Below, in pieces: positions 1 through 64,000 of a stretch of DNA of 64,000 nt (positions within the stretch are counted from its first letter, which is position 1; every line of letters begins with the position of its first letter). This DNA is from Solicola gregarius (lineage in GTDB: Bacteria > Actinomycetota > Actinomycetes > Propionibacteriales > Nocardioidaceae): assembly GCF_025790165.1 (NCBI RefSeq), contig NZ_CP094970.1, positions 1,178,001-1,242,000 on the forward strand. The letters run 5' to 3'. The translations under genes were made by a program, and so were the position numbers. Below the pieces are notes generated by a model. The model was not told the origin of the DNA. It did not search any database and saw only the letters and a list, made by a program, of their open reading frames with translations.

Positions 1-675
1 GAGGAAGCTGAGCACGCCTTCGACCAGAATCCCGACCGACAGGGCGTACGTGCCCTGCACCGCGATCGTGCCGGAGACGTTGCGCAGGATGTGCCGTAGC
101 AGGATGCGGTACGTCGGTACGCCGCTGATCACTGCGGCGGTCACGAAGTAACGTTGGGCGACCGACCTCGCCGACGCGCTCACCATCCGGGTCATCAACG
201 GCACGGTCACGAGCACGATGCTGGCCATCGCCGCCGGTCGCCCGGGACCGAGCATCGCGGCGACGAGGATGGCCAGCACGATCGTCGGGAACGAGTACAG
301 CACGTCGACGAGTCGCATCAGCGCCTCGTTCGTACGCCCGCCGTGGTAGCCGGCGAGGATGCCCATCGCCGTGCTGACGACGGCCGTGACCACTACTGCG
401 ATCGACGACAGCAGCAAGGTCGTACCGATGCCCTCGAGCAGGCGCGGGAGCAGCGACCGGCCGAGGCTGTCGGTGCCCAGCGGGTATCCCGACCCCGGTG
501 GCGTGAGCCGCGGCCCGACGGTCTCGGTCGGATCGCCGCCGAGGCCGAACCAGCGCGCCGCGACGGTCGCCACGATCAACACGACCAGCACCACGACGGA
601 TGCCCGCGACAGCCAGTCGAGCGAGCCGATCAGCCGTCGCCGCGGACGTACGGACGCCTGCGTGGCACTGCTCAT
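1..675 (-). CDS. ABC transporter permease, DppC/OppC family (partial, runs off window)
   Basis: Membrane permease of a binding-protein-dependent ABC importer of the peptide/nickel type. Reading leftwards from ATG at 673-675, the frame stays open to base 1, so the C-terminus lies outside the window; about 225 residues are visible. After a basic N-terminus there is a membrane span (about residues 22-42). Then comes a soluble stretch containing YPLGTDSLGRSLL, typical of DppC proteins, followed by more hydrophobic segments. The start overlaps the stop of the DppB-like gene (ATGA, 672-675), so translation of the two is probably coupled. The substrate cannot be told from the sequence; di/oligopeptides or nickel are the usual family choices. 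Confidence 0.88.
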   Translation of the reverse strand, partial: MSSATQASVRPRRRLIGSLDWLSRASVVVLVVLIVATVAARWFGLGGDPTETVGPRLTPPGSGYPLGTDSLGRSLLPRLLEGIGTTLLLSSIAVVVTAVVSTAMGILAGYHGGRTNEALMRLVDVLYSFPTIVLAILVAAMLGPGRPAAMASIVLVTVPLMTRMVSASARSVAQRYFVTAAVISGVPTYRILLRHILRNVSGTIAVQGTYALSVGILVEGVLSFL

Positions 676-1637
676 GAGCGACCGCCCTTCGTCGCGCTCA
701 CCCGTGGATCGATCAGCCCCGACAGCAGGTCGACCAGCAGACTGGTCGCCACGAAGACGACCGTCGCGACGAGTACGCCCGCTTGGATGACGGCGTAGTC
801 ACGCCGGTCGAGCGCCGCGACGAGGTACGACCCGAGTCCCGGGATGTCGAAGACGGCCTCGATGACGATCGCGCCACCGAGCAGGTACGCCGTGATCGTC
901 GCGGTCAGGGTGAGCACCGGGATCGCCGCGTTGCGCAACACGTGGTGGCGCAGGATGAACGCCTTGGACTCCCCACGCGCGACCGCCGCGCCGATGTGCG
1001 GCTCGACGAGTACGCCGAGCACCGCATCGCGCGTCGTACGCGCGGTCGCGGCGATACAGAAGACCGCGAGCACGCCGGCCGGCAGGATCAACGACCGGAC
1101 CGACGCGCCGACGCCGTCGCTGATCGGTGTGAAGTCGCCGATCGTGAGCCCGAGGGAGTAGCGCGAGAACAGGAACACGACCAGGCTGCCGAGGACGAAC
1201 TCCGGCAGGCTGATGCCGATCCCGCTGACCAACCTGCCGACTGCCCCGCCGCCGCTGCCGCCGCGCGTCGCCGAGTAGACGCCGAGCGGCAGCCCGATCG
1301 CGATCGTCAGGACCAACGCCATGACCGCGAGCGAGATCGTCACCGGCAGGCGGAGCCCGAACTCCTCCGAGACGGGCAGCTGGCTGACCAGGGACGTGCC
1401 GAGGTTGCCTTGCACCGCCTCGAACAGCCAACGCACGTACTGCTCGATGATCGAGCTGTCGAGGCCGTACTCGGACGCGAACTCCGCCTTCTCCGCCGGC
1501 GACGACAGCGGCCCCAGGACGATATCGGCGTAACTGCCGGGCATCTGGCGTACGGCGAGGAACACCAGGGCCGAGACGCCGAGCATCGTGAGCACGGCGT
1601 TCAGCGAACGCATGACCAGCCAGCGAGTCGTCTGCAC
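672..1637 (-). CDS. ABC transporter permease, DppB/OppB family
   Basis: First permease subunit of the same peptide-type importer. The 321-residue reading starts at GTG 1635-1637, five bases after the stop of the binding-protein gene; ATG at 1613 is the alternative. An N-terminal span (RSLNAVLTMLGVSALVFLAV) is followed by the periplasmic-type segment MPGSYADIVLGPLSSPAEKA. The LPAGVLAVFCIAATARTTRD region and the C-terminal IEAVFDIPGLGSYLVAALDR motif are typical of DppB. Length and motif order match the family. It lies between the binding protein and DppC in one transcription unit. The ATP-binding subunits are not visible and would be expected left of the window. Confidence 0.9.
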   Translation of the reverse strand: MQTTRWLVMRSLNAVLTMLGVSALVFLAVRQMPGSYADIVLGPLSSPAEKAEFASEYGLDSSIIEQYVRWLFEAVQGNLGTSLVSQLPVSEEFGLRLPVTISLAVMALVLTIAIGLPLGVYSATRGGSGGGAVGRLVSGIGISLPEFVLGSLVVFLFSRYSLGLTIGDFTPISDGVGASVRSLILPAGVLAVFCIAATARTTRDAVLGVLVEPHIGAAVARGESKAFILRHHVLRNAAIPVLTLTATITAYLLGGAIVIEAVFDIPGLGSYLVAALDRRDYAVIQAGVLVATVVFVATSLLVDLLSGLIDPRVSATKGGRS

Positions 1638-1642
1638 GGCCG

Positions 1643-3268
1643 CTACTCCCCCGCCGGTACGCGCCAGTCGACGATGTTGCGCAGGACGTTGCCGTACCCC
1701 TCGTTGCTGTACAGCGTCGGGCTCAGCGTGTCGGTCCGGTAGCCGAGCACGGACGGGCGCGTCACGAGCGGCACGATCTCGGAGTTCTGGTCGACCCGAG
1801 CACACAGGTCGGTGATCGTGGCGGCGCGCTCCTTACCCGCTGCCGTCGAGCCGGCCTTCTCGATCAGCGAGTTCAGCTTCGGATCGGCCCCCATGAACCC
1901 TGCGTGTGCGGGTACGACCTCGGGGTTCCACCACTTGGAGACCATCGACGCGTCGCCGTACCCGGCGAACCAGTAGAGCGCCAGGTCGAAGTCGGCCGGC
2001 TGCTTGGCGAAGGCGCGCGAGTCGTACGTGCCGTCGTCGACCTTGTCGATGGTCACGGTGACGCCCACCGCCTCGAGCTGCTGCTGGATTACCTGGGCGA
2101 GCTGACCGAGCGCCGGCTCCGACGAGTAGATCATCAGGTTGAGGTCGTCGACGCCGGCGTCCTCGAGCACCTTCTCGGTGTCATCGGCCGACGCGGTCTC
2201 CGACGGCAGGTCCTCGACCTTGCAGGCATCGGGGAGTGTGGTCGGGCTGACGCCGGTCGGCAGCGCATGGCCGGCGAGTGCGACGTCGGCGAGCTCCTGG
2301 CGGTCGAGTGCTGTGTTGAGCGCGAACCGTACGTCCGGGTTCGCGAGCGCCGAGCCCTTCTGCTGGGAGTTCACGAACAGCGTGTAGAAGTCGGTGTTCT
2401 GCTGGTTGACGGCCCGCGCGTTGTTCGTACCCGTGAGGAGGTCGAGCGAGTCGACGTTGTTGAAGAACGCGAAGTCGGCGCTGCCGTCGCGGATCGCGGC
2501 CAGCCTGGTCGACTCCTGTCCGACGATCTCGACGTCGAGCGAGTCGATCTTGAGGTTGTCGGCGTCCCAGTAGTGCTCGTTGCGGGCGAAGGACCACGAC
2601 ACGTCCTGGCGGTGGTTCTCGACCACGAACGGCCCGGTGCCCACCATCTCCTTGGCGGGGTCGATGCTGCCCGCCTTGATCTCCTTCATCGGGAGGATCG
2701 CGGCCGGGGTGTTCGCGAGCGTTGCGAGGAAGGCCGTCTGCGGACGCTTCAGGCTGACGGTGACCTCGTTGTCGCCGGTCGCCTTGACCGACTTGACGCT
2801 GTCGAGCTGGATGGCCCAGACGCCCTGACCCGAGATGAGTCGCTCCAGGCTGTCGACGACGTCGTCGGCGGTCATCGGCCGGCCGTTGGAGAACTTCACG
2901 CCGTCGCGCAGCGTGAAGACGTACGTGGTGGGATTGGGCGTCTCCCACTTCGTGGCGAGGCCGGGATCGAACTCGAAGTCGGGGCCGATCTCCACCAGCG
3001 TGTCGTACGTCAGGGACATCAGCGACCACGACCGAGCCGTGGTGGCGGTCTGCGGGTCGAGCCCGCCGGCCTCGACCGAGTCGTAGTCGAGCTGGATGCT
3101 CACGTCTCCGGCGCCGGTGGCCGAGTCGTCGGCAACGGCGAGGTAGCCGTCGGCCTCCTCGCGCGTTGCGTCGTCGCTGCTCGCTCCCCCGCCACAGGCG
3201 GCGAGCGACAGGCACGCGGCGACCGTCATGGCCACGATCCCCGCAATACGTCGTTGGGTTCGGTTCAT
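1643..3268 (-). CDS. ABC transporter substrate-binding lipoprotein, family 5 (DppA/OppA-like)
   Basis: Extracytoplasmic solute-binding protein feeding the DppBC-like permeases. The 541-residue product begins MNRTQRRIAG, followed by a lipoprotein signal with lipobox LAACGGG near residue 24, so it should be membrane-anchored by a lipidated cysteine. The family 5 signature is visible in TKWETPNPTTYVFTLRDGVK and FSNGRPMTADDVVDSLERL. The chosen ATG (3266-3268) places the signal peptide at the N-terminus; the frame continues upstream without adding recognisable protein. It is the first gene of the operon and is divergent from the MOSC fusion. A perfect dyad 37 bases upstream of its start is a candidate operator. 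Ligand unknown. Confidence 0.9.
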   Translation of the reverse strand: MNRTQRRIAGIVAMTVAACLSLAACGGGASSDDATREEADGYLAVADDSATGAGDVSIQLDYDSVEAGGLDPQTATTARSWSLMSLTYDTLVEIGPDFEFDPGLATKWETPNPTTYVFTLRDGVKFSNGRPMTADDVVDSLERLISGQGVWAIQLDSVKSVKATGDNEVTVSLKRPQTAFLATLANTPAAILPMKEIKAGSIDPAKEMVGTGPFVVENHRQDVSWSFARNEHYWDADNLKIDSLDVEIVGQESTRLAAIRDGSADFAFFNNVDSLDLLTGTNNARAVNQQNTDFYTLFVNSQQKGSALANPDVRFALNTALDRQELADVALAGHALPTGVSPTTLPDACKVEDLPSETASADDTEKVLEDAGVDDLNLMIYSSEPALGQLAQVIQQQLEAVGVTVTIDKVDDGTYDSRAFAKQPADFDLALYWFAGYGDASMVSKWWNPEVVPAHAGFMGADPKLNSLIEKAGSTAAGKERAATITDLCARVDQNSEIVPLVTRPSVLGYRTDTLSPTLYSNEGYGNVLRNIVDWRVPAGE

Positions 3269-3304
3269 GGGTGGGCCCTTCGATAAGTCCCCGGATCGAC
3301 ACCG

Positions 3305-3324
3305 ATGCCGGACCGTTCCGGCAT
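3305..3324. promoter_or_regulatory. inverted repeat, copy 1 of the dpp/MOSC intergenic dyad
   Basis: Perfect dyad with arms ATGCCGGA/TCCGGCAT around a CCGT centre, between the binding-protein start (3268) and the divergent MOSC gene. A second dyad with the same 16-base core GCCGGACCGTTCCGGC lies at 3442-3463. The outer bases differ between copies but stay paired. This is probably the site of a shared dimeric regulator; which regulator is unknown. Confidence 0.6.
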
Positions 3325-3441
3325 GGCGGCAAACGTAGCGGGTGATCCAGGCCACGTCAACGGCGTCGCGAAAACTCGCGTGGCCTGAGATCATGGGGCC
3401 GCAGCGTTGACGCCCGCAGCATCGACCGGCTACCTTCCTGG

Positions 3442-3463
3442 GACGCCGGACCGTTCCGGCGTC
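3442..3463. promoter_or_regulatory. inverted repeat, copy 2 of the dpp/MOSC intergenic dyad
   Basis: Perfect dyad with nine-base arms GACGCCGGA/TCCGGCGTC around CCGT, ending 10 bases before the MOSC gene start and overlapping the bases just before its ribosome binding site. It shares a 16-base core with 3307-3322. Its position would let a bound protein block transcription or initiation of the MOSC gene. The alternative is an RNA hairpin, but the two loops would then read differently on the two divergent transcripts, which favours a DNA operator. Confidence 0.6.
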
Positions 3464-3473
3464 GGGAGGTGTC

Positions 3474-5255
3474 GTGTCGAGGCTCGAACGCATCGTGCGT
3501 TATCCGGTCAAGGGGCTACGCGGTCAGCCGCTCGACGGTGCGCGCCTCGAGGACGCCCGCGGTCTCGCGTACGACCGCGCGCTCGCGATCGAGACGGGCA
3601 GCGCGCCCGAGGCCGACGGGTGGGCGGCGCGCGAGACGTTCTACCACCTGGCCCGCGACACGCAGCTCATCCGGTACGCGGCGCGGGTCGACGAGACGGC
3701 GGACGGCCCCACCGCGGTGCTCGAGCCGCCGGATGCGGAGCCGATCTCGGTACGCCTCGCCGAGTCGTACCGAGAAGGCGACCTCGCCGCCGCGAGCGCC
3801 CGGGTCGCGGAGATGCTGCCGGGCGGCCGGCTTCGACCGCCGCGGCTCACCATGCCCGGCGTCGCACTGTGGGACTGGCCCCACGCCACGCTTTCACTGA
3901 TCAACCTCGACACGATCGACGAGCTGTCCGAGCGGGCCGGGCGCGATCTCGACCCGAGGCGTTTCCGCGCCAACCTGTACGTGTCGGGGCTCGGCGCATG
4001 GGCCGAGCTCGGCCTGGTCGGACGGCGGATCCGCATCGGAGACGTGCTGCTCGAGGTCATCCAACCCACCGACCGCTGTCGCGCAACGACCGTCGACCCG
4101 CGTACGGGCGACACCGAGCTGAACCTTCCGGCGCTGCTCGCCGGCCGCCTCGGGCACATGTTCTGCGGCGTATACGTACGCGTCGTCGGTGCCGGCCGGG
4201 TCGAGGTCGGCTCGCCGGTCTCGGTCGAGTCGACCACGGGCGTACGACCCGCTGCCGCGGAGCGGCGCTGGCCGCGGCGGGCGTACGTCGCGGCGACGGT
4301 GCGCGAGAGCGACGAGGTGACGAGCTTCTGGCTGCGTGATCCCCTCGGGTTCGCCGCAGACGCCCTGCCCGGCCAGCACCTGCGCATCCATCCGGAGGGC
4401 GACCCGAGCTCACCGCTGTGGCGGTGCTACACGATCTCGGCGGTCGAGGGCGACGCGTACCGCATCAGCGTCAAGCGCGACGGCGCCGTCTCGTCGCTGC
4501 TGCACGACGGCGTGGCCGAGGACGAGACGCTGATCGTCTCGGGCCCGTTCGGCGAGGTCACGCTCGACGACGACTCTCTACCGGTGCTGCTCGTCAGCGC
4601 AGGCATCGGGTTGACGCCGACGGTCGCGATGCTGCGCTCCCTCGGCGCGAGCGAGCGCGAGGTGCGGGTCGTGCATGTCGATCGCGGCGAGCCACCGGCC
4701 GGGTTGTGGCGTGAGGTCGAGTCGGCACTCGACCGGCTACCCCGAGGTTCGGCCGTCCGCTATGACACGACGGTCGGGCGTCCCGGGCCCGATGCGATCG
4801 CGGGCGTGGTCCGCGAGTTCTCGGCCGAGCCGCTGGCGTACGTCTGCGGGCCGGCCGGGTTCTACGACGACGTACGAGACGCGCTGCTCGGCGCCGGCCT
4901 GGATGCGGCGTCCATCCGGCACGAGGTCTTCTTCTCGCCGTCGACGGCGGAGCGTACCGAGCCGAAGCCGCCCCCTCGGCCCGGGCCGTTCTCGGTGCGG
5001 TTCGCCGCCTCCGACGACGCGGACTCCTACGGCAGCTGGGATGCGGAGCGCGGCAGCCTGCTCGACGTCGGCGAGTCGCTCGGCCTGCCGATGCCCTCCG
5101 GTTGCCGGGCCGGCGTGTGTGGCAGCTGCGCGCTGCGCGTACCCGAGGGATCGACGGCGTACGTGACCGATCCGAGCGTGCCGGCGCCGGACGGCACCGT
5201 GCTGCTGTGCTCGGCCGTCCCGACCAGCGACGTCACCATCGACCTTGCACGGTGA
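3474..5255 (+). CDS. MOSC domain / FAD-NAD(P) reductase / 2Fe-2S ferredoxin fusion protein
   Basis: Three-part redox protein of 593 residues. Residues 1-250 are a MOSC N-terminal barrel plus MOSC domain, with the expected molybdenum-cofactor cysteine at C202 in DRCRATTVDP. Residues 265-480 are a ferredoxin-NADP-reductase-like module: flavin motif RCYTIS at 317-322, NAD-site VLLVSAGIGLTP near 371-382, and YVCGPAGFY. Residues 505-593 are a plant-type 2Fe-2S ferredoxin with C544, C549, C552 and C579. The layout implies NAD(P)H to flavin to iron-sulfur to Moco electron flow for reducing an N-oxygenated or sulfur compound; the substrate is inferred, not seen. GTG at 3474 has a GGGAGGT ribosome site five bases upstream. 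Its stop codon lies inside the 96-bp palindrome. Confidence 0.9.
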   Translation: MSRLERIVRYPVKGLRGQPLDGARLEDARGLAYDRALAIETGSAPEADGWAARETFYHLARDTQLIRYAARVDETADGPTAVLEPPDAEPISVRLAESYREGDLAAASARVAEMLPGGRLRPPRLTMPGVALWDWPHATLSLINLDTIDELSERAGRDLDPRRFRANLYVSGLGAWAELGLVGRRIRIGDVLLEVIQPTDRCRATTVDPRTGDTELNLPALLAGRLGHMFCGVYVRVVGAGRVEVGSPVSVESTTGVRPAAAERRWPRRAYVAATVRESDEVTSFWLRDPLGFAADALPGQHLRIHPEGDPSSPLWRCYTISAVEGDAYRISVKRDGAVSSLLHDGVAEDETLIVSGPFGEVTLDDDSLPVLLVSAGIGLTPTVAMLRSLGASEREVRVVHVDRGEPPAGLWREVESALDRLPRGSAVRYDTTVGRPGPDAIAGVVREFSAEPLAYVCGPAGFYDDVRDALLGAGLDAASIRHEVFFSPSTAERTEPKPPPRPGPFSVRFAASDDADSYGSWDAERGSLLDVGESLGLPMPSGCRAGVCGSCALRVPEGSTAYVTDPSVPAPDGTVLLCSAVPTSDVTIDLAR

Positions 5256-5346
5256 GGAGAGGATTCTGGCCCTGTGACGAGAGATTACGTGCCCTCAGCT
5301 GAGGGCACGTAATCTCTCGTCACAGGGCCAGAATCCTCTCCTCACC
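5251..5346. terminator. perfect 96-bp palindrome between convergent genes
   Basis: Bases 5251-5298 are the exact reverse complement of 5299-5346: 48-base arms with no spacer. The palindrome starts inside the last codons of the MOSC gene and ends five bases before the rpfB stop, so it fills the convergent junction completely. It has no U-tract. A bidirectional intrinsic terminator is the simplest role. Perfect symmetry of this length is exceptional. Confidence 0.85.
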
Positions 5347-5350
5347 GTTG

Positions 5351-6478
5351 TTACATGGGGAGGCCGAGCTCCGCCGCGCAGGCCGGCCAGGAGCCGTACG
5401 TACCGCCGTTGGCGTCCCGGAGCTTGGTCGCGACCGCGATCTGCTCCTCGCGGCTGTGCTCGTAGGGGTAGCCGGTGCCGCCGTACGCCTGCCACGTCGA
5501 CAGGTTGAACTGCAGGCCGCCGTAGTAGCCGTTGCCGGTGTTCGCGGCCCAGTTGCCGCCCGACTCGCACTCGGCGAGCTGGTCCCATACGCCGTACGGC
5601 GTATCGCCGCCGGAGTCACCGTCGTCGGTGTCGGGCTCGGGTCGCTCCTTGGTGCCGTGCACCTCGATCTGAGTGACCGGCTTGTCGGTGACGTCGCTGT
5701 CGAGGCGGATCCGGTCGCGCAGCTCTCCGTCGGCGAAGATCAGCCGGTACGTCACCTTCCGGGCGCCGGTCTGGCCCTCGCGGACGACGTCCTCCTCGTC
5801 CTCGAACATCGAGTCGTCCTTGCGGACCTTCGTGTCGTAGTCGATGTCGGCGGTGACGGTGCGCTTCTTGATCGCGATCCTGGTGACGACGACCCGGTCG
5901 CCGTCGTCGAGCGCCTTGCGAGCGGCGGGCTTGACCTCGTCGTGCTTGCCGAGCTTGACGTTGGCCTCGTCGAGTACGTCGGCCACCGTGCTCTCGGTGG
6001 TGTCGAGCCGCCGGGTCTTGCCGTCGGCGACCAACCGGATCGTCTTGGGGTGCTCGATCTCGAGGTCCAGGCCCTCACGCGGGATCGTCGAGCTACGGCT
6101 CGCCCCGGTCAGCTCGGCGCCCTTGGCGCGGATGCCGAGGTTCTCCAGGGCATCGGAGACGGTGGTCGCCGTGACCCAATACTCGCTCTCCTTGCCGTCG
6201 ACCTCGACGCTGAGCAGTCGGCCGTACTTGACCGAGATCTCTGCGCCGTCGTCGATCTGAGTGTCTTCGCTCGGCGCGACGACGTCATGCGAGGCGAGGT
6301 CGATGTCTTCGGACTCGAGGACGTCGCCGACGGTGTCGCCGAAGGTGCGTACCTTCTTGTCCTCTCCGTCAACCGACAGCGTGACCGTCTTGTTGAACGC
6401 GATGAACGCGACGGTGCCACCGACAAGAGCGAAGACGACTGCGACATTGACGCCGATGATGATCAGACGCTTACGCAC
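5351..6478 (-). CDS. rpfB: resuscitation-promoting factor RpfB
   Basis: Secreted or membrane-anchored muralytic protein (375 residues) that cleaves peptidoglycan and helps dormant cells resume growth. An N-terminal membrane anchor (about 5-28) is followed by three DUF348 repeats (about 33-70, 90-122, 145-180), a G5 domain (about 200-275), an acidic linker, and the C-terminal Rpf transglycosylase-like domain (about 295-375). The predicted catalytic glutamate is E305 in AECESGGNW, and C304 with C367 match the family disulfide. The start GTG at 6478 begins exactly at the basic flank of the anchor. Domain order and length match mycobacterial RpfB. It converges on the MOSC fusion across the 96-bp palindrome. 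I did not find a ydaO-type riboswitch upstream. Confidence 0.93.
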   Translation of the reverse strand: MRKRLIIIGVNVAVVFALVGGTVAFIAFNKTVTLSVDGEDKKVRTFGDTVGDVLESEDIDLASHDVVAPSEDTQIDDGAEISVKYGRLLSVEVDGKESEYWVTATTVSDALENLGIRAKGAELTGASRSSTIPREGLDLEIEHPKTIRLVADGKTRRLDTTESTVADVLDEANVKLGKHDEVKPAARKALDDGDRVVVTRIAIKKRTVTADIDYDTKVRKDDSMFEDEEDVVREGQTGARKVTYRLIFADGELRDRIRLDSDVTDKPVTQIEVHGTKERPEPDTDDGDSGGDTPYGVWDQLAECESGGNWAANTGNGYYGGLQFNLSTWQAYGGTGYPYEHSREEQIAVATKLRDANGGTYGSWPACAAELGLPM

Positions 6479-6625
6479 TGTTCTCCAGGGGTCGAACTTC
6501 CCGAGAGCCCCCGGCTCCCAGCCAACAAGTCCCCGACGATAACGAAGTGGTCACGCGAACGCCAATCCGGGCGGCGTGTTGTGGAACACTCATCCGGCTC
6601 ATTCGCCACATCCGTCACAGGCGGC

Positions 6626-7477
6626 TCAGGATCCCCAGGTGCCGCCGTACGCCGCCTCGGTGTTCGCGTCGGTCGCCCGGCAGAGCTCCTCGAGCTCACA
6701 GTCGAGCGCGTCGGCCATCATCCGTAGGGTGTGCGGTAGCAGGTACGACGCGTTCGGCTTGCCGCGGTGCGGAGCAGGCGTGAGGAACGGCGCGTCGGTC
6801 TCGACCAGGATGCGGTCCATCGGCGTGACGTGGAGCGCGTCGCGTACGTTCGGGGCGTTCTTGAACGTCACGACTCCCGAGAACGACAGCCAGCAGCCAC
6901 GATCGAGGTACGCGCGGGCGAACTCGGCGTCTCCGGAGAAGCAGTGCATGACCGTACGCTCGGGCGTACCCACCTCGTCGAGTACGTCGAGCACGTCGCC
7001 GTGCGCGTCGCGGTCGTGGATGACGAGCGTCTTGTCGAGCCGCTTGGCCATGTCGATATGCGCCCGGAAAGACTCATGCTGCGCCGCCCGCCCCTGCTCA
7101 CCGGTGCGGTAGTAGTCGAGCCCCGTCTCACCGATCGCGCGGATGCGCTCGTGCGACGTCGCGATCGTCTCGATCTCGTGGAGGGCCTCGTCGAGCTTGC
7201 CGGTCTCGACCAGGTGCGGCGTCTCGTTCGGGTGCAGGGAGACCCCGCCGATCAGCTGGTCGTACTCGTCGAGGATCTCGCGTGTCCACCGGGCGCTGTG
7301 CAGATCGCAGCCGATCTGCACGACGCGCGAGACGCCGACGGCGGCGGCCGCCTCGAGCGCGGCGGCCGCCGGCAGGCTCTCGGCCTCGCCGCCGTCGATG
7401 TCGAGATGACAGTGGTTGTCGACGACCGGGGACGGAAGCGGCTCCGGCGCGGCCGGCCGCTTGTGTGCGTCGGCCAT
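6626..7477 (-). CDS. TatD family metal-dependent hydrolase (DNase)
   Basis: TIM-barrel amidohydrolase-superfamily nuclease of 283 residues. Metal ligands are visible as H22 and H24 in VDNHCHLD, the conserved glutamate in AIGETGLDYYR, H in VIHDRDAHGD and VMHCFSGD, and the aspartate in LVETDAPFLTP. TatD enzymes act as 3'-5' DNA exonucleases or AP endonucleases; the exact substrate here is unknown. Its ATG (7475-7477) shares one base with the TGA stop of metG (TGATG), so it is translated as the second gene of a metG-tatD unit, a common actinobacterial pairing upstream of rpfB. The start choice drops an in-frame extension that only shadows metG. Confidence 0.92.
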   Translation of the reverse strand: MADAHKRPAAPEPLPSPVVDNHCHLDIDGGEAESLPAAAALEAAAAVGVSRVVQIGCDLHSARWTREILDEYDQLIGGVSLHPNETPHLVETGKLDEALHEIETIATSHERIRAIGETGLDYYRTGEQGRAAQHESFRAHIDMAKRLDKTLVIHDRDAHGDVLDVLDEVGTPERTVMHCFSGDAEFARAYLDRGCWLSFSGVVTFKNAPNVRDALHVTPMDRILVETDAPFLTPAPHRGKPNASYLLPHTLRMMADALDCELEELCRATDANTEAAYGGTWGS

Positions 7478-9075
7478 CAGGCGTCCGCCTGCTCGACGCG
7501 CGGGAACAGCGACGCGCCCTTCGTCACCGTCGCACCCGGCGGGAGCTGGCCCCATCGGCCCGCGTCGCGTACGTCCTGAGCCTCCAGACCACCGAGGCGC
7601 TCGGCCGCGCCGAGGGAGTCCCACAACGCGCGCGAGGTCTTCGGCATGACCGGGGCGTACAGGACGGCGAGCGCCCGCAGCGACTCGGCCGCCGTGTAGA
7701 GGATCGTGCCGAGCCGCTCGCGGGCGGCGTCGTCCTTGGCGACCTTCCACGGCTCCTGCTCGGTGACGTACAGGTTGACCGCCGAGACGAACCCCTCGAC
7801 GGCGCGCAGCGACTCGTGGATCGCGAGCCGGTCCATCGCCTCGTCGGCGGTCTTCGCCGCATCGCCGAGAGCATCGGCCAGCGCGCGCTCGGCGGGCGAT
7901 GCCTCACCCGGCCCGGGGAGTACGCCGTCGAAGTAGCGTCCGACCATCGACGTGACGCGGGAGGCGAGGTTGCCGAGCCCGTTCGCGAGCTCGGACTCGT
8001 ACACCGCGCTCATGTGCTCCCACGAGAACGACCCGTCGGAGCCGAACGCGATCGTCTTCATGAAGTAGTAGCGGTACGCGTCGGAGCCGAACGTGTCGAT
8101 GATCTCGCTCGGGTGGATGGCCGTCGCCTTCGACTTGCTCATCTTCTGTCCGCCGACCAGCAGCCAGCCGTGCGCGAACACCTGCCGGGGAACCGGCAGC
8201 CCGGCCGCCATCAGCATCGCGGGCCAGATCACCGCGTGGAAGCGGAGGATGTCGCGACCGACGAGCTGGACGTCGGCGGGCCAGGTGCGCTCGAACTGCC
8301 CGTCGTCGTCGCCGTAGCCGATCGCCGTGACGTAGTTGAGCAGGGCGTCGATCCACACGTACAGGACCTGCTTGTCGTCCCAGGGCACCCGGATGCCCCA
8401 GTCGAACGTCGACCGCGAGATCGACAGGTCGGTGAGGTTCTGCTTGACGAACGAGATGACCTCGTTGCGGGCGCTCTCGGGCTGTACGAAGGTCGGGTTG
8501 GCGTCGTACAGCTCGAGGAGCCGGTCGGCGTACTTGGAAAGAGGGAAGAAGTAGTTGGACTCCGACACGATGTCGACCGGGCGCTCGTGGATCGGGCACA
8601 GCTTGACGCCGTCCTCGCCCTCGATCAGCTCGCTGTCGAGCTTGAACTCCTCGCACGCGACGCAGTACGGGCCTTCGTACTCGCCCTGGTAGACCTCGCC
8701 GGCGTCGTACAGCCGCTGCCAGAACTCCTGCACCCGCTCGGTATGGCGGTGGTCGGTAGTGCGGATGAAGTCGTCGTTGCTCGCGTCGATGACGTCGAGG
8801 ACCGGCTTCCACTCGCTCTCGACGAGCCGCGTCGTCCACTCGCGCGGATCGGTGTCGTGCTGCTCCGCCGCCTGCATGACCTTCTGCCCGTGCTCGTCGG
8901 TGCCGGTGAGGAACCAGGCCGCCTCGCCGCGCTGACGGTGCCATCGCGCGATGACGTCGGCGGCGACGGTCGTGTACGCACTGCCGATCGACGGCGCGGC
9001 CGTCACGTAGTAGATCGGCGTGGTGACGTAGAACGCCTTGTCGGCGTACTTCGGCTCGGAAGGGTGCTCGGACAT
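7477..9075 (-). CDS. metG: methionyl-tRNA synthetase
   Basis: Class I aminoacyl-tRNA synthetase charging tRNA-Met in the cytoplasm; 532 residues. The ATP-binding HIGH motif appears as PSIGSAY (28-34) after the typical YVTTPIYYV start, and KMSKS is at 311-315. C138, C141 and C160 with H163 form a possible zinc knuckle in the connective-peptide region. It has the short form, ending after the anticodon-binding helical domain with no C-terminal dimerisation domain. ATG at 9075 is used; an in-frame ATG three codons earlier (9084) is possible. tatD follows with a one-base overlap. The rsmI gene lies upstream in the same direction, separated by a family 1 palindrome. Confidence 0.95.
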   Translation of the reverse strand: MSEHPSEPKYADKAFYVTTPIYYVTAAPSIGSAYTTVAADVIARWHRQRGEAAWFLTGTDEHGQKVMQAAEQHDTDPREWTTRLVESEWKPVLDVIDASNDDFIRTTDHRHTERVQEFWQRLYDAGEVYQGEYEGPYCVACEEFKLDSELIEGEDGVKLCPIHERPVDIVSESNYFFPLSKYADRLLELYDANPTFVQPESARNEVISFVKQNLTDLSISRSTFDWGIRVPWDDKQVLYVWIDALLNYVTAIGYGDDDGQFERTWPADVQLVGRDILRFHAVIWPAMLMAAGLPVPRQVFAHGWLLVGGQKMSKSKATAIHPSEIIDTFGSDAYRYYFMKTIAFGSDGSFSWEHMSAVYESELANGLGNLASRVTSMVGRYFDGVLPGPGEASPAERALADALGDAAKTADEAMDRLAIHESLRAVEGFVSAVNLYVTEQEPWKVAKDDAARERLGTILYTAAESLRALAVLYAPVMPKTSRALWDSLGAAERLGGLEAQDVRDAGRWGQLPPGATVTKGASLFPRVEQADA

Positions 9076-9129
9076 GGTGACCATCCTAGGTGTCCCCCGA
9101 AGCCGGCTCGTACCAGGTTTTGCCGGTCG

Positions 9130-9191
9130 CGCCGAGGTACGGCTTCCGGCCAATCAGCGTCGCCCTATTGGCGGGAATCCGTACTTCGGCG
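9130..9191. repeat. dispersed palindrome, family 1, copy A (rsmI tail)
   Basis: Imperfect inverted repeat with outer arms CGCCGAGGTACGG / CCGTACTTCGGCG. It lies between the metG start and the rsmI coding region and covers the rsmI stop codon (9165-9167). A second copy, with the same right arm apart from one base, is at 16574-16635. The right arm encodes the last residues of RsmI. A terminator role is likely because it directly follows the gene. Confidence 0.75.
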
Positions 9192-10016
9192 ACTACCGGC
9201 GGCCCGGTGCACGGCGTCGAACAGCGCGCGCTTGCGTACGCCGGTCTCGGCCGCGACCTCCGCGATCGCGTCCCGGCGCGACCTGCCCGCCGCCTCGCGG
9301 TCGGCGACCATGGCGGTCAGGTCGTCCATGGCGGGTACCGCCGGTGCGGCCGCACCCGCGACCACGATCGTGACCTCGCCGCGTACGCCCTGCTCCGCCC
9401 ACTCGACCAGATCGGAGAGCGGGCCGCGGCGTACCTCCTCGTACGTCTTGGTCAGCTCGCGACAGACGGCGGCACCGCGGGCGGGCCCGAACGCGTCGGC
9501 CATCGCCCGCAGGGTGGCGCCGGTACGGTGCGGCGACTCGAAGAACACCATGGTGCGGCGCTCACCGGCGAGGTCGGCGAACGTACGCGCGCGCTCGCCC
9601 GGCTTGCGGGGCGCGAACCCCTCGAAGCAGAACCGGTCGACGGGCAGCCCCGACACGGCGAGCGCCGCGAGCACGGCGGAGGGTCCGGGCACGGCGGTCA
9701 CCGGCACGCCTGCCTCGATCGCGGCGGCGACCAGCCGGTATCCGGGGTCAGAAACACTCGGCATGCCCGCGTCGGTCACCACCACGACCGTCTCGCCCGC
9801 CTGCAGGACCTCGATCAGGTCCGACGTACGCGCCGACTCGTTGCCCTCGAAGTACGACACCACCCGTCCGCCGATCTCGACGCCGAGGTCGGATGCGAGG
9901 CGGCGGAGCCGGCGGGTGTCCTCGGCGGCCACGACGTCGGCGGTACGCAGCGCCTCGGCCAAGCGCGGTGAGGCGTCGTCGGGGCGACCGATCGGAGTGG
10001 CGGCGAGGACGAGCAC
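9165..10016 (-). CDS. rsmI: 16S rRNA (cytidine-1402-2'-O)-methyltransferase RsmI
   Basis: SAM-dependent tetrapyrrole-methylase-fold enzyme that 2'-O-methylates C1402 in the ribosomal decoding centre; 283 residues. Typical motifs are [13 protein letters not shown] at the N-terminus, [46 protein letters not shown] and [12 protein letters not shown]. The GTG start at 10016 is chosen because it begins just before the conserved LVLAATPIG segment; upstream codons in the frame look non-coding. The final eight residues, RRSTDSRQ, are encoded by the family 1 palindrome, as is the nearly identical RRGTDSRQ end of the unrelated protein at 16609-17574. Divergent from the mannosyltransferase gene. Confidence 0.93.
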
Positions 10017-10047
10017 GCGTTCATCCTCGCAGCCGCGCCGGCCATGA

Positions 10048-10115
10048 CCCCGTGGGCATGACGTACGCGCGGCGACACGCGGGCGTGTCGCACCCAAACG
10101 TCACGCTCACGGAGC
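10048..10115. repeat. dispersed palindrome, family 2, copy A
   Basis: Inverted repeat between divergent rsmI and pmt. Inner arms GCGACACGC / GCGTGTCGC (10072-10080, 10083-10091) are perfect around GG; outer parts CCCCGTGGGCATGACGT and its partner are imperfect. It resembles copies at 18524-18593, 56287-56353 and 58817-58883. Unlike those, it sits upstream of both neighbours, so a terminator role is doubtful here. Confidence 0.6.
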
Positions 10116-10173
10116 GGCGAGGAGTGAGCGCGACCATGGAGCACGGGGCGGGTGGGGCGCGGCGGCTAGCATC

Positions 10174-11847
10174 GTGCGGGTGACGGTGGACTCGGAGGCG
10201 GCGCGTACGAACGTGTCCTCACCCGTCACGCGCCTGGGCCGCGACCGGTTCGGCGCGCTCCTTCCGGCGATCTCCCAGCGGCTCACCCCGATCCGCCGGC
10301 GCTCGACCCTCGACCACCCGTGGCTGTGGCCGTCGCTGGTCGCCCTGCTCGCACTCGCCATCCGGGTATGGCGGATCAGCGAACCGAAACACATCACCTT
10401 CGACGAGACGTACTACGCCAAGGACGCGTACTCGCTGCTGAAGTACGGGTACGTACGCGACTTCACCGACAACGCCGATACGCGGATCAACGACGGCCGG
10501 TTCGACGGGATCTTCAAGGACGTCCCGAGCGAGATCGTGCATCCCGACGGCGGCAAGTGGATCATCGCGACGGGCGAGCACCTCTTCGGCATGACGCCGT
10601 TCGGCTGGCGCGTCGCCGCAGCGGTCGTCGGCGCGTTGACGGTGCTCGTGCTCGCCCGCCTGGTCATCCGGCTCACCGGCTCCGTCCCGCTGGGTTGTGT
10701 CGCCGGGCTCCTGCTCTGCTTCGACGGACTGCACTTCGTCATGTCGCGCATCGCCCTGCTCGACGTACTCCTCGCATTCTGGATCGTCTGCGGCGTCGCA
10801 TGTCTCGTCGCCGACCGCGACTGGGGCCGCGCCAGGCTCGCGCGTACGCACGTCACCTCACCGATCGAGGGATTCGGGCCGGTACGCGCCCTGCTCTTCC
10901 GTCCGTGGCGGATCACGGCGGGCGTCTGTCTCGGCATGGCGTGCGGCACCAAGTGGAGCGCGATCTATGTCGTCGCCGCCTTCGGGTTGCTGGCGTACGC
11001 CTGGGACGTCGGTGCCCGGCGCGGGATCGGGGTGCGCGCCGCGTGGATCAAGTCGGCCCTCGTCGACGGCCTACCCGCGTTCGTCTCCATCGTCGGCGTC
11101 GCCGTGGTCGTCTACCTGGCGACCTGGACCGGATGGCTCATCCATCACGACGCGTACGAGGCGCAGTTCGGCCACGGGTTCAACGACAATCCGGCGTGGG
11201 GCTCGTACGTCGACGAGGAACCGTCGGGCTTCGTCGGCGAGGCATCGCAGGCATTCCGTTCGCTGTGGCACTACCACCAGCTCGTGTACAGCTTCCACAC
11301 CGGCGACTACCTGGCCGGCAAGACGCACCCGTACCAGTCGAACCCGCAGGGATGGCTGCTGCTGAACCGACCGGTCAGCATGGCAACACAGACCGACCTG
11401 CCTGCGGGAGCCGGCGGATGCACCGAGAGCGGGTGCGTACGCCAGGTGCTCGGGCTCGGCAACCCCGTCATCTGGTGGGTTGGCGTCGCCGCGTTGATCG
11501 GCGCCGCATGGCAGTGGATCGTCCGTCGCGACTGGCGTTTCGGGATCCCGGTGCTCGGCGTGGCCACGACCTGGCTGCCGTGGTTCCAGTACGACGACCG
11601 ACCGATCTTCTCGTTCTACACCGTCGCGATCCTGCCGTTCACGATCATCGCGATCACGTTGGTGATGGGCGTGGTGTTCGGCGGACCGCGGGCCTCTCCG
11701 GCCCGCCGCCGCTGGGGCGCCGTCGCCATCGGGACGTACGTGGCGCTCGCCGTCGCGGCGTTCGCGTACTTCTATCCGATCCTGGCGTACCAGATCATCA
11801 GCCTCGACCACTGGAACCAGTTGATCTGGTTCAACCGTTGGATTTAG
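10174..11847 (+). CDS. pmt: dolichyl-phosphate-mannose--protein mannosyltransferase (PMT family)
   Basis: Polytopic GT-C glycosyltransferase (557 residues) that moves mannose from a polyprenyl-phosphate donor to Ser/Thr of exported proteins at the outer face of the membrane. The conserved catalytic pair D77-E78 sits in HITFDETYYAKDA after the first span. HPDGGKWII, FDGLHFVMSRIALLD and the long external loop with YQSNPQGWLLLNRPV are standard for actinobacterial Pmt. About ten or eleven hydrophobic segments are visible. The GTG start at 10174 keeps a basic cytoplasmic N-terminus. The neighbouring rsmI, divergently transcribed, is the usual actinobacterial arrangement. A long hairpin directly follows the stop. 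Confidence 0.93.
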   Translation: MRVTVDSEAARTNVSSPVTRLGRDRFGALLPAISQRLTPIRRRSTLDHPWLWPSLVALLALAIRVWRISEPKHITFDETYYAKDAYSLLKYGYVRDFTDNADTRINDGRFDGIFKDVPSEIVHPDGGKWIIATGEHLFGMTPFGWRVAAAVVGALTVLVLARLVIRLTGSVPLGCVAGLLLCFDGLHFVMSRIALLDVLLAFWIVCGVACLVADRDWGRARLARTHVTSPIEGFGPVRALLFRPWRITAGVCLGMACGTKWSAIYVVAAFGLLAYAWDVGARRGIGVRAAWIKSALVDGLPAFVSIVGVAVVVYLATWTGWLIHHDAYEAQFGHGFNDNPAWGSYVDEEPSGFVGEASQAFRSLWHYHQLVYSFHTGDYLAGKTHPYQSNPQGWLLLNRPVSMATQTDLPAGAGGCTESGCVRQVLGLGNPVIWWVGVAALIGAAWQWIVRRDWRFGIPVLGVATTWLPWFQYDDRPIFSFYTVAILPFTIIAITLVMGVVFGGPRASPARRRWGAVAIGTYVALAVAAFAYFYPILAYQIISLDHWNQLIWFNRWI

Positions 11848-11860
11848 GTCGCCGTTCCCG

Positions 11861-11943
11861 CGATGTGGGGTGGGGCCTGGGAAGGTTCCCTCACTGCTGA
11901 CGCTTTACGTTTCGTGAACCTTCCCAGGCCCCACCCCACATCG
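11861..11943. terminator. 28-bp-arm hairpin between convergent genes
   Basis: Bases 11861-11888 pair perfectly with 11916-11943 around a 27-base loop. It follows the pmt stop by 13 bases and faces the oncoming cysteine-hydrolase gene, so it probably terminates pmt and may work both ways. No U-tract is present. Confidence 0.8.
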
Positions 11944-11959
11944 GCCCACGGTCGGACTT

Positions 11960-12178
11960 CTCGTCAGTCATGTGGCGAATCCCTGGCCTAGCACGCATCA
12001 ACTTTCGCAGAATCCAGAAGTGGAAGGGTTCGCACACGGCTGACCGGACTGCGGGCTACTCGTCAGCCAAGTGGGCAGTCCCCGGCCGAGCATGCATCGA
12101 CACGCGCACAATCCAGAAGTGGAAGGGTTCGCACACGGCTGACCGGACTGCTCGTCGGTCACGTGGGCAGGTCGCCGG
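11960..12178. repeat. tandem direct repeats of 99 and 92 bases plus a partial third copy
   Basis: Unit 1 is 11960-12058, unit 2 is 12059-12150, and a partial third copy begins at 12151 and runs into the 3' end of the cysteine-hydrolase gene. A 41-base block is identical at 12011-12051 and 12110-12150. Each unit opens with CTCGTC and carries GTCAG / CTGAC-type complementary ends about 75 bases apart on the minus strand, which could close a large hairpin. Together with the hairpin at 11861-11943 this accounts for the whole 311-base gap; I see no gene in it. Confidence 0.75.
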
Positions 12179-12704
12179 TGGAGACCACCTGTACGAGCGG
12201 GGCGTACGTCTCCATGACGGCGAGGGATGCGTCGCGGAGCTCGGGGGTCGGGCCGGCGACGGCGTCGCGTACGACCGTCACCTGGACGCCCGCGTCGGCG
12301 GCGGCGAGCACCGTGGTGAGGACGCAGCACTCGGTCGAGACCCCGGTGACGACTAACTTGCGGCTCCCCTGCGTTGCCTCGTCGAGCTCATCGCCCCATT
12401 TGTTGAACGTCGTACGTGAGACGACCGGCCGGTCGCGTACGTCGAGCGCATCGACGATCTCGTACGCGGGCGCGTCGGGCGGCTGGAGCGCGAACGGCCA
12501 CTGCCGGTAGTAGTCGACCCACGCGCCCTGGGGGCGCTCGGGTGCGAGGAACCGGGTGAACACGACCCGATCGCCGAACTGCTCCGCCAGCGCGCGGATG
12601 CGCGGCACGATCTCGTCGAAGCCGGGCGTCGTCCATTCGCTGTCGGCGTCGCCGAAGATGTGCTGCATGTCGACGACGACGAGCCACGCCTCGCCGTCGG
12701 TCAC
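12159..12704 (-). CDS. isochorismatase-family cysteine hydrolase
   Basis: Cytoplasmic alpha/beta hydrolase of 181 residues. The catalytic triad of the family is visible: D12 in VVVDMQ, the lysine in TTFNKWGDE, and the cysteine in TGVSTECCVLTT, with the usual non-proline cis-peptide region ahead of it. Members include nicotinamidase, N-carbamoylsarcosine amidase, ureidoacrylate and biuret hydrolases; the sequence alone does not choose. GTG at 12704 overlaps the permease stop (GTGA), so it is made together with an NCS1 importer. This suggests it acts on an imported nitrogen heterocycle or its breakdown product. Its 3' end is part of a tandem repeat. Confidence 0.85.
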   Translation of the reverse strand: MTDGEAWLVVVDMQHIFGDADSEWTTPGFDEIVPRIRALAEQFGDRVVFTRFLAPERPQGAWVDYYRQWPFALQPPDAPAYEIVDALDVRDRPVVSRTTFNKWGDELDEATQGSRKLVVTGVSTECCVLTTVLAAADAGVQVTVVRDAVAGPTPELRDASLAVMETYAPLVQVVSTGDLPT

Positions 12705-14158
12705 CGCTCCTCCTCGCGACGAACGGCCGAGCGGTTGAGCAGCAGCGATCCGACGAAGCCGATCACGAGTGCGAACAGGACGCCGAGGTTCGCGAATGCC
12801 CACGTACCTTCCTTGCCACCGGCGAACTGAAGCGGATCGAGCAGGTAGCCCTGCCAGTCGAGCCAGTCGGCGTACGTGTTGGTCACGAGACCCCAGCCGA
12901 CGACGGTGCCGACGACCACCAGCCCGACCGAGACCCAGTTGACGGCGCGATAGCGACCCGCCGGATCGAACAGCTCCGCCTCCGCGTAGTCGCGGCGGCG
13001 CATCGCGATGTCGGCGATCATCACGCCGCACCATGCTGCGATCGGTACGCCCAGGGTGATCAGGAAGCCTTGGAACGGTCCGAAGAAGTCGTCGGCGACG
13101 AAGACGATCAGGATCGTGCCGACGAACATGATCACGCCGTCGATACCTGCCGCCGCCCAGCGCGGGGCCGGCAGCCCGAGGCTGAGCAGCGCGAGGCCGG
13201 AGGAGTAGATGTCGAGTGCCGCCCCGCCGACCAGGCCGAGCACGGCGACGATGACGAACGGTACGAGGAACCAGGTCGGCAGCAGCGAGGCGAGCGCACC
13301 GATCGGGTCGAGGCCGATCGCGCCGGACAGCTCCGGCGAGGAGCCCGCCAGCAGCAGGCCGAACAGCACCAGGATCGCCGGCGCGAGCGCGGCGCCGAAC
13401 GTCGTCCATCCCACGACGCTCGCACTCGACGCGTTGCGAGGCAGGTAGCGCGAGTAGTCGGCCGCCATGTTCACCCAGCCGAGCCCGAGCCCGGTCATCA
13501 TCAGGGTCAGCCCTCCGATGAACGACTCGGTCGAACCCGACGGCAGGTCGCTCACCGTCGACCAGGAGATGTGGTCGGCGACCAGGACCATGTAGACGAC
13601 GGTGAGCACGGCGCCGATCACCGTGATGTACGCGGAGAGCCGCATGATGGTGTCGAACCCGAGCACGCCGGCGCCGACGATCAGCGCAGTGACGACGACG
13701 AGCGCCGCGACCTTGATGCCGTCGCCGCTCCCCCAGCCGAGCTCGTCGAAGACGGTGGCGGTCGCGAGCGTCGCGAGCGCGGTGAGCACGGTCTCCCAGC
13801 CGACTGTGAGGATCCACGACAGCAAGGACGGCAGTGCGTTGCCGCGTACGCCGAACGTCGCCCGGCTCGCGACCATCGTCGGCACCGAGCCGCGCTTTCC
13901 GGCCAGCGCGACGAACCCGCACAGCAGGAACGAGAACACGATGCCGATCAGGCTCGCCGCAACGGCCTGCCAGAACGAGAGGCCGAAGCCGAGTACGAAC
14001 GAGCCGTAGCTGATGCCGAAGACGGAGACGTTGGCCGAGAACCACGGCCAGAACAGGCTCCTCGGTGTGCCCTTGCGCTCGGACTCGTCGATGAGGTTGA
14101 TGCCGTTCAGCTCGATGCTGCCGACACCCTTGACGGTCGGGCCTTCTTGCGTCGTCAT
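12701..14158 (-). CDS. NCS1-family cytosine/purine permease (CodB-like)
   Basis: Proton- or sodium-coupled importer of nucleobases or related compounds; 485 residues with about twelve membrane spans. NCS1 features include ESERKGTPRSLFWPWFSANVS at the end of the N-terminal tail, the TM1 break FGISYGSFVLGFGLSFWQA, ASRATFGVRGN, and NMAADYSRYLPR in the middle. The C-terminal half carries ADDFFGPFQGFLITLGVPIAAW and the conserved MIADI segment. It overlaps by four bases with the downstream cysteine hydrolase. Which base it takes up (cytosine, uracil, allantoin or hydantoin) is not readable. Divergent from the thioesterase gene. Confidence 0.9.
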   Translation of the reverse strand: MTTQEGPTVKGVGSIELNGINLIDESERKGTPRSLFWPWFSANVSVFGISYGSFVLGFGLSFWQAVAASLIGIVFSFLLCGFVALAGKRGSVPTMVASRATFGVRGNALPSLLSWILTVGWETVLTALATLATATVFDELGWGSGDGIKVAALVVVTALIVGAGVLGFDTIMRLSAYITVIGAVLTVVYMVLVADHISWSTVSDLPSGSTESFIGGLTLMMTGLGLGWVNMAADYSRYLPRNASSASVVGWTTFGAALAPAILVLFGLLLAGSSPELSGAIGLDPIGALASLLPTWFLVPFVIVAVLGLVGGAALDIYSSGLALLSLGLPAPRWAAAGIDGVIMFVGTILIVFVADDFFGPFQGFLITLGVPIAAWCGVMIADIAMRRRDYAEAELFDPAGRYRAVNWVSVGLVVVGTVVGWGLVTNTYADWLDWQGYLLDPLQFAGGKEGTWAFANLGVLFALVIGFVGSLLLNRSAVRREEER

Positions 14159-14231
14159 GGCAATGTTCTACCCGATGGCACCGACACCTGTCGCCTATTC
14201 TTTCCATCGGCATCGCGCACCCGGAGGTCTC

Positions 14232-14669
14232 ATGTCCGCAGCACTCACGTCCGACAACGCCCGGGAGGTGCTGGAGGCACAGCCGTTCAGCCGCCTGCTC
14301 GGTACTCGGCTGGACAAGTTCGGCGACGGCCGGGCCGAGCTGAGTCTCGAGATCCGCGACGACCTGCGTCAGCAGTTCGGGTTCGTACACGGCGGCGTGC
14401 TCGCGTACCTCGTCGACAACGCGGTCACGTTCGCCGCCGGCACGGTGCTCGGTCCGGCCGTGCTGACCAGCGGGTTCACCATCAGCTACCTCGCACCGGG
14501 CAAGGGGCGCGAGCTGCGCGCGTACGCCTCGGTCGTGCACGCGACGCGGCGGCAGGTGGTATGCCGATGCGATGTCATGGCGGTCGACGAGTCCGGCGAG
14601 CAGACCATCTGCGCCACCGGACAGGGCACGGTCGTCGCGCGTGGCGGCGAGGTCCCGGCAGCGGGGTAG
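14232..14669 (+). CDS. PaaI-family hotdog-fold thioesterase
   Basis: Small acyl-CoA thioesterase of 145 residues. The hotdog signature FGFVHGGVLAYLVDNAVTFAA is seen with the HGG turn, followed by the strand TSGFTISYLAPGKGRELRAYA. The start ATG 14232 has GGAGG 4-8 bases upstream; a longer in-frame reading has no such site. Members hydrolyse phenylacetyl-CoA-like or medium-chain acyl-CoA esters; the substrate here is unknown. It stands alone, divergent from the NCS1 permease, and is followed 10 bases later by the nested palindrome cluster. Confidence 0.87.
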   Translation: MSAALTSDNAREVLEAQPFSRLLGTRLDKFGDGRAELSLEIRDDLRQQFGFVHGGVLAYLVDNAVTFAAGTVLGPAVLTSGFTISYLAPGKGRELRAYASVVHATRRQVVCRCDVMAVDESGEQTICATGQGTVVARGGEVPAAG

Positions 14670-14679
14670 GGTGCTCTTG

Positions 14680-14772
14680 GATGTTTACCATGTAAACATG
14701 GTAAACATCCACTTTGCACGGCGAATTCACCATGCAAAGCGAACCTTTACCATGTTTACATGGTAAAGGTTC
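14680..14772. repeat. nested palindrome: three hairpins inside one ~92-bp inverted repeat
   Basis: Three palindromes in a row: 14680-14709 (14-base arms, core TTTACCATGT), 14712-14739 (CTTTGCA...TGCAAAG around an EcoRI site GAATTC at 14723-14728), and 14741-14772 (15-base arms, same TTTACCATGT core). The first and third are near mirror images, so the whole segment is also one imperfect inverted repeat centred on GAATTC. It is AT-rich compared with its surroundings. It lies just after the thioesterase stop; terminator, operator cluster or remnant of a palindromic element are all possible. Confidence 0.8.
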
Positions 14773-14787
14773 TGCGTGCGGCCGCCC

Positions 14788-14824
14788 TTGACCTCAACTA
14801 GCCTTGAGGTTCTACGTTCGCGGT
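14788..14824 (+). promoter_or_regulatory. SoxR/MerR-type promoter with 19-bp spacer
   Basis: TTGACC (14788-14793) and TACGTT (14813-14818) are separated by 19 bases, the long spacing characteristic of MerR-family-activated promoters. The spacer contains the dyad ACCTCAA-CTAGCC-TTGAGGT (14791-14810), which closely resembles the SoxR box CCTCAAG...CTTGAGG. The expected transcription start falls at or next to ATG 14825, so the message is probably leaderless. No MerR/SoxR gene is in this window. Confidence 0.65.
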
Positions 14825-15532
14825 ATGACTAACGAACAACACACCGCCGTCGTGACCGGAGCATCGCAGGGCCTCGGGTACGAGCTCGCCGGCGCACTCG
14901 TCGCGCGTGGCTGGCAGGTCATCGTCGACGCTCGTACGCCCGGCCCGCTCGACGAGGCCACGGGAGCGTGGGGCGGGTCGGCCACCGCCATCGCCGGCGA
15001 CGTCAACGAACCCGCCCACCGGCGCCGGCTCGTCGACGCCGTACGCAACGCCGGCCGCCTCGACCTGCTCGTCAACAACGCGAGCACGATCGGGGCGAGT
15101 CCGATGCCGACGCTTGCCGAGATCGACGTCGCGACACTGCGCACGGTGTACGACACGAACGTGATCGCGCCGCTGTCTCTCACCCGTGCGGTGCTCCCGT
15201 ACCTCGTCGAGGCGCGCGGCATCGTCGTCAACATCAGCTCCGATGCCGCCGTCGAGCCGTACGAGGGGTGGGGCGGGTACGGCCCGTCGAAGGCCGCACT
15301 CGACCACGCGACCGCGATCCTCGCGCAGGAGCAACCGGAGATCCGCGCGTACGCGTTCGACCCGGGCGACATGCGTACGGCACTGCACCAGGCCGCGTTC
15401 CCCGACGACGACATCTCCGACCGTCCCGAGGCGGCGACAGTCGTACCCGCACTGCTGCGGCTGGTCGACGAGCGGCCCGGCTCCGCACGAGTCACCGCCG
15501 CGGATCTCGCCGGGGCGCGAGGAGTCGCATGA
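14825..15532 (+). CDS. short-chain dehydrogenase/reductase (SDR)
   Basis: NAD(P)-dependent oxidoreductase of 235 residues. The Rossmann TGASQGLG motif is at 11-18, followed by NNAS, the catalytic serine in VVNISSDAA, and Y-x3-K in GGYGPSKAAL; EPYEGWGG precedes the tyrosine. The C-terminal part has DPGDMRTALHQAAFPDDDISDRPEA, seen in a recognisable actinobacterial SDR subgroup. ATG 14825 is preferred over an upstream TTG (14804) because the SoxR/MerR-like promoter would start transcription there. It ends with an ATGA overlap into the queA-like gene, a pairing that suggests co-expression rather than a shared pathway. Redox-cycling control of an SDR is known for actinobacterial SoxR; its use here is inferred. 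Confidence 0.88.
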   Translation: MTNEQHTAVVTGASQGLGYELAGALVARGWQVIVDARTPGPLDEATGAWGGSATAIAGDVNEPAHRRRLVDAVRNAGRLDLLVNNASTIGASPMPTLAEIDVATLRTVYDTNVIAPLSLTRAVLPYLVEARGIVVNISSDAAVEPYEGWGGYGPSKAALDHATAILAQEQPEIRAYAFDPGDMRTALHQAAFPDDDISDRPEAATVVPALLRLVDERPGSARVTAADLAGARGVA

Positions 15533-16572
15533 GGCCGCAGGCGGCAACGGTCTTCGAGCTGCCGGACTCGCTGTCGGCAACTGGCCCGCCCGAGTCGCGC
15601 GGCATCGCCCGAGACGACGTACGCCTGTTGGTCGCCACGGCTTCGGGAGTCACGCACGTGCAGTTCCGCGACCTCGGCGACTTCCTGGAGCCGCCCGACG
15701 TCCTGGTCGTGAACAACTCCGCGACCGTTCCGGCGGCGATCCAAGGCGTACGACCGGACGGCCGTCACGTCGCCGTCCACCTGTCCAGTCCGCTCGCCGA
15801 CGCCACCTACCTCGTGGAGCTGCGCTGCGACGACGGCTCGTGCCGCATTCGAGACGGGCGCTCCGGCGAGCGGATCGCCGTCGAGGGCGGCAGTGTCAGG
15901 CTCGCGTCGGCGTACCCGGACGCCAGCACACAAGCGGGTTCCCGCATCTGGCGTGCGGTTCTCGACCTGCCCACCGACCTGCCGTCGTACCTCCAGAGGC
16001 ACGGCCGTCCGATCACGTACGGGTACGTCGGCGACACCTGGCCGCTCCGCGACTACCAGACGGTGTTCGCCCGCGAGCCAGGGAGCGCCGAGATGCCCAG
16101 CGCAGCAAGGCCGTTCAGCGATCGCCTGGTCGCCAGGCTCGTCGCAACGGGCATCGACATCGTGCCGATCACATTGCACACGGGTGTCTCGTCGCTCGAG
16201 GCCGACGAGACACCACTATCCGAGCGCTTCGAGGTCTCGGACGCGGCGGCCCGTCGCATCAACCACGCACGCGGCGCCGGGGGGCGTGTGATCGCGGTTG
16301 GTACGACGGCCACGCGGGCGATCGAGTCGGCGGCGCGCGACGACGGCAGCGTACGAGCGGCGCAGGGCTGGACCGATCTGGTGATCGGCCCGGGGCGCGG
16401 CGTTCGTATGGTCGACGGCATCGTCACCGGATGGCACGAGCCGCAGGCCAGCCATCTGCTGCTGCTCGAGGCGGTCGCCGGCCGCCGCATCGTCGGACGC
16501 GCGTACGAGGCGGCGCTCGCCGAGCGCTACCTGTGGCACGAGTTCGGCGACAGCGCGTTGCTCCTGCCCTGA
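15529..16572 (+). CDS. queA: S-adenosylmethionine:tRNA ribosyltransferase-isomerase-like protein (QueA family)
   Basis: Member of the QueA family (347 residues), which transfers and rearranges the ribosyl moiety of SAM onto 7-aminomethyl-7-deazaguanine in tRNA during queuosine synthesis. Seen motifs: PPDVLVVNNSATVPAA, LPSYLQRHGRPITYGYVGDTWPLRDYQTVFA (cf. YQTVYA), IVPITLHTG, RINHARGAGGRVIAVGTTATRAIE and TDLVIGPG. The family normally reads LHVG/LHTG and GTT-RxLE at the last two sites, so most active-site features are present. No other queuosine gene is in the window, so a divergent function cannot be excluded. Translationally coupled to the SDR upstream by ATGA. It ends two bases before family 1 palindrome copy B. 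Confidence 0.85.
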   Translation: MRPQAATVFELPDSLSATGPPESRGIARDDVRLLVATASGVTHVQFRDLGDFLEPPDVLVVNNSATVPAAIQGVRPDGRHVAVHLSSPLADATYLVELRCDDGSCRIRDGRSGERIAVEGGSVRLASAYPDASTQAGSRIWRAVLDLPTDLPSYLQRHGRPITYGYVGDTWPLRDYQTVFAREPGSAEMPSAARPFSDRLVARLVATGIDIVPITLHTGVSSLEADETPLSERFEVSDAAARRINHARGAGGRVIAVGTTATRAIESAARDDGSVRAAQGWTDLVIGPGRGVRMVDGIVTGWHEPQASHLLLLEAVAGRRIVGRAYEAALAERYLWHEFGDSALLLP

Positions 16573-16573
16573 T

Positions 16574-16635
16574 CGCCGAGGTACGGATTCCCGCTCATAG
16601 GCGCCCGCCTATTGGCGGGAATCCGTACCTCGGCG
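16574..16635. repeat. dispersed palindrome, family 1, copy B
   Basis: Inverted repeat with about 30-base arms, from CGCCGAGGTACGG to CCGTACCTCGGCG, with only a few mismatches near the inner third. It lies at the convergent junction of queA and the sulfotransferase-like gene and covers the stop of the latter (16609-16611). Its right arm matches copy A (9165-9191) at all but one base, so it encodes the same C-terminal tail as RsmI. Probably a bidirectional terminator that behaves as a dispersed repeat. Confidence 0.8.
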
Positions 16636-17574
16636 GGAACGTACGCCCAACCACGTCTCCACCACCGTGCGCACCTCGTCGGAGTACGTGAGCACGTCCT
16701 CGCCCGAGTCGACCGGACGCGCAAGGAGCCGGTCGACCTCCTCGCGACTCCAACCCGTGAGGCGCCTGAACCGACGGCGCCAGCCTTGGTCGATGTCCAG
16801 CTGACCGGGCCCGAATCGTTCGGTCACGTCTACCGGCCACCGCTCCCGAGGCGAGAGGGAGTACAGCCCCGGCCAGTGGTCCTGCAGCTCGGGAGCGAGC
16901 AGCTTCAGCTGCCGGTACGCCTCCGCCTCGAGCGCATCGAGGCCTGGGTTCGCCGGCCGTGATTGCGGCGCCGCGGTGAGGCCGAGCAGACCGAAGAAGT
17001 GCTGCCCGATGTCGCCGGACCCTTCATAGGGGTACGCCTCGACCGAACCGGGGTCGAGCGTCTTCGTCAGGCTCCGGACCACGACCAGCGGGTTGAGCAT
17101 CCGCTGTCGTCGAGGAAGATCGACCCACTCGTGCAGCGGCCGAACATTGGCCCGCCGCCGCGTCATCTCCCGGTACAGCGAGCGGGCGTAGTCGTAACGA
17201 TTGCGGAGATACAGCACGCCGCGCACGTCGTCGACGGCGCCGGCCGTACGCAGCGCGGTCAGCGTCTCCGTCAACGCGGGCGCGGCGTACGGATCGCTCC
17301 ACGCCTCCGACGACATCAGTACGTTCGTCGCATCACTCGTGCCGACCTCGGTGACGAGGCCCTCGAGCAGCTCGGGCCAGACCTCGGCGTCGTTGCGGTA
17401 GTAGACGAGGTGTGAGTGCCGGTGACCGACCTCGGGTTCGTCGGTGACGACCCCGGTCATCGGGTACAGCCAGCCGTGCTGCTGCAGATCGTCGCGCTGT
17501 CGCCAGGCCTCCTGCTGGATCCGGGACGAGCCGGACTTGAACGTCCCGAGATGGAGCCAGAGCGTCCTGCTCAT
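16609..17574 (-). CDS. sulfotransferase-like P-loop protein
   Basis: 321-residue protein with a phosphosulfate-binding-like loop at the N-terminus (LWLHLGTFKSGSSRIQ), as in the polysaccharide-biosynthesis sulfotransferase-like families. A later RGVLYLRNRYDYARSLYREM segment resembles the 3'-phosphate-binding region (R...S). Family assignment rests on these two motifs and their order. The last eight residues, RRGTDSRQ, come from the family 1 palindrome rather than from an ancestral C-terminus. It overlaps the LicD-like gene by ATGA, so both probably modify the same surface glycan or teichoic-type polymer. Substrate unknown. Confidence 0.65.
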   Translation of the reverse strand: MSRTLWLHLGTFKSGSSRIQQEAWRQRDDLQQHGWLYPMTGVVTDEPEVGHRHSHLVYYRNDAEVWPELLEGLVTEVGTSDATNVLMSSEAWSDPYAAPALTETLTALRTAGAVDDVRGVLYLRNRYDYARSLYREMTRRRANVRPLHEWVDLPRRQRMLNPLVVVRSLTKTLDPGSVEAYPYEGSGDIGQHFFGLLGLTAAPQSRPANPGLDALEAEAYRQLKLLAPELQDHWPGLYSLSPRERWPVDVTERFGPGQLDIDQGWRRRFRRLTGWSREEVDRLLARPVDSGEDVLTYSDEVRTVVETWLGVRSRRGTDSRQ

Positions 17575-18494
17575 TGCGCCACGTACCCGTTCTTGACCAG
17601 GTCGCGAAAGTGACTGAAGCGCTCCTTCGCGGAAGCCCAGTCGAATGCGAACAGCGGATCCGGGGTACGCCAGTCATCGCCGTAGTTTGCCGAGAGCAGG
17701 GCTTCCGGCCGTGCCGGCCCGGGCAGGTCGGAGTTTTCGTCGACGGCGACCGCCGTCAGGGGAAGGACATCCTCGACGGCCACATCTCCGAAGGAGTACG
17801 GCCACAGGTAGAGCCGGCCGTCGCCTATCCATCCCGGGAACAGGTCGATCAGCAGGCCATCCGGCGACGCCGCTTTCGTGTGCACCAACGCACGCTCGTC
17901 GAACTCGATGTCGAGCAGGCCGTCTTCACGTAGGCGCCGACGCAGCTCCAGCCATTCGTACGCCGCAGCATCGGCATCGTCGGCGTGGAGAACAACGGCG
18001 AGGTCGACGTCGTCGTCATGCGCGATGACCCCGTCGCCACGCACCAGGCCGAGCAATGTCCCCGAGTTCACGAAGGCCGGGTAGCCCGCGGCGCCCAGCC
18101 GATCCAGCACGGTGCCGACCTGCGGCCACAGGTCGCCGGGCGAGCGCAGCGCGAGCCGCGGGCTGTACCCATGGGTGCTGAGGGTGAGCTCGCCGAGGAG
18201 CTGCTGAACCTTCGCCCACAGGCGCTCGTACCGATCGGGCTCGCCCCGGTTGTCACAGGTGCGGCGCACCCTGGCCAGTCGGCGGATGACCCGCCGGCTG
18301 TTGAGGCGGAAGTGCACGTCGAGCAGGATGTCGGCCTGCCGCCACGGCAGGTTTCGTTCCGCCGCCGCGACGGCGTCGAGCTCTGCTCGCAGTGCGGCGT
18401 ACTCCGCCTCGGGCCGATCGCCGGATCGGTGCAGTGCCATGACCCGCTTGCGCACGCGGCGTGGCGTATCAGGGCGCGCAGTGGGCTCGGACAC
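17571..18494 (-). CDS. LicD-family nucleotidyltransferase-fold protein
   Basis: 307 residues. The LicD signature is clear in the middle: FVNSGTLLGLVRGDGVIAHDDDVDLAV has the G-T-L-L-G-x-x-R and D-D-D-x-D metal site of phosphorylcholine/phosphoryl transferases that decorate cell-surface polymers, and LIDLFPGW follows. The N-terminal 120 residues are helical, basic and not recognised. GTG at 18494 starts the frame after a stop-rich stretch. It sits upstream of, and overlaps, the sulfotransferase-like gene; together they suggest decoration of an envelope glycan. Donor and acceptor are unknown. Confidence 0.75.
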   Translation of the reverse strand: MSEPTARPDTPRRVRKRVMALHRSGDRPEAEYAALRAELDAVAAAERNLPWRQADILLDVHFRLNSRRVIRRLARVRRTCDNRGEPDRYERLWAKVQQLLGELTLSTHGYSPRLALRSPGDLWPQVGTVLDRLGAAGYPAFVNSGTLLGLVRGDGVIAHDDDVDLAVVLHADDADAAAYEWLELRRRLREDGLLDIEFDERALVHTKAASPDGLLIDLFPGWIGDGRLYLWPYSFGDVAVEDVLPLTAVAVDENSDLPGPARPEALLSANYGDDWRTPDPLFAFDWASAKERFSHFRDLVKNGYVAQ

Positions 18495-18523
18495 AGCCGA
18501 ACGTTAACAGCAGGTGACGTACT

Positions 18524-18593
18524 CCCCGCTGGGCCGCACGTTTGGGCCGCGACACGCCGGTGTGTCGCGGCCGAAACGTGCGGCCCAGCGGGG
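18524..18593. repeat. dispersed palindrome, family 2, copy B
   Basis: 35-base arms with no spacer and only two unpaired positions (plus one G-T at the centre), starting CCCCGCTGGGCCGCACGTTT. It directly follows the amidohydrolase stop (18612) on the minus strand, ahead of the LicD start. It is a likely terminator and the best-preserved member of its family. Confidence 0.8.
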
Positions 18594-18611
18594 TTCGGGT
18601 ACGACGGGCGG

Positions 18612-19904
18612 TCAGTCGTGGTCGGGTGTCCACTCCTGTGCCGCGATGCCGTTCAGGTCCCACGCCACCTCGCCCTCGCGCAGCGTCAGCTGGGCGGTCA
18701 GCTTCTCGTCACCGTCGAGCCGGAGGCCGAAGCTGTCGACGTAACCGAACTCGCCCTCGTCGAGCGAGAACACCGCGACGTCCGCGGGTGCGCCCTCGGA
18801 CAGGTTGCCCAGCTCGGTACGCCCGATGGTCTGCGCGGGCTCCCAGGTCGAGGCCTCGATCACGTCCGGCAGCGGCATGCCGAGCGTGAGGAGCTTGGAC
18901 ATCACGTTCGACAGGTCCTTCATTCCCGAGTTCATGCTCTCGATGTGCAGGTCGGTCGAGATGATGTCCGGCTCGAAGCCCTGCTCCATCGCCGGCACCG
19001 CGACGTCCCACGCGAAGCTGCCGCCGCCATCCCCGACCTCGAACTTCACGCCTCGTTCACGGCCCTCGATCATCCCCGGGTTCACCTTCCCGTCGGGCGT
19101 GAGCTCGCCGCGCAGTCCGGAGTACATGTGTGCGTACACGTCACCGGGGCGCAGCTTCTTCGTCAGCAGCTCGTCGATCGGGCGCTCCGGAAGGTTCGCG
19201 CCGAAGTCCACCATGACCGGGACGCCGGCGATGTCTCCCGCCTTGACCGAGCGTTCGACCGGCGCCCACTCCGGGCCCTCGAAGTGCGCCGTCTTGATCC
19301 CGACGATGACGTCGCTGTTCTCGCGTGCGGCGCGAGCGGTCGGCTTGACCCGCATGTCATTGAGGTTCTGCTCGTAGTTCGCCCCCGCCATCCCGTGGCC
19401 GACGATGTTGAGGAACGACAGGATTCTGGTCTTCGAGCGGTCGATCACCTGCGCGCGATATCGATCGATGTTCCGCCAGCCGGGCGACCCGGCGTCGACC
19501 GCGGTCGTGACCCCGGAACGGAACGTGAACCCGTCGGGCGCAACCGCGAGCTTGCCTGCGGCGTACGCGTCGTTGGGCCCCGTGAACATGTGTGCATGCA
19601 TGTCGATCAGGCCCGGTGTCACGTACATCCCGGACGCGTCGACGGTCTGCGCCGCTTCGGCGGGGTCGATCTGCTCGCTGACCGCCGCGATCTTGCCGTC
19701 CTCGACCGCGACGTCCATCACCTCGTCGGTGCCGTTCTTCGGGTCGATCACGTGGCCGTCGTCGATCAGCAGCTCGTACGCCGGCTCTGCGCTCGTGGTC
19801 GCCTTCGCATCATTGGCAACCGCGCCGTTCGTGGCGGCTGCGCCGGTGACGGTCAGCAGGGCCGCCGCACCGAGGATCGCCGTCGCGCTCCGTCTGTTCG
19901 TCAT
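18612..19904 (-). CDS. exported amidohydrolase/deacetylase-family metallohydrolase
   Basis: 430-residue amidohydrolase-superfamily enzyme. A cleavable signal peptide is visible (MTNRRSATAILGAAALLTVTG, then an alanine-rich cleavage region), so it acts outside the membrane. The metal site H-x-H is in GLIDMHAHMFTGP; VGIKTAHFEGPEW holds the candidate bridging lysine, and STDLHIESM and DVIEASTWEPAQTIGR complete the dihydroorotase/adenine-deaminase-like pattern. It resembles the amidohydrolase/deacetylase group that includes N-acyl-D-amino-acid hydrolases. The RidA-like exported protein is directly upstream (start of this gene 12 bases after its stop), so they form one unit. The natural substrate is unknown. 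Confidence 0.85.
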   Translation of the reverse strand: MTNRRSATAILGAAALLTVTGAAATNGAVANDAKATTSAEPAYELLIDDGHVIDPKNGTDEVMDVAVEDGKIAAVSEQIDPAEAAQTVDASGMYVTPGLIDMHAHMFTGPNDAYAAGKLAVAPDGFTFRSGVTTAVDAGSPGWRNIDRYRAQVIDRSKTRILSFLNIVGHGMAGANYEQNLNDMRVKPTARAARENSDVIVGIKTAHFEGPEWAPVERSVKAGDIAGVPVMVDFGANLPERPIDELLTKKLRPGDVYAHMYSGLRGELTPDGKVNPGMIEGRERGVKFEVGDGGGSFAWDVAVPAMEQGFEPDIISTDLHIESMNSGMKDLSNVMSKLLTLGMPLPDVIEASTWEPAQTIGRTELGNLSEGAPADVAVFSLDEGEFGYVDSFGLRLDGDEKLTAQLTLREGEVAWDLNGIAAQEWTPDHD

Positions 19905-19915
19905 GTCCAGTCCTC

Positions 19916-20410
19916 TCATCGGCATGCGATGCAGTCGATCTCGACGAGGGAGTCGCCGGGAATGCCTGCGGCAGCGGCGATCGTCGTACGTACGCCGGGC
20001 TCGGATCCGAACCGGCCGAGGAAGACCTCGTTCATTCCGTCGTAGTCGTCGAGGGTGCCGAGGTAGACGTTCACCTTGAGCACCTTCTCCATCGACGATC
20101 CGGCCGCCTCGAGGTATCGCTGTACCTCGTTGAGCACATGGTCGGTGTGCTCGCGGATGTCTCCGTCGAAGTGCGCCCCGATGCCCGAGATGAAGACGAG
20201 TCCGCCGTACGTCACGACCGGGCTGAACAGCGGGTTCTCCGGCTTCTCCCCGAGCCAGTTCACCTTCTTCCTCGGAAACAGCCACGGCGGACCTTGCTTC
20301 CCACCGTCGGCGTTCGCCGGAACGGCCGCTCCCAGTGCCGTCGTCGCGGCGGCAGCCGACGCTGCGGCTATCGGCGCTTTCCGGATGAATGTTCGTCTGG
20401 TCGAGCTCAT
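19916..20410 (-). CDS. Tat-exported RidA/YjgF-family protein
   Basis: 164 residues. The N-terminus carries a twin-arginine signal (SSTRRTFIRK) followed by an alanine-rich hydrophobic stretch and a probable cleavage near residue 34. The rest is a RidA/YjgF fold: SPVVTYGGLVFISGIGA, the NEVQRYLEAAGSSMEKVLKVNVYL core, and VRTTIAAAAGIPGDSLVEIDCIA at the end. RidA proteins usually hydrolyse reactive enamines and imines in the cytoplasm, so folded export by Tat is unusual. ATG 20410 has GGAGG at ideal distance. It is first in a two-gene unit with the exported amidohydrolase, which suggests a joint extracellular reaction, for example clearing an imine product (inference). Confidence 0.88.
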   Translation of the reverse strand: MSSTRRTFIRKAPIAAASAAAATTALGAAVPANADGGKQGPPWLFPRKKVNWLGEKPENPLFSPVVTYGGLVFISGIGAHFDGDIREHTDHVLNEVQRYLEAAGSSMEKVLKVNVYLGTLDDYDGMNEVFLGRFGSEPGVRTTIAAAAGIPGDSLVEIDCIACR

Positions 20411-20685
20411 GGATGCCTCCTGGTCGATGGGTCCCCAATGCTCGCCGACCGTTTCCCGAAGCACGTCGACGCGCATCTCCGCCACCGAGACTCGTTCCCT
20501 CGCCGACGTGTGCGTACATCGTCGGAAGCCTGGCGGTGAGTGTGTGCTGACGCTAACAACGCCGAGGCGTGGCGTTAATCGCGAAAACGCGATGGTCGCT
20601 ATCTGCTAAACGGATAACGCTCCGTGGTCAAGGTCGGCCGACGAACGAACTACCGTGTTCGCCTTCCTCGACCGGGTGCTCTGAG

Positions 20686-21409
20686 TTGTCGGATCCCGCG
20701 CGTGCCGACATCATCGGAATATTGGGCGGCATGGGGCCGGCGGCGACCGCCGACTTCTACGCGAAGCTGGTACGCGCGACGCCGGCCGGTACCGATCAGG
20801 AGCATCTGCGTACCCTCATCTGGTCCGACCCGACCATTCCCGATCGCACCGCGGCACTTCTCGAGGACGGCCCGGACCCGGTGCCGAGCCTCGTCGCGGG
20901 CGCCCGCAGGCTACAGGCCGCGGGGGCGGCGTTCATCGCGGTTCCCTGCAACACTGCGCATGCGTTCCTGACGTCGATCGAGAACCAGGTGGACGTTCCC
21001 TTCCTGAACATGATCGAGGAGACCTGTCGGCGAGTGGTCGAACACGTCGGCCGCTCCGGCACCGTCGGTGTCCTGGCAACGACGGCGACCGTACGCAGTC
21101 GCATGTACCGCGATTCCCTGGAACCCACCGGCGCCAGCGTGCTCGCGCCGGACCACATCGGCCAGGAACGCGTGATGCGCGGCATCTCGCGGGTCAAGGC
21201 CGGATCGATCGATCGCGAGGCACGGGCCGCGGTCGCGCGGTCGGCGAGGGAGCTCATCGACCGCGGAGCGCGCCGTGATCGCGGCTTGCTCGGAACTGCC
21301 CATCGCACTGGACCGCGAACGCTTGCCCGTACCGATCATCGACGCCACGCAGATTCTCGCCGAGGCGGCAGTGGAGCGAGCCCGAACTCGCGTACCCGCT
21401 TTGAAATGA
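20686..21409 (+). pseudogene. aspartate/glutamate racemase family protein, single-base frameshift
   Basis: The first part reads IIGILGGMGPAATADFYAKL and the first catalytic cysteine region AVPCNTAHAF, as in aspartate racemase. After about base 21268 the frame turns to nonsense, while the frame one base over continues perfectly with VIAACSELPIALDRERLPVP and PIIDATQILAEAAVERA to a TGA at 21407-21409, including the second catalytic cysteine. One extra base near 21268-21274 (GGAGCGCGCCGTG) explains it. All else is intact, so this is either a recent mutation or a sequencing error. The start is probably TTG 20686; a longer GTG start exists at 20569. If functional it would interconvert L- and D-aspartate or glutamate. 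Divergent from the RidA/amidohydrolase pair. Confidence 0.85.
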
Positions 21410-21439
21410 GCCGCCGTGCAGTAGCCCGGTCGTTCGGGC

Positions 21440-22336
21440 TCAGCCGGCGTCGGCTTCGACGATCCGCTCGAGCGTACGTCTGCCCCAGCGGCTCATCGGC
21501 GGGTTCGACGCACGGTAGTACCAAACCAGCCCCATCGCCTGCTGGAACGCCCACGCCATCCCGCGCCGCCACTGCACCTCGCCACCTCCGAGAGACGCGT
21601 GGAAGACCTGGCGCCGGGGTGCGTCCAGCAGATGCCAGGCCGCGACCAGGTCGAGCGCCGGGTCGGCCGGGCCGAACCCTCCTCCGTCAAGTACGCCGGT
21701 GAGGCGACCGTCGCGCACGAGCAGGTTGGGTGGGATCAGGTCGCCGTGACACATGGTGTCGGCGTCGACCTCGGGGAGCGTACGCAGCTCGGCCCAGATC
21801 GCGCGCAGACGCGGTACGTCGAGCAGACTCTCGCTGCGCCGGAAGCAGGTCTCCATCCAGTCATCGTGATCGGGAAGGTGGCCGCCGCGACCATCGCCGA
21901 CGAACGTCCGCCCTCGGGTGGCGACGGTACGAAGACGCGCGATGAACGCGGCGAGGTCTTCCGCGAACTCCGGCGACGCCGCCGGGTCGTCGATCGTCGC
22001 GATGGTTCCCGGTAGCCACGTCTGCACGCTCCACGGCAGCGGATAGCCATCACCGGGCTCGCCGATCGCAACGGGCTCCGTTACCGGAACGGTCGCGTGG
22101 TCGGCGAGCTCCCTTGCGGCAGTCGCCTCGGCCTCGAGCGACGCACGGACCTCACCCGGATCCACGCCCTGCAACGGGAAACGGGCCGCCACCTCGTCGC
22201 CGACGCGGAAGATCGCGTTGACGGTGCCGCCCGCGACCGCTCGTACGGGAAGCCCCCGCCACTGCGGGAACTGGTCGTCGACCAGGCGACGGACGGTTCG
22301 GCCGTCGATCTCGCGCTGCCCTTCGTGCATGACCAT
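21440..22336 (-). CDS. aminoglycoside phosphotransferase (APH)-family kinase
   Basis: 298-residue eukaryotic-kinase-like enzyme of the APH family. The Brenner motif is MCHGDLIPPNLLV (catalytic D with N further on), and the DFG-equivalent region is GVLDGGGFGPADPALDL. The nucleotide loop is AGGTVNAIFRVGDEVAARFPL. ATG 22336 is used, with 22330 as alternative. The usual aspartate-tryptophan pair after the hinge is replaced by DGGG, still with the metal-binding aspartate. Substrates in this family range from aminoglycosides and macrolides to sugars; resistance should not be assumed. It follows the racemase convergently and stands alone. Confidence 0.83.
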   Translation of the reverse strand: MVMHEGQREIDGRTVRRLVDDQFPQWRGLPVRAVAGGTVNAIFRVGDEVAARFPLQGVDPGEVRASLEAEATAARELADHATVPVTEPVAIGEPGDGYPLPWSVQTWLPGTIATIDDPAASPEFAEDLAAFIARLRTVATRGRTFVGDGRGGHLPDHDDWMETCFRRSESLLDVPRLRAIWAELRTLPEVDADTMCHGDLIPPNLLVRDGRLTGVLDGGGFGPADPALDLVAAWHLLDAPRRQVFHASLGGGEVQWRRGMAWAFQQAMGLVWYYRASNPPMSRWGRRTLERIVEADAG

Positions 22337-22414
22337 GACAGCATCGTGGCATTCGATGTCCGAGACCGCGCCATCCTGAGGCAGCGGCGGGTGCAGTCGC
22401 GGAGCGCGTGGATG

Positions 22415-22786
22415 TCAAGACTCGTTGTGAAACCGCCGATGAAGGACCATCAACTCTCCGTGCAACTCTACGAAGTCCGCCAGAGTCAGCGCCGCAGCAA
22501 GTTCGTCCAATCGGCGGCCGAACAACTCGATCAGAGCGGCGTTCGACGTATTGCCAGTCATGACGAGCAGCAGCCTCCGCGGGCTCCCGGTTGCAGCGTG
22601 GGAGTAGCGGAAATCGGCGTCCTTCGTCACAACGACGGCGTCGTCTGTGTCTGCGTGCGCTGCGATCTCAGCGTCCAAGGCAGTGACACCGGTCGGAAGA
22701 TCGGCGACATGCTGCCCCTCATGCCCGGCCGCATCGAGAAACCGGGCGAGGCGCGGCGGCAGCTGCGCGTCGACGATGAACCGCAC
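22415..22786 (-). CDS. DUF5615 PIN-like protein (probable toxin)
   Basis: 123 residues with a PIN-like fold seen as MRFIVDAQLPPRLARFL at the N-terminus, DAEIAAHADTDDAVVVTKDADF in the middle (acidic positions of the nuclease centre) and LLLVMTGNTSNAAL. This is the DUF5615 pattern, the usual partner of DUF433 proteins in type II toxin-antitoxin operons. GTG 22786 starts seven bases after the DUF433 stop. By family it is a predicted RNase; no experimental activity can be inferred from sequence. Confidence 0.85.
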   Translation of the reverse strand: MRFIVDAQLPPRLARFLDAAGHEGQHVADLPTGVTALDAEIAAHADTDDAVVVTKDADFRYSHAATGSPRRLLLVMTGNTSNAALIELFGRRLDELAAALTLADFVELHGELMVLHRRFHNES

Positions 22787-22792
22787 GACGAA

Positions 22793-23035
22793 CTACAGCG
22801 TCACAGTCTGGCCACCAGAAGCAGCTGCTCCATACTCCAGCGCTGCCAGTAGATCTTCGCGTTCCAGGTACGGATAGTCCGCTAGAACCTCCTCGAACGT
22901 CATGCCGGAGGCAAGGAGCTCGAGAACGGCTTGGACCGAAACGCGCGTCCCGCGAAGGGCAGGTTTGCCGTGCAAGACCATCGGATCAACAGTGATCCGA
23001 TTCCTGAGTTCGTCTGCGCCCGCCATAACAACCAT
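22793..23035 (-). CDS. DUF433 protein (probable antitoxin)
   Basis: 80 residues. The DUF433 signature is complete: ITVDPMVLHGKPALRGTRVSV, then VLELLASGMTFEEVLADYPYL and LEREDLLAALEYGA. DUF433 proteins are small winged-helix-like DNA-binding antitoxins that also repress their own operon. ATG 23035 is chosen; 23026 is an in-frame alternative. The DUF5615 gene follows after six bases in the usual antitoxin-first order. Confidence 0.85.
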   Translation of the reverse strand: MVVMAGADELRNRITVDPMVLHGKPALRGTRVSVQAVLELLASGMTFEEVLADYPYLEREDLLAALEYGAAASGGQTVTL

Positions 23036-23209
23036 TGTGCACTCGCTTCCTCTTGGGGCCAATGTCTTGTCGAAACAGTAGGCGCGGGCACTGACGGCGA
23101 ACGCCGCCCGAAAACGGCCGTGGCGCGTGTCGATCGACGGGGGTGCCCGTTCGACCTGGGCATGAGAGGGTCCGAATGGCGGGCCCGACGGAACAGGGAG
23201 ACATTAACC

Positions 23210-23632
23210 ATGAAGTACATGCTGATCATGCGCGCCAACGACGAGACATTCGCCGCGTACCAGGATGTCGACTTCGGCGAGATCGTGGAGTCGATGGGCA
23301 GGTTCAACGACGAGATGATCCAGGCGGGCGTACTGCTGGCGGCCGAGGGGCTCGACCCCGACCCCTCGTCCGGCGTGGTCGTCGACTACTCATCCGAGCC
23401 CCCCGTCGTCACCGACGGGCCGTACGGCGAGACGAAGGAGCTGTTCGCCGGCTTCTGGATCATCGACGTCACCTCCCGGGAGGAGGCCGTCGAGTGGGCC
23501 AAGCGGGCACCCTTGGCAGGCCCCGGGAGCAAGGCAGAGATCCGGCGCGTCACCTCGATCGACGAGCTCCCGCAGGACAACCCGTGGATCGCGAAGGAAC
23601 GCGCCTGGCGCGAAGCCACCGGCCAGCTCTGA
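23210..23632 (+). CDS. YCII-related DGPF-domain protein
   Basis: 140 residues beginning MKYMLIMRANDETF, with the DGPF motif in VVTDGPYGETKELFAGFWII and the conserved EEAVEWAKRAP. DGPF proteins are dimeric alpha/beta-barrel proteins of unknown biochemical role. They are the hallmark partner of ECF42-type sigma factors, encoded next to and usually controlled by them. Here the sigma factor starts 15 bases downstream on the same strand, so the pair is an operon. Confidence 0.9.
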   Translation: MKYMLIMRANDETFAAYQDVDFGEIVESMGRFNDEMIQAGVLLAAEGLDPDPSSGVVVDYSSEPPVVTDGPYGETKELFAGFWIIDVTSREEAVEWAKRAPLAGPGSKAEIRRVTSIDELPQDNPWIAKERAWREATGQL

Positions 23633-23647
23633 ACCGGACGGTGACCG

Positions 23648-24934
23648 ATGGCAGACCCGACCGGGCGTGACGCCGTCGCGGCGGTCTGGCGGATCGAGTC
23701 GGCGCGGATCGTCGGTGCGCTCGCACGCTACACCGGCGACTTCGCGCTGGCCGAGGACGTCGCGCAGGAGGCGCTCGCCGAGGCGCTCGTGAACTGGCCG
23801 CGCGACGGCGTGCCCGGCAGCCCTGTCGGATGGTTGCTCAGCGTCGGCCGACGCCGGGCGATCGACACGTTCCGACGGCGCTCCGCGCTCGACGAGAGGT
23901 ACGCCGCCTTCGCTCACGACCTGGGAGAGGGCGGCGCCGCCTCGGGCGGTGCACCCGCGGATCAGATCAGCGACGCCGAGGACGTGCCGTGGGATCCGGA
24001 CCGGATCGACGACGACGTCCTCGCGTTGACGTTCATCGCCTGCCACCCCGTCCTGTCCCGGGAGGCCAGGGTGGCGCTGACCCTTCGGGTGGTCGGCGGC
24101 CTGACGAGCGACGAGATCGCGAGGGCGTTCCTCGTGCCGACGGCGACCGTGCAAGCCCGCATCACGCGAGCGAAGAAGACGCTTGGCGCGGCGCACGTCC
24201 CGTTCGAGCTGCCACCCGCGTACGAGCGCCGCGAGCGACTCGGATCCGTGCTCAGCGTCGTCTACCTCATCTTCACCGAGGGGTCGTCGGCGAGCTCCGG
24301 TGAAGACCTGATCCGCCTCGACCTCGCGAGCGAGGCGCAACGCCTCGCTCGACTGCTCACCCGCCTGGTTCCGGACGATCCGGAGACGTACGGCCTGCTC
24401 GCGCTCCTCGAGCTGACCGCCGCTCGCTTCCCCGCCCGCACCGGTGCCGACGGCGAGCTCGTGCTGCTGGAGCACCAAGACCGCCGGCGGTGGGACCGCG
24501 CGGCGATCCGTCGAGGTCGAGCGGCGTTGGCCCGGGTCGAACGCGCGGGAAGAGGACTCGGCGCGTACGGTCTGCAGGCGGCGATCGCCGAGTGTCATGC
24601 CGTCGCACCGTCGGTCGACGCGACGAACTGGGAGCGGATCGTCCTCCTGTACGAGGCGCTCGGTCGACTCGCTCCGTCCCCGGTGGTCGATCTCAACCGA
24701 GCCGTCGCCGTCTCCATGGCCGAGGGACCGGCAGCTGCGCTGGCGATCGTCGACGAGCTCGCGGCGGCCGATGCGCTGCCGGGCTCACAGCTCCTGCCGG
24801 GAGTGCGCGGGGAGCTACTCGCCCGCCTGGGGCGTGTCGATGCCGCACGTACGGAGCTCGAACGAGCCATTCGCCTGTGCAGCAACGAACGTGAGCGCGC
24901 GGTGCTGGAGCGCAAGCGCGGCGAGCTCGGGTGA
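23648..24934 (+). CDS. ECF RNA polymerase sigma factor, ECF42 type with TPR-like C-terminal extension
   Basis: 428 residues. Sigma region 2 spans about 15-85 (ALARYTGDFALAEDVAQEALAEAL, then GWLLSVGRRRAIDTFRRR). Region 4 spans about 125-180 (LTLRVVGGLTSDEIARAFLVP, TATVQARITRAKKTL). The remaining 240 residues form an alpha-helical repeat extension (FTEGSSASSGEDLIRLDLASEA onwards, ending LLARLGRVDAARTELERAIR), which ECF42 proteins use in place of an anti-sigma factor for control. It would direct RNA polymerase to DGPF-gene promoters. It lies directly after the DGPF gene; no anti-sigma gene is nearby, consistent with the group. Confidence 0.92.
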   Translation: MADPTGRDAVAAVWRIESARIVGALARYTGDFALAEDVAQEALAEALVNWPRDGVPGSPVGWLLSVGRRRAIDTFRRRSALDERYAAFAHDLGEGGAASGGAPADQISDAEDVPWDPDRIDDDVLALTFIACHPVLSREARVALTLRVVGGLTSDEIARAFLVPTATVQARITRAKKTLGAAHVPFELPPAYERRERLGSVLSVVYLIFTEGSSASSGEDLIRLDLASEAQRLARLLTRLVPDDPETYGLLALLELTAARFPARTGADGELVLLEHQDRRRWDRAAIRRGRAALARVERAGRGLGAYGLQAAIAECHAVAPSVDATNWERIVLLYEALGRLAPSPVVDLNRAVAVSMAEGPAAALAIVDELAAADALPGSQLLPGVRGELLARLGRVDAARTELERAIRLCSNERERAVLERKRGELG

Positions 24935-24983
24935 ATCGCTCGCTGCACTGTTCGAACCTGCCTTTCCATGGCAAGGTGTGCGG

Positions 24984-25919
24984 ATGGAACAACGCGGGCA
25001 TCCCGAGAGTGACCCAGAGTTCCGACCTCTGGGATCCATCGACTTCGAACCGGCAACCTGCCCGGTCTGCGGCTTCGACGAGGTCGGCAGGCAGCTACGG
25101 AAGAAGTTCCAGGACATCGACCTGTGCTTCGGCGTCTGCGTACGGTGCGGCACGTTGTACGCGAACCCGCGCATGACCACCGACTCGCTGCACACGGTGT
25201 ACGACTCCGAGGAGTTCTTCGAGGGCCGGGAGAACAATCTCAACTACTACTCGTTCCTCAGCGGCGAACGCTATCTGCGCCGCACGGCGCGCGGACGCAT
25301 CGACCGCTTCCGCGACAAGGCACCAGGGCGCAACCTGCTGGAGGTCGCGTCGGCCGCCGGGTTCTTCCTCGCCGAGGCCAAGGAGAGCGGGTTCGATGCC
25401 GAGGGCGTCGAGATCTCGAAGCCGATGGCCAAGTACGCGTCGGATCGATGGGGCGTGCCCGTGCGAGCCGGATCGATCGAGGACGTCGAGCTGGAGGACG
25501 AGTCGTTCGATGTGATCGCCTCCTGGGGCGTCATGACCATCCTGCGCAACCCGGCGGCCGTGATGGCCAAGTTTCATGCCGCGTTGCGACCCGGCGGCGT
25601 CTGGGCGTTCAACACCTACGACTGCCGGTCGTTGTGGGGACGCCTGTTCGGCTCTCGCTGGTACATCCTGGTGCCCAACACCAGCCAGATCCACAATGAC
25701 CGCACGCTGCGCCGGCTCATCGACGAGGCCGGGTTCGACCTGGTGGCTCGACGGCGGGACCGTCCGTACGCGAGTGTCGAACGCCTCCTGTTCGTCCTGC
25801 TTTCCCACGTCAGTCACGGCGTACGCGACAAGTTCTTCGAGCGCGTGCACTTCCTCAACCGGCTGATCATCCCCGTTCGCGCCCCCGACACGTTCGAGTA
25901 CGTCTGTATCAAGCGCTAG
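24984..25919 (+). CDS. class I SAM-dependent methyltransferase with N-terminal zinc-ribbon-like segment
   Basis: 311 residues. The N-terminal part has paired cysteines (CPVCGF at about 25-30 and CVRCGTLYANPR at about 52-63), typical of sugar/lipid-associated methyltransferases with a small zinc module. The Rossmann core follows with NLLEVASAAGFFLAEAKESG (weak motif I), GVEISKPMAKYA (motif II), and SFDVIASWGVMTILRNP (post-motif). A later YILVPNTSQIHNDRTLRRLIDEAGF matches the methyltransferase-11/23 C-terminal pattern. ATG 24984 follows the sigma gene by 49 bases. It overlaps the convergent quiC gene by 11 bases. Substrate unknown. Confidence 0.8.
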   Translation: MEQRGHPESDPEFRPLGSIDFEPATCPVCGFDEVGRQLRKKFQDIDLCFGVCVRCGTLYANPRMTTDSLHTVYDSEEFFEGRENNLNYYSFLSGERYLRRTARGRIDRFRDKAPGRNLLEVASAAGFFLAEAKESGFDAEGVEISKPMAKYASDRWGVPVRAGSIEDVELEDESFDVIASWGVMTILRNPAAVMAKFHAALRPGGVWAFNTYDCRSLWGRLFGSRWYILVPNTSQIHNDRTLRRLIDEAGFDLVARRRDRPYASVERLLFVLLSHVSHGVRDKFFERVHFLNRLIIPVRAPDTFEYVCIKR

Positions 25920-27735
25920 TGGATCGCGGCGCCACCAACCGGTCGAGGCGCGCCTGTGCAGCGAGGCGGGTCGGAGCGCTGTCCGCGCCATAGCCGTCGT
26001 ACCCGTCGACGCGTTCGACCACCTCGAAGAAGACGCGTCCGATCCGGGGTGTGTAGAAGTGTCGGAACTCACCGCGATCGTCGCGGTCATAGAGCAGGTC
26101 GTTGCTCCGCAGGCGCTCCAGGACATCGTCGGCGAGGTCGAACCGCGCGCGTAGGTCGTCGTAGTAGTTGGCCGGAACGGGCAGCGGTCGGAGGCCACGC
26201 TCGCGCGCGTGCCGGGCGACCGCCGCCACGTCGTCGCACCGCAGCGCGACGTGCTCGGGGAAGCGCGTCTGTCCGGCCGGTGCGACATTCATCGGGATCC
26301 GTACGCTGCCGTTCGCATTGCTCATCACCTGGCTGCGCACCAGGCCTTGCGGTCCCGCGATCTCCGTCGCGCTCGGCGCCTCAAGGCCGAGGACGCTTGT
26401 ATAGAAGAGAACCGCCTCGTCGTGGGCCTCCCAGCTGTGCGCCAGATTGACGTGATCTACCGACGCGACGCCGCTGTCGCTCGCGACGTGGCCGTGTTCG
26501 AACTCCTCGGCCCAGAACGGCTCGGCGCCGCCCGCGGAGCGACCGTTGAGGAACACCTCGAGCCCGCTGGGGGCCACGAACCCGGAGAGCCGCTGCTCGC
26601 CCGCGTGCGTACGACGCGCGGCCGGTCGTACGGCCAGGTCTCGTGCGCGCTCGCTGGTCGCGGCGGCGTCGCGTACCTGGAACCCGACACCGGCGACGTG
26701 CGGCTCCAGGTCGCGGGCATGTTCCTCGTTGAGCACGATCCGCGCCTGGCCGGCCGACCAGAGGCGTACCGACTTGGTCCGATGCTTCCCCCGGAAGACG
26801 AGGCCGAGCTGGTCGAGCATGACCTCGACCCCGCTGGTGTCCTCGGCCTTGATCTCGACGTAGTCGAGGCCGGTCGGTACGTCGACGTCTGCGATCCGGC
26901 TCAGCGAATCGGTCGGGCCGAGGAGTCGGGCGGCTCGGTCCTCGAGCCAGACCAGCGAGCGCAGCGCGTGCTCTGCGGTCCGCCGCGTGTCGGTCTGTCT
27001 GAAGGTGTCGTTGAATACCTCGAGCGAGAGCGGGCCGTCGTACCCGGCCCGAGCGAGGTGCACGACGAACCGACCCAGGTCGAACGCGCCCTCGCCGGGG
27101 AAGAGCCGGTGGTGGCGGCTCCACGAGAGCACATCCATGCTGAGCGCCGGCGCGTCCGCGAGCTGGACGAAGAAGATCTTCTCGCCCGGGATGTCCTCGA
27201 TCGCAGCGGGGTCATGGCCCCGCGAGAGAATGTGGAAGCTGTCGAGGCACACCCCCACCGCTTCGTGGTCGACGCGCTCGACGATGCGCCAGGAGTGGCG
27301 ATAGTCGTCGACGTACGTGCCCCACGCCAATGCCTCGTACGCCACCCGGATCCCGTACGACGCCGCGAGATCGCCCAACCGATGCAGCTGGTCGGCCGAC
27401 ACCTGGTCGGAGTCGATGGTCGCCGTCCCGACGTTGCTGCAGACGAGAATGGTGTCCGCGCCCAGTCGCCGCATGACCTCGAAGCGCGTACGCGCCCGGC
27501 GCAGGTTGGCCTCGAGCAGGTCGGGCGTGACGCCCTCGAAGTCCCTGAAGGGTTGGTAGAGGTCGATGCTGAGGCCGAGCCGGTCGGCGAGAGCACGGAT
27601 CTCCTCTGGGCTGGAGTCGCTGACCACGAGGTCGGGCTCGAAGATCTCGACCCCGTCGAAGCCGGCCGCCGCGGCAGCGGTCAGCTTCTCCTCGAGGCTT
27701 CCGCTCAGGCACACCGTCGCGATCGAGCGTCGCAC
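25909..27735 (-). CDS. quiC: 3-dehydroshikimate dehydratase QuiC (TIM-barrel + HPPD-like VOC domain)
   Basis: 608-residue fusion. Residues 1-280 are a sugar-phosphate-isomerase-like TIM barrel with the metal ligands expected for bacterial 3-dehydroshikimate dehydratase: E134, D165, Q191 and E239, plus H168. Residues 285-600 are two vicinal-oxygen-chelate modules like 4-hydroxyphenylpyruvate dioxygenase, keeping the iron triad H428, H495 and E571 (FFEVVER). The family enzyme turns 3-dehydroshikimate into protocatechuate; the role of the dioxygenase-like half is unsettled. GTG 27735 starts 37 bases after aroE. It is the last gene of the TRAP/lactonase/dehydrogenase operon, which supports catabolism of shikimate- or quinate-type compounds. 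The 3' end overlaps a convergent methyltransferase. Confidence 0.92.
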   Translation of the reverse strand: MRRSIATVCLSGSLEEKLTAAAAAGFDGVEIFEPDLVVSDSSPEEIRALADRLGLSIDLYQPFRDFEGVTPDLLEANLRRARTRFEVMRRLGADTILVCSNVGTATIDSDQVSADQLHRLGDLAASYGIRVAYEALAWGTYVDDYRHSWRIVERVDHEAVGVCLDSFHILSRGHDPAAIEDIPGEKIFFVQLADAPALSMDVLSWSRHHRLFPGEGAFDLGRFVVHLARAGYDGPLSLEVFNDTFRQTDTRRTAEHALRSLVWLEDRAARLLGPTDSLSRIADVDVPTGLDYVEIKAEDTSGVEVMLDQLGLVFRGKHRTKSVRLWSAGQARIVLNEEHARDLEPHVAGVGFQVRDAAATSERARDLAVRPAARRTHAGEQRLSGFVAPSGLEVFLNGRSAGGAEPFWAEEFEHGHVASDSGVASVDHVNLAHSWEAHDEAVLFYTSVLGLEAPSATEIAGPQGLVRSQVMSNANGSVRIPMNVAPAGQTRFPEHVALRCDDVAAVARHARERGLRPLPVPANYYDDLRARFDLADDVLERLRSNDLLYDRDDRGEFRHFYTPRIGRVFFEVVERVDGYDGYGADSAPTRLAAQARLDRLVAPRSTSA

Positions 27736-27772
27736 CTCGATCTCCTTTCGGTCGGGTTCGTCCTTCGCCGGC

Positions 27773-28636
27773 TCAGTGCCCGGCGCGGTCGGCGGATGCG
27801 ATCAGCTCGTCGAAATGCGCGTGCATCCGCGCCGTGTTCGGTTCCCTGCCGGTGATCAGCCGCAGGCTGTCGACCGCCTGACCGACGGCCATCCCACCGC
27901 CGTCGAGGGTTGCGAGCCCTCGCGCGCGGGCTCGTCTGACCAGCTCGGTCTCCAGCGGGAAGTACACGACTTCCGCCACCCACGCGGACGGACGCAGGCG
28001 CTCGACGTCGATCGCGACGCCCGGGTGCTGTTTCATGCCGGTCGGCGTCACATGCACCACGCCGTCCGCGACCGGGAGCCACTCGTCGATTCGGCCTCCG
28101 CTGGTGACCAGACGTCCGCCGGACGCCTCGGCGAACCGCTGCACCATCGCCGAGGTGGCGTCCTCGTTGAGGTCATGGACGACGACGCGGTCGAGATCCA
28201 TGTCGACCAAGGAGGATGCGGTCGCCAGCCCGGCACCTCCCGCTCCGACCTGCACCACGGTCCCTCCGGCCGGGCGCCCGGCGAGGAAGAGCTCGAGGGC
28301 GGCACGAAATCCGGTGCAGTCGGTGTTGTGCGCCGTGCGCCTGCCTTCTCCGAGGAGCACCAGGTTGGCCGAGCCGACCCGGCGTACGACGTCGCTGCGT
28401 TCGTCGACGTACTCCAGCACCGCCAACTTGTACGGATGCGTCACGTTGGTCGCGACGAACCCTTCCGCTTCGAGCCGACTCAGCTCGGCGCCGAGGTCGA
28501 CGTCCGGCGAGTCGATCAGGTCGACGGTTCGGTACTCGTACTCGAGGCCGAGATGCTCGGCCTCCCGCATATGCATGGCGGGCGAGAGGGACGGCCCGAT
28601 CCCGTGACCGAGCAGTCCCACCTTGTAGCGCGTCAT
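27773..28636 (-). CDS. aroE: shikimate/quinate dehydrogenase (AroE family)
   Basis: 287 residues. The substrate-binding S-x-S motif is at S16/S18 in GPSLSPAMH. The catalytic lysine is K70 in NVTHPYK and the catalytic aspartate D106 in HNTDCTGF. The nucleotide-binding loop is QVGAGGAGLATASSL, and the adenosine-site residues in VVVHDLNE end with D-x-N rather than a basic NRT pattern, which favours NAD+ and a catabolic role. GGGMAVGQA is the C-terminal motif. Start ATG overlaps the lactonase stop by four bases. In an operon with a QuiC dehydratase it probably oxidises shikimate (or quinate) to the 3-dehydro compound rather than serving aromatic biosynthesis. Confidence 0.9.
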   Translation of the reverse strand: MTRYKVGLLGHGIGPSLSPAMHMREAEHLGLEYEYRTVDLIDSPDVDLGAELSRLEAEGFVATNVTHPYKLAVLEYVDERSDVVRRVGSANLVLLGEGRRTAHNTDCTGFRAALELFLAGRPAGGTVVQVGAGGAGLATASSLVDMDLDRVVVHDLNEDATSAMVQRFAEASGGRLVTSGGRIDEWLPVADGVVHVTPTGMKQHPGVAIDVERLRPSAWVAEVVYFPLETELVRRARARGLATLDGGGMAVGQAVDSLRLITGREPNTARMHAHFDELIASADRAGH

Positions 28637-29643
28637 CGGACCGCTCCGACGGGTGCGGCCGTCAGCAGCCGGCGTGGGTTGGCGATCATCATGGTCTCGA
28701 TCGCCGCGTCGTCGACTCCCTGATCTCGCAGCGTTGGTACGACGCGACGGCTCAGGTGGTCGGGCGTCCAGTGCGGTGCGTTCGTGCGCCGCCAGGAGGG
28801 AGGCGTGATCCGGCTGAAGTACGCGCTGTCGTGCGAGAGCACCAGCTGGCTCGCGTACCCCCGACGGACCAGCTCCGCGACCATCGCGATCCGGGTCGTG
28901 TCGTCGCCTGTGTGCGACATGCCGAAGCGGTCCATCCCGAGGGTGGCTCCGGTGTCGACGAGCTCGAGGACGTAGTCGAGGTCGGTGCTGTCGCCGCTGT
29001 GGCCGATGACCAGGTGCGATGCCGGTACGCCGCGCTCGAGGAAGAAGCGCGCCTGGTCGAGGCCGTTACGCAGCGCCGGGTTGCTGTGGGTCGTGACCGG
29101 CACCCCGGTCTCGTGGTGGACGGTCGCGGCCGCCTCCATCACCCGAACCACGTCCGGCGTGAGACCCGGTGCGTCGGTGACGGCCTTCAGTACGCCCGCG
29201 CGTACGCCGGTCTCACCGATCCCGTCGACGACGTCGCGCCGGAGGATCTCGACGAGCGGGTCCGGACCACCGACCAGGCGACCCGGACCGTGGGTGCGAA
29301 AGTACGGAGGCAGGACGTCGTCGGTGTACCAACCGGTCGCCGCGACGATGTTCACCCGCACCCGCCGTGCGACCCGGCCGACCAGCTCGGCACTACGCCC
29401 CAAGCCGGGCACGGTGAGGTCGACGACCGTTCGAACGCCGAGATCGAAGAGCTCCTCGAGCCCGCGTACGGCCGACGCCACCGCGGCGTCGGGATCCCAC
29501 TCGGGATGAGGGTGCTCTCGATCCAGCTCGGGGAACAGCACGAACAGGTGCTCGTGGGTGAGTGTCCACCCCAGGTCGGCGGCGTCCACCGACCCGCGGT
29601 AGGTAGGGACGGCGGCGCTGGGGTCGCCCCCAACGCCCGTCAC
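28633..29643 (-). CDS. phosphotriesterase-family metal-dependent hydrolase (probable lactonase)
   Basis: 336 residues in the phosphotriesterase (aryldialkylphosphatase) fold. Every metal ligand is visible: H30 and H32 in LTHEHLF, the carboxylated-lysine position K153 in VLKAVTD, H186 in TTHSN, H215 in IGHSGD, and D272 in LSHDSAYF. Most members hydrolyse lactones. The GTG start at 29643 overlaps the dctP stop (GTGA) and the stop overlaps aroE (ATGA), so it is embedded in the shikimate/quinate operon. A plausible role is opening a lactone form of the imported compound (for example a quinide or shikimate ester/lactone); this is inference from context. Confidence 0.87.
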   Translation of the reverse strand: MTGVGGDPSAAVPTYRGSVDAADLGWTLTHEHLFVLFPELDREHPHPEWDPDAAVASAVRGLEELFDLGVRTVVDLTVPGLGRSAELVGRVARRVRVNIVAATGWYTDDVLPPYFRTHGPGRLVGGPDPLVEILRRDVVDGIGETGVRAGVLKAVTDAPGLTPDVVRVMEAAATVHHETGVPVTTHSNPALRNGLDQARFFLERGVPASHLVIGHSGDSTDLDYVLELVDTGATLGMDRFGMSHTGDDTTRIAMVAELVRRGYASQLVLSHDSAYFSRITPPSWRRTNAPHWTPDHLSRRVVPTLRDQGVDDAAIETMMIANPRRLLTAAPVGAVR

Positions 29644-30644
29644 TGCGCCGAGTCCTTGATTGCCTCGTAGACCGCGAGCGAGTCACCCTTGAGGTTCTCG
29701 CGGAACCAGGCGTCGGTCTGGTCGGCGAACGCCTCCTGGTCGACGTCATCGACGATGTCGATCGCGTCCTCGCTCTCCCATTTGTCGAGGATCTCCTTCT
29801 CTGCCTTCTCGACGCACCCCGGCATCTGCTTCACGGCGGCGGCCACAGCGTCGTCGAGCGCGGACTGCTGCTCGCTCGTCAGATCGTCGTACGACGGCGC
29901 GGCCACGATCAGGTTCGAGTTCTGTGCATGGTCGGAGATGCTGAGATAGTCCTGCACCTCCACGAGGTTGCTGGCGTCGATGTTGGTCAGCGGATTCTCC
30001 TGACCGTCGACGACGCCCTGCTGCAGCGCGAGGTACAGCTCCTCGTACGCGACCTCGGTCGCATCCGCACCGAGTGCCTTGGCATTCAGCAGGAACTGCG
30101 GAGATCCGGGGAATCGCATCCGCAGCCCTTCGAGGTCCGCCGGCTCGCGGATCGGCTTGTTCGCGGTGAACTCGCGCGCACCGGCCGACCATGCGCCGAG
30201 GATCGAGACGTCGGAGGCGGCCTTGAAGTCCTTGCGGAGCTGGTCGGCCGCACCCTCCTCGAAGAACCTCTCCAGATGCGCGGCGTCGTCGAACGCGTAC
30301 GCCGCGTCGATCACGCCGACCGGGTCGTACACGGCCGCCAGCGCGGACGCGCCCTGGATGTCGATGTCGATGTCGCCGGACTGCACGGAGGCGATCCGGT
30401 CGGCGTCCTCGCCGAGCTGGCTGGCGGGGTAGATCTCTACCGACACCCCGACATCGGCGGCCTCGACCTCGTCCTTGATCACCTCAGCGCCACAGGTGTG
30501 CTGTGGCTGGTCCTCGGTGTAGCTGTGGGCGAGGGTCAGCTCGACGTCGCCTCCGCCGGACGAGTCGTCGCCGCCACAGGCGGCCAGCGCCAACGGGACA
30601 CTCAGGGCTGCGACGAGCGCGAGCCTCTCACGGTTGGTCTTCAT
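29640..30644 (-). CDS. dctP: TRAP transporter substrate-binding lipoprotein DctP
   Basis: 334 residues with a lipoprotein signal (LALAACGGDDSS). DctP-family features are LAHSYTEDQPQH at the start of the mature part, EIYPASQLGEDADRIASVQSG, and the carboxylate-binding arginine in LEGLRMRFPGSPQF, followed by LALQQGVVDGQENPLTNI. It binds an organic acid outside the cell and delivers it to DctQM, driven by a sodium gradient. Operon position argues for a cyclic polyhydroxy acid such as shikimate or quinate. ATG 30644 has GGAAAG upstream. There is a 76-base gap to dctM. Confidence 0.92.
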   Translation of the reverse strand: MKTNRERLALVAALSVPLALAACGGDDSSGGGDVELTLAHSYTEDQPQHTCGAEVIKDEVEAADVGVSVEIYPASQLGEDADRIASVQSGDIDIDIQGASALAAVYDPVGVIDAAYAFDDAAHLERFFEEGAADQLRKDFKAASDVSILGAWSAGAREFTANKPIREPADLEGLRMRFPGSPQFLLNAKALGADATEVAYEELYLALQQGVVDGQENPLTNIDASNLVEVQDYLSISDHAQNSNLIVAAPSYDDLTSEQQSALDDAVAAAVKQMPGCVEKAEKEILDKWESEDAIDIVDDVDQEAFADQTDAWFRENLKGDSLAVYEAIKDSAQ

Positions 30645-30720
30645 CGGACTTCCTTTCCTGGGCCGCCGGATGGGACCGGTAGCCCGCACTTCACTGATGG
30701 GGTAGGGGCAATCCCGAGGT

Positions 30721-31995
30721 TCATAGGCCGAGCCGATCCGGCAACCACGTCACGTAGCCCGGAAACGCGATGACTGTCAGACAGACGACGACGAGCGGTA
30801 CGAGGAACGGAAGCGTGCCCCGGAATACCTCTCCCACCGGGACCTTCTGCGTCGAGCTGAGTACGTAGAGCACCGTGCCGACCGGTGGCGTGAGCAGCCC
30901 GATCATCAGCGAGATGATCATCAGCACGCCGAGCACGATGGGGTCGACGCCGAGCTGCATGCTGATCGGCATCAGGATCGGCACCACCAGGACGAGCGTC
31001 GCGGTGGCGTCGATGACCGTGCCCAGGAGCAGCATCAGGACGGCGACCAGCAACAGGAACACCGTGCCGTCGTCGGTGAGCCCCAGCACGAACTCGGCGA
31101 GATCCTGCGGCACCCGCTCGCGCGCGAGCACGTACCCGAGCAATGCCGCGGAGGACACGATCAGCATGATCGCCGCGGTCGTCATCACCGTCTCCGAGAA
31201 GATCCGCGCCAGCATGCGTACGTGGAGTGCGCGGTACGCGAAGCCGAGCACGAACATGTACAGCGCGCCTACGGCCGCCGCCTCGGTCGGGGTGAAATAG
31301 CCGGCGAGGATGCCGCCCAGGATGATCACCGGCGCACCGAGCGGGAGGATCACCCGCCGGCCGGTATGAGCGACCCGCGCCCAGGAGAACCCGATGTGTT
31401 GGATGTCGGCCTGGCGGCGCACCAGGAGGAAGACCGTGATGCAGAGCCCGATCGCCATCAGGATTGCGGGGATCACCGACGCGGCGAACAGCGCCCCGGT
31501 CGACACGGCCGCCTGCCCCGCGAAGATGACGGCGGGGATGCTCGGCGGCATCACGGGTGCGATCAGCGCGGAAGCGCCGACGACGCCGAGACCGAACCGG
31601 CGCGAATAACCGTTGCGGGCCATGGCCGGAATCTCCACCTTGCTCAGCGCGGCAGCATCGGCGACCGCAGACCCGCTCATCCAGGAGAACCCCAGGCTGA
31701 CGCCGACACTGACGTACCCGAGACCCCCGCGGACCCTGCCGAACAGCGCGAGTGCGAAGTCGAAGAGGCGGTCGGCGATACCGGCGTGGTTCGCCACCAC
31801 GCCGAGCAGTACGAACAACGGGACGGCGAGGAGCGGGAAGCTCGCGGTGGAGTCGGCGATCAGCCGCATGGCGAGGCCGAGCGACTGGTCGGTCAACAAC
31901 AGGTACGCCAGGCCGGGCCCGAGGAACGCGAAGGCGACGGGAACGCGCAGTATCAACAGCGCGATGATGGCGAGCAGCAGCAGCGTGACGGTCAC
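30721..31995 (-). CDS. dctM: TRAP transporter large permease DctM
   Basis: 424 residues, about twelve hydrophobic spans. Typical DctM motifs are RVPVAFAFLGPGLAYLL near the start, SWMSGSAVADAAALSKVEIP and APVMPPSIPAVIFAG (the proline-rich reentrant loop), and LGTVIDATATLVLVVPILMP. It forms the translocation path with DctQ. GTG 31995 overlaps the dctQ stop (GTGA), so the two subunits are made together. Confidence 0.93.
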   Translation of the reverse strand: MTVTLLLLAIIALLILRVPVAFAFLGPGLAYLLLTDQSLGLAMRLIADSTASFPLLAVPLFVLLGVVANHAGIADRLFDFALALFGRVRGGLGYVSVGVSLGFSWMSGSAVADAAALSKVEIPAMARNGYSRRFGLGVVGASALIAPVMPPSIPAVIFAGQAAVSTGALFAASVIPAILMAIGLCITVFLLVRRQADIQHIGFSWARVAHTGRRVILPLGAPVIILGGILAGYFTPTEAAAVGALYMFVLGFAYRALHVRMLARIFSETVMTTAAIMLIVSSAALLGYVLARERVPQDLAEFVLGLTDDGTVFLLLVAVLMLLLGTVIDATATLVLVVPILMPISMQLGVDPIVLGVLMIISLMIGLLTPPVGTVLYVLSSTQKVPVGEVFRGTLPFLVPLVVVCLTVIAFPGYVTWLPDRLGL

Positions 31996-32582
31996 GGCCT
32001 TGCCTCGCCTTCGACCCGGCCGTCGAGGTCGACGGGCCCGTTGACCTGGATGTCGAGCTCGTCCGACCCGCTCGATGCGGGCACGCCGTACCGCGCCACG
32101 AGGGCCGCACCGACGGCCGCCCGGACCGCCGTACTGGCGAATCCGATCATGGGGATCACGTACACCCACGACATCGGGAGTCCGAGCGACGGTGAGGAGA
32201 GGTTCTTCGACTCCTCCACGAGGCTCTCGCACGCCCAGGCGAACCCGGCGCCGATGACGGTGACCAGTACCAGCGCGAGCACGTGCAGGGCGCGAACCAC
32301 CAGCTCGTTCGGGATGTTGTCGACGAGTTGCAGGGCAATGTGCCCGTCGCGGGTGACGAGGACGCCGGCGGCGGCGAACGTCAGCCAGACCAGGCCGAAC
32401 TGGGAGAGCTCGGCGGTCCAGGTGAAGCTGTCGATCGGCAGGTAGCGTTGGGCGGCCTGCAACAACACCAGTACGAAGATGAGCGCGAGCGCAAGACACG
32501 CAACGCCCATCTCGACTGCCGTCAAGATCCGTATCAGGCGCGCAAGCGGCGAGCGCCGCGTACGAACGGGGACTGCGGACAC
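31992..32582 (-). CDS. dctQ: TRAP transporter small permease DctQ
   Basis: 196 residues with four membrane segments. The signature W-x-E-E-like region appears as IDSFTWTAELSQFGLVWLTFAAAG, followed by DGHIALQLVDNIP. The start GTG 32582 has GGAG nine bases upstream; the longer in-frame reading begins with cysteine-rich sequence that looks non-coding. It is the first gene of the six-gene minus-strand operon dctQ-dctM-dctP-lactonase-aroE-quiC and is divergent from the LacI-type regulator. Confidence 0.9.
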   Translation of the reverse strand: MSAVPVRTRRSPLARLIRILTAVEMGVACLALALIFVLVLLQAAQRYLPIDSFTWTAELSQFGLVWLTFAAAGVLVTRDGHIALQLVDNIPNELVVRALHVLALVLVTVIGAGFAWACESLVEESKNLSSPSLGLPMSWVYVIPMIGFASTAVRAAVGAALVARYGVPASSGSDELDIQVNGPVDLDGRVEGEARP

Positions 32583-32666
32583 GGTGGGCACTCCTTCGCC
32601 GCCGGCGCACCCGGCGGTGTGGTCGCTGTCACAGGTTCCGCACACTAGGAACGCCCGTGCAACCGC

Positions 32667-32700
32667 GGCAAGTAGTTGCCAAAGTTGCCACTTTCGTGGC
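32667..32700. promoter_or_regulatory. candidate LacI-type operator region
   Basis: Between dctQ and the divergent LacI gene there is a group of short symmetric elements: GGCAA-GTAG-TTGCC (32667-32680) and AAAGT-TGCC-ACTTT (32681-32694), with GTTGCCA repeated at 32675-32681 and 32684-32690. This is the only symmetric sequence in the 129-base gap and is well placed to control both directions. Confidence 0.5.
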
Positions 32701-32711
32701 TACATGACGGC

Positions 32712-33719
32712 GTGGAGCAGCCGACGATCTACGACGTGGCCCGACGAGCGGGTGTCGCCGCGTCCACCGTTTCGCGCGCGTTCAGCAAGCCGGGTCGGGT
32801 CAGCGAACCCACCCGGAAACGGGTGCTCGATGCCGCCGGCGAGCTCGGGTACGTACCGGACCCGCGGGCGCGGCCGGTGTCGCGTTCGCAGCATCGGACC
32901 GTCGCGATGGTGCTCTCGGACATCACCAACCCGCACTTCTTCGAGCTCATCCGTGGCGCGGAGCAGCGAGCCAAGGCCGCCGAGACGACACTTGTCATCG
33001 TCAACGCCGAGGAGTCGCCGCGGATCGAACTGGACCAGGTCAACGGGCTCGCACCAACGGTCGACGGGTTCGTACTGGCATCGAGCCGACTGCATGACCA
33101 CGAGCTACGCGACCTGGCAGAGCGGCACCGCATCGTGTTGCTGAACCGGGAGCTTCCCGGATTGGCCAGCGTCGCTCTCGACACTGCTGCCGGGTGCCGC
33201 CAGATCCTTGAGCACTTCGCCTCCTTCGGGCATGCGGGGTTCACGTACTGCGCCGGACCGCCCGGCTCGTGGATGGGCGCCACGCGCTGGGCCGCACTGA
33301 GCGCCGGCGCCGAGGAGTACGGGCTCGCCGCCCGGCGGATCGGCCCGTACACGCCGACCGTTGCGAACGGCGGCGCCGCGGCCGACGGGGCCCTGCGCGC
33401 CGACACAACGGCGCTGGTCGCGCACAACGACCTCCTCGCCATCGGCGTGCTGCGACGCCTCGCCCAGCGTGGTGTGCGGGTGCCCGACGACATCAGCGTC
33501 GTCGGCTTCGACGACATCTTCGCGGCCGAGTTCGTACAGCCGACACTGACGACGCTCGGTGGTCCCGGAGCGCACGCCGGCCGGCTGGCGATCGAGCTGC
33601 TGCTGGACCAGTTCGCCGGTCGTACTCCTCGAGGGGAGACGGGCGGATCGCTGCACCAGATCCGGCTGCCGACCGGTCTCGTGCTGCGGGAGTCCTCCGG
33701 TGTCGCGCCGGAGCGTTAG
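32712..33719 (+). CDS. LacI-family transcriptional regulator
   Basis: 335 residues. The N-terminal helix-turn-helix is textbook: TIYDVARRAGVAASTVSRAFSKPGRVSEPTRKRVLDAA with hinge GYVPDPRAR. The periplasmic-binding-protein-like domain follows (VAMVLSDITNPHFFELIRGAE, then AHNDLLAIGVLRRL and VPDDISVVGFDDI). GTG 32712 is chosen because the helix-turn-helix begins at once; the in-frame upstream codons belong to the intergenic operator region. It is divergent from the TRAP/quinate operon, which it most likely controls in response to a pathway compound. A strong hairpin follows its stop. Confidence 0.92.
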   Translation: MEQPTIYDVARRAGVAASTVSRAFSKPGRVSEPTRKRVLDAAGELGYVPDPRARPVSRSQHRTVAMVLSDITNPHFFELIRGAEQRAKAAETTLVIVNAEESPRIELDQVNGLAPTVDGFVLASSRLHDHELRDLAERHRIVLLNRELPGLASVALDTAAGCRQILEHFASFGHAGFTYCAGPPGSWMGATRWAALSAGAEEYGLAARRIGPYTPTVANGGAAADGALRADTTALVAHNDLLAIGVLRRLAQRGVRVPDDISVVGFDDIFAAEFVQPTLTTLGGPGAHAGRLAIELLLDQFAGRTPRGETGGSLHQIRLPTGLVLRESSGVAPER

Positions 33720-33733
33720 GCGGGCTCGGCCGG

Positions 33734-33779
33734 ACAAATAGACATTTGTTATGCCCTGGCGTAGCAAATGTCTATTTGT
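33734..33779. terminator. palindromic terminator, 22-bp arms
   Basis: ACAAATAGACATTTG...CAAATGTCTATTTGT: 22-base arms (33734-33755 and 33758-33779), two wobble or mismatch positions and a 2-base loop. It is much richer in AT than its neighbours and ends with TT. It lies between the convergent lacI gene and the small minus-strand ORF, touching the latter's stop codon. Confidence 0.8.
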
Positions 33780-33977
33780 TCACCCGGGTTCGAGGATCGC
33801 GATGCTCAGCTCGCCGTCGAGCTCCGACCGCACGATCACGAACGCGTCACCGAGCCACTCGACGGTTGCCGAGCCGTGCACCTCGGTGCCGGCCGGCTCG
33901 AGGAACCACGCGTCCGAGAGGGTCAGCCGCCAGGTACCGACGAGAACATCGAGGTGCTCGAGTTCGGTGTTGCGCAT
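33780..33977 (-). CDS. short DUF1579-like protein, probably truncated
   Basis: 65 residues starting MRNTELEHLDVLVGTWRL, then ADAWFLEPAGTE-type sequence (here SDAWFLEPAGTEVHGSATVEW). This is the N-terminal part of a common actinobacterial beta-barrel family of about 150 residues, so the gene seems to have lost its second half. Its stop codon (33780-33782) abuts the 22-bp-arm palindrome, as if an element or deletion cut the gene there. ATG 33977 has a GGGAGG site upstream; GTG 33983 is an alternative. It may be a remnant. Confidence 0.55.
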   Translation of the reverse strand: MRNTELEHLDVLVGTWRLTLSDAWFLEPAGTEVHGSATVEWLGDAFVIVRSELDGELSIAILEPG

Positions 33978-34057
33978 CGTCACGCCCTCCCTCTCCTGCT
34001 CATCGAATGCCGCCGAGCGTACGACGCCGAAGGAGCGTGCGCACGTCCCCCGGCCGC

Positions 34058-34636
34058 TCAGACATGCACGCTCGGCCGGTAGGTGAGCTGTTGGATGTCG
34101 CGGTCGAGGGTGCGGGTGTCGACCAGCTCGAGGTCGAAGTCGGCCGCATCGGCGAAGACCGGTTCGGTCCCGGTCTGGCCGGTGATCACCGGGAAGATCG
34201 TCACCTGGACGTGGTCGACGAGACCGGCGGCCATCAACGCGCGGTTCATAGACAGGCTGCCGTGCGAGCGCAACGGCACCTCGGACTGTTGCTTGAGGCG
34301 GGCGACGACGTCGACGGCGTCACCGCTCGCGACGGTCGCGTCCGGCCAGTCGAGGGGACCCTCCAGGGTGGTCGAGACAACCGTCGCCGGCAGGTTCCGC
34401 ATCCGGGTGACCCAGGCGTCACGTACCTCGGACTCGTCGGTACTCGACGCCAGCATCCGCGCGAACGCGCGATAGGTGTTGGCCCCGAAGACCATCCGCT
34501 GCTCCGCGTCGTACAACGCGAGCCGGTGCTCGAGCAGCTCCGGGCCCTGCTTTCCCCAGTAGCCGCCCCAGCTGCCGCTATTGGTGCCGTAGCCGTCGAG
34601 GCTCGCGAAGACGTCGAAGGTGTAGGTAGCGGTCAT
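34058..34636 (-). CDS. dihydrofolate reductase-family protein (RibD C-terminal-like)
   Basis: 192 residues of the bacterial RibD-C/DHFR-like superfamily: MTATYTFDVFASLDGYG at the start, MVFGANTYRAFARML in the NADP-site region, LPATVVSTTLEG, then LRSHGSLSMNRALMAAGLVDHVQVTIFPVITG at the C-terminal strand-turn. Proteins of this group are NAD(P)H-binding reductases of mostly unknown substrate. ATG 34636 is the clear start. It is transcribed away from the ABC cluster. Confidence 0.85.
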   Translation of the reverse strand: MTATYTFDVFASLDGYGTNSGSWGGYWGKQGPELLEHRLALYDAEQRMVFGANTYRAFARMLASSTDESEVRDAWVTRMRNLPATVVSTTLEGPLDWPDATVASGDAVDVVARLKQQSEVPLRSHGSLSMNRALMAAGLVDHVQVTIFPVITGQTGTEPVFADAADFDLELVDTRTLDRDIQQLTYRPSVHV

Positions 34637-34734
34637 CGTGGTCTCCTCGGGTGCGACCGGTCGGCTTCGTGGATACAGACGCGGCGCCACCGCGGAACTC
34701 ATCGGCGTCGCCACCGACCCGCTAGGTTGGCCGG

Positions 34735-35667
34735 GTGAGCGTCATCGAGACCGCGGGCCTGACCAAGAGGTACGCACGTGTGACCGCGCTCGACCAACTG
34801 GACGTGAATGTCGGTGACGGCGTCACCGGGCTGGTCGGCGCCAACGGTGCGGGCAAGTCGACGCTGATCAAGATCCTGCTGGGCTTGGTTCCCGCAACGA
34901 GTGGGACGGCGACGGTGCTCGGGCACGATGTCGCCACCGAGGGTGGACGGATTCGGTCGCTGGTCGGCTACATGCCCGAGCACGACTGTCTCCCGGCAGA
35001 CACGTCGGCCAGCGACATGGTCGTGCATCTGGGTCAGATGTCGGGGCTGCCGTACGCCGCCGCGCGCGAACGGGCGGCCGACGTACTCCGCCACGTCGGT
35101 CTGGCCGAGGAACGCTACCGTCCGATCGGGGGCTACTCGACCGGCATGAAGCAGCGCGCGAAGCTCGCTCAGGCGCTGGTGCACGACCCGAGGCTGGTAC
35201 TCCTCGACGAGCCGACCAACGGGCTCGATCCGTCCTCACGCAACGACATGCTCACCCTCGTCCGCCGGGTAGGCAAGGAGTTCGGCATCGCGGTGCTGGT
35301 CACCTCGCACCTGCTCGGCGAGCTGGAGCAGGTGAGCGACCACGTCGTCGTGCTCGACAGCGGCAGGCTCTTGCGCTCCTCGGCGACGACCGACTTCCTG
35401 TACGCGACCGGCAGCCTCCTCGTCGAGGTACAGGGCCTGCCCGACGCCGACCGGCTGCTCGGCCAGGCGCTGGTCGCCGCCGGGCTGGAGGCCCGCCCCG
35501 CCGAGGGCGCCCTGATCGAGGTCGACGTACGCGACGCGAGCACACCGGACCTCGTACGCGACCTCACCGTCGACCTCGGTCTCGGTCTGGTGCGGATGCA
35601 GGAGCGCCACCACCGCATCGAGGACGTCTTCCGCGACGGGGGTGCAGGCAGTGTCCAGCCCGTCTGA
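34735..35667 (+). CDS. ABC-2 type exporter, ATP-binding protein (pair 1)
   Basis: 310 residues. Walker A is GANGAGKST, the Q-loop region is VGYMPEHDCLP, the signature is YSTGMKQRAKLAQAL, Walker B is LVLLDEPTNGLD, and the H-loop is VTSHLLGELEQ. The last 90 residues are the usual DrrA/CcmA-type C-terminal extension. It powers the permease encoded directly downstream, whose start lies inside this gene's end. GTG 34735 begins the run of four linked ABC genes. Substrate unknown; the two-pair layout resembles NosF/NosY or drug/lipid exporters. Confidence 0.9.
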   Translation: MSVIETAGLTKRYARVTALDQLDVNVGDGVTGLVGANGAGKSTLIKILLGLVPATSGTATVLGHDVATEGGRIRSLVGYMPEHDCLPADTSASDMVVHLGQMSGLPYAAARERAADVLRHVGLAEERYRPIGGYSTGMKQRAKLAQALVHDPRLVLLDEPTNGLDPSSRNDMLTLVRRVGKEFGIAVLVTSHLLGELEQVSDHVVVLDSGRLLRSSATTDFLYATGSLLVEVQGLPDADRLLGQALVAAGLEARPAEGALIEVDVRDASTPDLVRDLTVDLGLGLVRMQERHHRIEDVFRDGGAGSVQPV

Positions 35668-36568
35668 CCCCGCTCCGCGAGGGCAGGGAACCGGCGTCAT
35701 CCACGACCTCGGCTACCGCCCCTACGGCGGGCCGCGCCTCGGTGCGGGCGCGGTGGCGTGGTCGTTCTTCCTCACCGGCCTGCGCAACACGTACGGGCTC
35801 GGCCGCTCCGCGCGGTCGAAGGTGCTACCGATGATGCTGCTGACGCTGGTGGTGCTCCCGGCACTGATCCTGGTGGGCGTGCTCGTGCAGGCACGCGATC
35901 TCCTCGGCCTCGACGAGCAGATCGTGGCGTACTCGACGTACCCGATCACCACGCAGCTGATGATCTCCGTCTTCGTGGCGGCACAGGCGCCGGCACTGAT
36001 CTCGCGCGACCTGCGCTTCGGCACCATCACGCTCTACCTGGCGCGGCCGATGACCCGGGCGGCGTACGTGCTGGTGCGCGTTTCGTCGCTGACGGTCGCG
36101 ACGTTCGTGCTGATCGGTGCGCCGCTGTTGCTGATGTACGTCGGCGGCCTGCTCGCCGACCTGCCGTTCGGTCGGGAGACCGGGCGCTTCCTCGGCGCCG
36201 CCGTCGGGGCGCTACTACTGGCGGCGTGCCTGTCCGGGCTGGCGGCACTCGTCGCGGCGCTGACGGTTCGGCGAGGGCTCGCCGTGGCGGCGGTCGTCGT
36301 GGTGCTGGTGGTCAGCTACACGGTGGTGTCGTCCATTCAGGGGATCGCGCTGGAGACCGACGCCGAGGCGGTCGGCGAGGTCGCCGGGCTGTTCTCGCCG
36401 TACACCCTCGTCGACGGCGTGCAGGTCTTCTGCTTCGACGCTCCCGCGGCGACTCCGACGCCACCGACCAGCACCGCGATGGGACTGCTGTACGTCGCCG
36501 TCGTACTGCTGACCGTGCTCGCCACGCTCGCAGGGCTGATGGCCCGCTACCGGAGGGTGCGGGCATGA
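35651..36568 (+). CDS. ABC-2 type exporter, permease (pair 1)
   Basis: 305 residues with six membrane spans. After a cytoplasmic N-terminus with VIHDLGYRPYGGPRLG, the spans include MMLLTLVVLPALILVGVLV and later AAVVVVLVVSYTVVSSI; the loop motif ISRDLRFGTITLYLARPMTRAAYVL is typical of ABC-2 permeases. GTG 35651 is chosen (GTG 35642 also possible); both overlap the ATPase gene. The stop TGA overlaps the ATG of the first tandem small ORF. Confidence 0.85.
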   Translation: MSSPSDPAPRGQGTGVIHDLGYRPYGGPRLGAGAVAWSFFLTGLRNTYGLGRSARSKVLPMMLLTLVVLPALILVGVLVQARDLLGLDEQIVAYSTYPITTQLMISVFVAAQAPALISRDLRFGTITLYLARPMTRAAYVLVRVSSLTVATFVLIGAPLLLMYVGGLLADLPFGRETGRFLGAAVGALLLAACLSGLAALVAALTVRRGLAVAAVVVVLVVSYTVVSSIQGIALETDAEAVGEVAGLFSPYTLVDGVQVFCFDAPAATPTPPTSTAMGLLYVAVVLLTVLATLAGLMARYRRVRA

Positions 36569-36657
36569 GCGCGAGGAGCCCCCGCGGAGGTAGGGCGAGG
36601 TACGAGACCTGCTGGAGCGAGGCACGGCAGTGCTCAGGCGAAGGGGGCACAGCATGA
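36565..36657 (+). CDS. 30-residue ORF in tandem duplication, copy 1
   Basis: Runs ATG 36565 to TGA 36657, starting inside the ABC permease stop (ATGA) and ending inside the next small ORF's ATG (ATGA). The predicted peptide is arginine/glycine-rich with two cysteines (MSARSPRGG...CSGEGGTA). It may be translated by coupling, or may only carry a ribosome from one ABC gene to the next. No known family. Confidence 0.35.
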   Translation: MSARSPRGGRARYETCWSEARQCSGEGGTA

Positions 36658-36742
36658 GCGCGAGGAGCCCCCGCGGAGGTAGGGCGAGGTACGAGACCTG
36701 CCGGAGCGAGGCACCGCAGTGCTCAGGCGAAGGGGGCACAGC
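36565..36742. repeat. 89-bp tandem duplication between ABC exporter pairs
   Basis: Unit 1 is 36565-36653 and unit 2 is 36654-36742, differing at only three visible positions (around CTGCTGG/CTGCCGG and CACGGCAG/CACCGCAG). Each unit begins at an ATG with a four-base overlap to the preceding stop. The unit contains GGAGGT and GAAGGGGG ribosome-site-like stretches. Confidence 0.85.
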
Positions 36743-36746
36743 ATGA
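36654..36746 (+). CDS. 30-residue ORF in tandem duplication, copy 2
   Basis: Same frame and layout as copy 1, from ATG 36654 to TGA 36746; the stop overlaps the ATG of the second ABC ATPase (36743). The peptide differs from copy 1 at two residues (CRSEAPQ against CWSEARQ). Because 89 is not a multiple of three, the linked stop-start geometry would be maintained only if the overlap matters. Confidence 0.35.
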   Translation: MSARSPRGGRARYETCRSEAPQCSGEGGTA

Positions 36747-37657
36747 GCGAGATCCGGATCGAACACGTGTCGCGGTGGTATCGCAACGTCGTCGCGGTCA
36801 ACGACGTGTCCATGACCATCGGGCCCGGAGTGACCGGCCTGCTCGGGCCCAACGGTGCCGGCAAGTCCACGCTGATCGCCCTGATGTCGGGCTTCCTCGC
36901 GCCGTCGACCGGCACGGTCACCCTCGACGGCGCACCGCTGTGGCGCAACGAGCAGATCTACCGCAGCATCGGGCTGGTGCCGGAGCGGGAGGCCTTGTTC
37001 GACTATCTGACCGGGCGGCAGTTTGTCGTCGCCAATGCCGAGCTACACAAACTGGCCGCCGCCGGCGCGGCCGCGGATCGGGCGATCGCGCTGGTCGAGA
37101 TGACCGAAGCGCAGGATCGGACGATCGCGACGTACTCCAAGGGGATGCGGCAGCGGATCAAGATGGCCTCGGCGCTGGTGCACGACCCGCCGGTGCTGCT
37201 GCTGGATGAGCCGTTCAACGGCATGGACCCGCGGCAGCGGATCCATCTGATGGATCTGCTGCGCACCATGGGTGCCGAGGGGCGAACGGTGCTGTTCAGC
37301 TCCCACATCCTGGAGGAGGTCGAGCAGGTGGCTCGCCAGGTGGAGGTCGTGGTCGCGGGACGACACGCGGCCTCGGGTGACTTCGGCGCGATCCGGCGAC
37401 TGATGACCGACCGGCCGAACCGGTTCGTGCTGCGTACCGCGGACGACCGACTGCTCGCGTCGACCCTGCTGGGCGATCCGTCGGTACGCGGTGCGCGGCT
37501 GCGGCCCGAGGGCGGCATCGAGGTGGAGGCGTCCGACTTCGGCCGCTTCAGCGAGGCGCTTCCGAGGCTTGCCCGCGAGCACGGCGTACGCCTCCACGAG
37601 GTCACCCCGACGGACGAGTCCCTCGAGAGCGTCTTCTCCTACCTGGTGTCGTCATGA
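36743..37657 (+). CDS. ABC-2 type exporter, ATP-binding protein (pair 2)
   Basis: 304 residues. Walker A is GPNGAGKST, Q-loop region IGLVPEREALFDYL, signature YSKGMRQRIKMASAL, Walker B VLLLDEPFNGMD, H-loop FSSHILEEVEQ. A C-terminal extension of about 90 residues follows. It is probably translated by coupling through the two 30-residue ORFs and overlaps the downstream permease by ATGA. Confidence 0.9.
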   Translation: MSEIRIEHVSRWYRNVVAVNDVSMTIGPGVTGLLGPNGAGKSTLIALMSGFLAPSTGTVTLDGAPLWRNEQIYRSIGLVPEREALFDYLTGRQFVVANAELHKLAAAGAAADRAIALVEMTEAQDRTIATYSKGMRQRIKMASALVHDPPVLLLDEPFNGMDPRQRIHLMDLLRTMGAEGRTVLFSSHILEEVEQVARQVEVVVAGRHAASGDFGAIRRLMTDRPNRFVLRTADDRLLASTLLGDPSVRGARLRPEGGIEVEASDFGRFSEALPRLAREHGVRLHEVTPTDESLESVFSYLVSS

Positions 37658-38370
37658 TCTCGCGGACGATCGTCCGGCTGGGCGTGCGGAGCATCTTCGG
37701 CCGATGGCGCGGCGCGATCCTCATCGTGCTGCCGGTCATCCTGCTGGGTATGGCCGTGCTGGTGCGCGCGCTCGTCGGCGATGACGACACCGCCGCGGAG
37801 AACACCCTCTACGGGCTCGGCCTCGTCGTGATCGTGCCGCTGATCGCGCTGCTGGCGACGTCGGGACTGCTGGCACCGGAGATCGACGACGGCTCGATCT
37901 CCTACCTGCTGGCCAAGCCGATCTCGCGGCACACGCTGGTGGCCAGCAAGCTGGTCGTCGCGCTCGGATGCGTGACGGCCTTCGGCGCGGTCCCGATGCT
38001 GATCGCGGGGCTGATACTGCAGGCGGGCACGCCGTCACTCGGGGTCGCCTACGCCGTCGGAACGGTGATCAGCGGCGCGGCGTACTGCGCACTCTTCGCG
38101 CTGCTGTCGGTACTGACCCGCCACGCCGTGGTGATCGGCCTCATCTACCTGCTGATCTGGGAGAGCCTGCTCGGCGGGCTACTCGACGGTGTCCGCTGGT
38201 TGAGCATCACCCGCTGGTCGGCCGTCGTCGTCGGCGACATCGCAGACGTCACCCTCGTCGACGACCTCTCGTTGCTGTACGCCGTGCTCGCGACCATCGT
38301 CACCGTCGTCGCGGGCGCCTGGCTCACCGGCAACCGGCTCCGGGCGTTCAACCTGACGGGCGACGAGTGA
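37654..38370 (+). CDS. ABC-2 type exporter, permease (pair 2)
   Basis: 238 residues, six hydrophobic spans. The motif PEIDDGSISYLLAKPISRHTLVASK is the ABC-2 cytoplasmic loop, parallel to the one in pair 1. The final span is followed by NRLRAFNLTGDE. Together the four proteins may form one heteromeric exporter or two related ones. A hairpin lies about 190 bases after its stop. Confidence 0.86.
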   Translation: MISRTIVRLGVRSIFGRWRGAILIVLPVILLGMAVLVRALVGDDDTAAENTLYGLGLVVIVPLIALLATSGLLAPEIDDGSISYLLAKPISRHTLVASKLVVALGCVTAFGAVPMLIAGLILQAGTPSLGVAYAVGTVISGAAYCALFALLSVLTRHAVVIGLIYLLIWESLLGGLLDGVRWLSITRWSAVVVGDIADVTLVDDLSLLYAVLATIVTVVAGAWLTGNRLRAFNLTGDE

Positions 38371-38731
38371 GGCCCGAGAGGGATCGCCACGATGCGCGGG
38401 CTTCCCGCCTTCACCGTTTCCCGTTTGCGGCGGTGCAGATCGATAGGCGGCGACGAGATCCGTACCCGGTGGGCTCGGTCGCCGGTCGGCTCTCCCTGGC
38501 TCTTCGCGTCCGCTTTCATCGTTGCCGTGCGCGTCGGTACCGGCCCCAGCCGTGGCGACGAAGGAATCTGCATTTGGGTCGCTATCCGTACACAAATGCA
38601 GATTCTCTTCGCATCGGCTACCCGGGCCTAGAACTCTCTCGAACTTTTCTCATATTCCCTTGTGGATAAGCCCCCTGAGCACCCTGCCGACGTTGTTGCC
38701 GCCGGCGGCTTTCCAACGGTGTGAAAGACGG
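38371..38731. other. 361-base gap with a hairpin, otherwise featureless
   Basis: Between the convergent ABC permease and DUF998 genes. The 38371-38560 part shows no credible ORF or repeat. At 38564-38605 there is a hairpin with 13-base perfect arms GAATCTGCATTTG / CAAATGCAGATTC and a 16-base loop, a likely bidirectional terminator. The remaining bases to 38731 show nothing I recognise. Confidence 0.7.
38564..38605. terminator. hairpin with 13-bp arms at convergent junction
   Basis: GAATCTGCATTTG (38564-38576) pairs exactly with 38593-38605; GAAG / CTTC outside can extend the stem with a one-base bulge. It is AT-rich compared with its flanks and is placed between convergent genes. Confidence 0.7.
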
Positions 38732-39427
38732 TCATGCGTGCTCCTGTGGGGTGGCTCGCTGGGCGATCACCGGGTGCGGGACCACCGTGTAGAGATGGGC
38801 GCAGGCCAGGGCGAGCCAGAGCCAGCCGGCGAGCACGGACAGCCACAGCAACGCCACCCCGATGGCGGACTGCGCCAGCGCCGCACCACCGACGAAACCG
38901 ACGATGACGACGATCCCGCACCAGATGCCAACCCGCGACTGGCCCGTCTCGCTGCGCGACGACGCCCACCGTGCGTAGGCGAACGCGGCAACAGCCAGAC
39001 AGACGAAGCCAATGGCGCCGAACACCAGGTGAAGGATGCCGCTGGTCGTAACCGTGTCGTCGGCGCGTCCTGGCGGGAATCCTGCTGTCGGGTCGGGGAG
39101 GAAGATCGCACTCAGGACGAGGCAGAGCCCATACACGCCGGTCAGCGTCCCGACCGCGAGCCCGCGGCCGGAGCGGATCACTCGGAGAACCCCGTAAGCC
39201 GCTGCGAGCACCATGAGTGCCGAGACGACGAGATTGGCACGCTGCATCCACCCGTGGTCACCGAGCGTCAGCATGCTCAAGGCGTGGGAGGCGAGGTCGA
39301 ATCCCGGCCTGGTGAGCGCGAGGACCAGCCCGATCACGACATAGAACGGACCGGCGACGACTCCCCATCCGAGAAGGCTGCGAGTGACCGCAGCGGCCCG
39401 GTCGAACGTGGTTGGATCCTGTGGCAT
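38732..39427 (-). CDS. DUF998 family membrane protein
   Basis: 231 residues with six membrane spans. The DUF998 pattern is seen in LGWGVVAGPFYVVIGLVLAL, FDLASHALSMLTLGDHGWMQ, VSALMVLAAAYG and FLPDPTAGFPPG. Function unknown; such genes are often next to TetR regulators. ATG 39427 is preceded by TACAAT six bases upstream, so the message may be leaderless, and the TetR-type dyad 39445-39459 covers the promoter. It contains no GTAC in about 700 bases, unlike native genes here. Confidence 0.85.
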   Translation of the reverse strand: MPQDPTTFDRAAAVTRSLLGWGVVAGPFYVVIGLVLALTRPGFDLASHALSMLTLGDHGWMQRANLVVSALMVLAAAYGVLRVIRSGRGLAVGTLTGVYGLCLVLSAIFLPDPTAGFPPGRADDTVTTSGILHLVFGAIGFVCLAVAAFAYARWASSRSETGQSRVGIWCGIVVIVGFVGGAALAQSAIGVALLWLSVLAGWLWLALACAHLYTVVPHPVIAQRATPQEHA

Positions 39428-39444
39428 ACCAAAATTGTAACCGA

Positions 39445-39459
39445 ACTGGACTGTCCAGT
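39445..39459. promoter_or_regulatory. TetR-type operator upstream of the DUF998 gene
   Basis: Perfect 15-base dyad ACTGGAC-T-GTCCAGT, ending 18 bases from the DUF998 start and just upstream of a TACAAT -10-like element. A matching dyad lies in front of the tetR gene at 40473-40487, so both are probably bound by that TetR protein. Confidence 0.75.
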
Positions 39460-39524
39460 ACTATACGTCGAGGGCGACTCCCGGTCGTTCACGACACGAC
39501 ACGTGCAACCTGCTCGCGCCGCCG

Positions 39525-40397
39525 TCATCGATCGGCGATGAGAACCCGTCCGTTGCGCAGTGAGAATCGCGCTTTCGGCGCCATGCCGAGACCGGTCGCC
39601 AGAGAGAGCAGATCGTCGTCGGCGACGGCCTCGAAGCCGTGGCCCTTCAGCAATGCCGCGATGGCCGAGGGCTTCCAGGCTGACCGTTGGGGCTCGCCGG
39701 CCATCGGATTGGGGCGCCGGCCCAACCGGGTCGACCAGCACACCGCTGCGCGGCCGAGCGAGGCGATCGGTGACGGGGCCTGGTAGTTGATGGCGAGTCT
39801 GCTGCCGGGTGCTGAGCGTGCGCCGATCGCGGCGACGGTCGCCGCGACGGCATCCCGCTGGAGATACGGAACGACACCTTCCCAGATCCACATCGTCGGC
39901 ACGTCGGTTCGATGGCCGGCCCCGTCGAGCACATCGCCCAGGTGTTCGCGGCTCAGGTCCGCCGGGACGAGGTCCAGCCGCCCGGCAACCGCCGACAGAC
40001 GGGCGGCTCTCCTGCGTTTGTCGTCCTGACTGGCAGGAAGGTCGACCTCAATGACGGCACGTTCGGCCAACTCGCTCATCCGCCAGACACGCGCGTCCAG
40101 CCCGGCGCCGACAATGACGACCTGCGGCGCGACGGTGTCACGCACGGCATCATCGATGGCGACGGTGCGTGGCACCATCACTTCGGCAGTCGCCCGCAGG
40201 AGCTCCAGCTCCATACCAGCGCCCCATCCGGTCGCCAGCTTCTCTTCGCGGACGTGGTCGACGAGGACGCGTTCATCGGGAGTCAGCAGGTCGCGAGCGA
40301 TCGGATCGGCGAAACGCCCGACGGCCAATCTCTCGTCGGCTACAGCGCGCGCCTGGCACACCAAGACCGCCGTCCGGCTCGCCGCTCGCTCAGTCAT
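39525..40397 (-). CDS. class I SAM-dependent methyltransferase, leucine carboxyl methyltransferase-like (COG3315)
   Basis: 290 residues. Family features: RAVADERLAVGRFADPIARDLL near the start, VVIVGAGLDARVWRM (SAM-binding motif I, GAGLDAR), VIEVDLPASQDDKRRR (motif II), and MWIWEGVVPYLQRDAVAATV. These proteins resemble PPM1/LCM enzymes and are widespread in actinobacteria with unknown substrates. ATG 40397 is divergent from tetR across the second operator. The gene contains no GTAC, unlike most of the window. Confidence 0.87.
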   Translation of the reverse strand: MTERAASRTAVLVCQARAVADERLAVGRFADPIARDLLTPDERVLVDHVREEKLATGWGAGMELELLRATAEVMVPRTVAIDDAVRDTVAPQVVIVGAGLDARVWRMSELAERAVIEVDLPASQDDKRRRAARLSAVAGRLDLVPADLSREHLGDVLDGAGHRTDVPTMWIWEGVVPYLQRDAVAATVAAIGARSAPGSRLAINYQAPSPIASLGRAAVCWSTRLGRRPNPMAGEPQRSAWKPSAIAALLKGHGFEAVADDDLLSLATGLGMAPKARFSLRNGRVLIADR

Positions 40398-40472
40398 GAC
40401 GACCTCCGCTCCCGGAGCGGGCCTCGATCGAGCGTGGCTGGATACGCTGCGGCATACACCGAGGGTAGGCGG

Positions 40473-40487
40473 ACTGGACGGTCTAGT
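40473..40487. promoter_or_regulatory. TetR-type operator in the methyltransferase/tetR divergent promoter
   Basis: ACTGGAC-G-GTCTAGT, one base short of a perfect dyad, sharing the pattern ACTGGACNGTCYAGTAC with the site at 39445-39461. It lies 36 bases before tetR and 75 bases before the methyltransferase start, so it can serve autoregulation and divergent control. Confidence 0.7.
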
Positions 40488-40522
40488 ACCTTGGAGGTCG
40501 TGATGATGAAGGTCGTGTCCTC

Positions 40523-41197
40523 ATGACGAAGGCGGACGAAGGCGCGGTCGTTGGTCGTACGGCGCAGAAGCGTGAAGCGGTGCTGAGCGCGGCGACGACG
40601 CTGTTCCTGCGCAACGGCTTCCGAGGGACGAGCATGGACGAGATCGCTTCCGTCGCGGCGGTTTCCAAACAGACGGTCTACAAGCAGTTCGCCGACAAGG
40701 AGGCGCTGTTCTGCGAGATAGTCGAAGGTGTCACGGGCAATGCCCACGACGTGATCGACACCCTCGCGGCGGCGTTCGGTGACACCCTCGCCGCCACCAG
40801 GGACGAACTCGAGAAGCGGTTGCGCGCGGTCGCGCACGTCTACTTGGACGCCGTGCTGCGTACACAGGTGCTGTCGCTGCGGCGGCTCATCATCGCCGAG
40901 GCTGAACGATTCCCCGACCTGGCTCGCCGTTACTACGAGCAAGCACCCGCGCGAGGCATCGACGTCATCGCCGACCGTCTGCGACCCTACGCCGACGCCG
41001 ACATGGTCGTCGCGGACGACCTGCGTCTGGCCGCAGCACACTTCGCCTACCTCGCCCTCTCCATCGCCCAGGACCGGGCATTGTTCCTGCCCGCCGAACT
41101 CCCCACCGCCGACGAGCGGAGACGCCTCGCCGCCGCGGCCGCTCGCGCATTCCTCGCCGCCTACGGCAGCACCGAGCCAGACGTCGATGAGCCATGA
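40523..41197 (+). CDS. TetR/AcrR-family transcriptional regulator
   Basis: 224 residues. The N-terminal helix-turn-helix is typical: KREAVLSAATTLFLRNGFRGTSMDEIASVAAVSKQTVYKQFADKEALF. The C-terminal part (SLRRLIIAEAERFPDLARRYYEQAP and the following helices) matches the AefR-like TetR_C group. Two related dyads nearby (40473-40487 and 39445-39459) mark its probable regulon: itself, the methyltransferase and the DUF998 protein. GTAC is rare in the gene (two copies). Confidence 0.92.
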   Translation: MTKADEGAVVGRTAQKREAVLSAATTLFLRNGFRGTSMDEIASVAAVSKQTVYKQFADKEALFCEIVEGVTGNAHDVIDTLAAAFGDTLAATRDELEKRLRAVAHVYLDAVLRTQVLSLRRLIIAEAERFPDLARRYYEQAPARGIDVIADRLRPYADADMVVADDLRLAAAHFAYLALSIAQDRALFLPAELPTADERRRLAAAAARAFLAAYGSTEPDVDEP

Positions 41198-41396
41198 ACA
41201 CCGGTGATTCCGGTTGCATCACGAGGCTCGCGCTCACCGTCACGTCCGGCTGAGAAGCGAGGAGCCGACATGGTACGGACGGCGAGCCGCCGAACGGGGC
41301 GATAGCAGGGCTGGTAGCCGTCGCGCTTCTTGTCCTTGTCGGATGCGGGACGAGGGAGCCCAACCGCAGATGTCGGCGGCTTGAACAACGATGTTG

Positions 41397-41472
41397 TGGT
41401 GGAGCTGAGGGGAATCGAACCCCTGACCTTCTCATTGCGAACGAGACGCGCTACCAACTGCGCCACAGCCCC
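41397..41472 (-). tRNA. tRNA-Ala, anticodon CGC
   Basis: A full cloverleaf reads on the minus strand: acceptor GGGGCTG / CAGCTCC, D-arm GCGC...GCGC, anticodon stem TCTCG/TGAGA with loop TTCGCAA (anticodon CGC, reading GCG), T-arm AGGGG-TTCGATT-CCCCT, and encoded CCA. The G3-U70 pair, the identity element of tRNA-Ala, is present. It lies between tetR and the GlpR-like gene. Confidence 0.97.
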
Positions 41473-41511
41473 AAGGCGTTTACGCCGGGATCGAAGATAC
41501 CACGCGGTCCC

Positions 41512-42339
41512 TCAGTCTCCGACAGCGCGCCTGTGCTCCTCGGACTCCTCCGGCGCTGCCGGCATCTCGGTCTGCTCGCCCTCGACGTGGCCCGACGTCC
41601 AGGCGTCGGAACCGTTGAAGTCGATGGTGCGGACGGTACGCGCCGCGCGCGGCTTGTCGACGTACGTCGGCAGGGTGACCGGGACGGGATCCCACAGCGA
41701 TCCGCCCTCTTCGGTCGCGACGGGAACGGCGGCGTTGACCTGCTCCTCGAGTGCGCCCTCGTCGAGTGGCTCCTCGAGCATGACGTTCTTGCGCTCCGGT
41801 CGATAGTCGTCGAACTGTGCGGAGATGACGATGGTCGGCTCGTCGTTCGGCTCGTCACCCATGGCCTTCGGCGCGGCAGCGTCGGCGATCTCGCCGAGCA
41901 CCTGGATGCGGCACGCCACCAGCCACGCGACCACCAGGCCCGCGGGGATCGCCACCGACCACCACGGCACGATCAGCGCGTACGCCGACCCGGCGACCAG
42001 CGCGGTCGCGAACACCAGCACGCCGAGCGTACGACGGCGACGGCGAATCGCCATGCGGGTCGACTCCCGCTGCTCTGTCACGGCCACGGGCGACACGTCG
42101 GCCTCCTTGACCGGGGCGCTTGGTTTCGCAGACTCGGCAGGCGTGGCGGACTCCGGTCGATTGCCATCGTCTGCCTCTGCCGTCGCGGACTCGGAGCGAC
42201 CACGCCGCAGGATGCGCATCCGCGAGGACGTCTCGACCGGACGGTCGTGCGACGCCTCGTCGTAGCGACGGAGTGCGAGGGGTACCAGATAGGCCGCCCA
42301 CAGCACGACGATCGCTGCGTAGATGAGTCCCGTAACCAC
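41512..42339 (-). CDS. GlpR/SepX-like divisome-associated membrane protein
   Basis: 275 residues. One membrane span at the very N-terminus (2-21), a charged low-complexity stretch (about 30-100), two more spans (about 104-122 and 127-145), and a long acidic C-terminal tail. This topology and its place downstream of rimJ, moaB/moaC and moeA match Rv0996 of Mycobacterium and GlpR of Corynebacterium glutamicum, the membrane receptor of the MoeA-like protein Glp in cell division; Streptomyces SepX is related as I recall. GTG 42339 begins right at the first span. Assignment is by architecture and gene order rather than a strong motif. Confidence 0.7.
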   Translation of the reverse strand: MVTGLIYAAIVVLWAAYLVPLALRRYDEASHDRPVETSSRMRILRRGRSESATAEADDGNRPESATPAESAKPSAPVKEADVSPVAVTEQRESTRMAIRRRRRTLGVLVFATALVAGSAYALIVPWWSVAIPAGLVVAWLVACRIQVLGEIADAAAPKAMGDEPNDEPTIVISAQFDDYRPERKNVMLEEPLDEGALEEQVNAAVPVATEEGGSLWDPVPVTLPTYVDKPRAARTVRTIDFNGSDAWTSGHVEGEQTEMPAAPEESEEHRRAVGD

Positions 42340-42422
42340 GTAAGAAACCGTAGGCGGAAACGCGGCCCCGGTCCCGTACACCGGCCGGTGTGTCGGCTGA
42401 GAACTTGTGTGGCTGGTGTGGT

Positions 42423-42977
42423 TCAGACGTCGGCGGCGTCGACGACCCGGTCGACCAGCCGCCCGCCGGCCTCCTCGACGGTCATCGCGAACAGCAGATG
42501 GTCGCGCCAGTCCCCGTCGATGTGCAGGTACGCGCGCGACAGCCCGACCTCGGTGAAACCGAGCTTCTGCACCACGCGCAGGCTCGCGGCATTCTCCGGC
42601 CGGATCGCGATCTCGATGCGATGCAGCCCGACCGCGCTGAAACAGTGGTCGACCGCCATCGCGACGGCGAGCGTCGTGAGCCCCCGCCCCGCATGCGACT
42701 CGGCAATCCAGTAACCGATCTGAGCCCATCGCGCCGACCCCCACGTCACACCGGCGACCGTCAGCTGACCGACCATCGGGCCGTCGTAGCAGATCGCGAA
42801 CGGCATCGCCCGACCGTCGCGCGCCTGTTGGCGCAGCGAGCGTACGAGCCGCCGAAATGTCTGCGGGGCATAACGGCTGCCATGCGGAACCGTCGCCTCC
42901 CACGGCTGCAGCCAGGCGCGGTTCGCTTCGTGCAGTCGCTGCCACGAGCCGGCGTCACGCCGGTTCAGCGGTCGCAT
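42423..42977 (-). CDS. rimJ: RimJ-like GNAT N-acetyltransferase
   Basis: 184 residues from ATG 42977. GNAT motifs: MRPLNRRDAGSWQRLHEANRAWLQPWEATVP is the usual RimJ/RimL start, followed by QIGYWIAESHAGRGLTTLAVA (acetyl-CoA site) and IRPENAASLRVVQKLGF. The frame continues upstream with GWPTTLERGALR, which looks like genuine family sequence, back to a CTG (43020-43022) that overlaps the moaB stop; the true start may be that CTG. Family members acetylate ribosomal or other N-termini. It sits in the conserved moeA-rimJ-glpR neighbourhood. Confidence 0.88.
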   Translation of the reverse strand: MRPLNRRDAGSWQRLHEANRAWLQPWEATVPHGSRYAPQTFRRLVRSLRQQARDGRAMPFAICYDGPMVGQLTVAGVTWGSARWAQIGYWIAESHAGRGLTTLAVAMAVDHCFSAVGLHRIEIAIRPENAASLRVVQKLGFTEVGLSRAYLHIDGDWRDHLLFAMTVEEAGGRLVDRVVDAADV

Positions 42978-43018
42978 CCGCAGCGCCCCGCGCTCGAGGG
43001 TGGTGGGCCAGCCGGGGA

Positions 43019-43513
43019 TCAGGACGGATCACCACCCGTACGCGCGTGGTCGCCGCCGTGGATCTGGTCGACCGCATGAGCGAGCAGGGGCTCCAGGACC
43101 GCAAGACCATCCTTGACCCCGCCGCTCGATCCGGGCAGGTTCACCACCAGCGACCGGCCCGCGACACCGGCGAGGCCGCGCGACAACACCGCCGTCGGCA
43201 CACCGGCGCGCACACCGTACGCGCGGATCTCCTCGGCGATGCCGGGGACCTCGCGGTCGAGCACGCGCCGCGTCTGCTCGGGTGTCTCGTCGGTCGGGGT
43301 AAGGCCGGTGCCGCCGGTGCTGATGATGACGTCGTACGCATCGGCGACGGCCTGAGCGAGCGCCGCGCCGAACGGGTCACCGTCAGCGACAACCACCGGA
43401 TCGTCGACCTCATAGCCCCACGACCGCAGGCGCTCGACGATGACCGGCCCACCCGTGTCGGCGTACACCCCGGCGGCGGCGCGGTTCGACGACGTGATCA
43501 CGCGTGCCCTCAC
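43019..43513 (-). CDS. moaB: molybdopterin adenylyltransferase-like protein (MoaB/Mog)
   Basis: 164 residues of the MoaB/Mog/MoeA-domain fold: ARVITSSNRAAAGVYADTGGP at the start, IISTGGTGLTPTDETPEQTRRVL (the STGGTG signature) and VVNLPGSSGGVKDGLAVL at the end. It activates molybdopterin by adenylylation or binds it. GTG 43513 overlaps the moaC stop (GTGA). With moaC and moeA it forms a molybdenum-cofactor cluster inserted in the glp-glpR region. Confidence 0.92.
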   Translation of the reverse strand: MRARVITSSNRAAAGVYADTGGPVIVERLRSWGYEVDDPVVVADGDPFGAALAQAVADAYDVIISTGGTGLTPTDETPEQTRRVLDREVPGIAEEIRAYGVRAGVPTAVLSRGLAGVAGRSLVVNLPGSSGGVKDGLAVLEPLLAHAVDQIHGGDHARTGGDPS

Positions 43514-43998
43514 GGTTCGGTCCAGTCGCCGGAACGCCCACCCGACTTGGCCGTCACGCGTACGTCGGAGATGACGGCGTGCTTGTCGACGGCCTTCACC
43601 ATGTCGATCACGGTCAGCGCCGCCGTGGCGACGGCCGTGAGCGCCTCCATCTCGACGCCGGTGCGGTCGGTCGTACGCACGGTGGCCGCGACCTCGACCG
43701 CGTCGTCGGCGACCTCGAGATCGACGACCACCCCGCTGATCGACAGCGGATGGCACAGGGGCACCAGGTCGGGCGTACGTTTCGCCCCCATGATGCCCGC
43801 GACCCGCGCGACCGCGAGTGCGTCGCCCTTCGGCACGCCCTCCCCCCGCAGCAGGGCCACGACCTGCGGCGAGACGAGCACCCGGCCGGCCGCGGTCGCG
43901 GAGCGCGCGGTGACGTCCTTGGCGGACACGTCGACCATCCGCGCCGCGCCGCGCGAGTCGACGTGCGTGAGGCCCGGGCTTGTGGAGTCGTCGCTCAT
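43510..43998 (-). CDS. moaC: cyclic pyranopterin monophosphate synthase MoaC
   Basis: 162 residues. Converts the MoaA product to cPMP in molybdenum-cofactor synthesis. Motifs: MVDVSAKDVTARSATA, GIMGAKRTPDLVPLCHPL, GVEMEALTAVATAALTVIDMVKAVDK, all containing the conserved active-site residues. ATG 43998 is 12 bases after the moeA stop, and moaB follows with a GTGA overlap. Confidence 0.96.
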   Translation of the reverse strand: MSDDSTSPGLTHVDSRGAARMVDVSAKDVTARSATAAGRVLVSPQVVALLRGEGVPKGDALAVARVAGIMGAKRTPDLVPLCHPLSISGVVVDLEVADDAVEVAATVRTTDRTGVEMEALTAVATAALTVIDMVKAVDKHAVISDVRVTAKSGGRSGDWTEP

Positions 43999-44009
43999 CC
44001 GGTGTCCTG

Positions 44010-45263
44010 CTAGAAGTTCTGATCCAGGACGAGCACGTTCGCGGTGTCGCCCATGTTGAGCGCCGTCTCGTCCTCGTCGACGACGATCAACGCGTTCGCG
44101 CCAGCCAGACCGCCGATCAGGTGTGACCCGCTGCCCCCGACCGGCGTCACCTTCGCACCACGGTGGTTGACCTCGAAGTGCGCACGTACGTACTGCCGCT
44201 TGCCGTCGGGCGACGCGATGTCTTCGGCGAGCATCGCCTGGACAAGCGGGCGCCGGTACGGAAGCCGGCCCATCATCCGGCGCAACGCCGGTACGCCGAA
44301 CACCTCGAACGACACGTACGCCGACACCGGGTTGCCCGGGAGGGTCAGGATCGGCGTGCGCTCGTCGCCGACGAAACCGAAGCCCTGCGGCTTGCCCGGC
44401 TGCATCGCGATCTGCACGAAGTCGACCGTACCGAGCCGCGAGAGCGTCTCCTTGACGACGTCGTAGTCGCCCATGCTCACCCCACCGCTGGTGACCACCA
44501 GATCGGCCCGCACCAGCTGGTCCGACAGCGCGGCGGCGAAGTCGTCGGGGCTATCGGGCACGATGCCGACTCGGTACGAGATCGCGCCCGCGGCCCGGGC
44601 AGCGGCGGCGAGCATGTAGCTGTTGCCGTCGTAGATCGTGTCTGCGCCGACCTCCTGACCCGGCTCGCGCAGCTCGCTGCCGGTCGACATGACGACGACC
44701 CGCGGACGCGGCCGCGCGCGGATATGCGACCGGCCCAGCGATGCGAGCAGCCCGATCTCGCGCGCGCCGAGGATCGCGCCTTCCTCGAGTACGAGGTCTC
44801 CCACGCGTACGTCCTCCGCGGCCGGGCGGATATGCGCACCGCGGCGGCGGTCTTCGTACACCGCGACCTGACCGTCGCCACCGTCGGTCGCCTCGACCGG
44901 GATCACGGTGTCGGCGCCCGACGGAACCGGCGCTCCGGTCATGATCTTGATCGCCGAGCCCGGCGACAACGCGTACGACGTGGCCGAGCCGGCGGCCGAC
45001 TCACCGACGACGGGGAGGACCGCGGGACGGTCGTCCGTCGCACCCTCGACATCCGCGTGCCGTACGGCGTAGCCGTCCATCGCGGAGTTGGTGAACTGAG
45101 GCAGGTCGATCGGGCTCTCGATGTCCTCACACACCGGCAGGTCGAACGCCTCGAGCAACGACTGGTCGTACGGCTGCAGGGGACCTAGTCGTTCGAGGAC
45201 ATTGCGCAGGTGGTCTTCGACCGAGAGCATGCCCTCGGTCGCATGTCCTGATGCAGGGGCCAT
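44010..45263 (-). CDS. moeA: molybdopterin molybdenumtransferase MoeA / gephyrin-like Glp
   Basis: 417 residues with the complete gephyrin-E layout: LPQFTNSAMDGYAVRHADV, MTGAPVPSGADTVIPVE, the inserted MoaB-like domain with VVVMSTGSEL and VVTSGGVSMGDYDVV, LTLPGNPVSAYVSFEVF, and a C-terminal beta-barrel. MoeA inserts molybdate into the pterin. In C. glutamicum the copy in this gene neighbourhood (Glp) instead binds FtsZ and the receptor GlpR in the divisome. The active-site motifs are intact and moaC/moaB are adjacent, so both roles are possible here. ATG 45263 is used; TTG 45272 is an alternative. Confidence 0.93.
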   Translation of the reverse strand: MAPASGHATEGMLSVEDHLRNVLERLGPLQPYDQSLLEAFDLPVCEDIESPIDLPQFTNSAMDGYAVRHADVEGATDDRPAVLPVVGESAAGSATSYALSPGSAIKIMTGAPVPSGADTVIPVEATDGGDGQVAVYEDRRRGAHIRPAAEDVRVGDLVLEEGAILGAREIGLLASLGRSHIRARPRPRVVVMSTGSELREPGQEVGADTIYDGNSYMLAAAARAAGAISYRVGIVPDSPDDFAAALSDQLVRADLVVTSGGVSMGDYDVVKETLSRLGTVDFVQIAMQPGKPQGFGFVGDERTPILTLPGNPVSAYVSFEVFGVPALRRMMGRLPYRRPLVQAMLAEDIASPDGKRQYVRAHFEVNHRGAKVTPVGGSGSHLIGGLAGANALIVVDEDETALNMGDTANVLVLDQNF

Positions 45264-45332
45264 GGTCAGCAAGAGTAGACCTTGGGTAATGCGGCCCCCG
45301 GCATCACCGGTCGCCGCGCCACCGCCGTGACC

Positions 45333-46715
45333 CTACGCAGTGAGCGTTGCGCCGTCGGCGACCGCTGCGGGAGCGCCCTCGTCCTGCAGTCGCGCCACTC
45401 CGTCGACCGCCACGTCGCGCCCGAAGGTCCAGTCGCCGCGTACGGTCAACGACCTCGCTCGTACGAGCGACGGCGGGCCCGCCGGGAAGCGCGCGTCGAA
45501 CCCCGCGATCAGCTTGTAGTACGCGGGATCGAGATCGATCAGCGGCGCCGCATCCGTCTGCAGCGACACGATGCCGCGCTCGTCGGTCTCGTACACGTCG
45601 GAGCGCAGCAACAGCAGGTCGTTGGTCGTCTTCACCGGGAGGAACCTCGACCGCGGTACCTCGACCGCGACCGCACCGTCGAACACCTCGACGGCCGCGC
45701 CCATCGCGGTCTCGATCTGGATCACCTTCGGCGACGACGCGTCGGTCGGGTCGACCGTCTTCTCGTTGCGGATGAGCGGCAGGCCGAGTACGCCACCGGT
45801 GCGGTCGAGCGTGTCGGCGAGCACCTGAAGGTCGAACCACAGGTTGTTGGTGTGGAAGAAGCGATGCCGGTCGATGTCGCTCGCCGCCTCCATGTCGTCG
45901 GACGGGGTCTGCGCGGTCTCGCGCAGGATGAGGCGTCCGTCGCCCCTGCGTACGACGAGGTGCCCGCCCTTGCGATCGGCGGGCGTACGACGGCACACCT
46001 CGGCGGCGTACGGCGCACCCGATGCGGCGAACCAGCCGACCATGCGCGGGTCGGGCGACGCGCCAAGGTTGTCGGAGTTCGACACGCTCGCGTACCGGTA
46101 GCCGCGGTCGAGCAGCTGCCGCAGCAGCCCCGAGACCTCGAGCGCGGTGTACAGGTCGCCGTGACCGGGCGGGCACCACTCGAGGTCGGGAGCCGCCGGC
46201 CATTCCACCGGCGTGAGGTCGTCGGCACGCAGCTTCGGCTCGCGGTTCTGCAGGAAGTCGAGCGGCAGCCCGTCGACGGCGAGGTCGGTGTACGGCGACA
46301 ACGCCGCGAGCGTGTCGGCGCGCGTGCGGAAGCTGTTCATCACCACCAGCGGCAGCCGCACGTCGTACGCCGAGCGCAGTGACCGCACCTGCTCGACGAT
46401 GATGTCGAGGAACGTACGACCCGGGCGCACCGGCAGCAGCGACTTGGCGCGATCCATGCCCATCGACGTGCCGAGGCCGCCGTTGAGCTTGATCACCGCA
46501 GTTGCGTCCAACGCCTCGCGCACCTGGTCAGGGTCGGGCTGGAGGTTCTCGAGCTTCGGCGGATCGACAAGAGGCTCGACGTCGGACTCGGCGATCATTC
46601 CGGTCGCGCCCGACTCGACCTGCTCGTAGTAGTGGGCGAACACGTCGATCGCGCGCTCGTGCACGCCGCCGGCCGCCATCTTCTGCCGTGCCTGCTCCAA
46701 CCCGTCTGCGCTCAT
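45333..46715 (-). CDS. UTP--glucose-1-phosphate uridylyltransferase, eukaryotic-type UDPGP family
   Basis: 460 residues. The UDPGP nucleotide motif VIKLNGGLGTSMGMDRAKSLLPV is the eukaryotic-type form, unlike bacterial GalU (which is about 300 residues). WCPPGHGDLYTAL, YASVSNSDNLGASPD, FHTNNLWFDL and RSRFLPVKTTNDLLLLRSD match UDP-glucose pyrophosphorylases. It makes UDP-glucose for envelope glycans. It occupies the place that galU has in the mycobacterial cluster, so the function is conserved while the enzyme type differs. ATG 46715 is used. Divergent from the 5-FCL gene. Confidence 0.9.
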   Translation of the reverse strand: MSADGLEQARQKMAAGGVHERAIDVFAHYYEQVESGATGMIAESDVEPLVDPPKLENLQPDPDQVREALDATAVIKLNGGLGTSMGMDRAKSLLPVRPGRTFLDIIVEQVRSLRSAYDVRLPLVVMNSFRTRADTLAALSPYTDLAVDGLPLDFLQNREPKLRADDLTPVEWPAAPDLEWCPPGHGDLYTALEVSGLLRQLLDRGYRYASVSNSDNLGASPDPRMVGWFAASGAPYAAEVCRRTPADRKGGHLVVRRGDGRLILRETAQTPSDDMEAASDIDRHRFFHTNNLWFDLQVLADTLDRTGGVLGLPLIRNEKTVDPTDASSPKVIQIETAMGAAVEVFDGAVAVEVPRSRFLPVKTTNDLLLLRSDVYETDERGIVSLQTDAAPLIDLDPAYYKLIAGFDARFPAGPPSLVRARSLTVRGDWTFGRDVAVDGVARLQDEGAPAAVADGATLTA

Positions 46716-46745
46716 GGCACGCAATCGTAGGGGTAGCGTCCGGCT

Positions 46746-47321
46746 ATGAGCTCGAAGGAGTCACTGCGCGCCGAGCTGCTCCGGCGCCGAGCGGGGCTCA
46801 GCCCGCAGGCACGCACCGATGCGGCCACCCCGATCGCCGACCGCGTCCAGGCGTTCCTGGAAGAGCGCCACGCGATGTGTGTCGCCCTCTACCTCTCGAC
46901 CGGGCTCGAACCACCGACCTGGCAGCTCGCCGACCGGCTGGTCGCATCCGGGGTACGCGTACTCGCACCGGTGACCCGACCGGGACACCGGCTCGGCTGG
47001 GCCGAGTACGCGGGACCGGACGCGGTACGCGCCGCCGCGTACGGAATCTCGGAGCCGACGAGTCCCCTGCTCGGACCGGAGGCGTTGCGCGACGCCGACG
47101 TCGTACTCCTGCCGGCACTCGCCGTCGACCCCGCAGGTCACCGGCTCGGGAGGGGTGCCGGCTATTACGACCGCGCGCTCGTCGACGTCGACGCGGGTAC
47201 GCCGCTGGTCGCGCTCGTCTTCGACGACGAGGTGCTGACCGACGTACCCACCGAGCCGCACGACGTACCCGTCGACCTCGTCGTCACCCCGGTACGCACG
47301 GTCACGACCGGTGGCGGATAG
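46746..47321 (+). CDS. 5-formyltetrahydrofolate cyclo-ligase
   Basis: 191 residues. Converts 5-formyl-THF to 5,10-methenyl-THF with ATP. Motifs: SKESLRAELLRRRAGLSP at the N-terminus, VALYLSTGLEPPTWQLADRL, and the C-terminal phosphate-binding ALAVDPAGHRLGRGAGYYDRAL. The divergent layout with the pyrophosphorylase gene is the conserved actinobacterial one (Rv0992c/Rv0993). The start is only 30 bases from the divergent start, so the promoters overlap. Confidence 0.94.
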   Translation: MSSKESLRAELLRRRAGLSPQARTDAATPIADRVQAFLEERHAMCVALYLSTGLEPPTWQLADRLVASGVRVLAPVTRPGHRLGWAEYAGPDAVRAAAYGISEPTSPLLGPEALRDADVVLLPALAVDPAGHRLGRGAGYYDRALVDVDAGTPLVALVFDDEVLTDVPTEPHDVPVDLVVTPVRTVTTGGG

Positions 47322-47328
47322 CGGCCTA

Positions 47329-47475
47329 CTAAACGTACAGAGCCATCGCCACCGGCCCGAACAGCACACCGGCGGCGATGAGCACGATGCCGTACAGCGT
47401 CTCGCCACGGGCCAGCGTGACCGTTCCTGCGAGCACCAGCACGACGCCCGCGATCCAGAAGATGGTGCCGAGCAT
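47329..47475 (-). CDS. 48-residue membrane protein
   Basis: Short gene: ATG 47475, preceded by AGGAGG eight bases upstream, to TAG 47329. The peptide has two hydrophobic spans (GTIFWIAGVVLVLAGTVTLA and LYGIVLIAAGVLFGPVAMALYV) joined by RGET, i.e. a small hairpin membrane protein. No family recognised. It converges on the 5-FCL gene with a seven-base gap. Confidence 0.6.
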   Translation of the reverse strand: MLGTIFWIAGVVLVLAGTVTLARGETLYGIVLIAAGVLFGPVAMALYV

Positions 47476-47545
47476 GCGTCTGCCTCCTCACCCGACCGGT
47501 ACCCACTCGGGACCAGTCCAGTCGGCGACCGCGTACCTCAGCGCC

Positions 47546-48571
47546 CTAGGCGGCGACCTCGCCGATGAGCTCTTCGAGCACGTCCTCGAGCATGACGGCG
47601 CCGACCATCGTGCCGTCCGTGTCGACGACCCTCGCGACATGCGACTCGCGCGCCTGCATCGCACGCAGAGCCTCGTACAGGCCACAACCCAGCGGCACCG
47701 TCGGGAGTGCGCGGACGCGTTTCGGCGGCACCGACTGCCGGCGCGCGTCGGGATCGGTCTCCAGCGCGTCCTTCACGTGCAGGTATCCGGTGATCTCGTC
47801 ATCGGCGTCCACGACCAGGAAGCGGGAGAACCCGCTGGCGGCGCACGTCTCCTCGATCTCGACGCCGGTGACGCCCTCGGGAACCGTGACCAGCTCCGCG
47901 CGCGGCAGCAGTACGTCGTCGACGCTACCCTCGCGAAACTCCAGCGCATGCGAGAGCAGCCCGTACTCGTGCTCGTCGAGAAGCCCTTCGCGGCGGGACT
48001 CGTCGACGAGACCGGTCACCTCGTCGCGGGTGTACGAGGAGGAGACCTCGTCGCGTGGCTCGACGCGCATCGCGCGTACGGCGACGTTCGCGATCGCGTT
48101 CAGAGTCACGACCACCGGCCGGAGTACCCAGACGACCACCAGCATGAAGGGGCCGAGAACCACCGCCGCGCGTTCGGGTCCGACGAGGGCGAGGTTCTTC
48201 GGCACCATCTCACCGAGTACGACGTGGGCCCACACCACCACCGCGGTCGCGATCACGAACGAGATCGGATGCACGAGGCCGGGTGGCACGTTCAGCGCGT
48301 CGAACACCGGCTCCAGCAGGTGCGCGATCACCGGCTCCGAGATCGCACCGAGTCCGAGCGTGCACATCGTGATGCCGAGCTGAGCGCCCGCCATCACCAG
48401 GCTCACCTGCCGCATCGCGCGCAGCGCCAACCGCGCCGGCCGTGAACCGGCGGCCGCGCTCGGCTCCAAACGGTCGCGACGAGCCGACACCAGCGCGAAC
48501 TCGGAGCCGACGAACAACGCGTTGAGCAGCAGCAGTACGCAGGTGAGGACGATCCCGAACCAGCCGTTCAC
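47546..48571 (-). CDS. CNNM/HlyC-CorC family membrane protein with CBS pair (short form)
   Basis: 341 residues. An N-terminal DUF21/CNNM membrane domain (about 1-180: NALFVGSEFALVSARR, SLVMAGAQLGITMCTLGLGAISEP, VVLGEMVPKNLAL) is followed by a CBS pair (about 200-335). The C-terminal CorC_HlyC domain is absent. CNNM proteins are implicated in magnesium or cobalt efflux or its regulation. GTG 48571 overlaps the stop of the longer paralogue (GTGA), suggesting a heteromeric pair. Confidence 0.88.
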   Translation of the reverse strand: MNGWFGIVLTCVLLLLNALFVGSEFALVSARRDRLEPSAAAGSRPARLALRAMRQVSLVMAGAQLGITMCTLGLGAISEPVIAHLLEPVFDALNVPPGLVHPISFVIATAVVVWAHVVLGEMVPKNLALVGPERAAVVLGPFMLVVVWVLRPVVVTLNAIANVAVRAMRVEPRDEVSSSYTRDEVTGLVDESRREGLLDEHEYGLLSHALEFREGSVDDVLLPRAELVTVPEGVTGVEIEETCAASGFSRFLVVDADDEITGYLHVKDALETDPDARRQSVPPKRVRALPTVPLGCGLYEALRAMQARESHVARVVDTDGTMVGAVMLEDVLEELIGEVAA

Positions 48572-49938
48572 GACAGAACCTCCGGGTTCGTCGGAAGCCG
48601 GCGCATCGTGATCCGGTCGATGCGTCGTCCGACCACTCGCTCGACGCGCAACCGTACGTCGACCGGCCGGCGGCCCAGCTCCTCGTCGTCGGAGTCGGGG
48701 GGCTCGGACGCGCGTACCGTGACCTCGTCGCCGGCCGCTGCGAGTCGGCCGAGCTGCTTGAGTACGAGGCCCGCGACGGTCTCGTAGTCCTCGCTGGTCG
48801 GCAGCGCGATGCCGGACTCGGTCGCGATCTCGTCGGGTCGCAGCATGCCGGACAGCCGCCAGGAGCCGTCGGGGTTCGTACGTAGCTTGGACAGCTGGGC
48901 GCGGTCGTGCTCGTCGGCGATCTCTCCGACGAGCTCCTCGACGAGGTCTTCCAGCGTGACGACGCCGTCGGTGCCGCCGTACTCGTCGACGACGACCGCC
49001 AACTGCATGCCCTGATGCCGAAGCAGCGCGAGCAGCGGATCGAGCTCCAGCGTGTCGGGCACCACGGCGGCCGGCGAGACGAACGTCTCCAGGCGGGTCG
49101 AGCGGCGACGCTCCGGCTCGATCGCGACCGCCTGCTTGATGTGGACGACGCCGAGGATGTCGTCGGTCGTCTTGCCGGTGACGGGGAACCGCGAGTGCCC
49201 GGTCTCGCGTACGGCCTCGACCAGGTCGAGCGCGGTCTGCTTGCCGTCGAGGAACCGCACCTGCATCCTTGGGGTACGGACGTCGGCGGCCGTCCGATCC
49301 CCGAACGTGATGCTGCGCGCCACCAGGTCGGCGGTCTTCGCCTCGAGTGTGCCCTCCTCCGCAGACCTGCGTACGAGCGCGTACAGCTCCTCCGGCATGC
49401 GAGCAGAGCCGAGCTCCTCCTGCGGCTCGACCTTCATCGCCCGCAGGATCCGGTTGGCCGCGCCGTTCAGCCAGCCGATGGGCCAGGCCATGGCCGCGGT
49501 GAAGGCGCGCATCGGCCGCTGCGTCGCGAAGGCGGTCGCCTGCGGGAGAGCGATCGCGACGTTCTTCGGGATGAGCTCACCGACGAGCATCGTCACGACC
49601 GTGCTGATGGCGATGCCGAGGGCGACCGCCAGCCCGGGCACGCTGCCGTCGCTGACTCCGAGGCTGTGCAGCGGCGGGCGAAGCAGGCTCGCGATCGCGG
49701 GTTCCGAGAGGTAGCCGATGAGCAGGTTCGTGAGCGTGATGCCGAGCTGCGCGCCGCTGAGCTGGGTGGAAAGGCTCCGCAACGCGCTCGCGGTGCCCGC
49801 GGCTCCACGGTCGCCCCGGTCCGCGGCGCGTTCGACGCTCGCCCGGTCGACGGTCACGAACGCGAACTCCGCGGCGACGAACACGCCGCAGGACAGCATC
49901 AGGAAGAGGGAGAGGCCGAGCAACAGCCACTCGGTCAT
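48568..49938 (-). CDS. CNNM/HlyC-CorC family membrane protein with CBS pair and CorC domain
   Basis: 456 residues. The CNNM domain (about 1-190) contains CGVFVAAEFAFVTVDR, LSTQLSGAQLGITLTNLLIGYLSEP and LVGELIPKNVAIALP. A CBS pair (about 205-335) carries GVVHIKQAV and VVVDEYGGTDGVVTLEDLVEELVGEI. The C-terminal CorC_HlyC domain (about 350-430) follows. It is the full-length member of the pair with the gene downstream. ATG 49938. Confidence 0.9.
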   Translation of the reverse strand: MTEWLLLGLSLFLMLSCGVFVAAEFAFVTVDRASVERAADRGDRGAAGTASALRSLSTQLSGAQLGITLTNLLIGYLSEPAIASLLRPPLHSLGVSDGSVPGLAVALGIAISTVVTMLVGELIPKNVAIALPQATAFATQRPMRAFTAAMAWPIGWLNGAANRILRAMKVEPQEELGSARMPEELYALVRRSAEEGTLEAKTADLVARSITFGDRTAADVRTPRMQVRFLDGKQTALDLVEAVRETGHSRFPVTGKTTDDILGVVHIKQAVAIEPERRRSTRLETFVSPAAVVPDTLELDPLLALLRHQGMQLAVVVDEYGGTDGVVTLEDLVEELVGEIADEHDRAQLSKLRTNPDGSWRLSGMLRPDEIATESGIALPTSEDYETVAGLVLKQLGRLAAAGDEVTVRASEPPDSDDEELGRRPVDVRLRVERVVGRRIDRITMRRLPTNPEVLS

Positions 49939-50108
49939 GTGGCGGCTCCGGGACTGGCCTGGGCTGATTGCGCGGTCATGTCGTACGGAGTCTAGTGCGT
50001 GCGACCGGGGCGGCGTGCCCGCCGTTTGCGCGTACCGCCCATAATGGACGGTGGTAGAGACTCCGGAAGGATCGAATCCGGGGCCTCTTGGCTGGAGAGG
50101 AACCAACT

Positions 50109-50456
50109 GTGCCGACGTACCAATATCTGTGCACCGAGTGCGGCGAACCGCTCGAGGCTCAGCAGAGCTTCAGCGACCCGTCGCTGACCGACTGCCCCGC
50201 GTGCGGGGGCCGGCTTCGCAAGGTGTTCAACGCCGTCGGAGTGGTGTTCAAGGGGTCCGGCTTCTACCGCAACGACAGCCGAGCCGCGGACAAGAGCGAG
50301 ACCTCGTCGGGCTCTGAGAAGAAGTCCGACACGTCGTCGAGCACCGGATCGGGCAACGGCTCGAGCACCGAGTCGTCCGGCGGTTCCAAGAGCGATTCGA
50401 AGCCCGCGTCCACGAACGGGTCGGACACGAAGGCAAAGACCACGGCGTCCGCCTAG
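50109..50456 (+). CDS. FmdB-family zinc-ribbon protein
   Basis: 115 residues. The N-terminal 45 residues are the FmdB zinc ribbon (PTYQYLCTECGEPLE ... LTDCPACGGRLRKVF, four cysteines) followed by VGVVFKGSGFYRND. The remaining 60 residues are a Ser/Gly/Lys-rich disordered tail. Its place between the CNNM genes and mscL matches Rv0991c in Mycobacterium, reported to be a redox-linked chaperone; that role is by analogy only. GTG 50109 is the start. Confidence 0.9.
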   Translation: MPTYQYLCTECGEPLEAQQSFSDPSLTDCPACGGRLRKVFNAVGVVFKGSGFYRNDSRAADKSETSSGSEKKSDTSSSTGSGNGSSTESSGGSKSDSKPASTNGSDTKAKTTASA

Positions 50457-50526
50457 ATCCGGTCGGCGTACCTGCGCCTGTGGACAACGGCGCCGCCGCG
50501 CGTCGAGACACCTACAGTGCCCTGAT

Positions 50527-51205
50527 GTGAAGGCACCGACCCCCGAATCCTCCGAGAGCCCGCTCCGCTCGGTCGTGCGTGGCGCGCGCCGGCTCGTCCT
50601 CGCCCACCGGCGGCTCGTTGCCGCCGCCTGCGCGGCGCTCGCGGTGGCCTGCGCGCTGTCCGCGCTGCGCCCCGCCGATCCCCCCGACCCGGCCCGTCGT
50701 CGTGGCGACCCGTGACCTGGTGTCGGGCACGACGCTGTCCGACGACGACGTCGAGATCCGTCACGTACGCGCCGATGACGCCGCCACGCATGCGTACGAC
50801 GAGGTCCAATCCGTCGTCGGCGAGGTGATCGGTGCGCCCGTACGCCGTGGCGAGCCGCTCACCGACATGCGGCTGCTCACGTCCGACCTGCTCGCGGGAT
50901 ATCCCGACGGTTCGTCGCTGGCCACCGTCCGGGTCACCGACCCCCAGTCGCTGTGGGGCGTCGAGGTCGGCACGTACGTCGACGTGGTCGGTGTCGACGT
51001 CGACGGCGGGAGTCGTGGGCGGGTCCTCGCCGAGCACGCCCAGGTCGTCGCGATGCCCACCACGGAGCAAGACCCGACGACAGGGATGTCCGCGGGTGCC
51101 GCAGTCGTCGTCAGCGTGCCACCCGATGAGGCCGTCACCCTCACCGACTCCGCCGGCAGAATGCAGTTCGGCGTCGTCGTATCCAGGGCGCAAATGAATC
51201 AGTAA
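50527..51205 (+). pseudogene. SAF-domain protein (CpaB/RcpC-like), frameshifted in a C6 run
   Basis: The N-terminal part (GTG 50527; a basic stretch, then LVAAACAALAVACALSALRP) is a single membrane anchor in one frame. The SAF domain (PVVVATRDLVSGTTLSDDDVE, then GEVIGAPVRRGEPLTDMRLL, through QFGVVVSRAQMNQ) is in another. The frames join if one C is removed from the six at 50680-50685 (giving DPPTRPVVVATRD). Everything else is intact, so this is a one-base slippage event or sequencing error. SAF proteins of this type are periplasmic parts of Flp pilus assembly. Here the gene lies between fmdB and mscL, away from any pilus cluster, so function is unclear. Confidence 0.82.
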
Positions 51206-51249
51206 CCGTACTTTCGGTATGAACTCGGGTAGCGTACGGCCTTGGAAAT

Positions 51250-51263
51250 ACCCGATCTCGGGT
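51250..51263. promoter_or_regulatory. 14-base dyad upstream of mscL
   Basis: ACCCGA-TC-TCGGGT, a perfect palindrome 24-37 bases before the mscL start, in a region lower in GC than its surroundings. It could be an operator or a small 5'-leader hairpin. No known regulator fits. Confidence 0.4.
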
Positions 51264-51286
51264 TAAATCGGAACGAGGGATTTCAG

Positions 51287-51688
51287 ATGCTCAAGGGATT
51301 CAAAGACTTCATCATGCGAGGAAACCTCGTCGAGCTTGCGGTCGCCTTCGTCATTGGCATCGCATTCGCTGCGGTCGTGACCTCGCTGGTCGACAACATC
51401 ATCATGCCGTTGATCGGAAAGATCGGTGGTCAGCCGGACTTCAGCGGCATCGAGGTCGCCGACATTCCGGTCGGCCAGTTCATCAATGACTTCGTGGCGT
51501 TCCTGATCATCTCGGCCGCCGTCTACTTCTTGGTCGTGGTGCCGTACAACAAGTTCAACGAGAAGTTCCGCAAGGGCGACGAGATCGACGCGACGCCTCC
51601 GGATATCGCGCTGCTCACCGAGATCCGCGACATTCTCTCTGCCGACACCGCTGGCGGCACGGCGGGCGGCGGCAACCACTCGGCCTAG
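51287..51688 (+). CDS. mscL: large-conductance mechanosensitive channel MscL
   Basis: 133 residues. The pentameric channel opens under membrane tension to release solutes in osmotic downshock. MLKGFKDFIMRGNLVELAVAFVIG is the amphipathic helix plus TM1; VTSLVDNIIMPLIG is the TM1 end; DFVAFLIISAAVYFLVVVPYNKF is TM2; and LLTEIRDIL is the C-terminal bundle helix. ATG 51287 is the only start that gives the standard N-terminus. Confidence 0.96.
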   Translation: MLKGFKDFIMRGNLVELAVAFVIGIAFAAVVTSLVDNIIMPLIGKIGGQPDFSGIEVADIPVGQFINDFVAFLIISAAVYFLVVVPYNKFNEKFRKGDEIDATPPDIALLTEIRDILSADTAGGTAGGGNHSA

Positions 51689-51879
51689 CTCAGCCGTGAT
51701 GGGGCGGGACGTCCCGGAGCAGCTCGTCGTCCCGCGAATCGTCGCGGTCTCCCCACGACTGCGCAGACTCGTCTCGAGTCCCTTCGGGAAGCAGGTCGCC
51801 GAACACCTCGGTGGCCTGCTTCTCGCGTCGGTGCCGGGCCTGCTCGGGGCGTTCCTGACCTCGGTCGCGCCGGGGCTTC

Positions 51880-52791
51880 TCAGCCAACGCCGGCCTCGAC
51901 AAGCGGTCGCAGCCAGTCGGCGCCGAACTCGTCCTTGGTCGGCTTCCAGCCGGCGACGCGGGCGTACCGCTCGGCGCTGACCCGCTGCGACCTCGTCATC
52001 CACTCGAGCCGCTCACCGCCGAGCTTGACCACGAGACGTGGGTAGAACGAGCACTCGTCCTGCTCGGCCACCTCGGCGTACACGGCAGCGAGCTCGCCGC
52101 GCCGGATGGGGGCGGCGCCGACGTTGTAGATGCCTGTCGGAGCGGTCAGCGCGGCGAGCACGGCGGATCCGACGTCATCGGAATGGATCACGTGCGTCCA
52201 GCTGTCGGGGTTGCCCATGCCGATGGCGTGCCCGGCTCGGGCTCGGGCGAGGCGGCGCCGGGTGAGGGCATCGTCGCCGATGATGTTGCCGAAGCGCAGC
52301 ACGACGGACTCCCGCGATGCGCAGGCGAAGTCTTGGGCGTGCGTCTCGGCCAGTACGACGGGCTCGGCGACGCGGGTCACCTCGATGGGGCTCGACTCCG
52401 TGATCCAGTCGTCGCCCGCGTCGGCGTACAGGAACGAGACGCTCTCCTGGATGAGGCGGGGTGCTCCGGCGTCGCGCGCGGCGGCGGCGACGATCCGTGA
52501 ACCCTCGGATCGGATGCGGTCGTTGACCCGCCAGGCACGCGGGCGAAGGCCGGTCGCGCTCACGGGGACATGGGTCGCCAGGTTGCAGACGACATCGCAA
52601 CCGGACATGGCCTCGGCCAGGCTCTGCTGGTCGAAGAGGCTGCCCGGCGCGGGCTTGACGTTCATGCTCTCCAGGACCTGGGCTCGCTCGGGATGCCGGG
52701 CCAGACCAACAACCTGGTGGCCGGCGCTGTGCAGGACGCTGGTGACAGCTCGCCCCATGACGCCGGTCGCGCCAGTCACAAAGACCTTCAC
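51880..52791 (-). CDS. NAD-dependent epimerase/dehydratase family protein
   Basis: 303 residues of the extended SDR class. NAD-binding KVFVTGATGVMGRAV (TGATGxxG) is followed by CDVVCNLATHVPV and the S-x-Y region in QESVSFLYADAG; the Y-x3-K motif is not clearly kept, so it may be an atypical (NAD-binding-10-like) member. Later RFGNIIGDD and THVIHSDDVGSAVLAAL are typical. GTG 52791 is the start. Substrate unknown; such proteins act on nucleotide sugars or flavonoid-like ketones. Confidence 0.83.
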   Translation of the reverse strand: MKVFVTGATGVMGRAVTSVLHSAGHQVVGLARHPERAQVLESMNVKPAPGSLFDQQSLAEAMSGCDVVCNLATHVPVSATGLRPRAWRVNDRIRSEGSRIVAAAARDAGAPRLIQESVSFLYADAGDDWITESSPIEVTRVAEPVVLAETHAQDFACASRESVVLRFGNIIGDDALTRRRLARARAGHAIGMGNPDSWTHVIHSDDVGSAVLAALTAPTGIYNVGAAPIRRGELAAVYAEVAEQDECSFYPRLVVKLGGERLEWMTRSQRVSAERYARVAGWKPTKDEFGADWLRPLVEAGVG

Positions 52792-52959
52792 TGAAATAAC
52801 TCTCCCTCGATCATGCCCGCGAGGATCACCCGCAGACCCTGATTACGGAATGATAACGGAAGATTCACCGTTGGGAACCCGAACGGTCGGACGAAAGGCA
52901 GCACCCACCGCCGAGGACCCGAACACTCGGCGCGGCGCGGCCGGGATTACAGTCCGGGC

Positions 52960-53910
52960 ATGGCTCACGGAACCCACGACTACGAGAACGACCCGCGTAA
53001 CGACCGGGTCCTGATCTACGTCAACGGCGAGCTCGTCCCGCGCGACCGGGCGACGGTCTCGGTGTTCGACGCCGGGTACGTGCTCGGCGACGGAATCTGG
53101 GAGGGGCTACGGGTCAGCGGCGGGCACCCGGCGTTCCTCGAACAGCACCTCGACCGGCTGTACGAGGGGGCCCAGGCCCTGCTGATCGACGTCGGTCTCG
53201 ACCGCACCGAGCTGACGGCGGCGATCTACCGGACGCTGCAGGCCAACGACATGACCGATGGTGTCCACGTACGCCTGATGGTCACCCGCGGCGTCAAGAG
53301 CACGCCGTACCAGGACCCGCGCGTCACGGTCGGGCCCGCGACGATCGTGATCATCTGCGAGCACAAAGACCCGCTGCCCGACACCGTCTCGCGCGGCATC
53401 TCGCTCTTCACGACCCACGTACGCCGGGCGACCCCCGACACACTCGACCCGAAGCTCAACGCACACAGCAAGCTCAACGACATCACCGCCTGCATCCAGG
53501 CGTACACCGCCGGGGCCGACGAGGCGCTGATGCTCGACCCGCACGGCTTCGTGGCGACGTGCAACAGCACCCATTTCTTCATCGTGCGTACCGGCGACGA
53601 CGGCGAGCCCGAGGTGTGGACCTCCGACGGCCGGTTCTGCCTCGGTGGCATCACCCGCGCGAACGTCCTCCGCAGCTGCCGCAACAGCGGCATCGCGGCG
53701 CGCGAGACGACGTTCAGCCTGACCGACGTCTACTCCGCAGACGAGGCGTTCGTGACCGGCACCTTTGCGGGGTTGGTTCCGGTGCACACGGTCGACGGAC
53801 GCACGATCGGGTCGGGCACCCGCGGCCCGGTCGTCGAACGGCTGCAGGGTCTGTACAAGGAGTTCGTGTCGGCCGACGTCGCCGAGCGGACGGCACCGGT
53901 GTCGCCGTGA
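52960..53910 (+). CDS. class IV PLP-dependent aminotransferase (BCAT/D-amino-acid aminotransferase-like)
   Basis: 316 residues of fold-type IV. YVNGELVPRDRATVSVFDAGYVLGDGIWEGLRV is the family start. The PLP lysine is expected at the K of NAHSKLNDITACI. FVATCNSTHFFIV (cf. E-x-S-x-x-N-x-F) lacks the usual glutamate, and GGITRANVL is the C-terminal motif. It transaminates branched-chain or D-amino acids; the substrate is not readable. The next gene, a sulfotransferase-like protein, starts in a GTGA overlap, a pairing that suggests a joint pathway. Confidence 0.88.
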   Translation: MAHGTHDYENDPRNDRVLIYVNGELVPRDRATVSVFDAGYVLGDGIWEGLRVSGGHPAFLEQHLDRLYEGAQALLIDVGLDRTELTAAIYRTLQANDMTDGVHVRLMVTRGVKSTPYQDPRVTVGPATIVIICEHKDPLPDTVSRGISLFTTHVRRATPDTLDPKLNAHSKLNDITACIQAYTAGADEALMLDPHGFVATCNSTHFFIVRTGDDGEPEVWTSDGRFCLGGITRANVLRSCRNSGIAARETTFSLTDVYSADEAFVTGTFAGLVPVHTVDGRTIGSGTRGPVVERLQGLYKEFVSADVAERTAPVSP

Positions 53911-54626
53911 CCGTGCGCGTCGCGATGTGGTCGGGCCCGCGCAACATCTCGACCGCGCTGATGCGCTCCTGGGAGAACCGCCCCGACACTGCCGTGCTCG
54001 ACGAGCCGATGTACGCCGCGTATCTCTCCCGCACCCGGCTCGACCACCCGGGACGAGACGAGATCATCGCGTCCCAGGACGCCGACCTCGGCCGCGTCGT
54101 CGAGATGCTGCTGTCCCGCGACGACGCCGCGGTGCTGTACGCGAAGCACATGGCCCAGCACGTTCCCGACGACATGGACCTCGCCTGGACCCTCCGCCAG
54201 CACAACGCGCTGTTGATCCGCGAGCCGCGTGAGGTCGTCGCGTCGTACGTCCGTGCGCGCGAGTCGTGCGAGCCGGCGGACATCGGGTTGCTCCAACAGT
54301 CGCGACTACACGCGTACTGGCGCGAGCACGACCTCGACGTGCCGGTCATCGACTCGGCCGACTTCCTGCAGGACCCGGAGGCGTACCTGCGGCATCTCTG
54401 TGCCTGGGCGGGCATCGTCTTCGACGCGGCGATGCTGTCGTGGCCCGCCGGCCCGCGAGACAGCGACGGCGTTTGGGCGAAGTACTGGTACGACGCCGTA
54501 CACGCGTCGACGGGCTTTTCCTCCTGGCACCCGCGCGAGGTCACGCTGTCGGAGCACGACTCCACCGTCGCGGAGGCCTGTCGCGAGGCGTACGACGATC
54601 TGCGGGCCACGCGCCTTAGGATCTAG
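53907..54626 (+). CDS. sulfotransferase-like P-loop protein
   Basis: 239 residues. The phosphosulfate-site loop is VAMWSGPRNISTALMRSWENRPDT, typical of a small branched-chain-aminotransferase-linked sulfotransferase/HAD-like group. LLIREPREVVASYVRAR is the 3'-phosphate-binding region (R and S). YAKHMAQH also matches. It is coupled to the aminotransferase by GTGA. The acceptor is unknown; a modified amino-acid or keto-acid product is suggested only by context. Confidence 0.78.
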   Translation: MTVRVAMWSGPRNISTALMRSWENRPDTAVLDEPMYAAYLSRTRLDHPGRDEIIASQDADLGRVVEMLLSRDDAAVLYAKHMAQHVPDDMDLAWTLRQHNALLIREPREVVASYVRARESCEPADIGLLQQSRLHAYWREHDLDVPVIDSADFLQDPEAYLRHLCAWAGIVFDAAMLSWPAGPRDSDGVWAKYWYDAVHASTGFSSWHPREVTLSEHDSTVAEACREAYDDLRATRLRI

Positions 54627-54668
54627 TCGGGCCGCACCGAGAATCTCCCTGCGATGTGAGAGGCGACG

Positions 54669-56285
54669 ATGGAGCTGCTGGTCATCGGCGTTCTCGGCCT
54701 GCTGGTGATCGCGGGATGCGGCGTCCTGGCCGACCGCATCGGACTCGCCGCGCCGCTCGTCCTCGTCGTGGTCGGCATCGCGATCAGCGTGCTCCCGTTC
54801 ACTCCGGAGATCGAGATCGAGCCGGAGCTGATCCTCGCCGGCCTGCTGCCACCGTTGCTCTACTCGGCGGCGGTCTCGGTGCCGACCATGAACCTCCGCC
54901 GCGACTTCGGCGCGGTCGGCGGGTTGTCGATCGCGCTCGTGGTGCTGAGCTCGCTCGTGCTCGGCGCGTTCTTCTCGTGGGCCATCCCCGGTCTCGACTT
55001 CGCGTGGGGTGTCGCACTCGGTGCGGTGATCAGCCCGACCGATGCCGCCGCCAACGCGATCGCGAAGCGGATGGGCGTCGCACCGCGGGTGATGGTGATA
55101 CTCGAGGGCGAAAGTCTGTTCAACGATGCGACCGCGCTGGTGCTGCTGCGAACCGCTGTCGCGACCGCGGCCGCCTCGTTCTCCCTGTGGCAGACGCTCG
55201 GCAAGTTCGCGTTCGCGGTGGGTGCGGCCGTCGTCATCGGGTTCGTCGTCGGGCACTTGGGCGTGTACGCCCGCGCGCGCGTCGACGACTCGGCCATCAA
55301 CACGGTGCTGTCCTTCACGGTCCCGTTCGTCGCGTCGATCCCGGCGGAGGCCGTCGACGCATCCGGTCTCGTCGCGGCCGTTGTCGCGGGCGTCGTCACC
55401 GGGTGGCACGGCCCGCGCGACCTGTCGCCGCAGCACCGGCTGTCGGACACCCAGAACTGGCGTACGGTCGAGCTGGTGCTCGAGGGCGCGATCTTCCTAC
55501 TGATGGGTCTCGAGCTGTCCGCCGTGATCGGCGACGTACACGAGAGCGACACCGGGATCGGCCCCGCGGTCGGGTTGTCCCTTGTCGCATTGACTCTCAC
55601 GATCCTCATTCGCGCGGCGTACACCGCGCCGCTGCTCCGAGCGCTGCGCCGGCGATCCGAGCGCCGGCAGCGCCTGGGCCCTCGCCTCAACGAGATACAC
55701 GAGCGCCTTCACGATCCGGAGAAGGTCGCCGAGATCGAGGGGCGAGCGGCGCGCCGAACCCGCAGGCGTACCTTCGACATCGAGCGCTTCCGGGTTCGGA
55801 TTCGGCGGTTGATGGCCGATCTGGACTACTACCTCGAGTCGCCGCTCAGCTGGCGCGACGGCGGCGTGCTGGTGTGGTCCGGGATGCGAGGCGCGGTCAC
55901 GGTCGCCGCCGCGCAGACGTTGCCGGAGGACGCGCCACACCGCTCGGTGCTGGTCCTGATCGCGTACGCGGTCGCGACGTTCTCCCTGCTCATCCAGGGC
56001 GGCACGCTCTCCACCGCCGTACGGCTCCTCCGACCGTCAGCGCCCGATCCCGAGCACGAGCGGGAGGAGCGTGCGCAGATCCTGACGCTGCTCCGCGCGG
56101 TGGAGGTGCCCGCCGACGACCTCTCGCCCAAGCAGCATGCGCTCGCGCTGGTGCGCGCGAGACGGGTCGCCCTGCTGAACGTACGCGACGACGGCTCGTA
56201 CGACGCCGAGGGACTCACGGCGGCGCTCGAGTCCCTCGACGCGCAGGAGATCAGCCTCGTATCGCAGGGAGATCCGTCCGCCTAG
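54669..56285 (+). CDS. Na+/H+ antiporter, CPA1 (NhaP-like) family
   Basis: 538 residues, about twelve to thirteen spans. Ion-site motifs are ALGAVISPTDAAANAIAKR and ILEGESLFNDATALVLLR, both typical of CPA1. LLPPLLYSAAVSVPT and the late SGMRGAVTVAAAQTLP are also conserved. A long hydrophilic insertion (about 335-395) precedes the last spans, and a cytoplasmic helical tail ends the protein. It exchanges cytoplasmic Na+ or K+ for external protons. It converges on the methyltransferase gene across a family 2 palindrome. Confidence 0.93.
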   Translation: MELLVIGVLGLLVIAGCGVLADRIGLAAPLVLVVVGIAISVLPFTPEIEIEPELILAGLLPPLLYSAAVSVPTMNLRRDFGAVGGLSIALVVLSSLVLGAFFSWAIPGLDFAWGVALGAVISPTDAAANAIAKRMGVAPRVMVILEGESLFNDATALVLLRTAVATAAASFSLWQTLGKFAFAVGAAVVIGFVVGHLGVYARARVDDSAINTVLSFTVPFVASIPAEAVDASGLVAAVVAGVVTGWHGPRDLSPQHRLSDTQNWRTVELVLEGAIFLLMGLELSAVIGDVHESDTGIGPAVGLSLVALTLTILIRAAYTAPLLRALRRRSERRQRLGPRLNEIHERLHDPEKVAEIEGRAARRTRRRTFDIERFRVRIRRLMADLDYYLESPLSWRDGGVLVWSGMRGAVTVAAAQTLPEDAPHRSVLVLIAYAVATFSLLIQGGTLSTAVRLLRPSAPDPEHEREERAQILTLLRAVEVPADDLSPKQHALALVRARRVALLNVRDDGSYDAEGLTAALESLDAQEISLVSQGDPSA

Positions 56286-56286
56286 G

Positions 56287-56353
56287 CTCCGTGGCCATGA
56301 CGTTTCGGCCCCGGTTTTCGCCGCGGATGGGCTGAAAGGTCATGCTCACGGGG
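56287..56353. repeat. dispersed palindrome, family 2, copy C
   Basis: Imperfect inverted repeat starting CTCCGTGGCCATGACGTTTC and ending GGTCATGCTCACGGGG, centred near 56320. It fills the junction between the convergent antiporter and methyltransferase genes and covers the latter's stop. Flanks match copy A (CCGTGGGCATGACGT); the centre is different. Probable terminator. Confidence 0.6.
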
Positions 56354-56939
56354 CGGATGCTGGCTTGGTCGCCCTGCCGCCGATGTACGGCGACCGGACG
56401 CCGAACCCCATCGGCAGCTCGAACCAACGCAGCTCGTCGATCGCCAGATCTGATCGCTCGATCGCTTCCCAGGTACGCCGCCGCGGATCGCAGCCGTGGT
56501 CGACCACCCGAGAGACCGGCGCCCACGCCCGCGCGGCCCGGTTGCTCCACGTACCCGCCGGCGGCACGACATGCTCGAAGAACACGAACGCGCCCCCGGG
56601 CCGGAGAACGCGGACGACCTCGGCCAGTACGCGTTCCTGGTCGCGAACGGAGCAGAGCACGATCGTCGCGAGTACCGCGTCGACGCTCGCGTCCTCGACG
56701 GGCAACCGTTCCGCCCGACCGGCAAGCACGTCGGCGGTGCCGCGGAACCGATCCGCCTTCCGCCGCAACGCGCGGCGACGCGATGCCGACGGCTCGAGCC
56801 CGATCCAACGGTCGGCCCTGGCCAGGGACTGCAGGTTCGCCCCTTTGCCCGCACCGATCTCGAGCACCGTACCCGTGAGCGAGCCGATCAGCTCGCGCTT
56901 CAGGGAGTCGTACGCCGCGGGCGTACCCAAGGTGCTCAT
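56346..56939 (-). CDS. class I SAM-dependent methyltransferase
   Basis: 197 residues. Motif I is TVLEIGAGKGANLQSLA, the acidic end of strand 2 is GLEPS, and the post-motif region is LPVEDASVDAVLATIVLCSV with VLRPGGAFVFFEHVVPP, as in the Methyltransf_11/UbiE-like group. Its ATG overlaps the stop of the aldo-keto reductase gene (ATGA). The substrate is unknown, perhaps a phospholipid or quinone-like molecule given the FEHV group. Confidence 0.87.
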   Translation of the reverse strand: MSTLGTPAAYDSLKRELIGSLTGTVLEIGAGKGANLQSLARADRWIGLEPSASRRRALRRKADRFRGTADVLAGRAERLPVEDASVDAVLATIVLCSVRDQERVLAEVVRVLRPGGAFVFFEHVVPPAGTWSNRAARAWAPVSRVVDHGCDPRRRTWEAIERSDLAIDELRWFELPMGFGVRSPYIGGRATKPASAP

Positions 56940-57979
56940 GCCTCGCTGGACGCCGCCCAGATGTTCAGCTGCCCGTCGACGGCGTGCTTGTCGATCTCGC
57001 TCAGCTCCGCGTCGTCGAAGCCGAGGTTGTCGAGCGCGGCGACGTTCTGCTCGAGCTGGGTGACGCTGCTCGCGCCGAGCAGCACACTCGTCACGCGCTG
57101 GTCGCGCAGCGCCCACGCGATCGCCATCTGTGCGAGGGACTGCCCCCGCCGCTGCGCGAGGTCGTTGAGCGCGCGTACGTGCGCGAGGTTCTGCTCGCCC
57201 AGCATCGAGCCGCTCAGCGACTTGTCCTGCGCCGCGCGGGACCCCTCCGGTATGCCGTCGAGGTACTTGTCGGTGAGTACGCCCTGCGCCAGCGGCGAGA
57301 ACGCGATGCAGCCCGCACCCTCGTTCTCGAGTACGTCGAGCAGCTCGTCCTCGATCCAGCGGTTCAGCATCGAGTACGACGGCTGGTGGATCAGCATCGG
57401 CGTACCCAGATCGCGCAGGATCGCAGCGGCCTCGCGCGTACGCTCCGGCGAGTACGAGGAGATGCCGGCGTACCGTGCCCTGCCCGAGCGCACGGCGGTG
57501 TCGAGTGCGCCCATCGTCTCCTCGAGCGGCGTCTCGGGGTCGAAGCGGTGACTGTAGAAGATGTCGACGTGGTCGATGCCCATCCGCTGCAGGGAGTCGT
57601 CGAGGCTCGACAGTAGGTACTTCCGCGAGCCGAGGAAGCCGTACGGGCCGGGCCACATCTGCCAGCCCGCCTTCGTCGAGATGACCAGCTCGTTGCGGTA
57701 CGCCGCGAAGTCCTCGCGCACGATGCGCCCGAAGTTGATCTCCGCCGAGCCGTTCGGCGGACCGTAGTTGTTGGCGAGGTCGAAGTGCGTGACGCCGAGG
57801 TCGAATGCCCGGCGGAGGATCGCCCGCTGGGTCATCAACGGCGAGTCGTCACCGAAGTTGTGCCACAGGCCGAGCGAGATCGGCGGCAGGTGGAGTCCGC
57901 TTCGACCGACGCGGCGGTACGTCAGCCGGTCGTACCGATCGTCGGCGGCGCGGTAGAGATCGAGCGGCCCCTCGGCCAT
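56936..57979 (-). CDS. aldo/keto reductase (YghZ/Kv-beta-like, glyceraldehyde-3-phosphate reductase group)
   Basis: 347 residues. The AKR catalytic tetrad residues are in FDLANNYGPPNGSAE (Asp, Tyr), STKAGW (Lys) and YSHRFDP (His). LTYRRVGRSGLHLPPISLGLWHNFGDD is the typical AKR14-like N-terminus, and the NADP-site ends with LGASSVTQLEQNVAAL. The family reduces methylglyoxal, L-glyceraldehyde 3-phosphate and other small aldehydes. ATG 57979. Coupled to the methyltransferase by ATGA. Confidence 0.92.
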   Translation of the reverse strand: MAEGPLDLYRAADDRYDRLTYRRVGRSGLHLPPISLGLWHNFGDDSPLMTQRAILRRAFDLGVTHFDLANNYGPPNGSAEINFGRIVREDFAAYRNELVISTKAGWQMWPGPYGFLGSRKYLLSSLDDSLQRMGIDHVDIFYSHRFDPETPLEETMGALDTAVRSGRARYAGISSYSPERTREAAAILRDLGTPMLIHQPSYSMLNRWIEDELLDVLENEGAGCIAFSPLAQGVLTDKYLDGIPEGSRAAQDKSLSGSMLGEQNLAHVRALNDLAQRRGQSLAQMAIAWALRDQRVTSVLLGASSVTQLEQNVAALDNLGFDDAELSEIDKHAVDGQLNIWAASSEA

Positions 57980-58007
57980 GCTGTGCCTCCTGGTGCTGGT
58001 GCGGTTC

Positions 58008-58787
58008 TCAGACGAGCTCGACGAGGTCGGCGACCGAGTCGACGACTCTCCATGGACGGTACGGGAAGCGCTCGATCTGCTCGCGGCGAGTACTGCCGCT
58101 GAGCACGAGTACGCTGCGCAGCCCGGCCTCGAGCCCGGCGATGATGTCGGTGTCCATCCGATCCCCGACCATGACGGTGGTCTCGGAGTGCGCCTCGATG
58201 CGGTTCAGCGCACTGCGCATCATCAGCGGGTTGGGCTTGCCGACGAAGTACGGATCGACGCCGGTCGCCTTGGTGATCAGCGCCGCGACGGAGCCGGTGG
58301 CGGGCATCGGCCCGGCCGGCGAGGGCCCGGTCGAGTCGGGGTTCGTGGCGATGAACCGGGCGCCCGCCTCGATCAGCTGGATCGCCTTGGTGATCGCCTC
58401 GAAGGAGTACGTACGCGTCTCGCCGAGCACGACGTAATCGGGATCGCGTTGGGTCATGATGTAGCCGATGTTGTGCAGGGCGGTGGTGATACCCGCCTCA
58501 CCGATCACGTACGCGGACCCCTCGGGGCGCTGGTCGTCGAGGAACTGGGCGGTGGCGAGGGCCGACGTCCAGATCGCCGACTCCGGAACGTCGATGCCCG
58601 AGACCGCGAGCCGGGCGCGCAGGTCGCGGGGCGTGAAGATCGAGTTGTTGGTGAGCACCAGGAAGCGACGGCCGGATGCCACGAGGCGCTCGATGAACTC
58701 CGGCGCACCGGCGATCGCCTTCTCCTCCTGTGCGAGGACACCGTCCATATCGGTCAGCCAGGACACGATGGGCTTCGGTTCGGTCAT
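58008..58787 (-). CDS. HAD-IIA family phosphatase (NagD-like)
   Basis: 259 residues. The DxD nucleophile is D13/D15 in WLTDMDGVLAQEE, motif II is LVLTNNS, the NagD-type cap domain lies between about 80 and 180 (VIGEAGITTALHN), the motif III lysine is in VGKPNPLMM, and motif IV is VMVGDRMDTDI. It dephosphorylates small metabolites such as sugar phosphates or nucleotides. ATG 58787 is used. It lies just upstream of the aldo-keto reductase in the same direction. Confidence 0.92.
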   Translation of the reverse strand: MTEPKPIVSWLTDMDGVLAQEEKAIAGAPEFIERLVASGRRFLVLTNNSIFTPRDLRARLAVSGIDVPESAIWTSALATAQFLDDQRPEGSAYVIGEAGITTALHNIGYIMTQRDPDYVVLGETRTYSFEAITKAIQLIEAGARFIATNPDSTGPSPAGPMPATGSVAALITKATGVDPYFVGKPNPLMMRSALNRIEAHSETTVMVGDRMDTDIIAGLEAGLRSVLVLSGSTRREQIERFPYRPWRVVDSVADLVELV

Positions 58788-58816
58788 GACGCCAGTATCC
58801 CAGCCCGGCGCCTCTC

Positions 58817-58883
58817 CCCCCTGACCCGCACGTTGTTGCGGGAAACGCCGGGCGTGTCCCGCAACAACGTGCGGCCCACGGGG
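58817..58883. repeat. dispersed palindrome, family 2, copy D
   Basis: Inverted repeat centred on 58850. The 16-base inner arms CGCACGTTGTTGCGGG / CCCGCAACAACGTGCG are perfect, with CCCC...GGGG outer ends and a few mismatches between. It lies directly after the tetR stop (58891 on the minus strand), so it is a likely terminator. Flank and centre resemble copy B. Confidence 0.75.
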
Positions 58884-58890
58884 CCACGGC

Positions 58891-59493
58891 TCAGGCGTAC
58901 GTACGCCAGCCGTCGACCACGGCACGTACCGCCGTCTCGAAGAACTCCGCCGGGTCGGTCGCGGCGGACGGGCGGAACGCTCCGAGCTCGAGCGTCACCA
59001 GCCCGTGCACATTGGCCCAGAGCGCTGTTGCGATGGCATTCGCGTCCGGGTCCGGTGGGAGCAGCCCCTGCGAAGCGGCCCGGTGCACCGCCTCGACGAG
59101 CGGCTCGAACGTCCGGGCCGCGCAATCGCCGAGCTCGTCGGGCATCTGGTCGGGCGCGGCGAAGTCGCCGAACATCATCCGGTACGCGTTCGGGTCGGTG
59201 AGCGCCGTCTCGCGGTACGCACGCCCGAGCGCGACGATGTCGTCGAGCGGATCGTCGCCTGCCCCGACCCCGCGCTGACCGGCACCGAGCCGGTCGAACG
59301 CGCGCGCGTACAGCCCCTCCGTCAGGCCGGGCATGCCCCCGAAGAGCGTGTAGACAGCGGTCGTCGACGTGTTCGCCCGCCGCGCGAGCGATCGTACGGA
59401 CAGCGCGCCGACCCCTCCCGCGGCGACGGCCTCGGCGGCGAGGTCGAGCAGTCGGTCGCGGAGCGCAGCATCGTGGATTCGTGGGCGGCCCAT
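58891..59493 (-). CDS. TetR/AcrR-family transcriptional regulator
   Basis: 200 residues from ATG 59493. The helix-turn-helix is GGVGALSVRSLARRANTSTTAVYTLFGGMPGL; the ligand-binding part contains FEPLVEAVHRAASQGLLPPDPDANAIATALWANVHGLVTLEL, the TetR_C_25/WHG-like pattern. It is divergent from a small membrane-protein gene across a 62-base gap with a 21-base dyad, the likely operator for both. Confidence 0.92.
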   Translation of the reverse strand: MGRPRIHDAALRDRLLDLAAEAVAAGGVGALSVRSLARRANTSTTAVYTLFGGMPGLTEGLYARAFDRLGAGQRGVGAGDDPLDDIVALGRAYRETALTDPNAYRMMFGDFAAPDQMPDELGDCAARTFEPLVEAVHRAASQGLLPPDPDANAIATALWANVHGLVTLELGAFRPSAATDPAEFFETAVRAVVDGWRTYA

Positions 59494-59506
59494 GGTTGAC
59501 AAGAGT

Positions 59507-59533
59507 ATCGTAACGATGTTTTTATAACAACGT
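59507..59533. promoter_or_regulatory. TetR-type operator between tetR and the membrane-protein gene
   Basis: Two overlapping dyads: ATCGT-A-ACGAT (59507-59517, perfect) and ACGATGTT-TTTAT-AACAACGT (59513-59533, one mismatch). They lie in the short AT-rich gap between the divergent starts. Size and place fit a TetR-family site controlling both genes. Confidence 0.6.
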
Positions 59534-59555
59534 CACAAAACTAGAAGGGGACCAT

Positions 59556-59969
59556 ATGCTCGAGCTCAGCTCCGAGGCAAGCACACTGGCCGGCATCCTG
59601 TTGCTCGCCCTCATCACCGTCGAGTCGGGCGGCGCGTACCTCACCGCGATCTCGCGCGGCAAGGCTCCGGCGACCGAGTTCCAGAAGTCGTACGCCCGCG
59701 CCGGTCACGGGCACGCCGGGATGTTCGTGACGCTCGGGATCGTGACGGCCGTACTCACCGATGCCACGACCCTCGACGGCGGCTGGGCATGGCTCGCCCG
59801 CACGGGCGTACCGATCGCGGCGATCGTGATGCCCGCCGGGTTCTTCTTCAGCTCGATGGGCAAGGACCGCACGACGCCGTCGCGCTGGTGGATGCTGATT
59901 CCGGCAGGGGCCGCGTTCCTGACCGCGGGCCTCGCCACGCTCGGCATCGGGCTGATCGCCGCGGCGTGA
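59556..59969 (+). CDS. four-span membrane protein, probable TetR target
   Basis: 137 residues with four hydrophobic segments (about 10-32, 50-70, 80-100, 113-135) and short polar loops such as ISRGKAPATEFQKSYARAGHGHAG. No family I can name. A good ribosome site, AGAAGGGG, precedes ATG 59556. The divergent TetR and shared dyad suggest control by a small hydrophobic ligand. Confidence 0.7.
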   Translation: MLELSSEASTLAGILLLALITVESGGAYLTAISRGKAPATEFQKSYARAGHGHAGMFVTLGIVTAVLTDATTLDGGWAWLARTGVPIAAIVMPAGFFFSSMGKDRTTPSRWWMLIPAGAAFLTAGLATLGIGLIAAA

Positions 59970-59986
59970 CTCCGGCGTCGCGCCGG

Positions 59987-60928
59987 CTACAACGTACGGA
60001 CGAACGACGCGATGTCGGCGATGGCCGCTCGGCTCTCGGGGACGAGGTTGCCGAGGACCGGGAACGCGTGCACCTGGCCGCGCCAGACCCGCAGCGTGCA
60101 CGGGACGCCGGACGCCGTCAGCCGCGCGGCCATCGACTCGGCGTCGACCCGCAGCACCTCCGAGGCCGCGACCACGATCATCGATGGCGGTAGTCCCTCG
60201 ACGTCCTGCTGCAACGGCACGCTCGCCGGGTCGAGCGGTTCGCCACCGGCGGCGAACGCGTCGGCCAGGCGTGCGATGCGCGCGCCGGGGAGGTACGCGT
60301 CGCGGCGCAGGTTCGGATGCGTGAGTACGTCCTGCGAGTAGAAGTCGAGCAGAGGTGACAGGGCGACCAGGCCGCCCGGCAGCGGCAGGCCGGCCTCTCG
60401 AGCGGCGAGCGCGACCGCGAACACGAGGTAGCCGCCGGCGGAGTCACCCGCGAGCACGATCCGATCGGGATCATGACCCGCGTCGAGCAGCAGCTCGTAC
60501 GCCTCCAGGCAGTCGGCGATCGAGCGCGAGATGGGTGCCGACGGGAGCTGTCGGTACCCCACCGACAGGACCGGGCGCCCGGTGGCCTCGGCAAGGCGCG
60601 CGACACCTCGGCGGTGCGTGTTGAGGCCGCAGAAGACGAATGCGCCGCCGTGGAAGTACAGGATCGGGGAGTCCTCGTCGGGCTCGCCCGAGCGCACCCA
60701 CTCGCCGCGGAACCCGTCGAACTCGACGGGCTCGACGCTCGCGTACCGGGGCTTCGGCGTGAACCGCATCGCGAGGTCGAGCGCGGAGGCCGCGACCAGC
60801 CCGGGGGCGCAGATCGGCCAGGCCCGCAGGACCGGCCGGGCGACGGTACGCGCGGCCGCGTACACGACTCGGGCGCGGTACGTCGCACCCTCCGGATTGG
60901 CAACATGTGTCGGCAACACGGCAGTCAT
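59987..60928 (-). CDS. alpha/beta hydrolase, hormone-sensitive-lipase-like esterase
   Basis: 313 residues. HSL features: oxyanion motif YFHGGAFVFCG, nucleophile GDSAGGY (the serine), the acidic residue region DAESMAARL, and the histidine in GQVHAFPVL. A 60-residue N-terminal cap has hydrophobic helices (VARPVLRAWPICAPGLVAAS). It hydrolyses short- to medium-chain esters. ATG 60928; the very long upstream reading is a shadow of the next gene. Confidence 0.9.
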   Translation of the reverse strand: MTAVLPTHVANPEGATYRARVVYAAARTVARPVLRAWPICAPGLVAASALDLAMRFTPKPRYASVEPVEFDGFRGEWVRSGEPDEDSPILYFHGGAFVFCGLNTHRRGVARLAEATGRPVLSVGYRQLPSAPISRSIADCLEAYELLLDAGHDPDRIVLAGDSAGGYLVFAVALAAREAGLPLPGGLVALSPLLDFYSQDVLTHPNLRRDAYLPGARIARLADAFAAGGEPLDPASVPLQQDVEGLPPSMIVVAASEVLRVDAESMAARLTASGVPCTLRVWRGQVHAFPVLGNLVPESRAAIADIASFVRTL

Positions 60929-61084
60929 ACCTGCGCCTCCTCCCGCCCCCGCGGTCGTCAACCGCCTCAAACTAACAGTGATCGGCGTCACAACGAGCCA
61001 CATTCGGCGCGCGGACGGATAACGTTTCGGGCGCGCCAGCGGCGATCGCGCGACGTCTCCCCGGCGCGCGTAGGATCGAGCGGT

Positions 61085-62072
61085 ATGGCCGACTCCCCGG
61101 GGCGATACGACATGCTGATCATCGGCGCTGGGCCGGCGGGCCTGTACGGCGCGTACTACGCGGGGTTCCGCGGATTCGGCGTGGCGGTGCTCGACTCGCT
61201 GCCCGAGCTCGGCGGTCAGGTTTCGGCGCTCTATCCGGAGAAGCTGATCTACGACGTCGCTGGTCTCCCCGCGATCAAGGGACAGACGCTCGTCGACGAC
61301 CTGGCCAAGCAGGCGGCATCGGCGGAGCCCACGTACCTGCTCGGTCATCGGGCCGAGGAGCTGCAGGTCAACGACGACCACGTCGAGGTGACCACCCACC
61401 GCGGGATGGTCGTCGAGGCACGGACCGTGCTGATCACCGGGGGGCATCGGTACGTTCACGCCGCGACCGCTGCCCGATGCCGAGAGCTTCGAGAAGCACG
61501 GCCTGATGTACTTCGTACCGTCCCTCACCGAGCTCGCCGGCCTCGACGTCCTCATCGTCGGAGGCGGCGACTCGGCGTTCGACTGGGCACTCAGCCTCGA
61601 GCCCATCGCCAGCTCGGTGACGCTGATCCATCGCCGCGAGAGGTTCCGCGCACACCAGGGCACCGTCGACAAGGTGCGCGACTCGACGGTGCGGCTCCTC
61701 ACCCCGTACGAGGTCGCGCGTCTGCACGGCGACGGCCGCATCGAGGGTGCAGACATCTTCTGCAACTCAGACGACGGCGGCGTACGCGAGCGACTCGACG
61801 TACAGGCGGTGGTGGCCGCGCTCGGATTCAAGGCCGACCTGGGTCCCTTCACGCGTTGGGGGCTCGAGCAACGCAAGCGCCACATCGTCGTCGACCAGGC
61901 GATGCGGACGAGCCTCCCCCGCGTGTTCGCGGCGGGTGACATCGTCGAGTACGACGGCAAGGTGAAGCTGATCTCTGTCGGGTTCGGGGAGGCCGCGACC
62001 GCGGTCAACAACGCGGCCGTGGTGATCAACCCGGATGCCCATGTGTTCCCGGGCCACTCCTCCGACCCGTAG
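61085..62072 (+). pseudogene. ferredoxin--NADP reductase (thioredoxin-reductase-like), frameshifted in a G6 run
   Basis: Frame 1 from ATG 61085 gives YDMLIIGAGPAGLYGAYYAGF (FAD motif), ELGGQVSALYPEKLIYDVAG and ARTVLITGG; the frame then breaks. The next frame continues with [25 protein letters not shown] and [17 protein letters not shown] (NADP motif) to [30 protein letters not shown]. Removing one G from the six at 61439-61444 restores a full-length protein of about 329 residues. The single change suggests sequencing error or recent mutation. The protein would reduce ferredoxin with NADPH or the reverse (YumC/Fdr-type). Confidence 0.9.
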
Positions 62073-62130
62073 GCCGTTTCAGCGCACGTTCAGCCGGCTG
62101 CGACACGATGGGCGTCCGAAGGAGGTGCAG

Positions 62131-62808
62131 ATGCGCGTACTCGTTGTCGAGGACGAGCGCCGTCTCGCCGACGGCATCCGGATCGGGCTGGCGGCCGAGG
62201 GGTTCGCGGTCGACGTCGCCCATGACGGCACCGACGGGCTGTGGCTCGCCCGCGAGAACCCGTACGACGTCATCGTGCTCGACATCATGCTGCCCGGCAT
62301 GAACGGCTACAAGATCTGCGAGACGCTGCGCGGCGAGGAGAACTGGACGCCGGTCCTGATGCTCACGGCGAAGGACGGCGAATGGGACCAGGTCGACGCG
62401 TTCGACCTCGGCGCCGACGACTACCTCACGAAGCCGTTCTCCCACCCGGTCCTGGTGGCCCGGCTACGGGCGCTCGTACGCCGCGGCGGCCCGGAGCGCC
62501 CGACCGTGTTGGAGGCAGGAGACCTGCGGCTCGACCCAGCGGCCAAACGCGCATGGCGCGGCGACGCCGAGATCGACCTGACCGCTCGAGAGCTCGCGGT
62601 GCTGGAGTTCCTCATCCGACATCGCGGCGACATCGTGTCGAAACGCGACATCCTCGGCAACGTATGGGACTTCGACTTCGACGGCGATCCCAACATCGTC
62701 GAGGTGTACGTGCGCCATCTACGTAACAAGGTCGACCGACCGTACGGTCGCAACGCCATCGAGACGATGCGCGGGGCCGGCTACCGATTGGCGCGTGACG
62801 GTGGCTGA
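62131..62808 (+). CDS. OmpR/PhoB-family response regulator
   Basis: 225 residues. The receiver domain has D8-E9 region VVEDERRLADG, phosphoacceptor D51 in VIVLDIMLPGMNG, and lysine in DDYLTKPF. The winged-helix DNA-binding domain ends with IVEVYVRHLRNKVDRP and IETMRGAGYRL. GGAGG precedes ATG 62131. It overlaps the kinase gene by 14 bases, so the two proteins form one two-component system. Confidence 0.95.
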   Translation: MRVLVVEDERRLADGIRIGLAAEGFAVDVAHDGTDGLWLARENPYDVIVLDIMLPGMNGYKICETLRGEENWTPVLMLTAKDGEWDQVDAFDLGADDYLTKPFSHPVLVARLRALVRRGGPERPTVLEAGDLRLDPAAKRAWRGDAEIDLTARELAVLEFLIRHRGDIVSKRDILGNVWDFDFDGDPNIVEVYVRHLRNKVDRPYGRNAIETMRGAGYRLARDGG

Positions 62809-64000
62809 GCGGCGTCGGCGATGGTCGCTCGCTCGCAGCTCGGTGCGCCTGCGAACGACGGTTGTCGCGACCCTCGTCGTCGCCTTGGCAATGGGCGTCG
62901 GAGCGATCGCGCTCGTCGGGCTGTTGCGCGACTCACTGCGCGACAGTGTCGAGGATGCGGTCGACCAGCGGCTCGAGACGACCGTCGACGCCCTGGAGAG
63001 CGGGCAGGCTCCGGCATCGGTTGTCGGTGACGATGACGACCGGTTCGTACGCGTGCTCGGCCCCGACGGTCGGGTCGTTGCGTCGAGCGGCGACGACGAT
63101 GCGCCCCGAGTCGGCCCGGACGTCGACGACTCGACCACCGCGGAGTCCTCCGAGGGCGAACGATTCCTCGTATCGTCCGACGATGCCTCGGTCGATGGCC
63201 AACAGTTGACGGTGATCGTCGGCGAGTCGATGGAGGATGTCGACGAGTCCGGGTCGACGGCGACGCGGCTGCTCGTTGTCGGCGTGCCGATCCTCGTCGT
63301 ACTCGTGGGCGTCGCGACGTGGTTCGTGGTCGGGCGAGCGTTCCGTCCCGTCGACCGGATCACCCGCGAGGTCGATGACATCACCGGCGCCGACCTGGAC
63401 CGTCGCGTCTCCGCACCGCCGAGCCGCGACGAGATCGGTCGGCTCGCGCGGACGATGAACCGGATGCTGGTGCGGCTCGAAGCTGCGCAGCGGCGGCAGC
63501 GGGAGTTCGTCTCCGATGCATCACACGAGCTTCGCTCCCCGACTGCGGCGCTACGACAGCATGCCGAGGTCACGCTCGCGTACCCGGGCCAAGTCACCGC
63601 GGACGAGCTCGCCGAGACCGTGCTGGCGGAGAGCGTCCGGTTGCAGCGCATCGTCGACGCGCTGCTGCTGCTCGCCCGGATCGACGAACGTTCACAGGCC
63701 GTCGAGGCGCGGGCGGTCGACCTCGACGATCTCGTGCTCGCCGAGGCCCGCAGGGTACGCGACGCCGACGGGATCGACGTCGACACGAGCGCGGTGACCG
63801 CGGCCCGCGTACGAGGCGATGGAGCCCTGCTCGCCCAGGTCATCCGCAACCTCGTCGACAACGCGACTCGGCATGCCGACTCGAGGGTTGCACTCGGCGT
63901 GCGCGAGGACGGCGACGGCGTCCTGCTGAGCGTCGAGGACGACGGTCGGGGCATTGCGCCCGACCAGCGCGAGCGGGTGTTCGACCGGTTCGTACGGCTG
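62795..64000 (+). CDS. sensor histidine kinase (partial, runs off window)
   Basis: 402 residues visible, open at the right edge. TM1 at about 22-42, an extracytoplasmic acidic sensor region (about 45-155, with many Asp/Glu), TM2 at about 158-180, a HAMP domain (about 180-235, RAFRPVDRITREVDDI), dimerisation/phosphoacceptor box with H244 in SDASHELRSP, and the start of the ATPase domain (N-box LAQVIRNLVDNATRHA, G1 VEDDGRGI). GTG 62795 is chosen; GTG 62801 is an alternative. The ligand sensed is unknown; the acidic loop may bind a cation. Confidence 0.93.
   Translation, partial: MTVAERRRRWSLARSSVRLRTTVVATLVVALAMGVGAIALVGLLRDSLRDSVEDAVDQRLETTVDALESGQAPASVVGDDDDRFVRVLGPDGRVVASSGDDDAPRVGPDVDDSTTAESSEGERFLVSSDDASVDGQQLTVIVGESMEDVDESGSTATRLLVVGVPILVVLVGVATWFVVGRAFRPVDRITREVDDITGADLDRRVSAPPSRDEIGRLARTMNRMLVRLEAAQRRQREFVSDASHELRSPTAALRQHAEVTLAYPGQVTADELAETVLAESVRLQRIVDALLLLARIDERSQAVEARAVDLDDLVLAEARRVRDADGIDVDTSAVTAARVRGDGALLAQVIRNLVDNATRHADSRVALGVREDGDGVLLSVEDDGRGIAPDQRERVFDRFVRL

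Follow-up and report, generated by a model that had tools for sequence, protein, structure and literature searches.

The window, a 64,000-nt stretch of Solicola gregarius NZ_CP094970.1 (1,178,001-1,242,000, forward strand) to which all coordinates refer, contains one divergent unit at 25909-33719. Here a LacI regulator stands opposite genes for a TRAP importer (DctQMP), a phosphotriesterase-family hydrolase (PTE), AroE and QuiC. Profile matches bear out all seven genes of the original prediction, in both family and place:

32712..33719, + strand: LacI-family regulator (PF00356, E 6.9e-17; PF13377); open frame from TTG 32676
32666..32681, no strand assigned: putative LacI operator; consensus match in LacI/DctQ divergent regions
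31992..32645, - strand: DctQ, TRAP small permease (PF04290, E 1.9e-19); the real start may be further in
30721..31995, - strand: DctM, TRAP large permease (PF06808, E 3.7e-104; TIGR00786)
29640..30644, - strand: DctP, TRAP solute-binding protein (PF03480, E 3.4e-62); R157, R177 and N217 conserved
28633..29643, - strand: PTE-family hydrolase, lactonase-like (PF02126, E 2.7e-77); loop 8 FSRITPPSWR, operon-specific
27773..28636, - strand: AroE-family quinate/shikimate dehydrogenase (PF08501; NF009201, 302.8 bits, cut-off 235)
25909..27735, - strand: QuiC, two-domain 3-dehydroshikimate dehydratase with an HPPD-like half (NF042435; PDB 5hmq)

The description of this unit as tightly overlapping holds for three of the five junctions (DctQ/DctM, DctP/PTE and PTE/AroE, 4 bases each), whereas DctM-DctP and AroE-QuiC are separated by gaps of 76 and 37 bases. 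The likeliest start of DctM is GTG 31995, which overlaps the DctQ stop. LacI orthologs in the same divergent position are 57-74% identical, and the start of the regulator is most likely GTG 32712 rather than TTG 32676, given the conserved operator-like site at 32666-32681. This candidate operator reads TGGCAACTACTTGCCG on the - strand, one mismatch from the consensus TGGCAAnnnnTTGCCA, which is found with at most two mismatches in 32/32 LacI/DctQ divergent regions against a mean of 0.13 in shuffles. The pattern was picked post hoc from palindromes in those same regions, so the 32/32 is descriptive, with single-base shuffles as its yardstick. Genome-wide, with one mismatch allowed, the pattern shows no excess over its reversed control (8 versus 11 hits), and a second exact operator match, inside a called ORF, is taken as chance.

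The adjoining AroE and QuiC genes form the dehydrogenase/dehydratase pair of a quinate/shikimate catabolic operon. AroE is best matched by PDB 3jyo, named quinate/shikimate dehydrogenase and presumably from C. glutamicum, and is 46% identical to S. meliloti SMb20037. In its SxS/T motif the window has Ser, with Thr in SMb20037 and in 37 of the 51 aligned operon AroE proteins. For QuiC, the NF042435 model aligns along residues 1-597 with 541 bits (E 3.8e-162), under the model cut-off of 1200, and the best PDB match, 5hmq, spans the same residues (E 3.3e-138). Its predicted metal ligands E134, D165, Q191 and E239 are all present, as are H428, H495 and E571 of the second half. Among 42 aligned QuiC proteins, window included, E134, D165, H168, Q191, S206, E239 and H428 are invariant, and H495 and E571 are each found in 36. 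The genome also holds a second AroE elsewhere and a single AroQ outside the operon, which would supply the 3-dehydroquinate dehydratase needed for quinate, not for shikimate.

The C. glutamicum transporter and regulator belong to other families than those of the window. C. glutamicum QsuB and P. putida QuiC1 are two-domain dehydratases like the window QuiC, as described in the portion of the source consulted (PMC7442255), but the window operon differs from those systems in holding a TRAP importer and a PTE. The quiC locus on Rhizobium johnstonii pRL11 likewise encodes QuiC (42%) and a shikimate dehydrogenase, together with a type II dehydroquinase; unlike the window, it has ABC importer genes and no annotated TRAP, and 20 kb of it gave no hit to the PTE.

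DctP gives a first indication of what is imported. In an alignment of 26, it keeps the Arg/Arg/Asn carboxylate triad of TRAP proteins (R157, R177, N217), spaced like R127, R147 and N187 of SiaP, and because of this triad the imported solute should carry a free carboxylate. The structure model (pLDDT 83.5) does not single out a ligand among its structural neighbours, a flat field of TRAP proteins at Z 30.0-32.6, and the best sequence match, 4pc9, is named just as a C4-dicarboxylate-type protein. A parallel comes from S. meliloti, where the TRAP protein SMb20036, encoded beside the AroE SMb20037, binds quinate with a Kd of 5.9 nM and its gene is induced by quinate, according to the sections of the report drawn on here (PMC3454389). 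As in the window, the TRAP genes of SMb20034-SMb20037 adjoin an AroE-family dehydrogenase and the carboxylate triad is kept (PMC3454389). It differs from the window in that the 32 kb of S. meliloti searched yield neither a PTE nor a QuiC hit, and the two solute-binding proteins are only ~30% identical. A quinate TRAP and AroE can thus occur with no PTE hit nearby, which argues that hydrolysis is unneeded for free quinate.

What, then, would the PTE act on? Its closest PDB structure is 4if2, the M. tuberculosis homologue PPH (Z 48.6), followed by PLL lactonases. With PPH, SsoPox and VmoLac it shares the fold (Z 48.6 and 46.0), the metal ligands, Y106 and R239. The claim that it retains every ligand is confirmed by the alignment: the binuclear-site residues H30, H32, K153, H186, H215 and D272 are present in 52/52 operon PTEs, completing in sequence the PLL-family set of HxH, carboxylated Lys, His, His and Asp. 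Y106 and R239, which we take to be the equivalents of SsoPox Y97 and R223, a PLL signature, are invariant in 52/52 operon PTEs and 28/28 PPH-like PTEs. Two more specific identities were rejected, as the NCBIfam organophosphate hydrolase model scores 139.4 bits, far under its cut-off of 500, and phospho-furanose lactonase reaches 61.4 bits against 630.

The operon PTEs nevertheless form a clade apart from the PPH-like PTEs. In a tree that holds 28 PPH-like actinobacterial rows (L095, L099 and repeat loci left out, as in the 52-member alignment), the two are split by a branch with support 100/100, and the window PTE further differs from the PLLs in its catabolic-operon setting. The operon-type loop 8 reads FSR[VI]TPPSWR, with R285 in 52/52 and R278 replaced by a non-Arg residue in 3/52. 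A basic residue at 285 also occurs in 9/28 PPH-like PTEs (Lys in 7, Arg in 2), and R285 is not wholly specific to the operon PTEs. Loop 8 of SsoPox shapes a hydrophobic channel (PMC3781021); by sequence comparison alone, the place of that channel is taken in the window PTE by a loop carrying R278, W284 and R285. This signature suggests a substrate with a carboxylate.

These features bear directly on the idea, which we consider unlikely, that the PTE is a genuine lactonase acting on quinide (the lactone of quinic acid) or shikimate lactone. The PLL-like fold and ligands, the nearness of the M. tuberculosis homologue and PLL lactonases, and the invariant Y106 and R239 would all suit such an enzyme. 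However, a monocarboxylic acid of this kind loses its charge on simple lactonisation, at odds with the DctP triad and the loop-8 arginines, and the corresponding loop in SsoPox is the hydrophobic channel just described (PMC3781021). Since DctP keeps its triad, a neutral lactone is a poorer candidate than an acyl ester or some other anionic conjugate. The original prediction is supported as to a shikimate/quinate operon that has a TRAP importer and conserves a lactonase-family enzyme; of the lactone or ester substrates it suggested, a simple lactone, which lacks the free carboxylate, is partly contradicted by the triad and the loop-8 arginines.

Similar clusters occur in many soil actinobacteria, and gene order across genomes ties the PTE closely to the importer. 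The 62 loci comprise 57 operon-type and 5 PPH-like loci, a split set after seeing identity and neighbours, with which the tree agrees for the included rows. At operon-type loci DctP lies within 1.5 kb of the PTE in 57/57 and AroE within 3 kb in 51/57; QuiC is inside the locus in 43/57, AroQ in 15/57 and PcaB in 8/57. Lack of conservation of the lactonase gene next to quiC had been named as grounds for refutation, and the 43/57 do not refute the prediction. QuiC lies elsewhere in the genome in 8 of the remaining 14, bringing the genomes with QuiC to 51/57, and in two Arthrobacter the AroE-QuiC pair is found away from TRAP-PTE. In a class-wide sample, QuiC occurs in 6/6 genomes with an operon-type PTE versus 35/296 overall (hypergeometric 1.8e-6; 1.5e-5 without the S. 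gregarius genome; no kinship correction). Operon neighbours within 1.5 kb were found at 0/24 examined lower-identity PTE loci (of 52 such matches) and at 0/5 PPH-like loci of the second scan.

Four loci from MAGs depart from this pattern. In three (L045, L056, L071) TRAP-PTE stands with a CoA-transferase III and a zinc alcohol dehydrogenase; in the fourth (L077) it lies opposite a divergent aldehyde-dehydrogenase/TPP/AroE cluster. QuiC was not found in the genomes of any of the four. Because these loci pair TRAP-PTE with other enzymes in the absence of QuiC, the module may serve more than quinate. A broader version, in which TRAP-PTE is a general module for anionic hydroxy-acid esters or lactones, coupled to quinate/shikimate in most actinobacteria and to another pathway in a few lineages, strikes us as somewhat unlikely. 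It would account for the constant pairing of DctP with the PTE (57/57) where AroE and QuiC are sometimes elsewhere or absent, and for the CoA-transferase III, alcohol dehydrogenase and TPP-enzyme contexts. Yet QuiC is present in 51/57 genomes, and the three CoA-transferase loci have His in place of Arg at PTE position 278, such that the substrate may have changed there.

The same pairing weighs against a merely auxiliary PTE. If the TRAP took up free quinate or shikimate, the PTE might just clear a by-product or repair a lactonised metabolite, in keeping with the lack of a PTE near the S. meliloti quinate TRAP genes (32 kb examined). We judge this unlikely: in the window the DctP and PTE genes share 4 bases, and the pair persists where AroE and QuiC have moved off, which ties the PTE to the imported solute.

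We propose, with slightly more confidence than doubt, a LacI-controlled operon for plant cyclitol acids in which the PTE cleaves an imported conjugate. DctQMP would import a carboxylate-bearing quinate/shikimate compound, and the PTE would cleave its conjugated form. This form is most likely an anionic ester (O-acyl or other) or an anionic lactone, whose carboxylate would be held by Arg 285 of loop 8, and mostly also by Arg 278. AroE would then act on the released acid, turning quinate into dehydroquinate or shikimate into dehydroshikimate, two products which the single genomic AroQ, near the operon in some relatives, would link. QuiC would dehydrate dehydroshikimate to protocatechuate, for further degradation by Pca enzymes. 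We infer all enzyme and transport activities from the observed gene content, conservation, operator-like site and homologues of PcaH/G, B, D, C and F; the PTE substrate is the least certain point of the route.

The new part is the PTE step, as a quinate TRAP protein beside AroE is already known in S. meliloti from the portion of the report cited (PMC3454389). The original prediction held a lactonase-type step in such a route to be undescribed and, consistent with this, we found no paper in the search listings of the open-access literature that pairs a phosphotriesterase with quinate or shikimate catabolism. For many PTE/PLL enzymes, physiological substrates are unsettled. A bolder reading, to which we give slightly less than even odds, is that these PTEs make up an undescribed PTE/PLL subfamily that reads a carboxylate, unlike the AHL type, and that they catalyse the first step of a TRAP-fed pathway, common among soil actinobacteria, for quinate or shikimate conjugated by acylation or lactonisation. 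If true, the operon-type group would gain a defined catabolic role, and it would become clear how actinobacteria make use of conjugated plant quinate or shikimate. Since gene order links this whole clade, marked by its active-site loop, to a single importer and in most genomes to a single catabolic pathway, the candidate substrates come down to a short list.

When the proteins called in the 57 loci and in the window were clustered, with L095 included, 21 clusters recurred in at least four loci each; they were built on a simple GC3 gene caller with some wrong frames and identified by overlap with operon/pca queries and Pfam of one member each. Besides operon and pca genes and antisense miscalls, they comprise a TetR regulator in 24 loci, two CoA-transferase subunits in seven loci each, an IclR regulator in five and, in four loci each, a mechanosensitive-channel, a helix-turn-helix and a CinA protein, plus one protein that matches no Pfam family. 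No recurrent hydroxycinnamate-catabolism or esterase-product neighbors appear among them, a point against the proposed cleavage of an ester.

Downstream of protocatechuate, the S. gregarius genome has two intradiol dioxygenase matches (PcaH/G), identified through those matches and a PcaX2 query, with PcaB, D, C and F homologues beside them, ~110 kb from the operon; PcaI/PcaJ were not among the four scanned proteins neighboring these pca genes, which, like the basic residue at 285 in some PPH-like PTEs, slightly lowers our confidence in the proposed route. A lactonase-like enzyme within a protocatechuate-forming operon could also be imagined to stand in for PcaD as the 3-oxoadipate enol-lactonase, a role we regard as highly improbable. 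A PcaD homologue is also present in relatives where the pca genes come after the operon, and we set the PTE aside as a missing enol-lactonase because S. gregarius has the PcaH/G, B, D, C and F homologues, its own PcaD homologue lying beside PcaB and PcaC and being 58% identical to the PcaD of L037.

The seven genes originally predicted between 25909 and 33719 are present at those positions, and Pfam and NCBIfam assign their products to a LacI regulator, DctQ, DctM, DctP, the phosphotriesterase family (PTE), a shikimate dehydrogenase (AroE) and a two-domain QuiC. Their description as a tightly overlapping unit holds for three of five junctions, with 4-base overlaps; at the other two the genes stand 76 and 37 bases apart. 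Among solved structures, the best relatives are 4if2 from M. tuberculosis for PTE, 5hmq, reported as the QuiC1 structure (PMC7442255), for QuiC, 3jyo, named quinate/shikimate dehydrogenase, for AroE, and 4pc9, named putative C4-dicarboxylate system protein, for DctP.

On paper, the other enzymes would carry quinate or shikimate almost all the way to the beta-ketoadipate pathway, so PTE is the operon enzyme left without an assigned step. Two intradiol dioxygenase matches lie about 110 kb from the operon, with PcaB, PcaD and PcaC homologues beside them and a PcaF homologue there on the other strand; a scan of four more proteins beside these pca genes did not show PcaI or PcaJ. The genome also encodes one AroQ and a second AroE. 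At five loci in relatives (L037, L042, L080, L083 and L085) pca genes come after the operon.

The class sample of 296 genomes holds five PTE relatives at 55-73% identity, the next falling to 50% and below. DctP and AroE-type genes adjoin PTE in all five, and QuiC lies within the same 20-kb stretch in four: directly after PTE at L035, L036 and L037, and upstream of DctQ at L038. At L034 (genome G271) AroE is followed by a type II dehydroquinase, with QuiC about 20 kb further on. Of 52 lower-identity matches, none of the 24 examined (1.5 kb flanks) had such operon neighbours. Of the 296 genomes, 35 have QuiC, among them all six with an operon-type PTE (hypergeometric 1.8e-6, or 1.5e-5 excluding the S. 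gregarius genome, both uncorrected for kinship).

A scan of named records, queried with an alignment of six PTE orthologs, returned 62 loci. Setting aside five PPH-like ones, akin to the M. tuberculosis homologue PPH (4if2), left 57 operon-type loci for counting, four in genomes shared with the class sample. They span Aeromicrobium, Nocardioides, Pseudonocardia, Modestobacter, Microbacterium, Cellulomonas, Demequina, Jiangella, Mumia, Arthrobacter and Brevibacterium, among others, plus some MAGs. DctP lies within 1.5 kb of PTE at all 57, DctM within 5 kb at 56 and AroE within 3 kb at 51; AroQ (15/57) and PcaB (8/57) are also found. That the tightest link is with the transporter argues that PTE may act on the imported solute. 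The original prediction survived its check for conservation of the lactonase next to quiC, with QuiC in the locus at 43 of the 57 and elsewhere in 8 of the remaining 14 genomes. Two Arthrobacter carry QuiC away from the PTE locus, paired with its own AroE, and in the L087 genome QuiC lies next to DctQ and DctM, but on a different contig from PTE. Six genomes gave no QuiC at E 1e-20: those of L045, L056, L071, L077, L079 (a MAG) and L090 (Blastococcus tunisiensis).

Regulators in these loci are LacI (31/57) and TetR (24/57). All 32 of the LacI/DctQ divergent regions contain an operator-like site, TGGCAAnnnnTTGCCA, when up to two mismatches are allowed (shuffles average 0.13), the pattern having been chosen post hoc from these same regions; 26 contain it with no more than one mismatch. 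Between the sites and the codons for the DNA-binding domain of LacI are 32-54 bases. The window has one:

32666-32681: operator-like site, by its match to TGGCAAnnnnTTGCCA

In S. meliloti, the TRAP binding protein SMb20036 is reported to bind D-quinate with a Kd of 5.9 nM and shikimate at about 0.1 mM, and its genes adjoin the AroE SMb20037 (PMC3454389). The window's DctP and AroE are about 30% and 46% identical to these. Arg157, Arg177 and Asn217 of DctP, kept in 26 of 26 aligned proteins, are spaced as SiaP Arg127, Arg147 and Asn187, which are described as binding the carboxylate and as having counterparts in SMb20036 (PMC3454389). The DctP model (pLDDT 83.5) resembles many TRAP proteins equally well. 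A TRAP protein for quinate encoded next to AroE is therefore already known; since no PTE or QuiC match was found around the S. meliloti genes (20 and 12.5 kb examined), PTE is what the window operon adds.

The PTE AlphaFold model (mean pLDDT 94.0) best matches 4if2 (Z 48.6; 323 residues at rmsd 1.4). A tree of 86 rows has a 100/100 branch that parts 58 operon-type PTEs, six exceptions among them, from 28 PPH-like ones. The metal ligands except Lys153, together with Tyr106 and Arg239, are invariant in both groups, and Lys153 is kept in 27 of the 28 PPH-like PTEs. The operon group (n=52) has a signature of Arg285, Trp284, Ser277, Thr280 and Asp248 (52 each), His244 (51) and Arg278 (49). Position 278 is Asp in all 28 PPH-like PTEs, but at 285 seven have Lys and two Arg, so only the fixed arginine pair sets operon PTEs apart. 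By hand count on the sequence alignment, Arg278 adjoins residue 263 in loop 8 of the lactonase SsoPox, where a hydrophobic channel is described and Trp263 positions the lactone ring (PMC3781021). The conserved loop-8 arginines suggest an anionic substrate, and as a candidate substrate of PTE we rate an ester or conjugate that is anionic as likelier than a simple lactone, which would be neutral. A second PTE-family gene in this genome (G000:C1:3311401-3312297) is 34% identical to the operon PTE.

We propose a model where the TRAP importer would take up a carboxylate-bearing quinate or shikimate compound, PTE would cleave a conjugated form at its binuclear metal centre, AroE would oxidise and QuiC would dehydrate. 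Its observed basis is gene order, conservation, the operator-like site, residues and pathway genes. In searches of the open-access literature, no phosphotriesterase came up as part of the breakdown of quinate or shikimate.

Four loci speak against restricting the TRAP-PTE module to quinate, judging by their gene content. L045, L056 and L071 read CoA-transferase III, PTE, zinc alcohol dehydrogenase and TRAP genes, and Arg278 is replaced by His in all three; upstream at L071 there are also genes for an acylating aldehyde dehydrogenase, a TPP enzyme and a TIM-barrel protein that shares 32% identity with part of QuiC. These three are Chloroflexi/Acidimicrobiia MAGs. At L077, DctQMP-PTE is divergent from an acylating aldehyde dehydrogenase, a citryl-CoA lyase-like protein, a TPP enzyme, a TIM barrel matching the QuiC model weakly (9.2e-5), AroE and TetR (cluster L077:95-6585).

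The operon AroE comes in two types about 40% identical, one in the window and L039-L043 and the other at most other loci, positioned either after PTE or between the DctM and DctP genes. Both are 46-47% identical to SMb20037, slightly nearer than to one another, and the difference looks like relocation or replacement. In 6 of 42 QuiC proteins (L055, L059, L060, L061 and L068, from Modestobacter, and L089, from Pseudonocardia humida), the HPPD-like half lacks two of three metal ligands, His495 being Tyr and Glu571 being Met, Val or Gln; with these lost, a working dioxygenase there is unlikely.

Elsewhere in the window, 21440-22336 encodes an APH-family phosphotransferase and 22415-22786 a DUF5615/PIN-like protein, which may be the toxin partner in a toxin-antitoxin system. 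A YCII-domain protein and then a sigma-70-like protein with DUF6596 occupy 23210-24934, a pairing known from ECF sigma groups.
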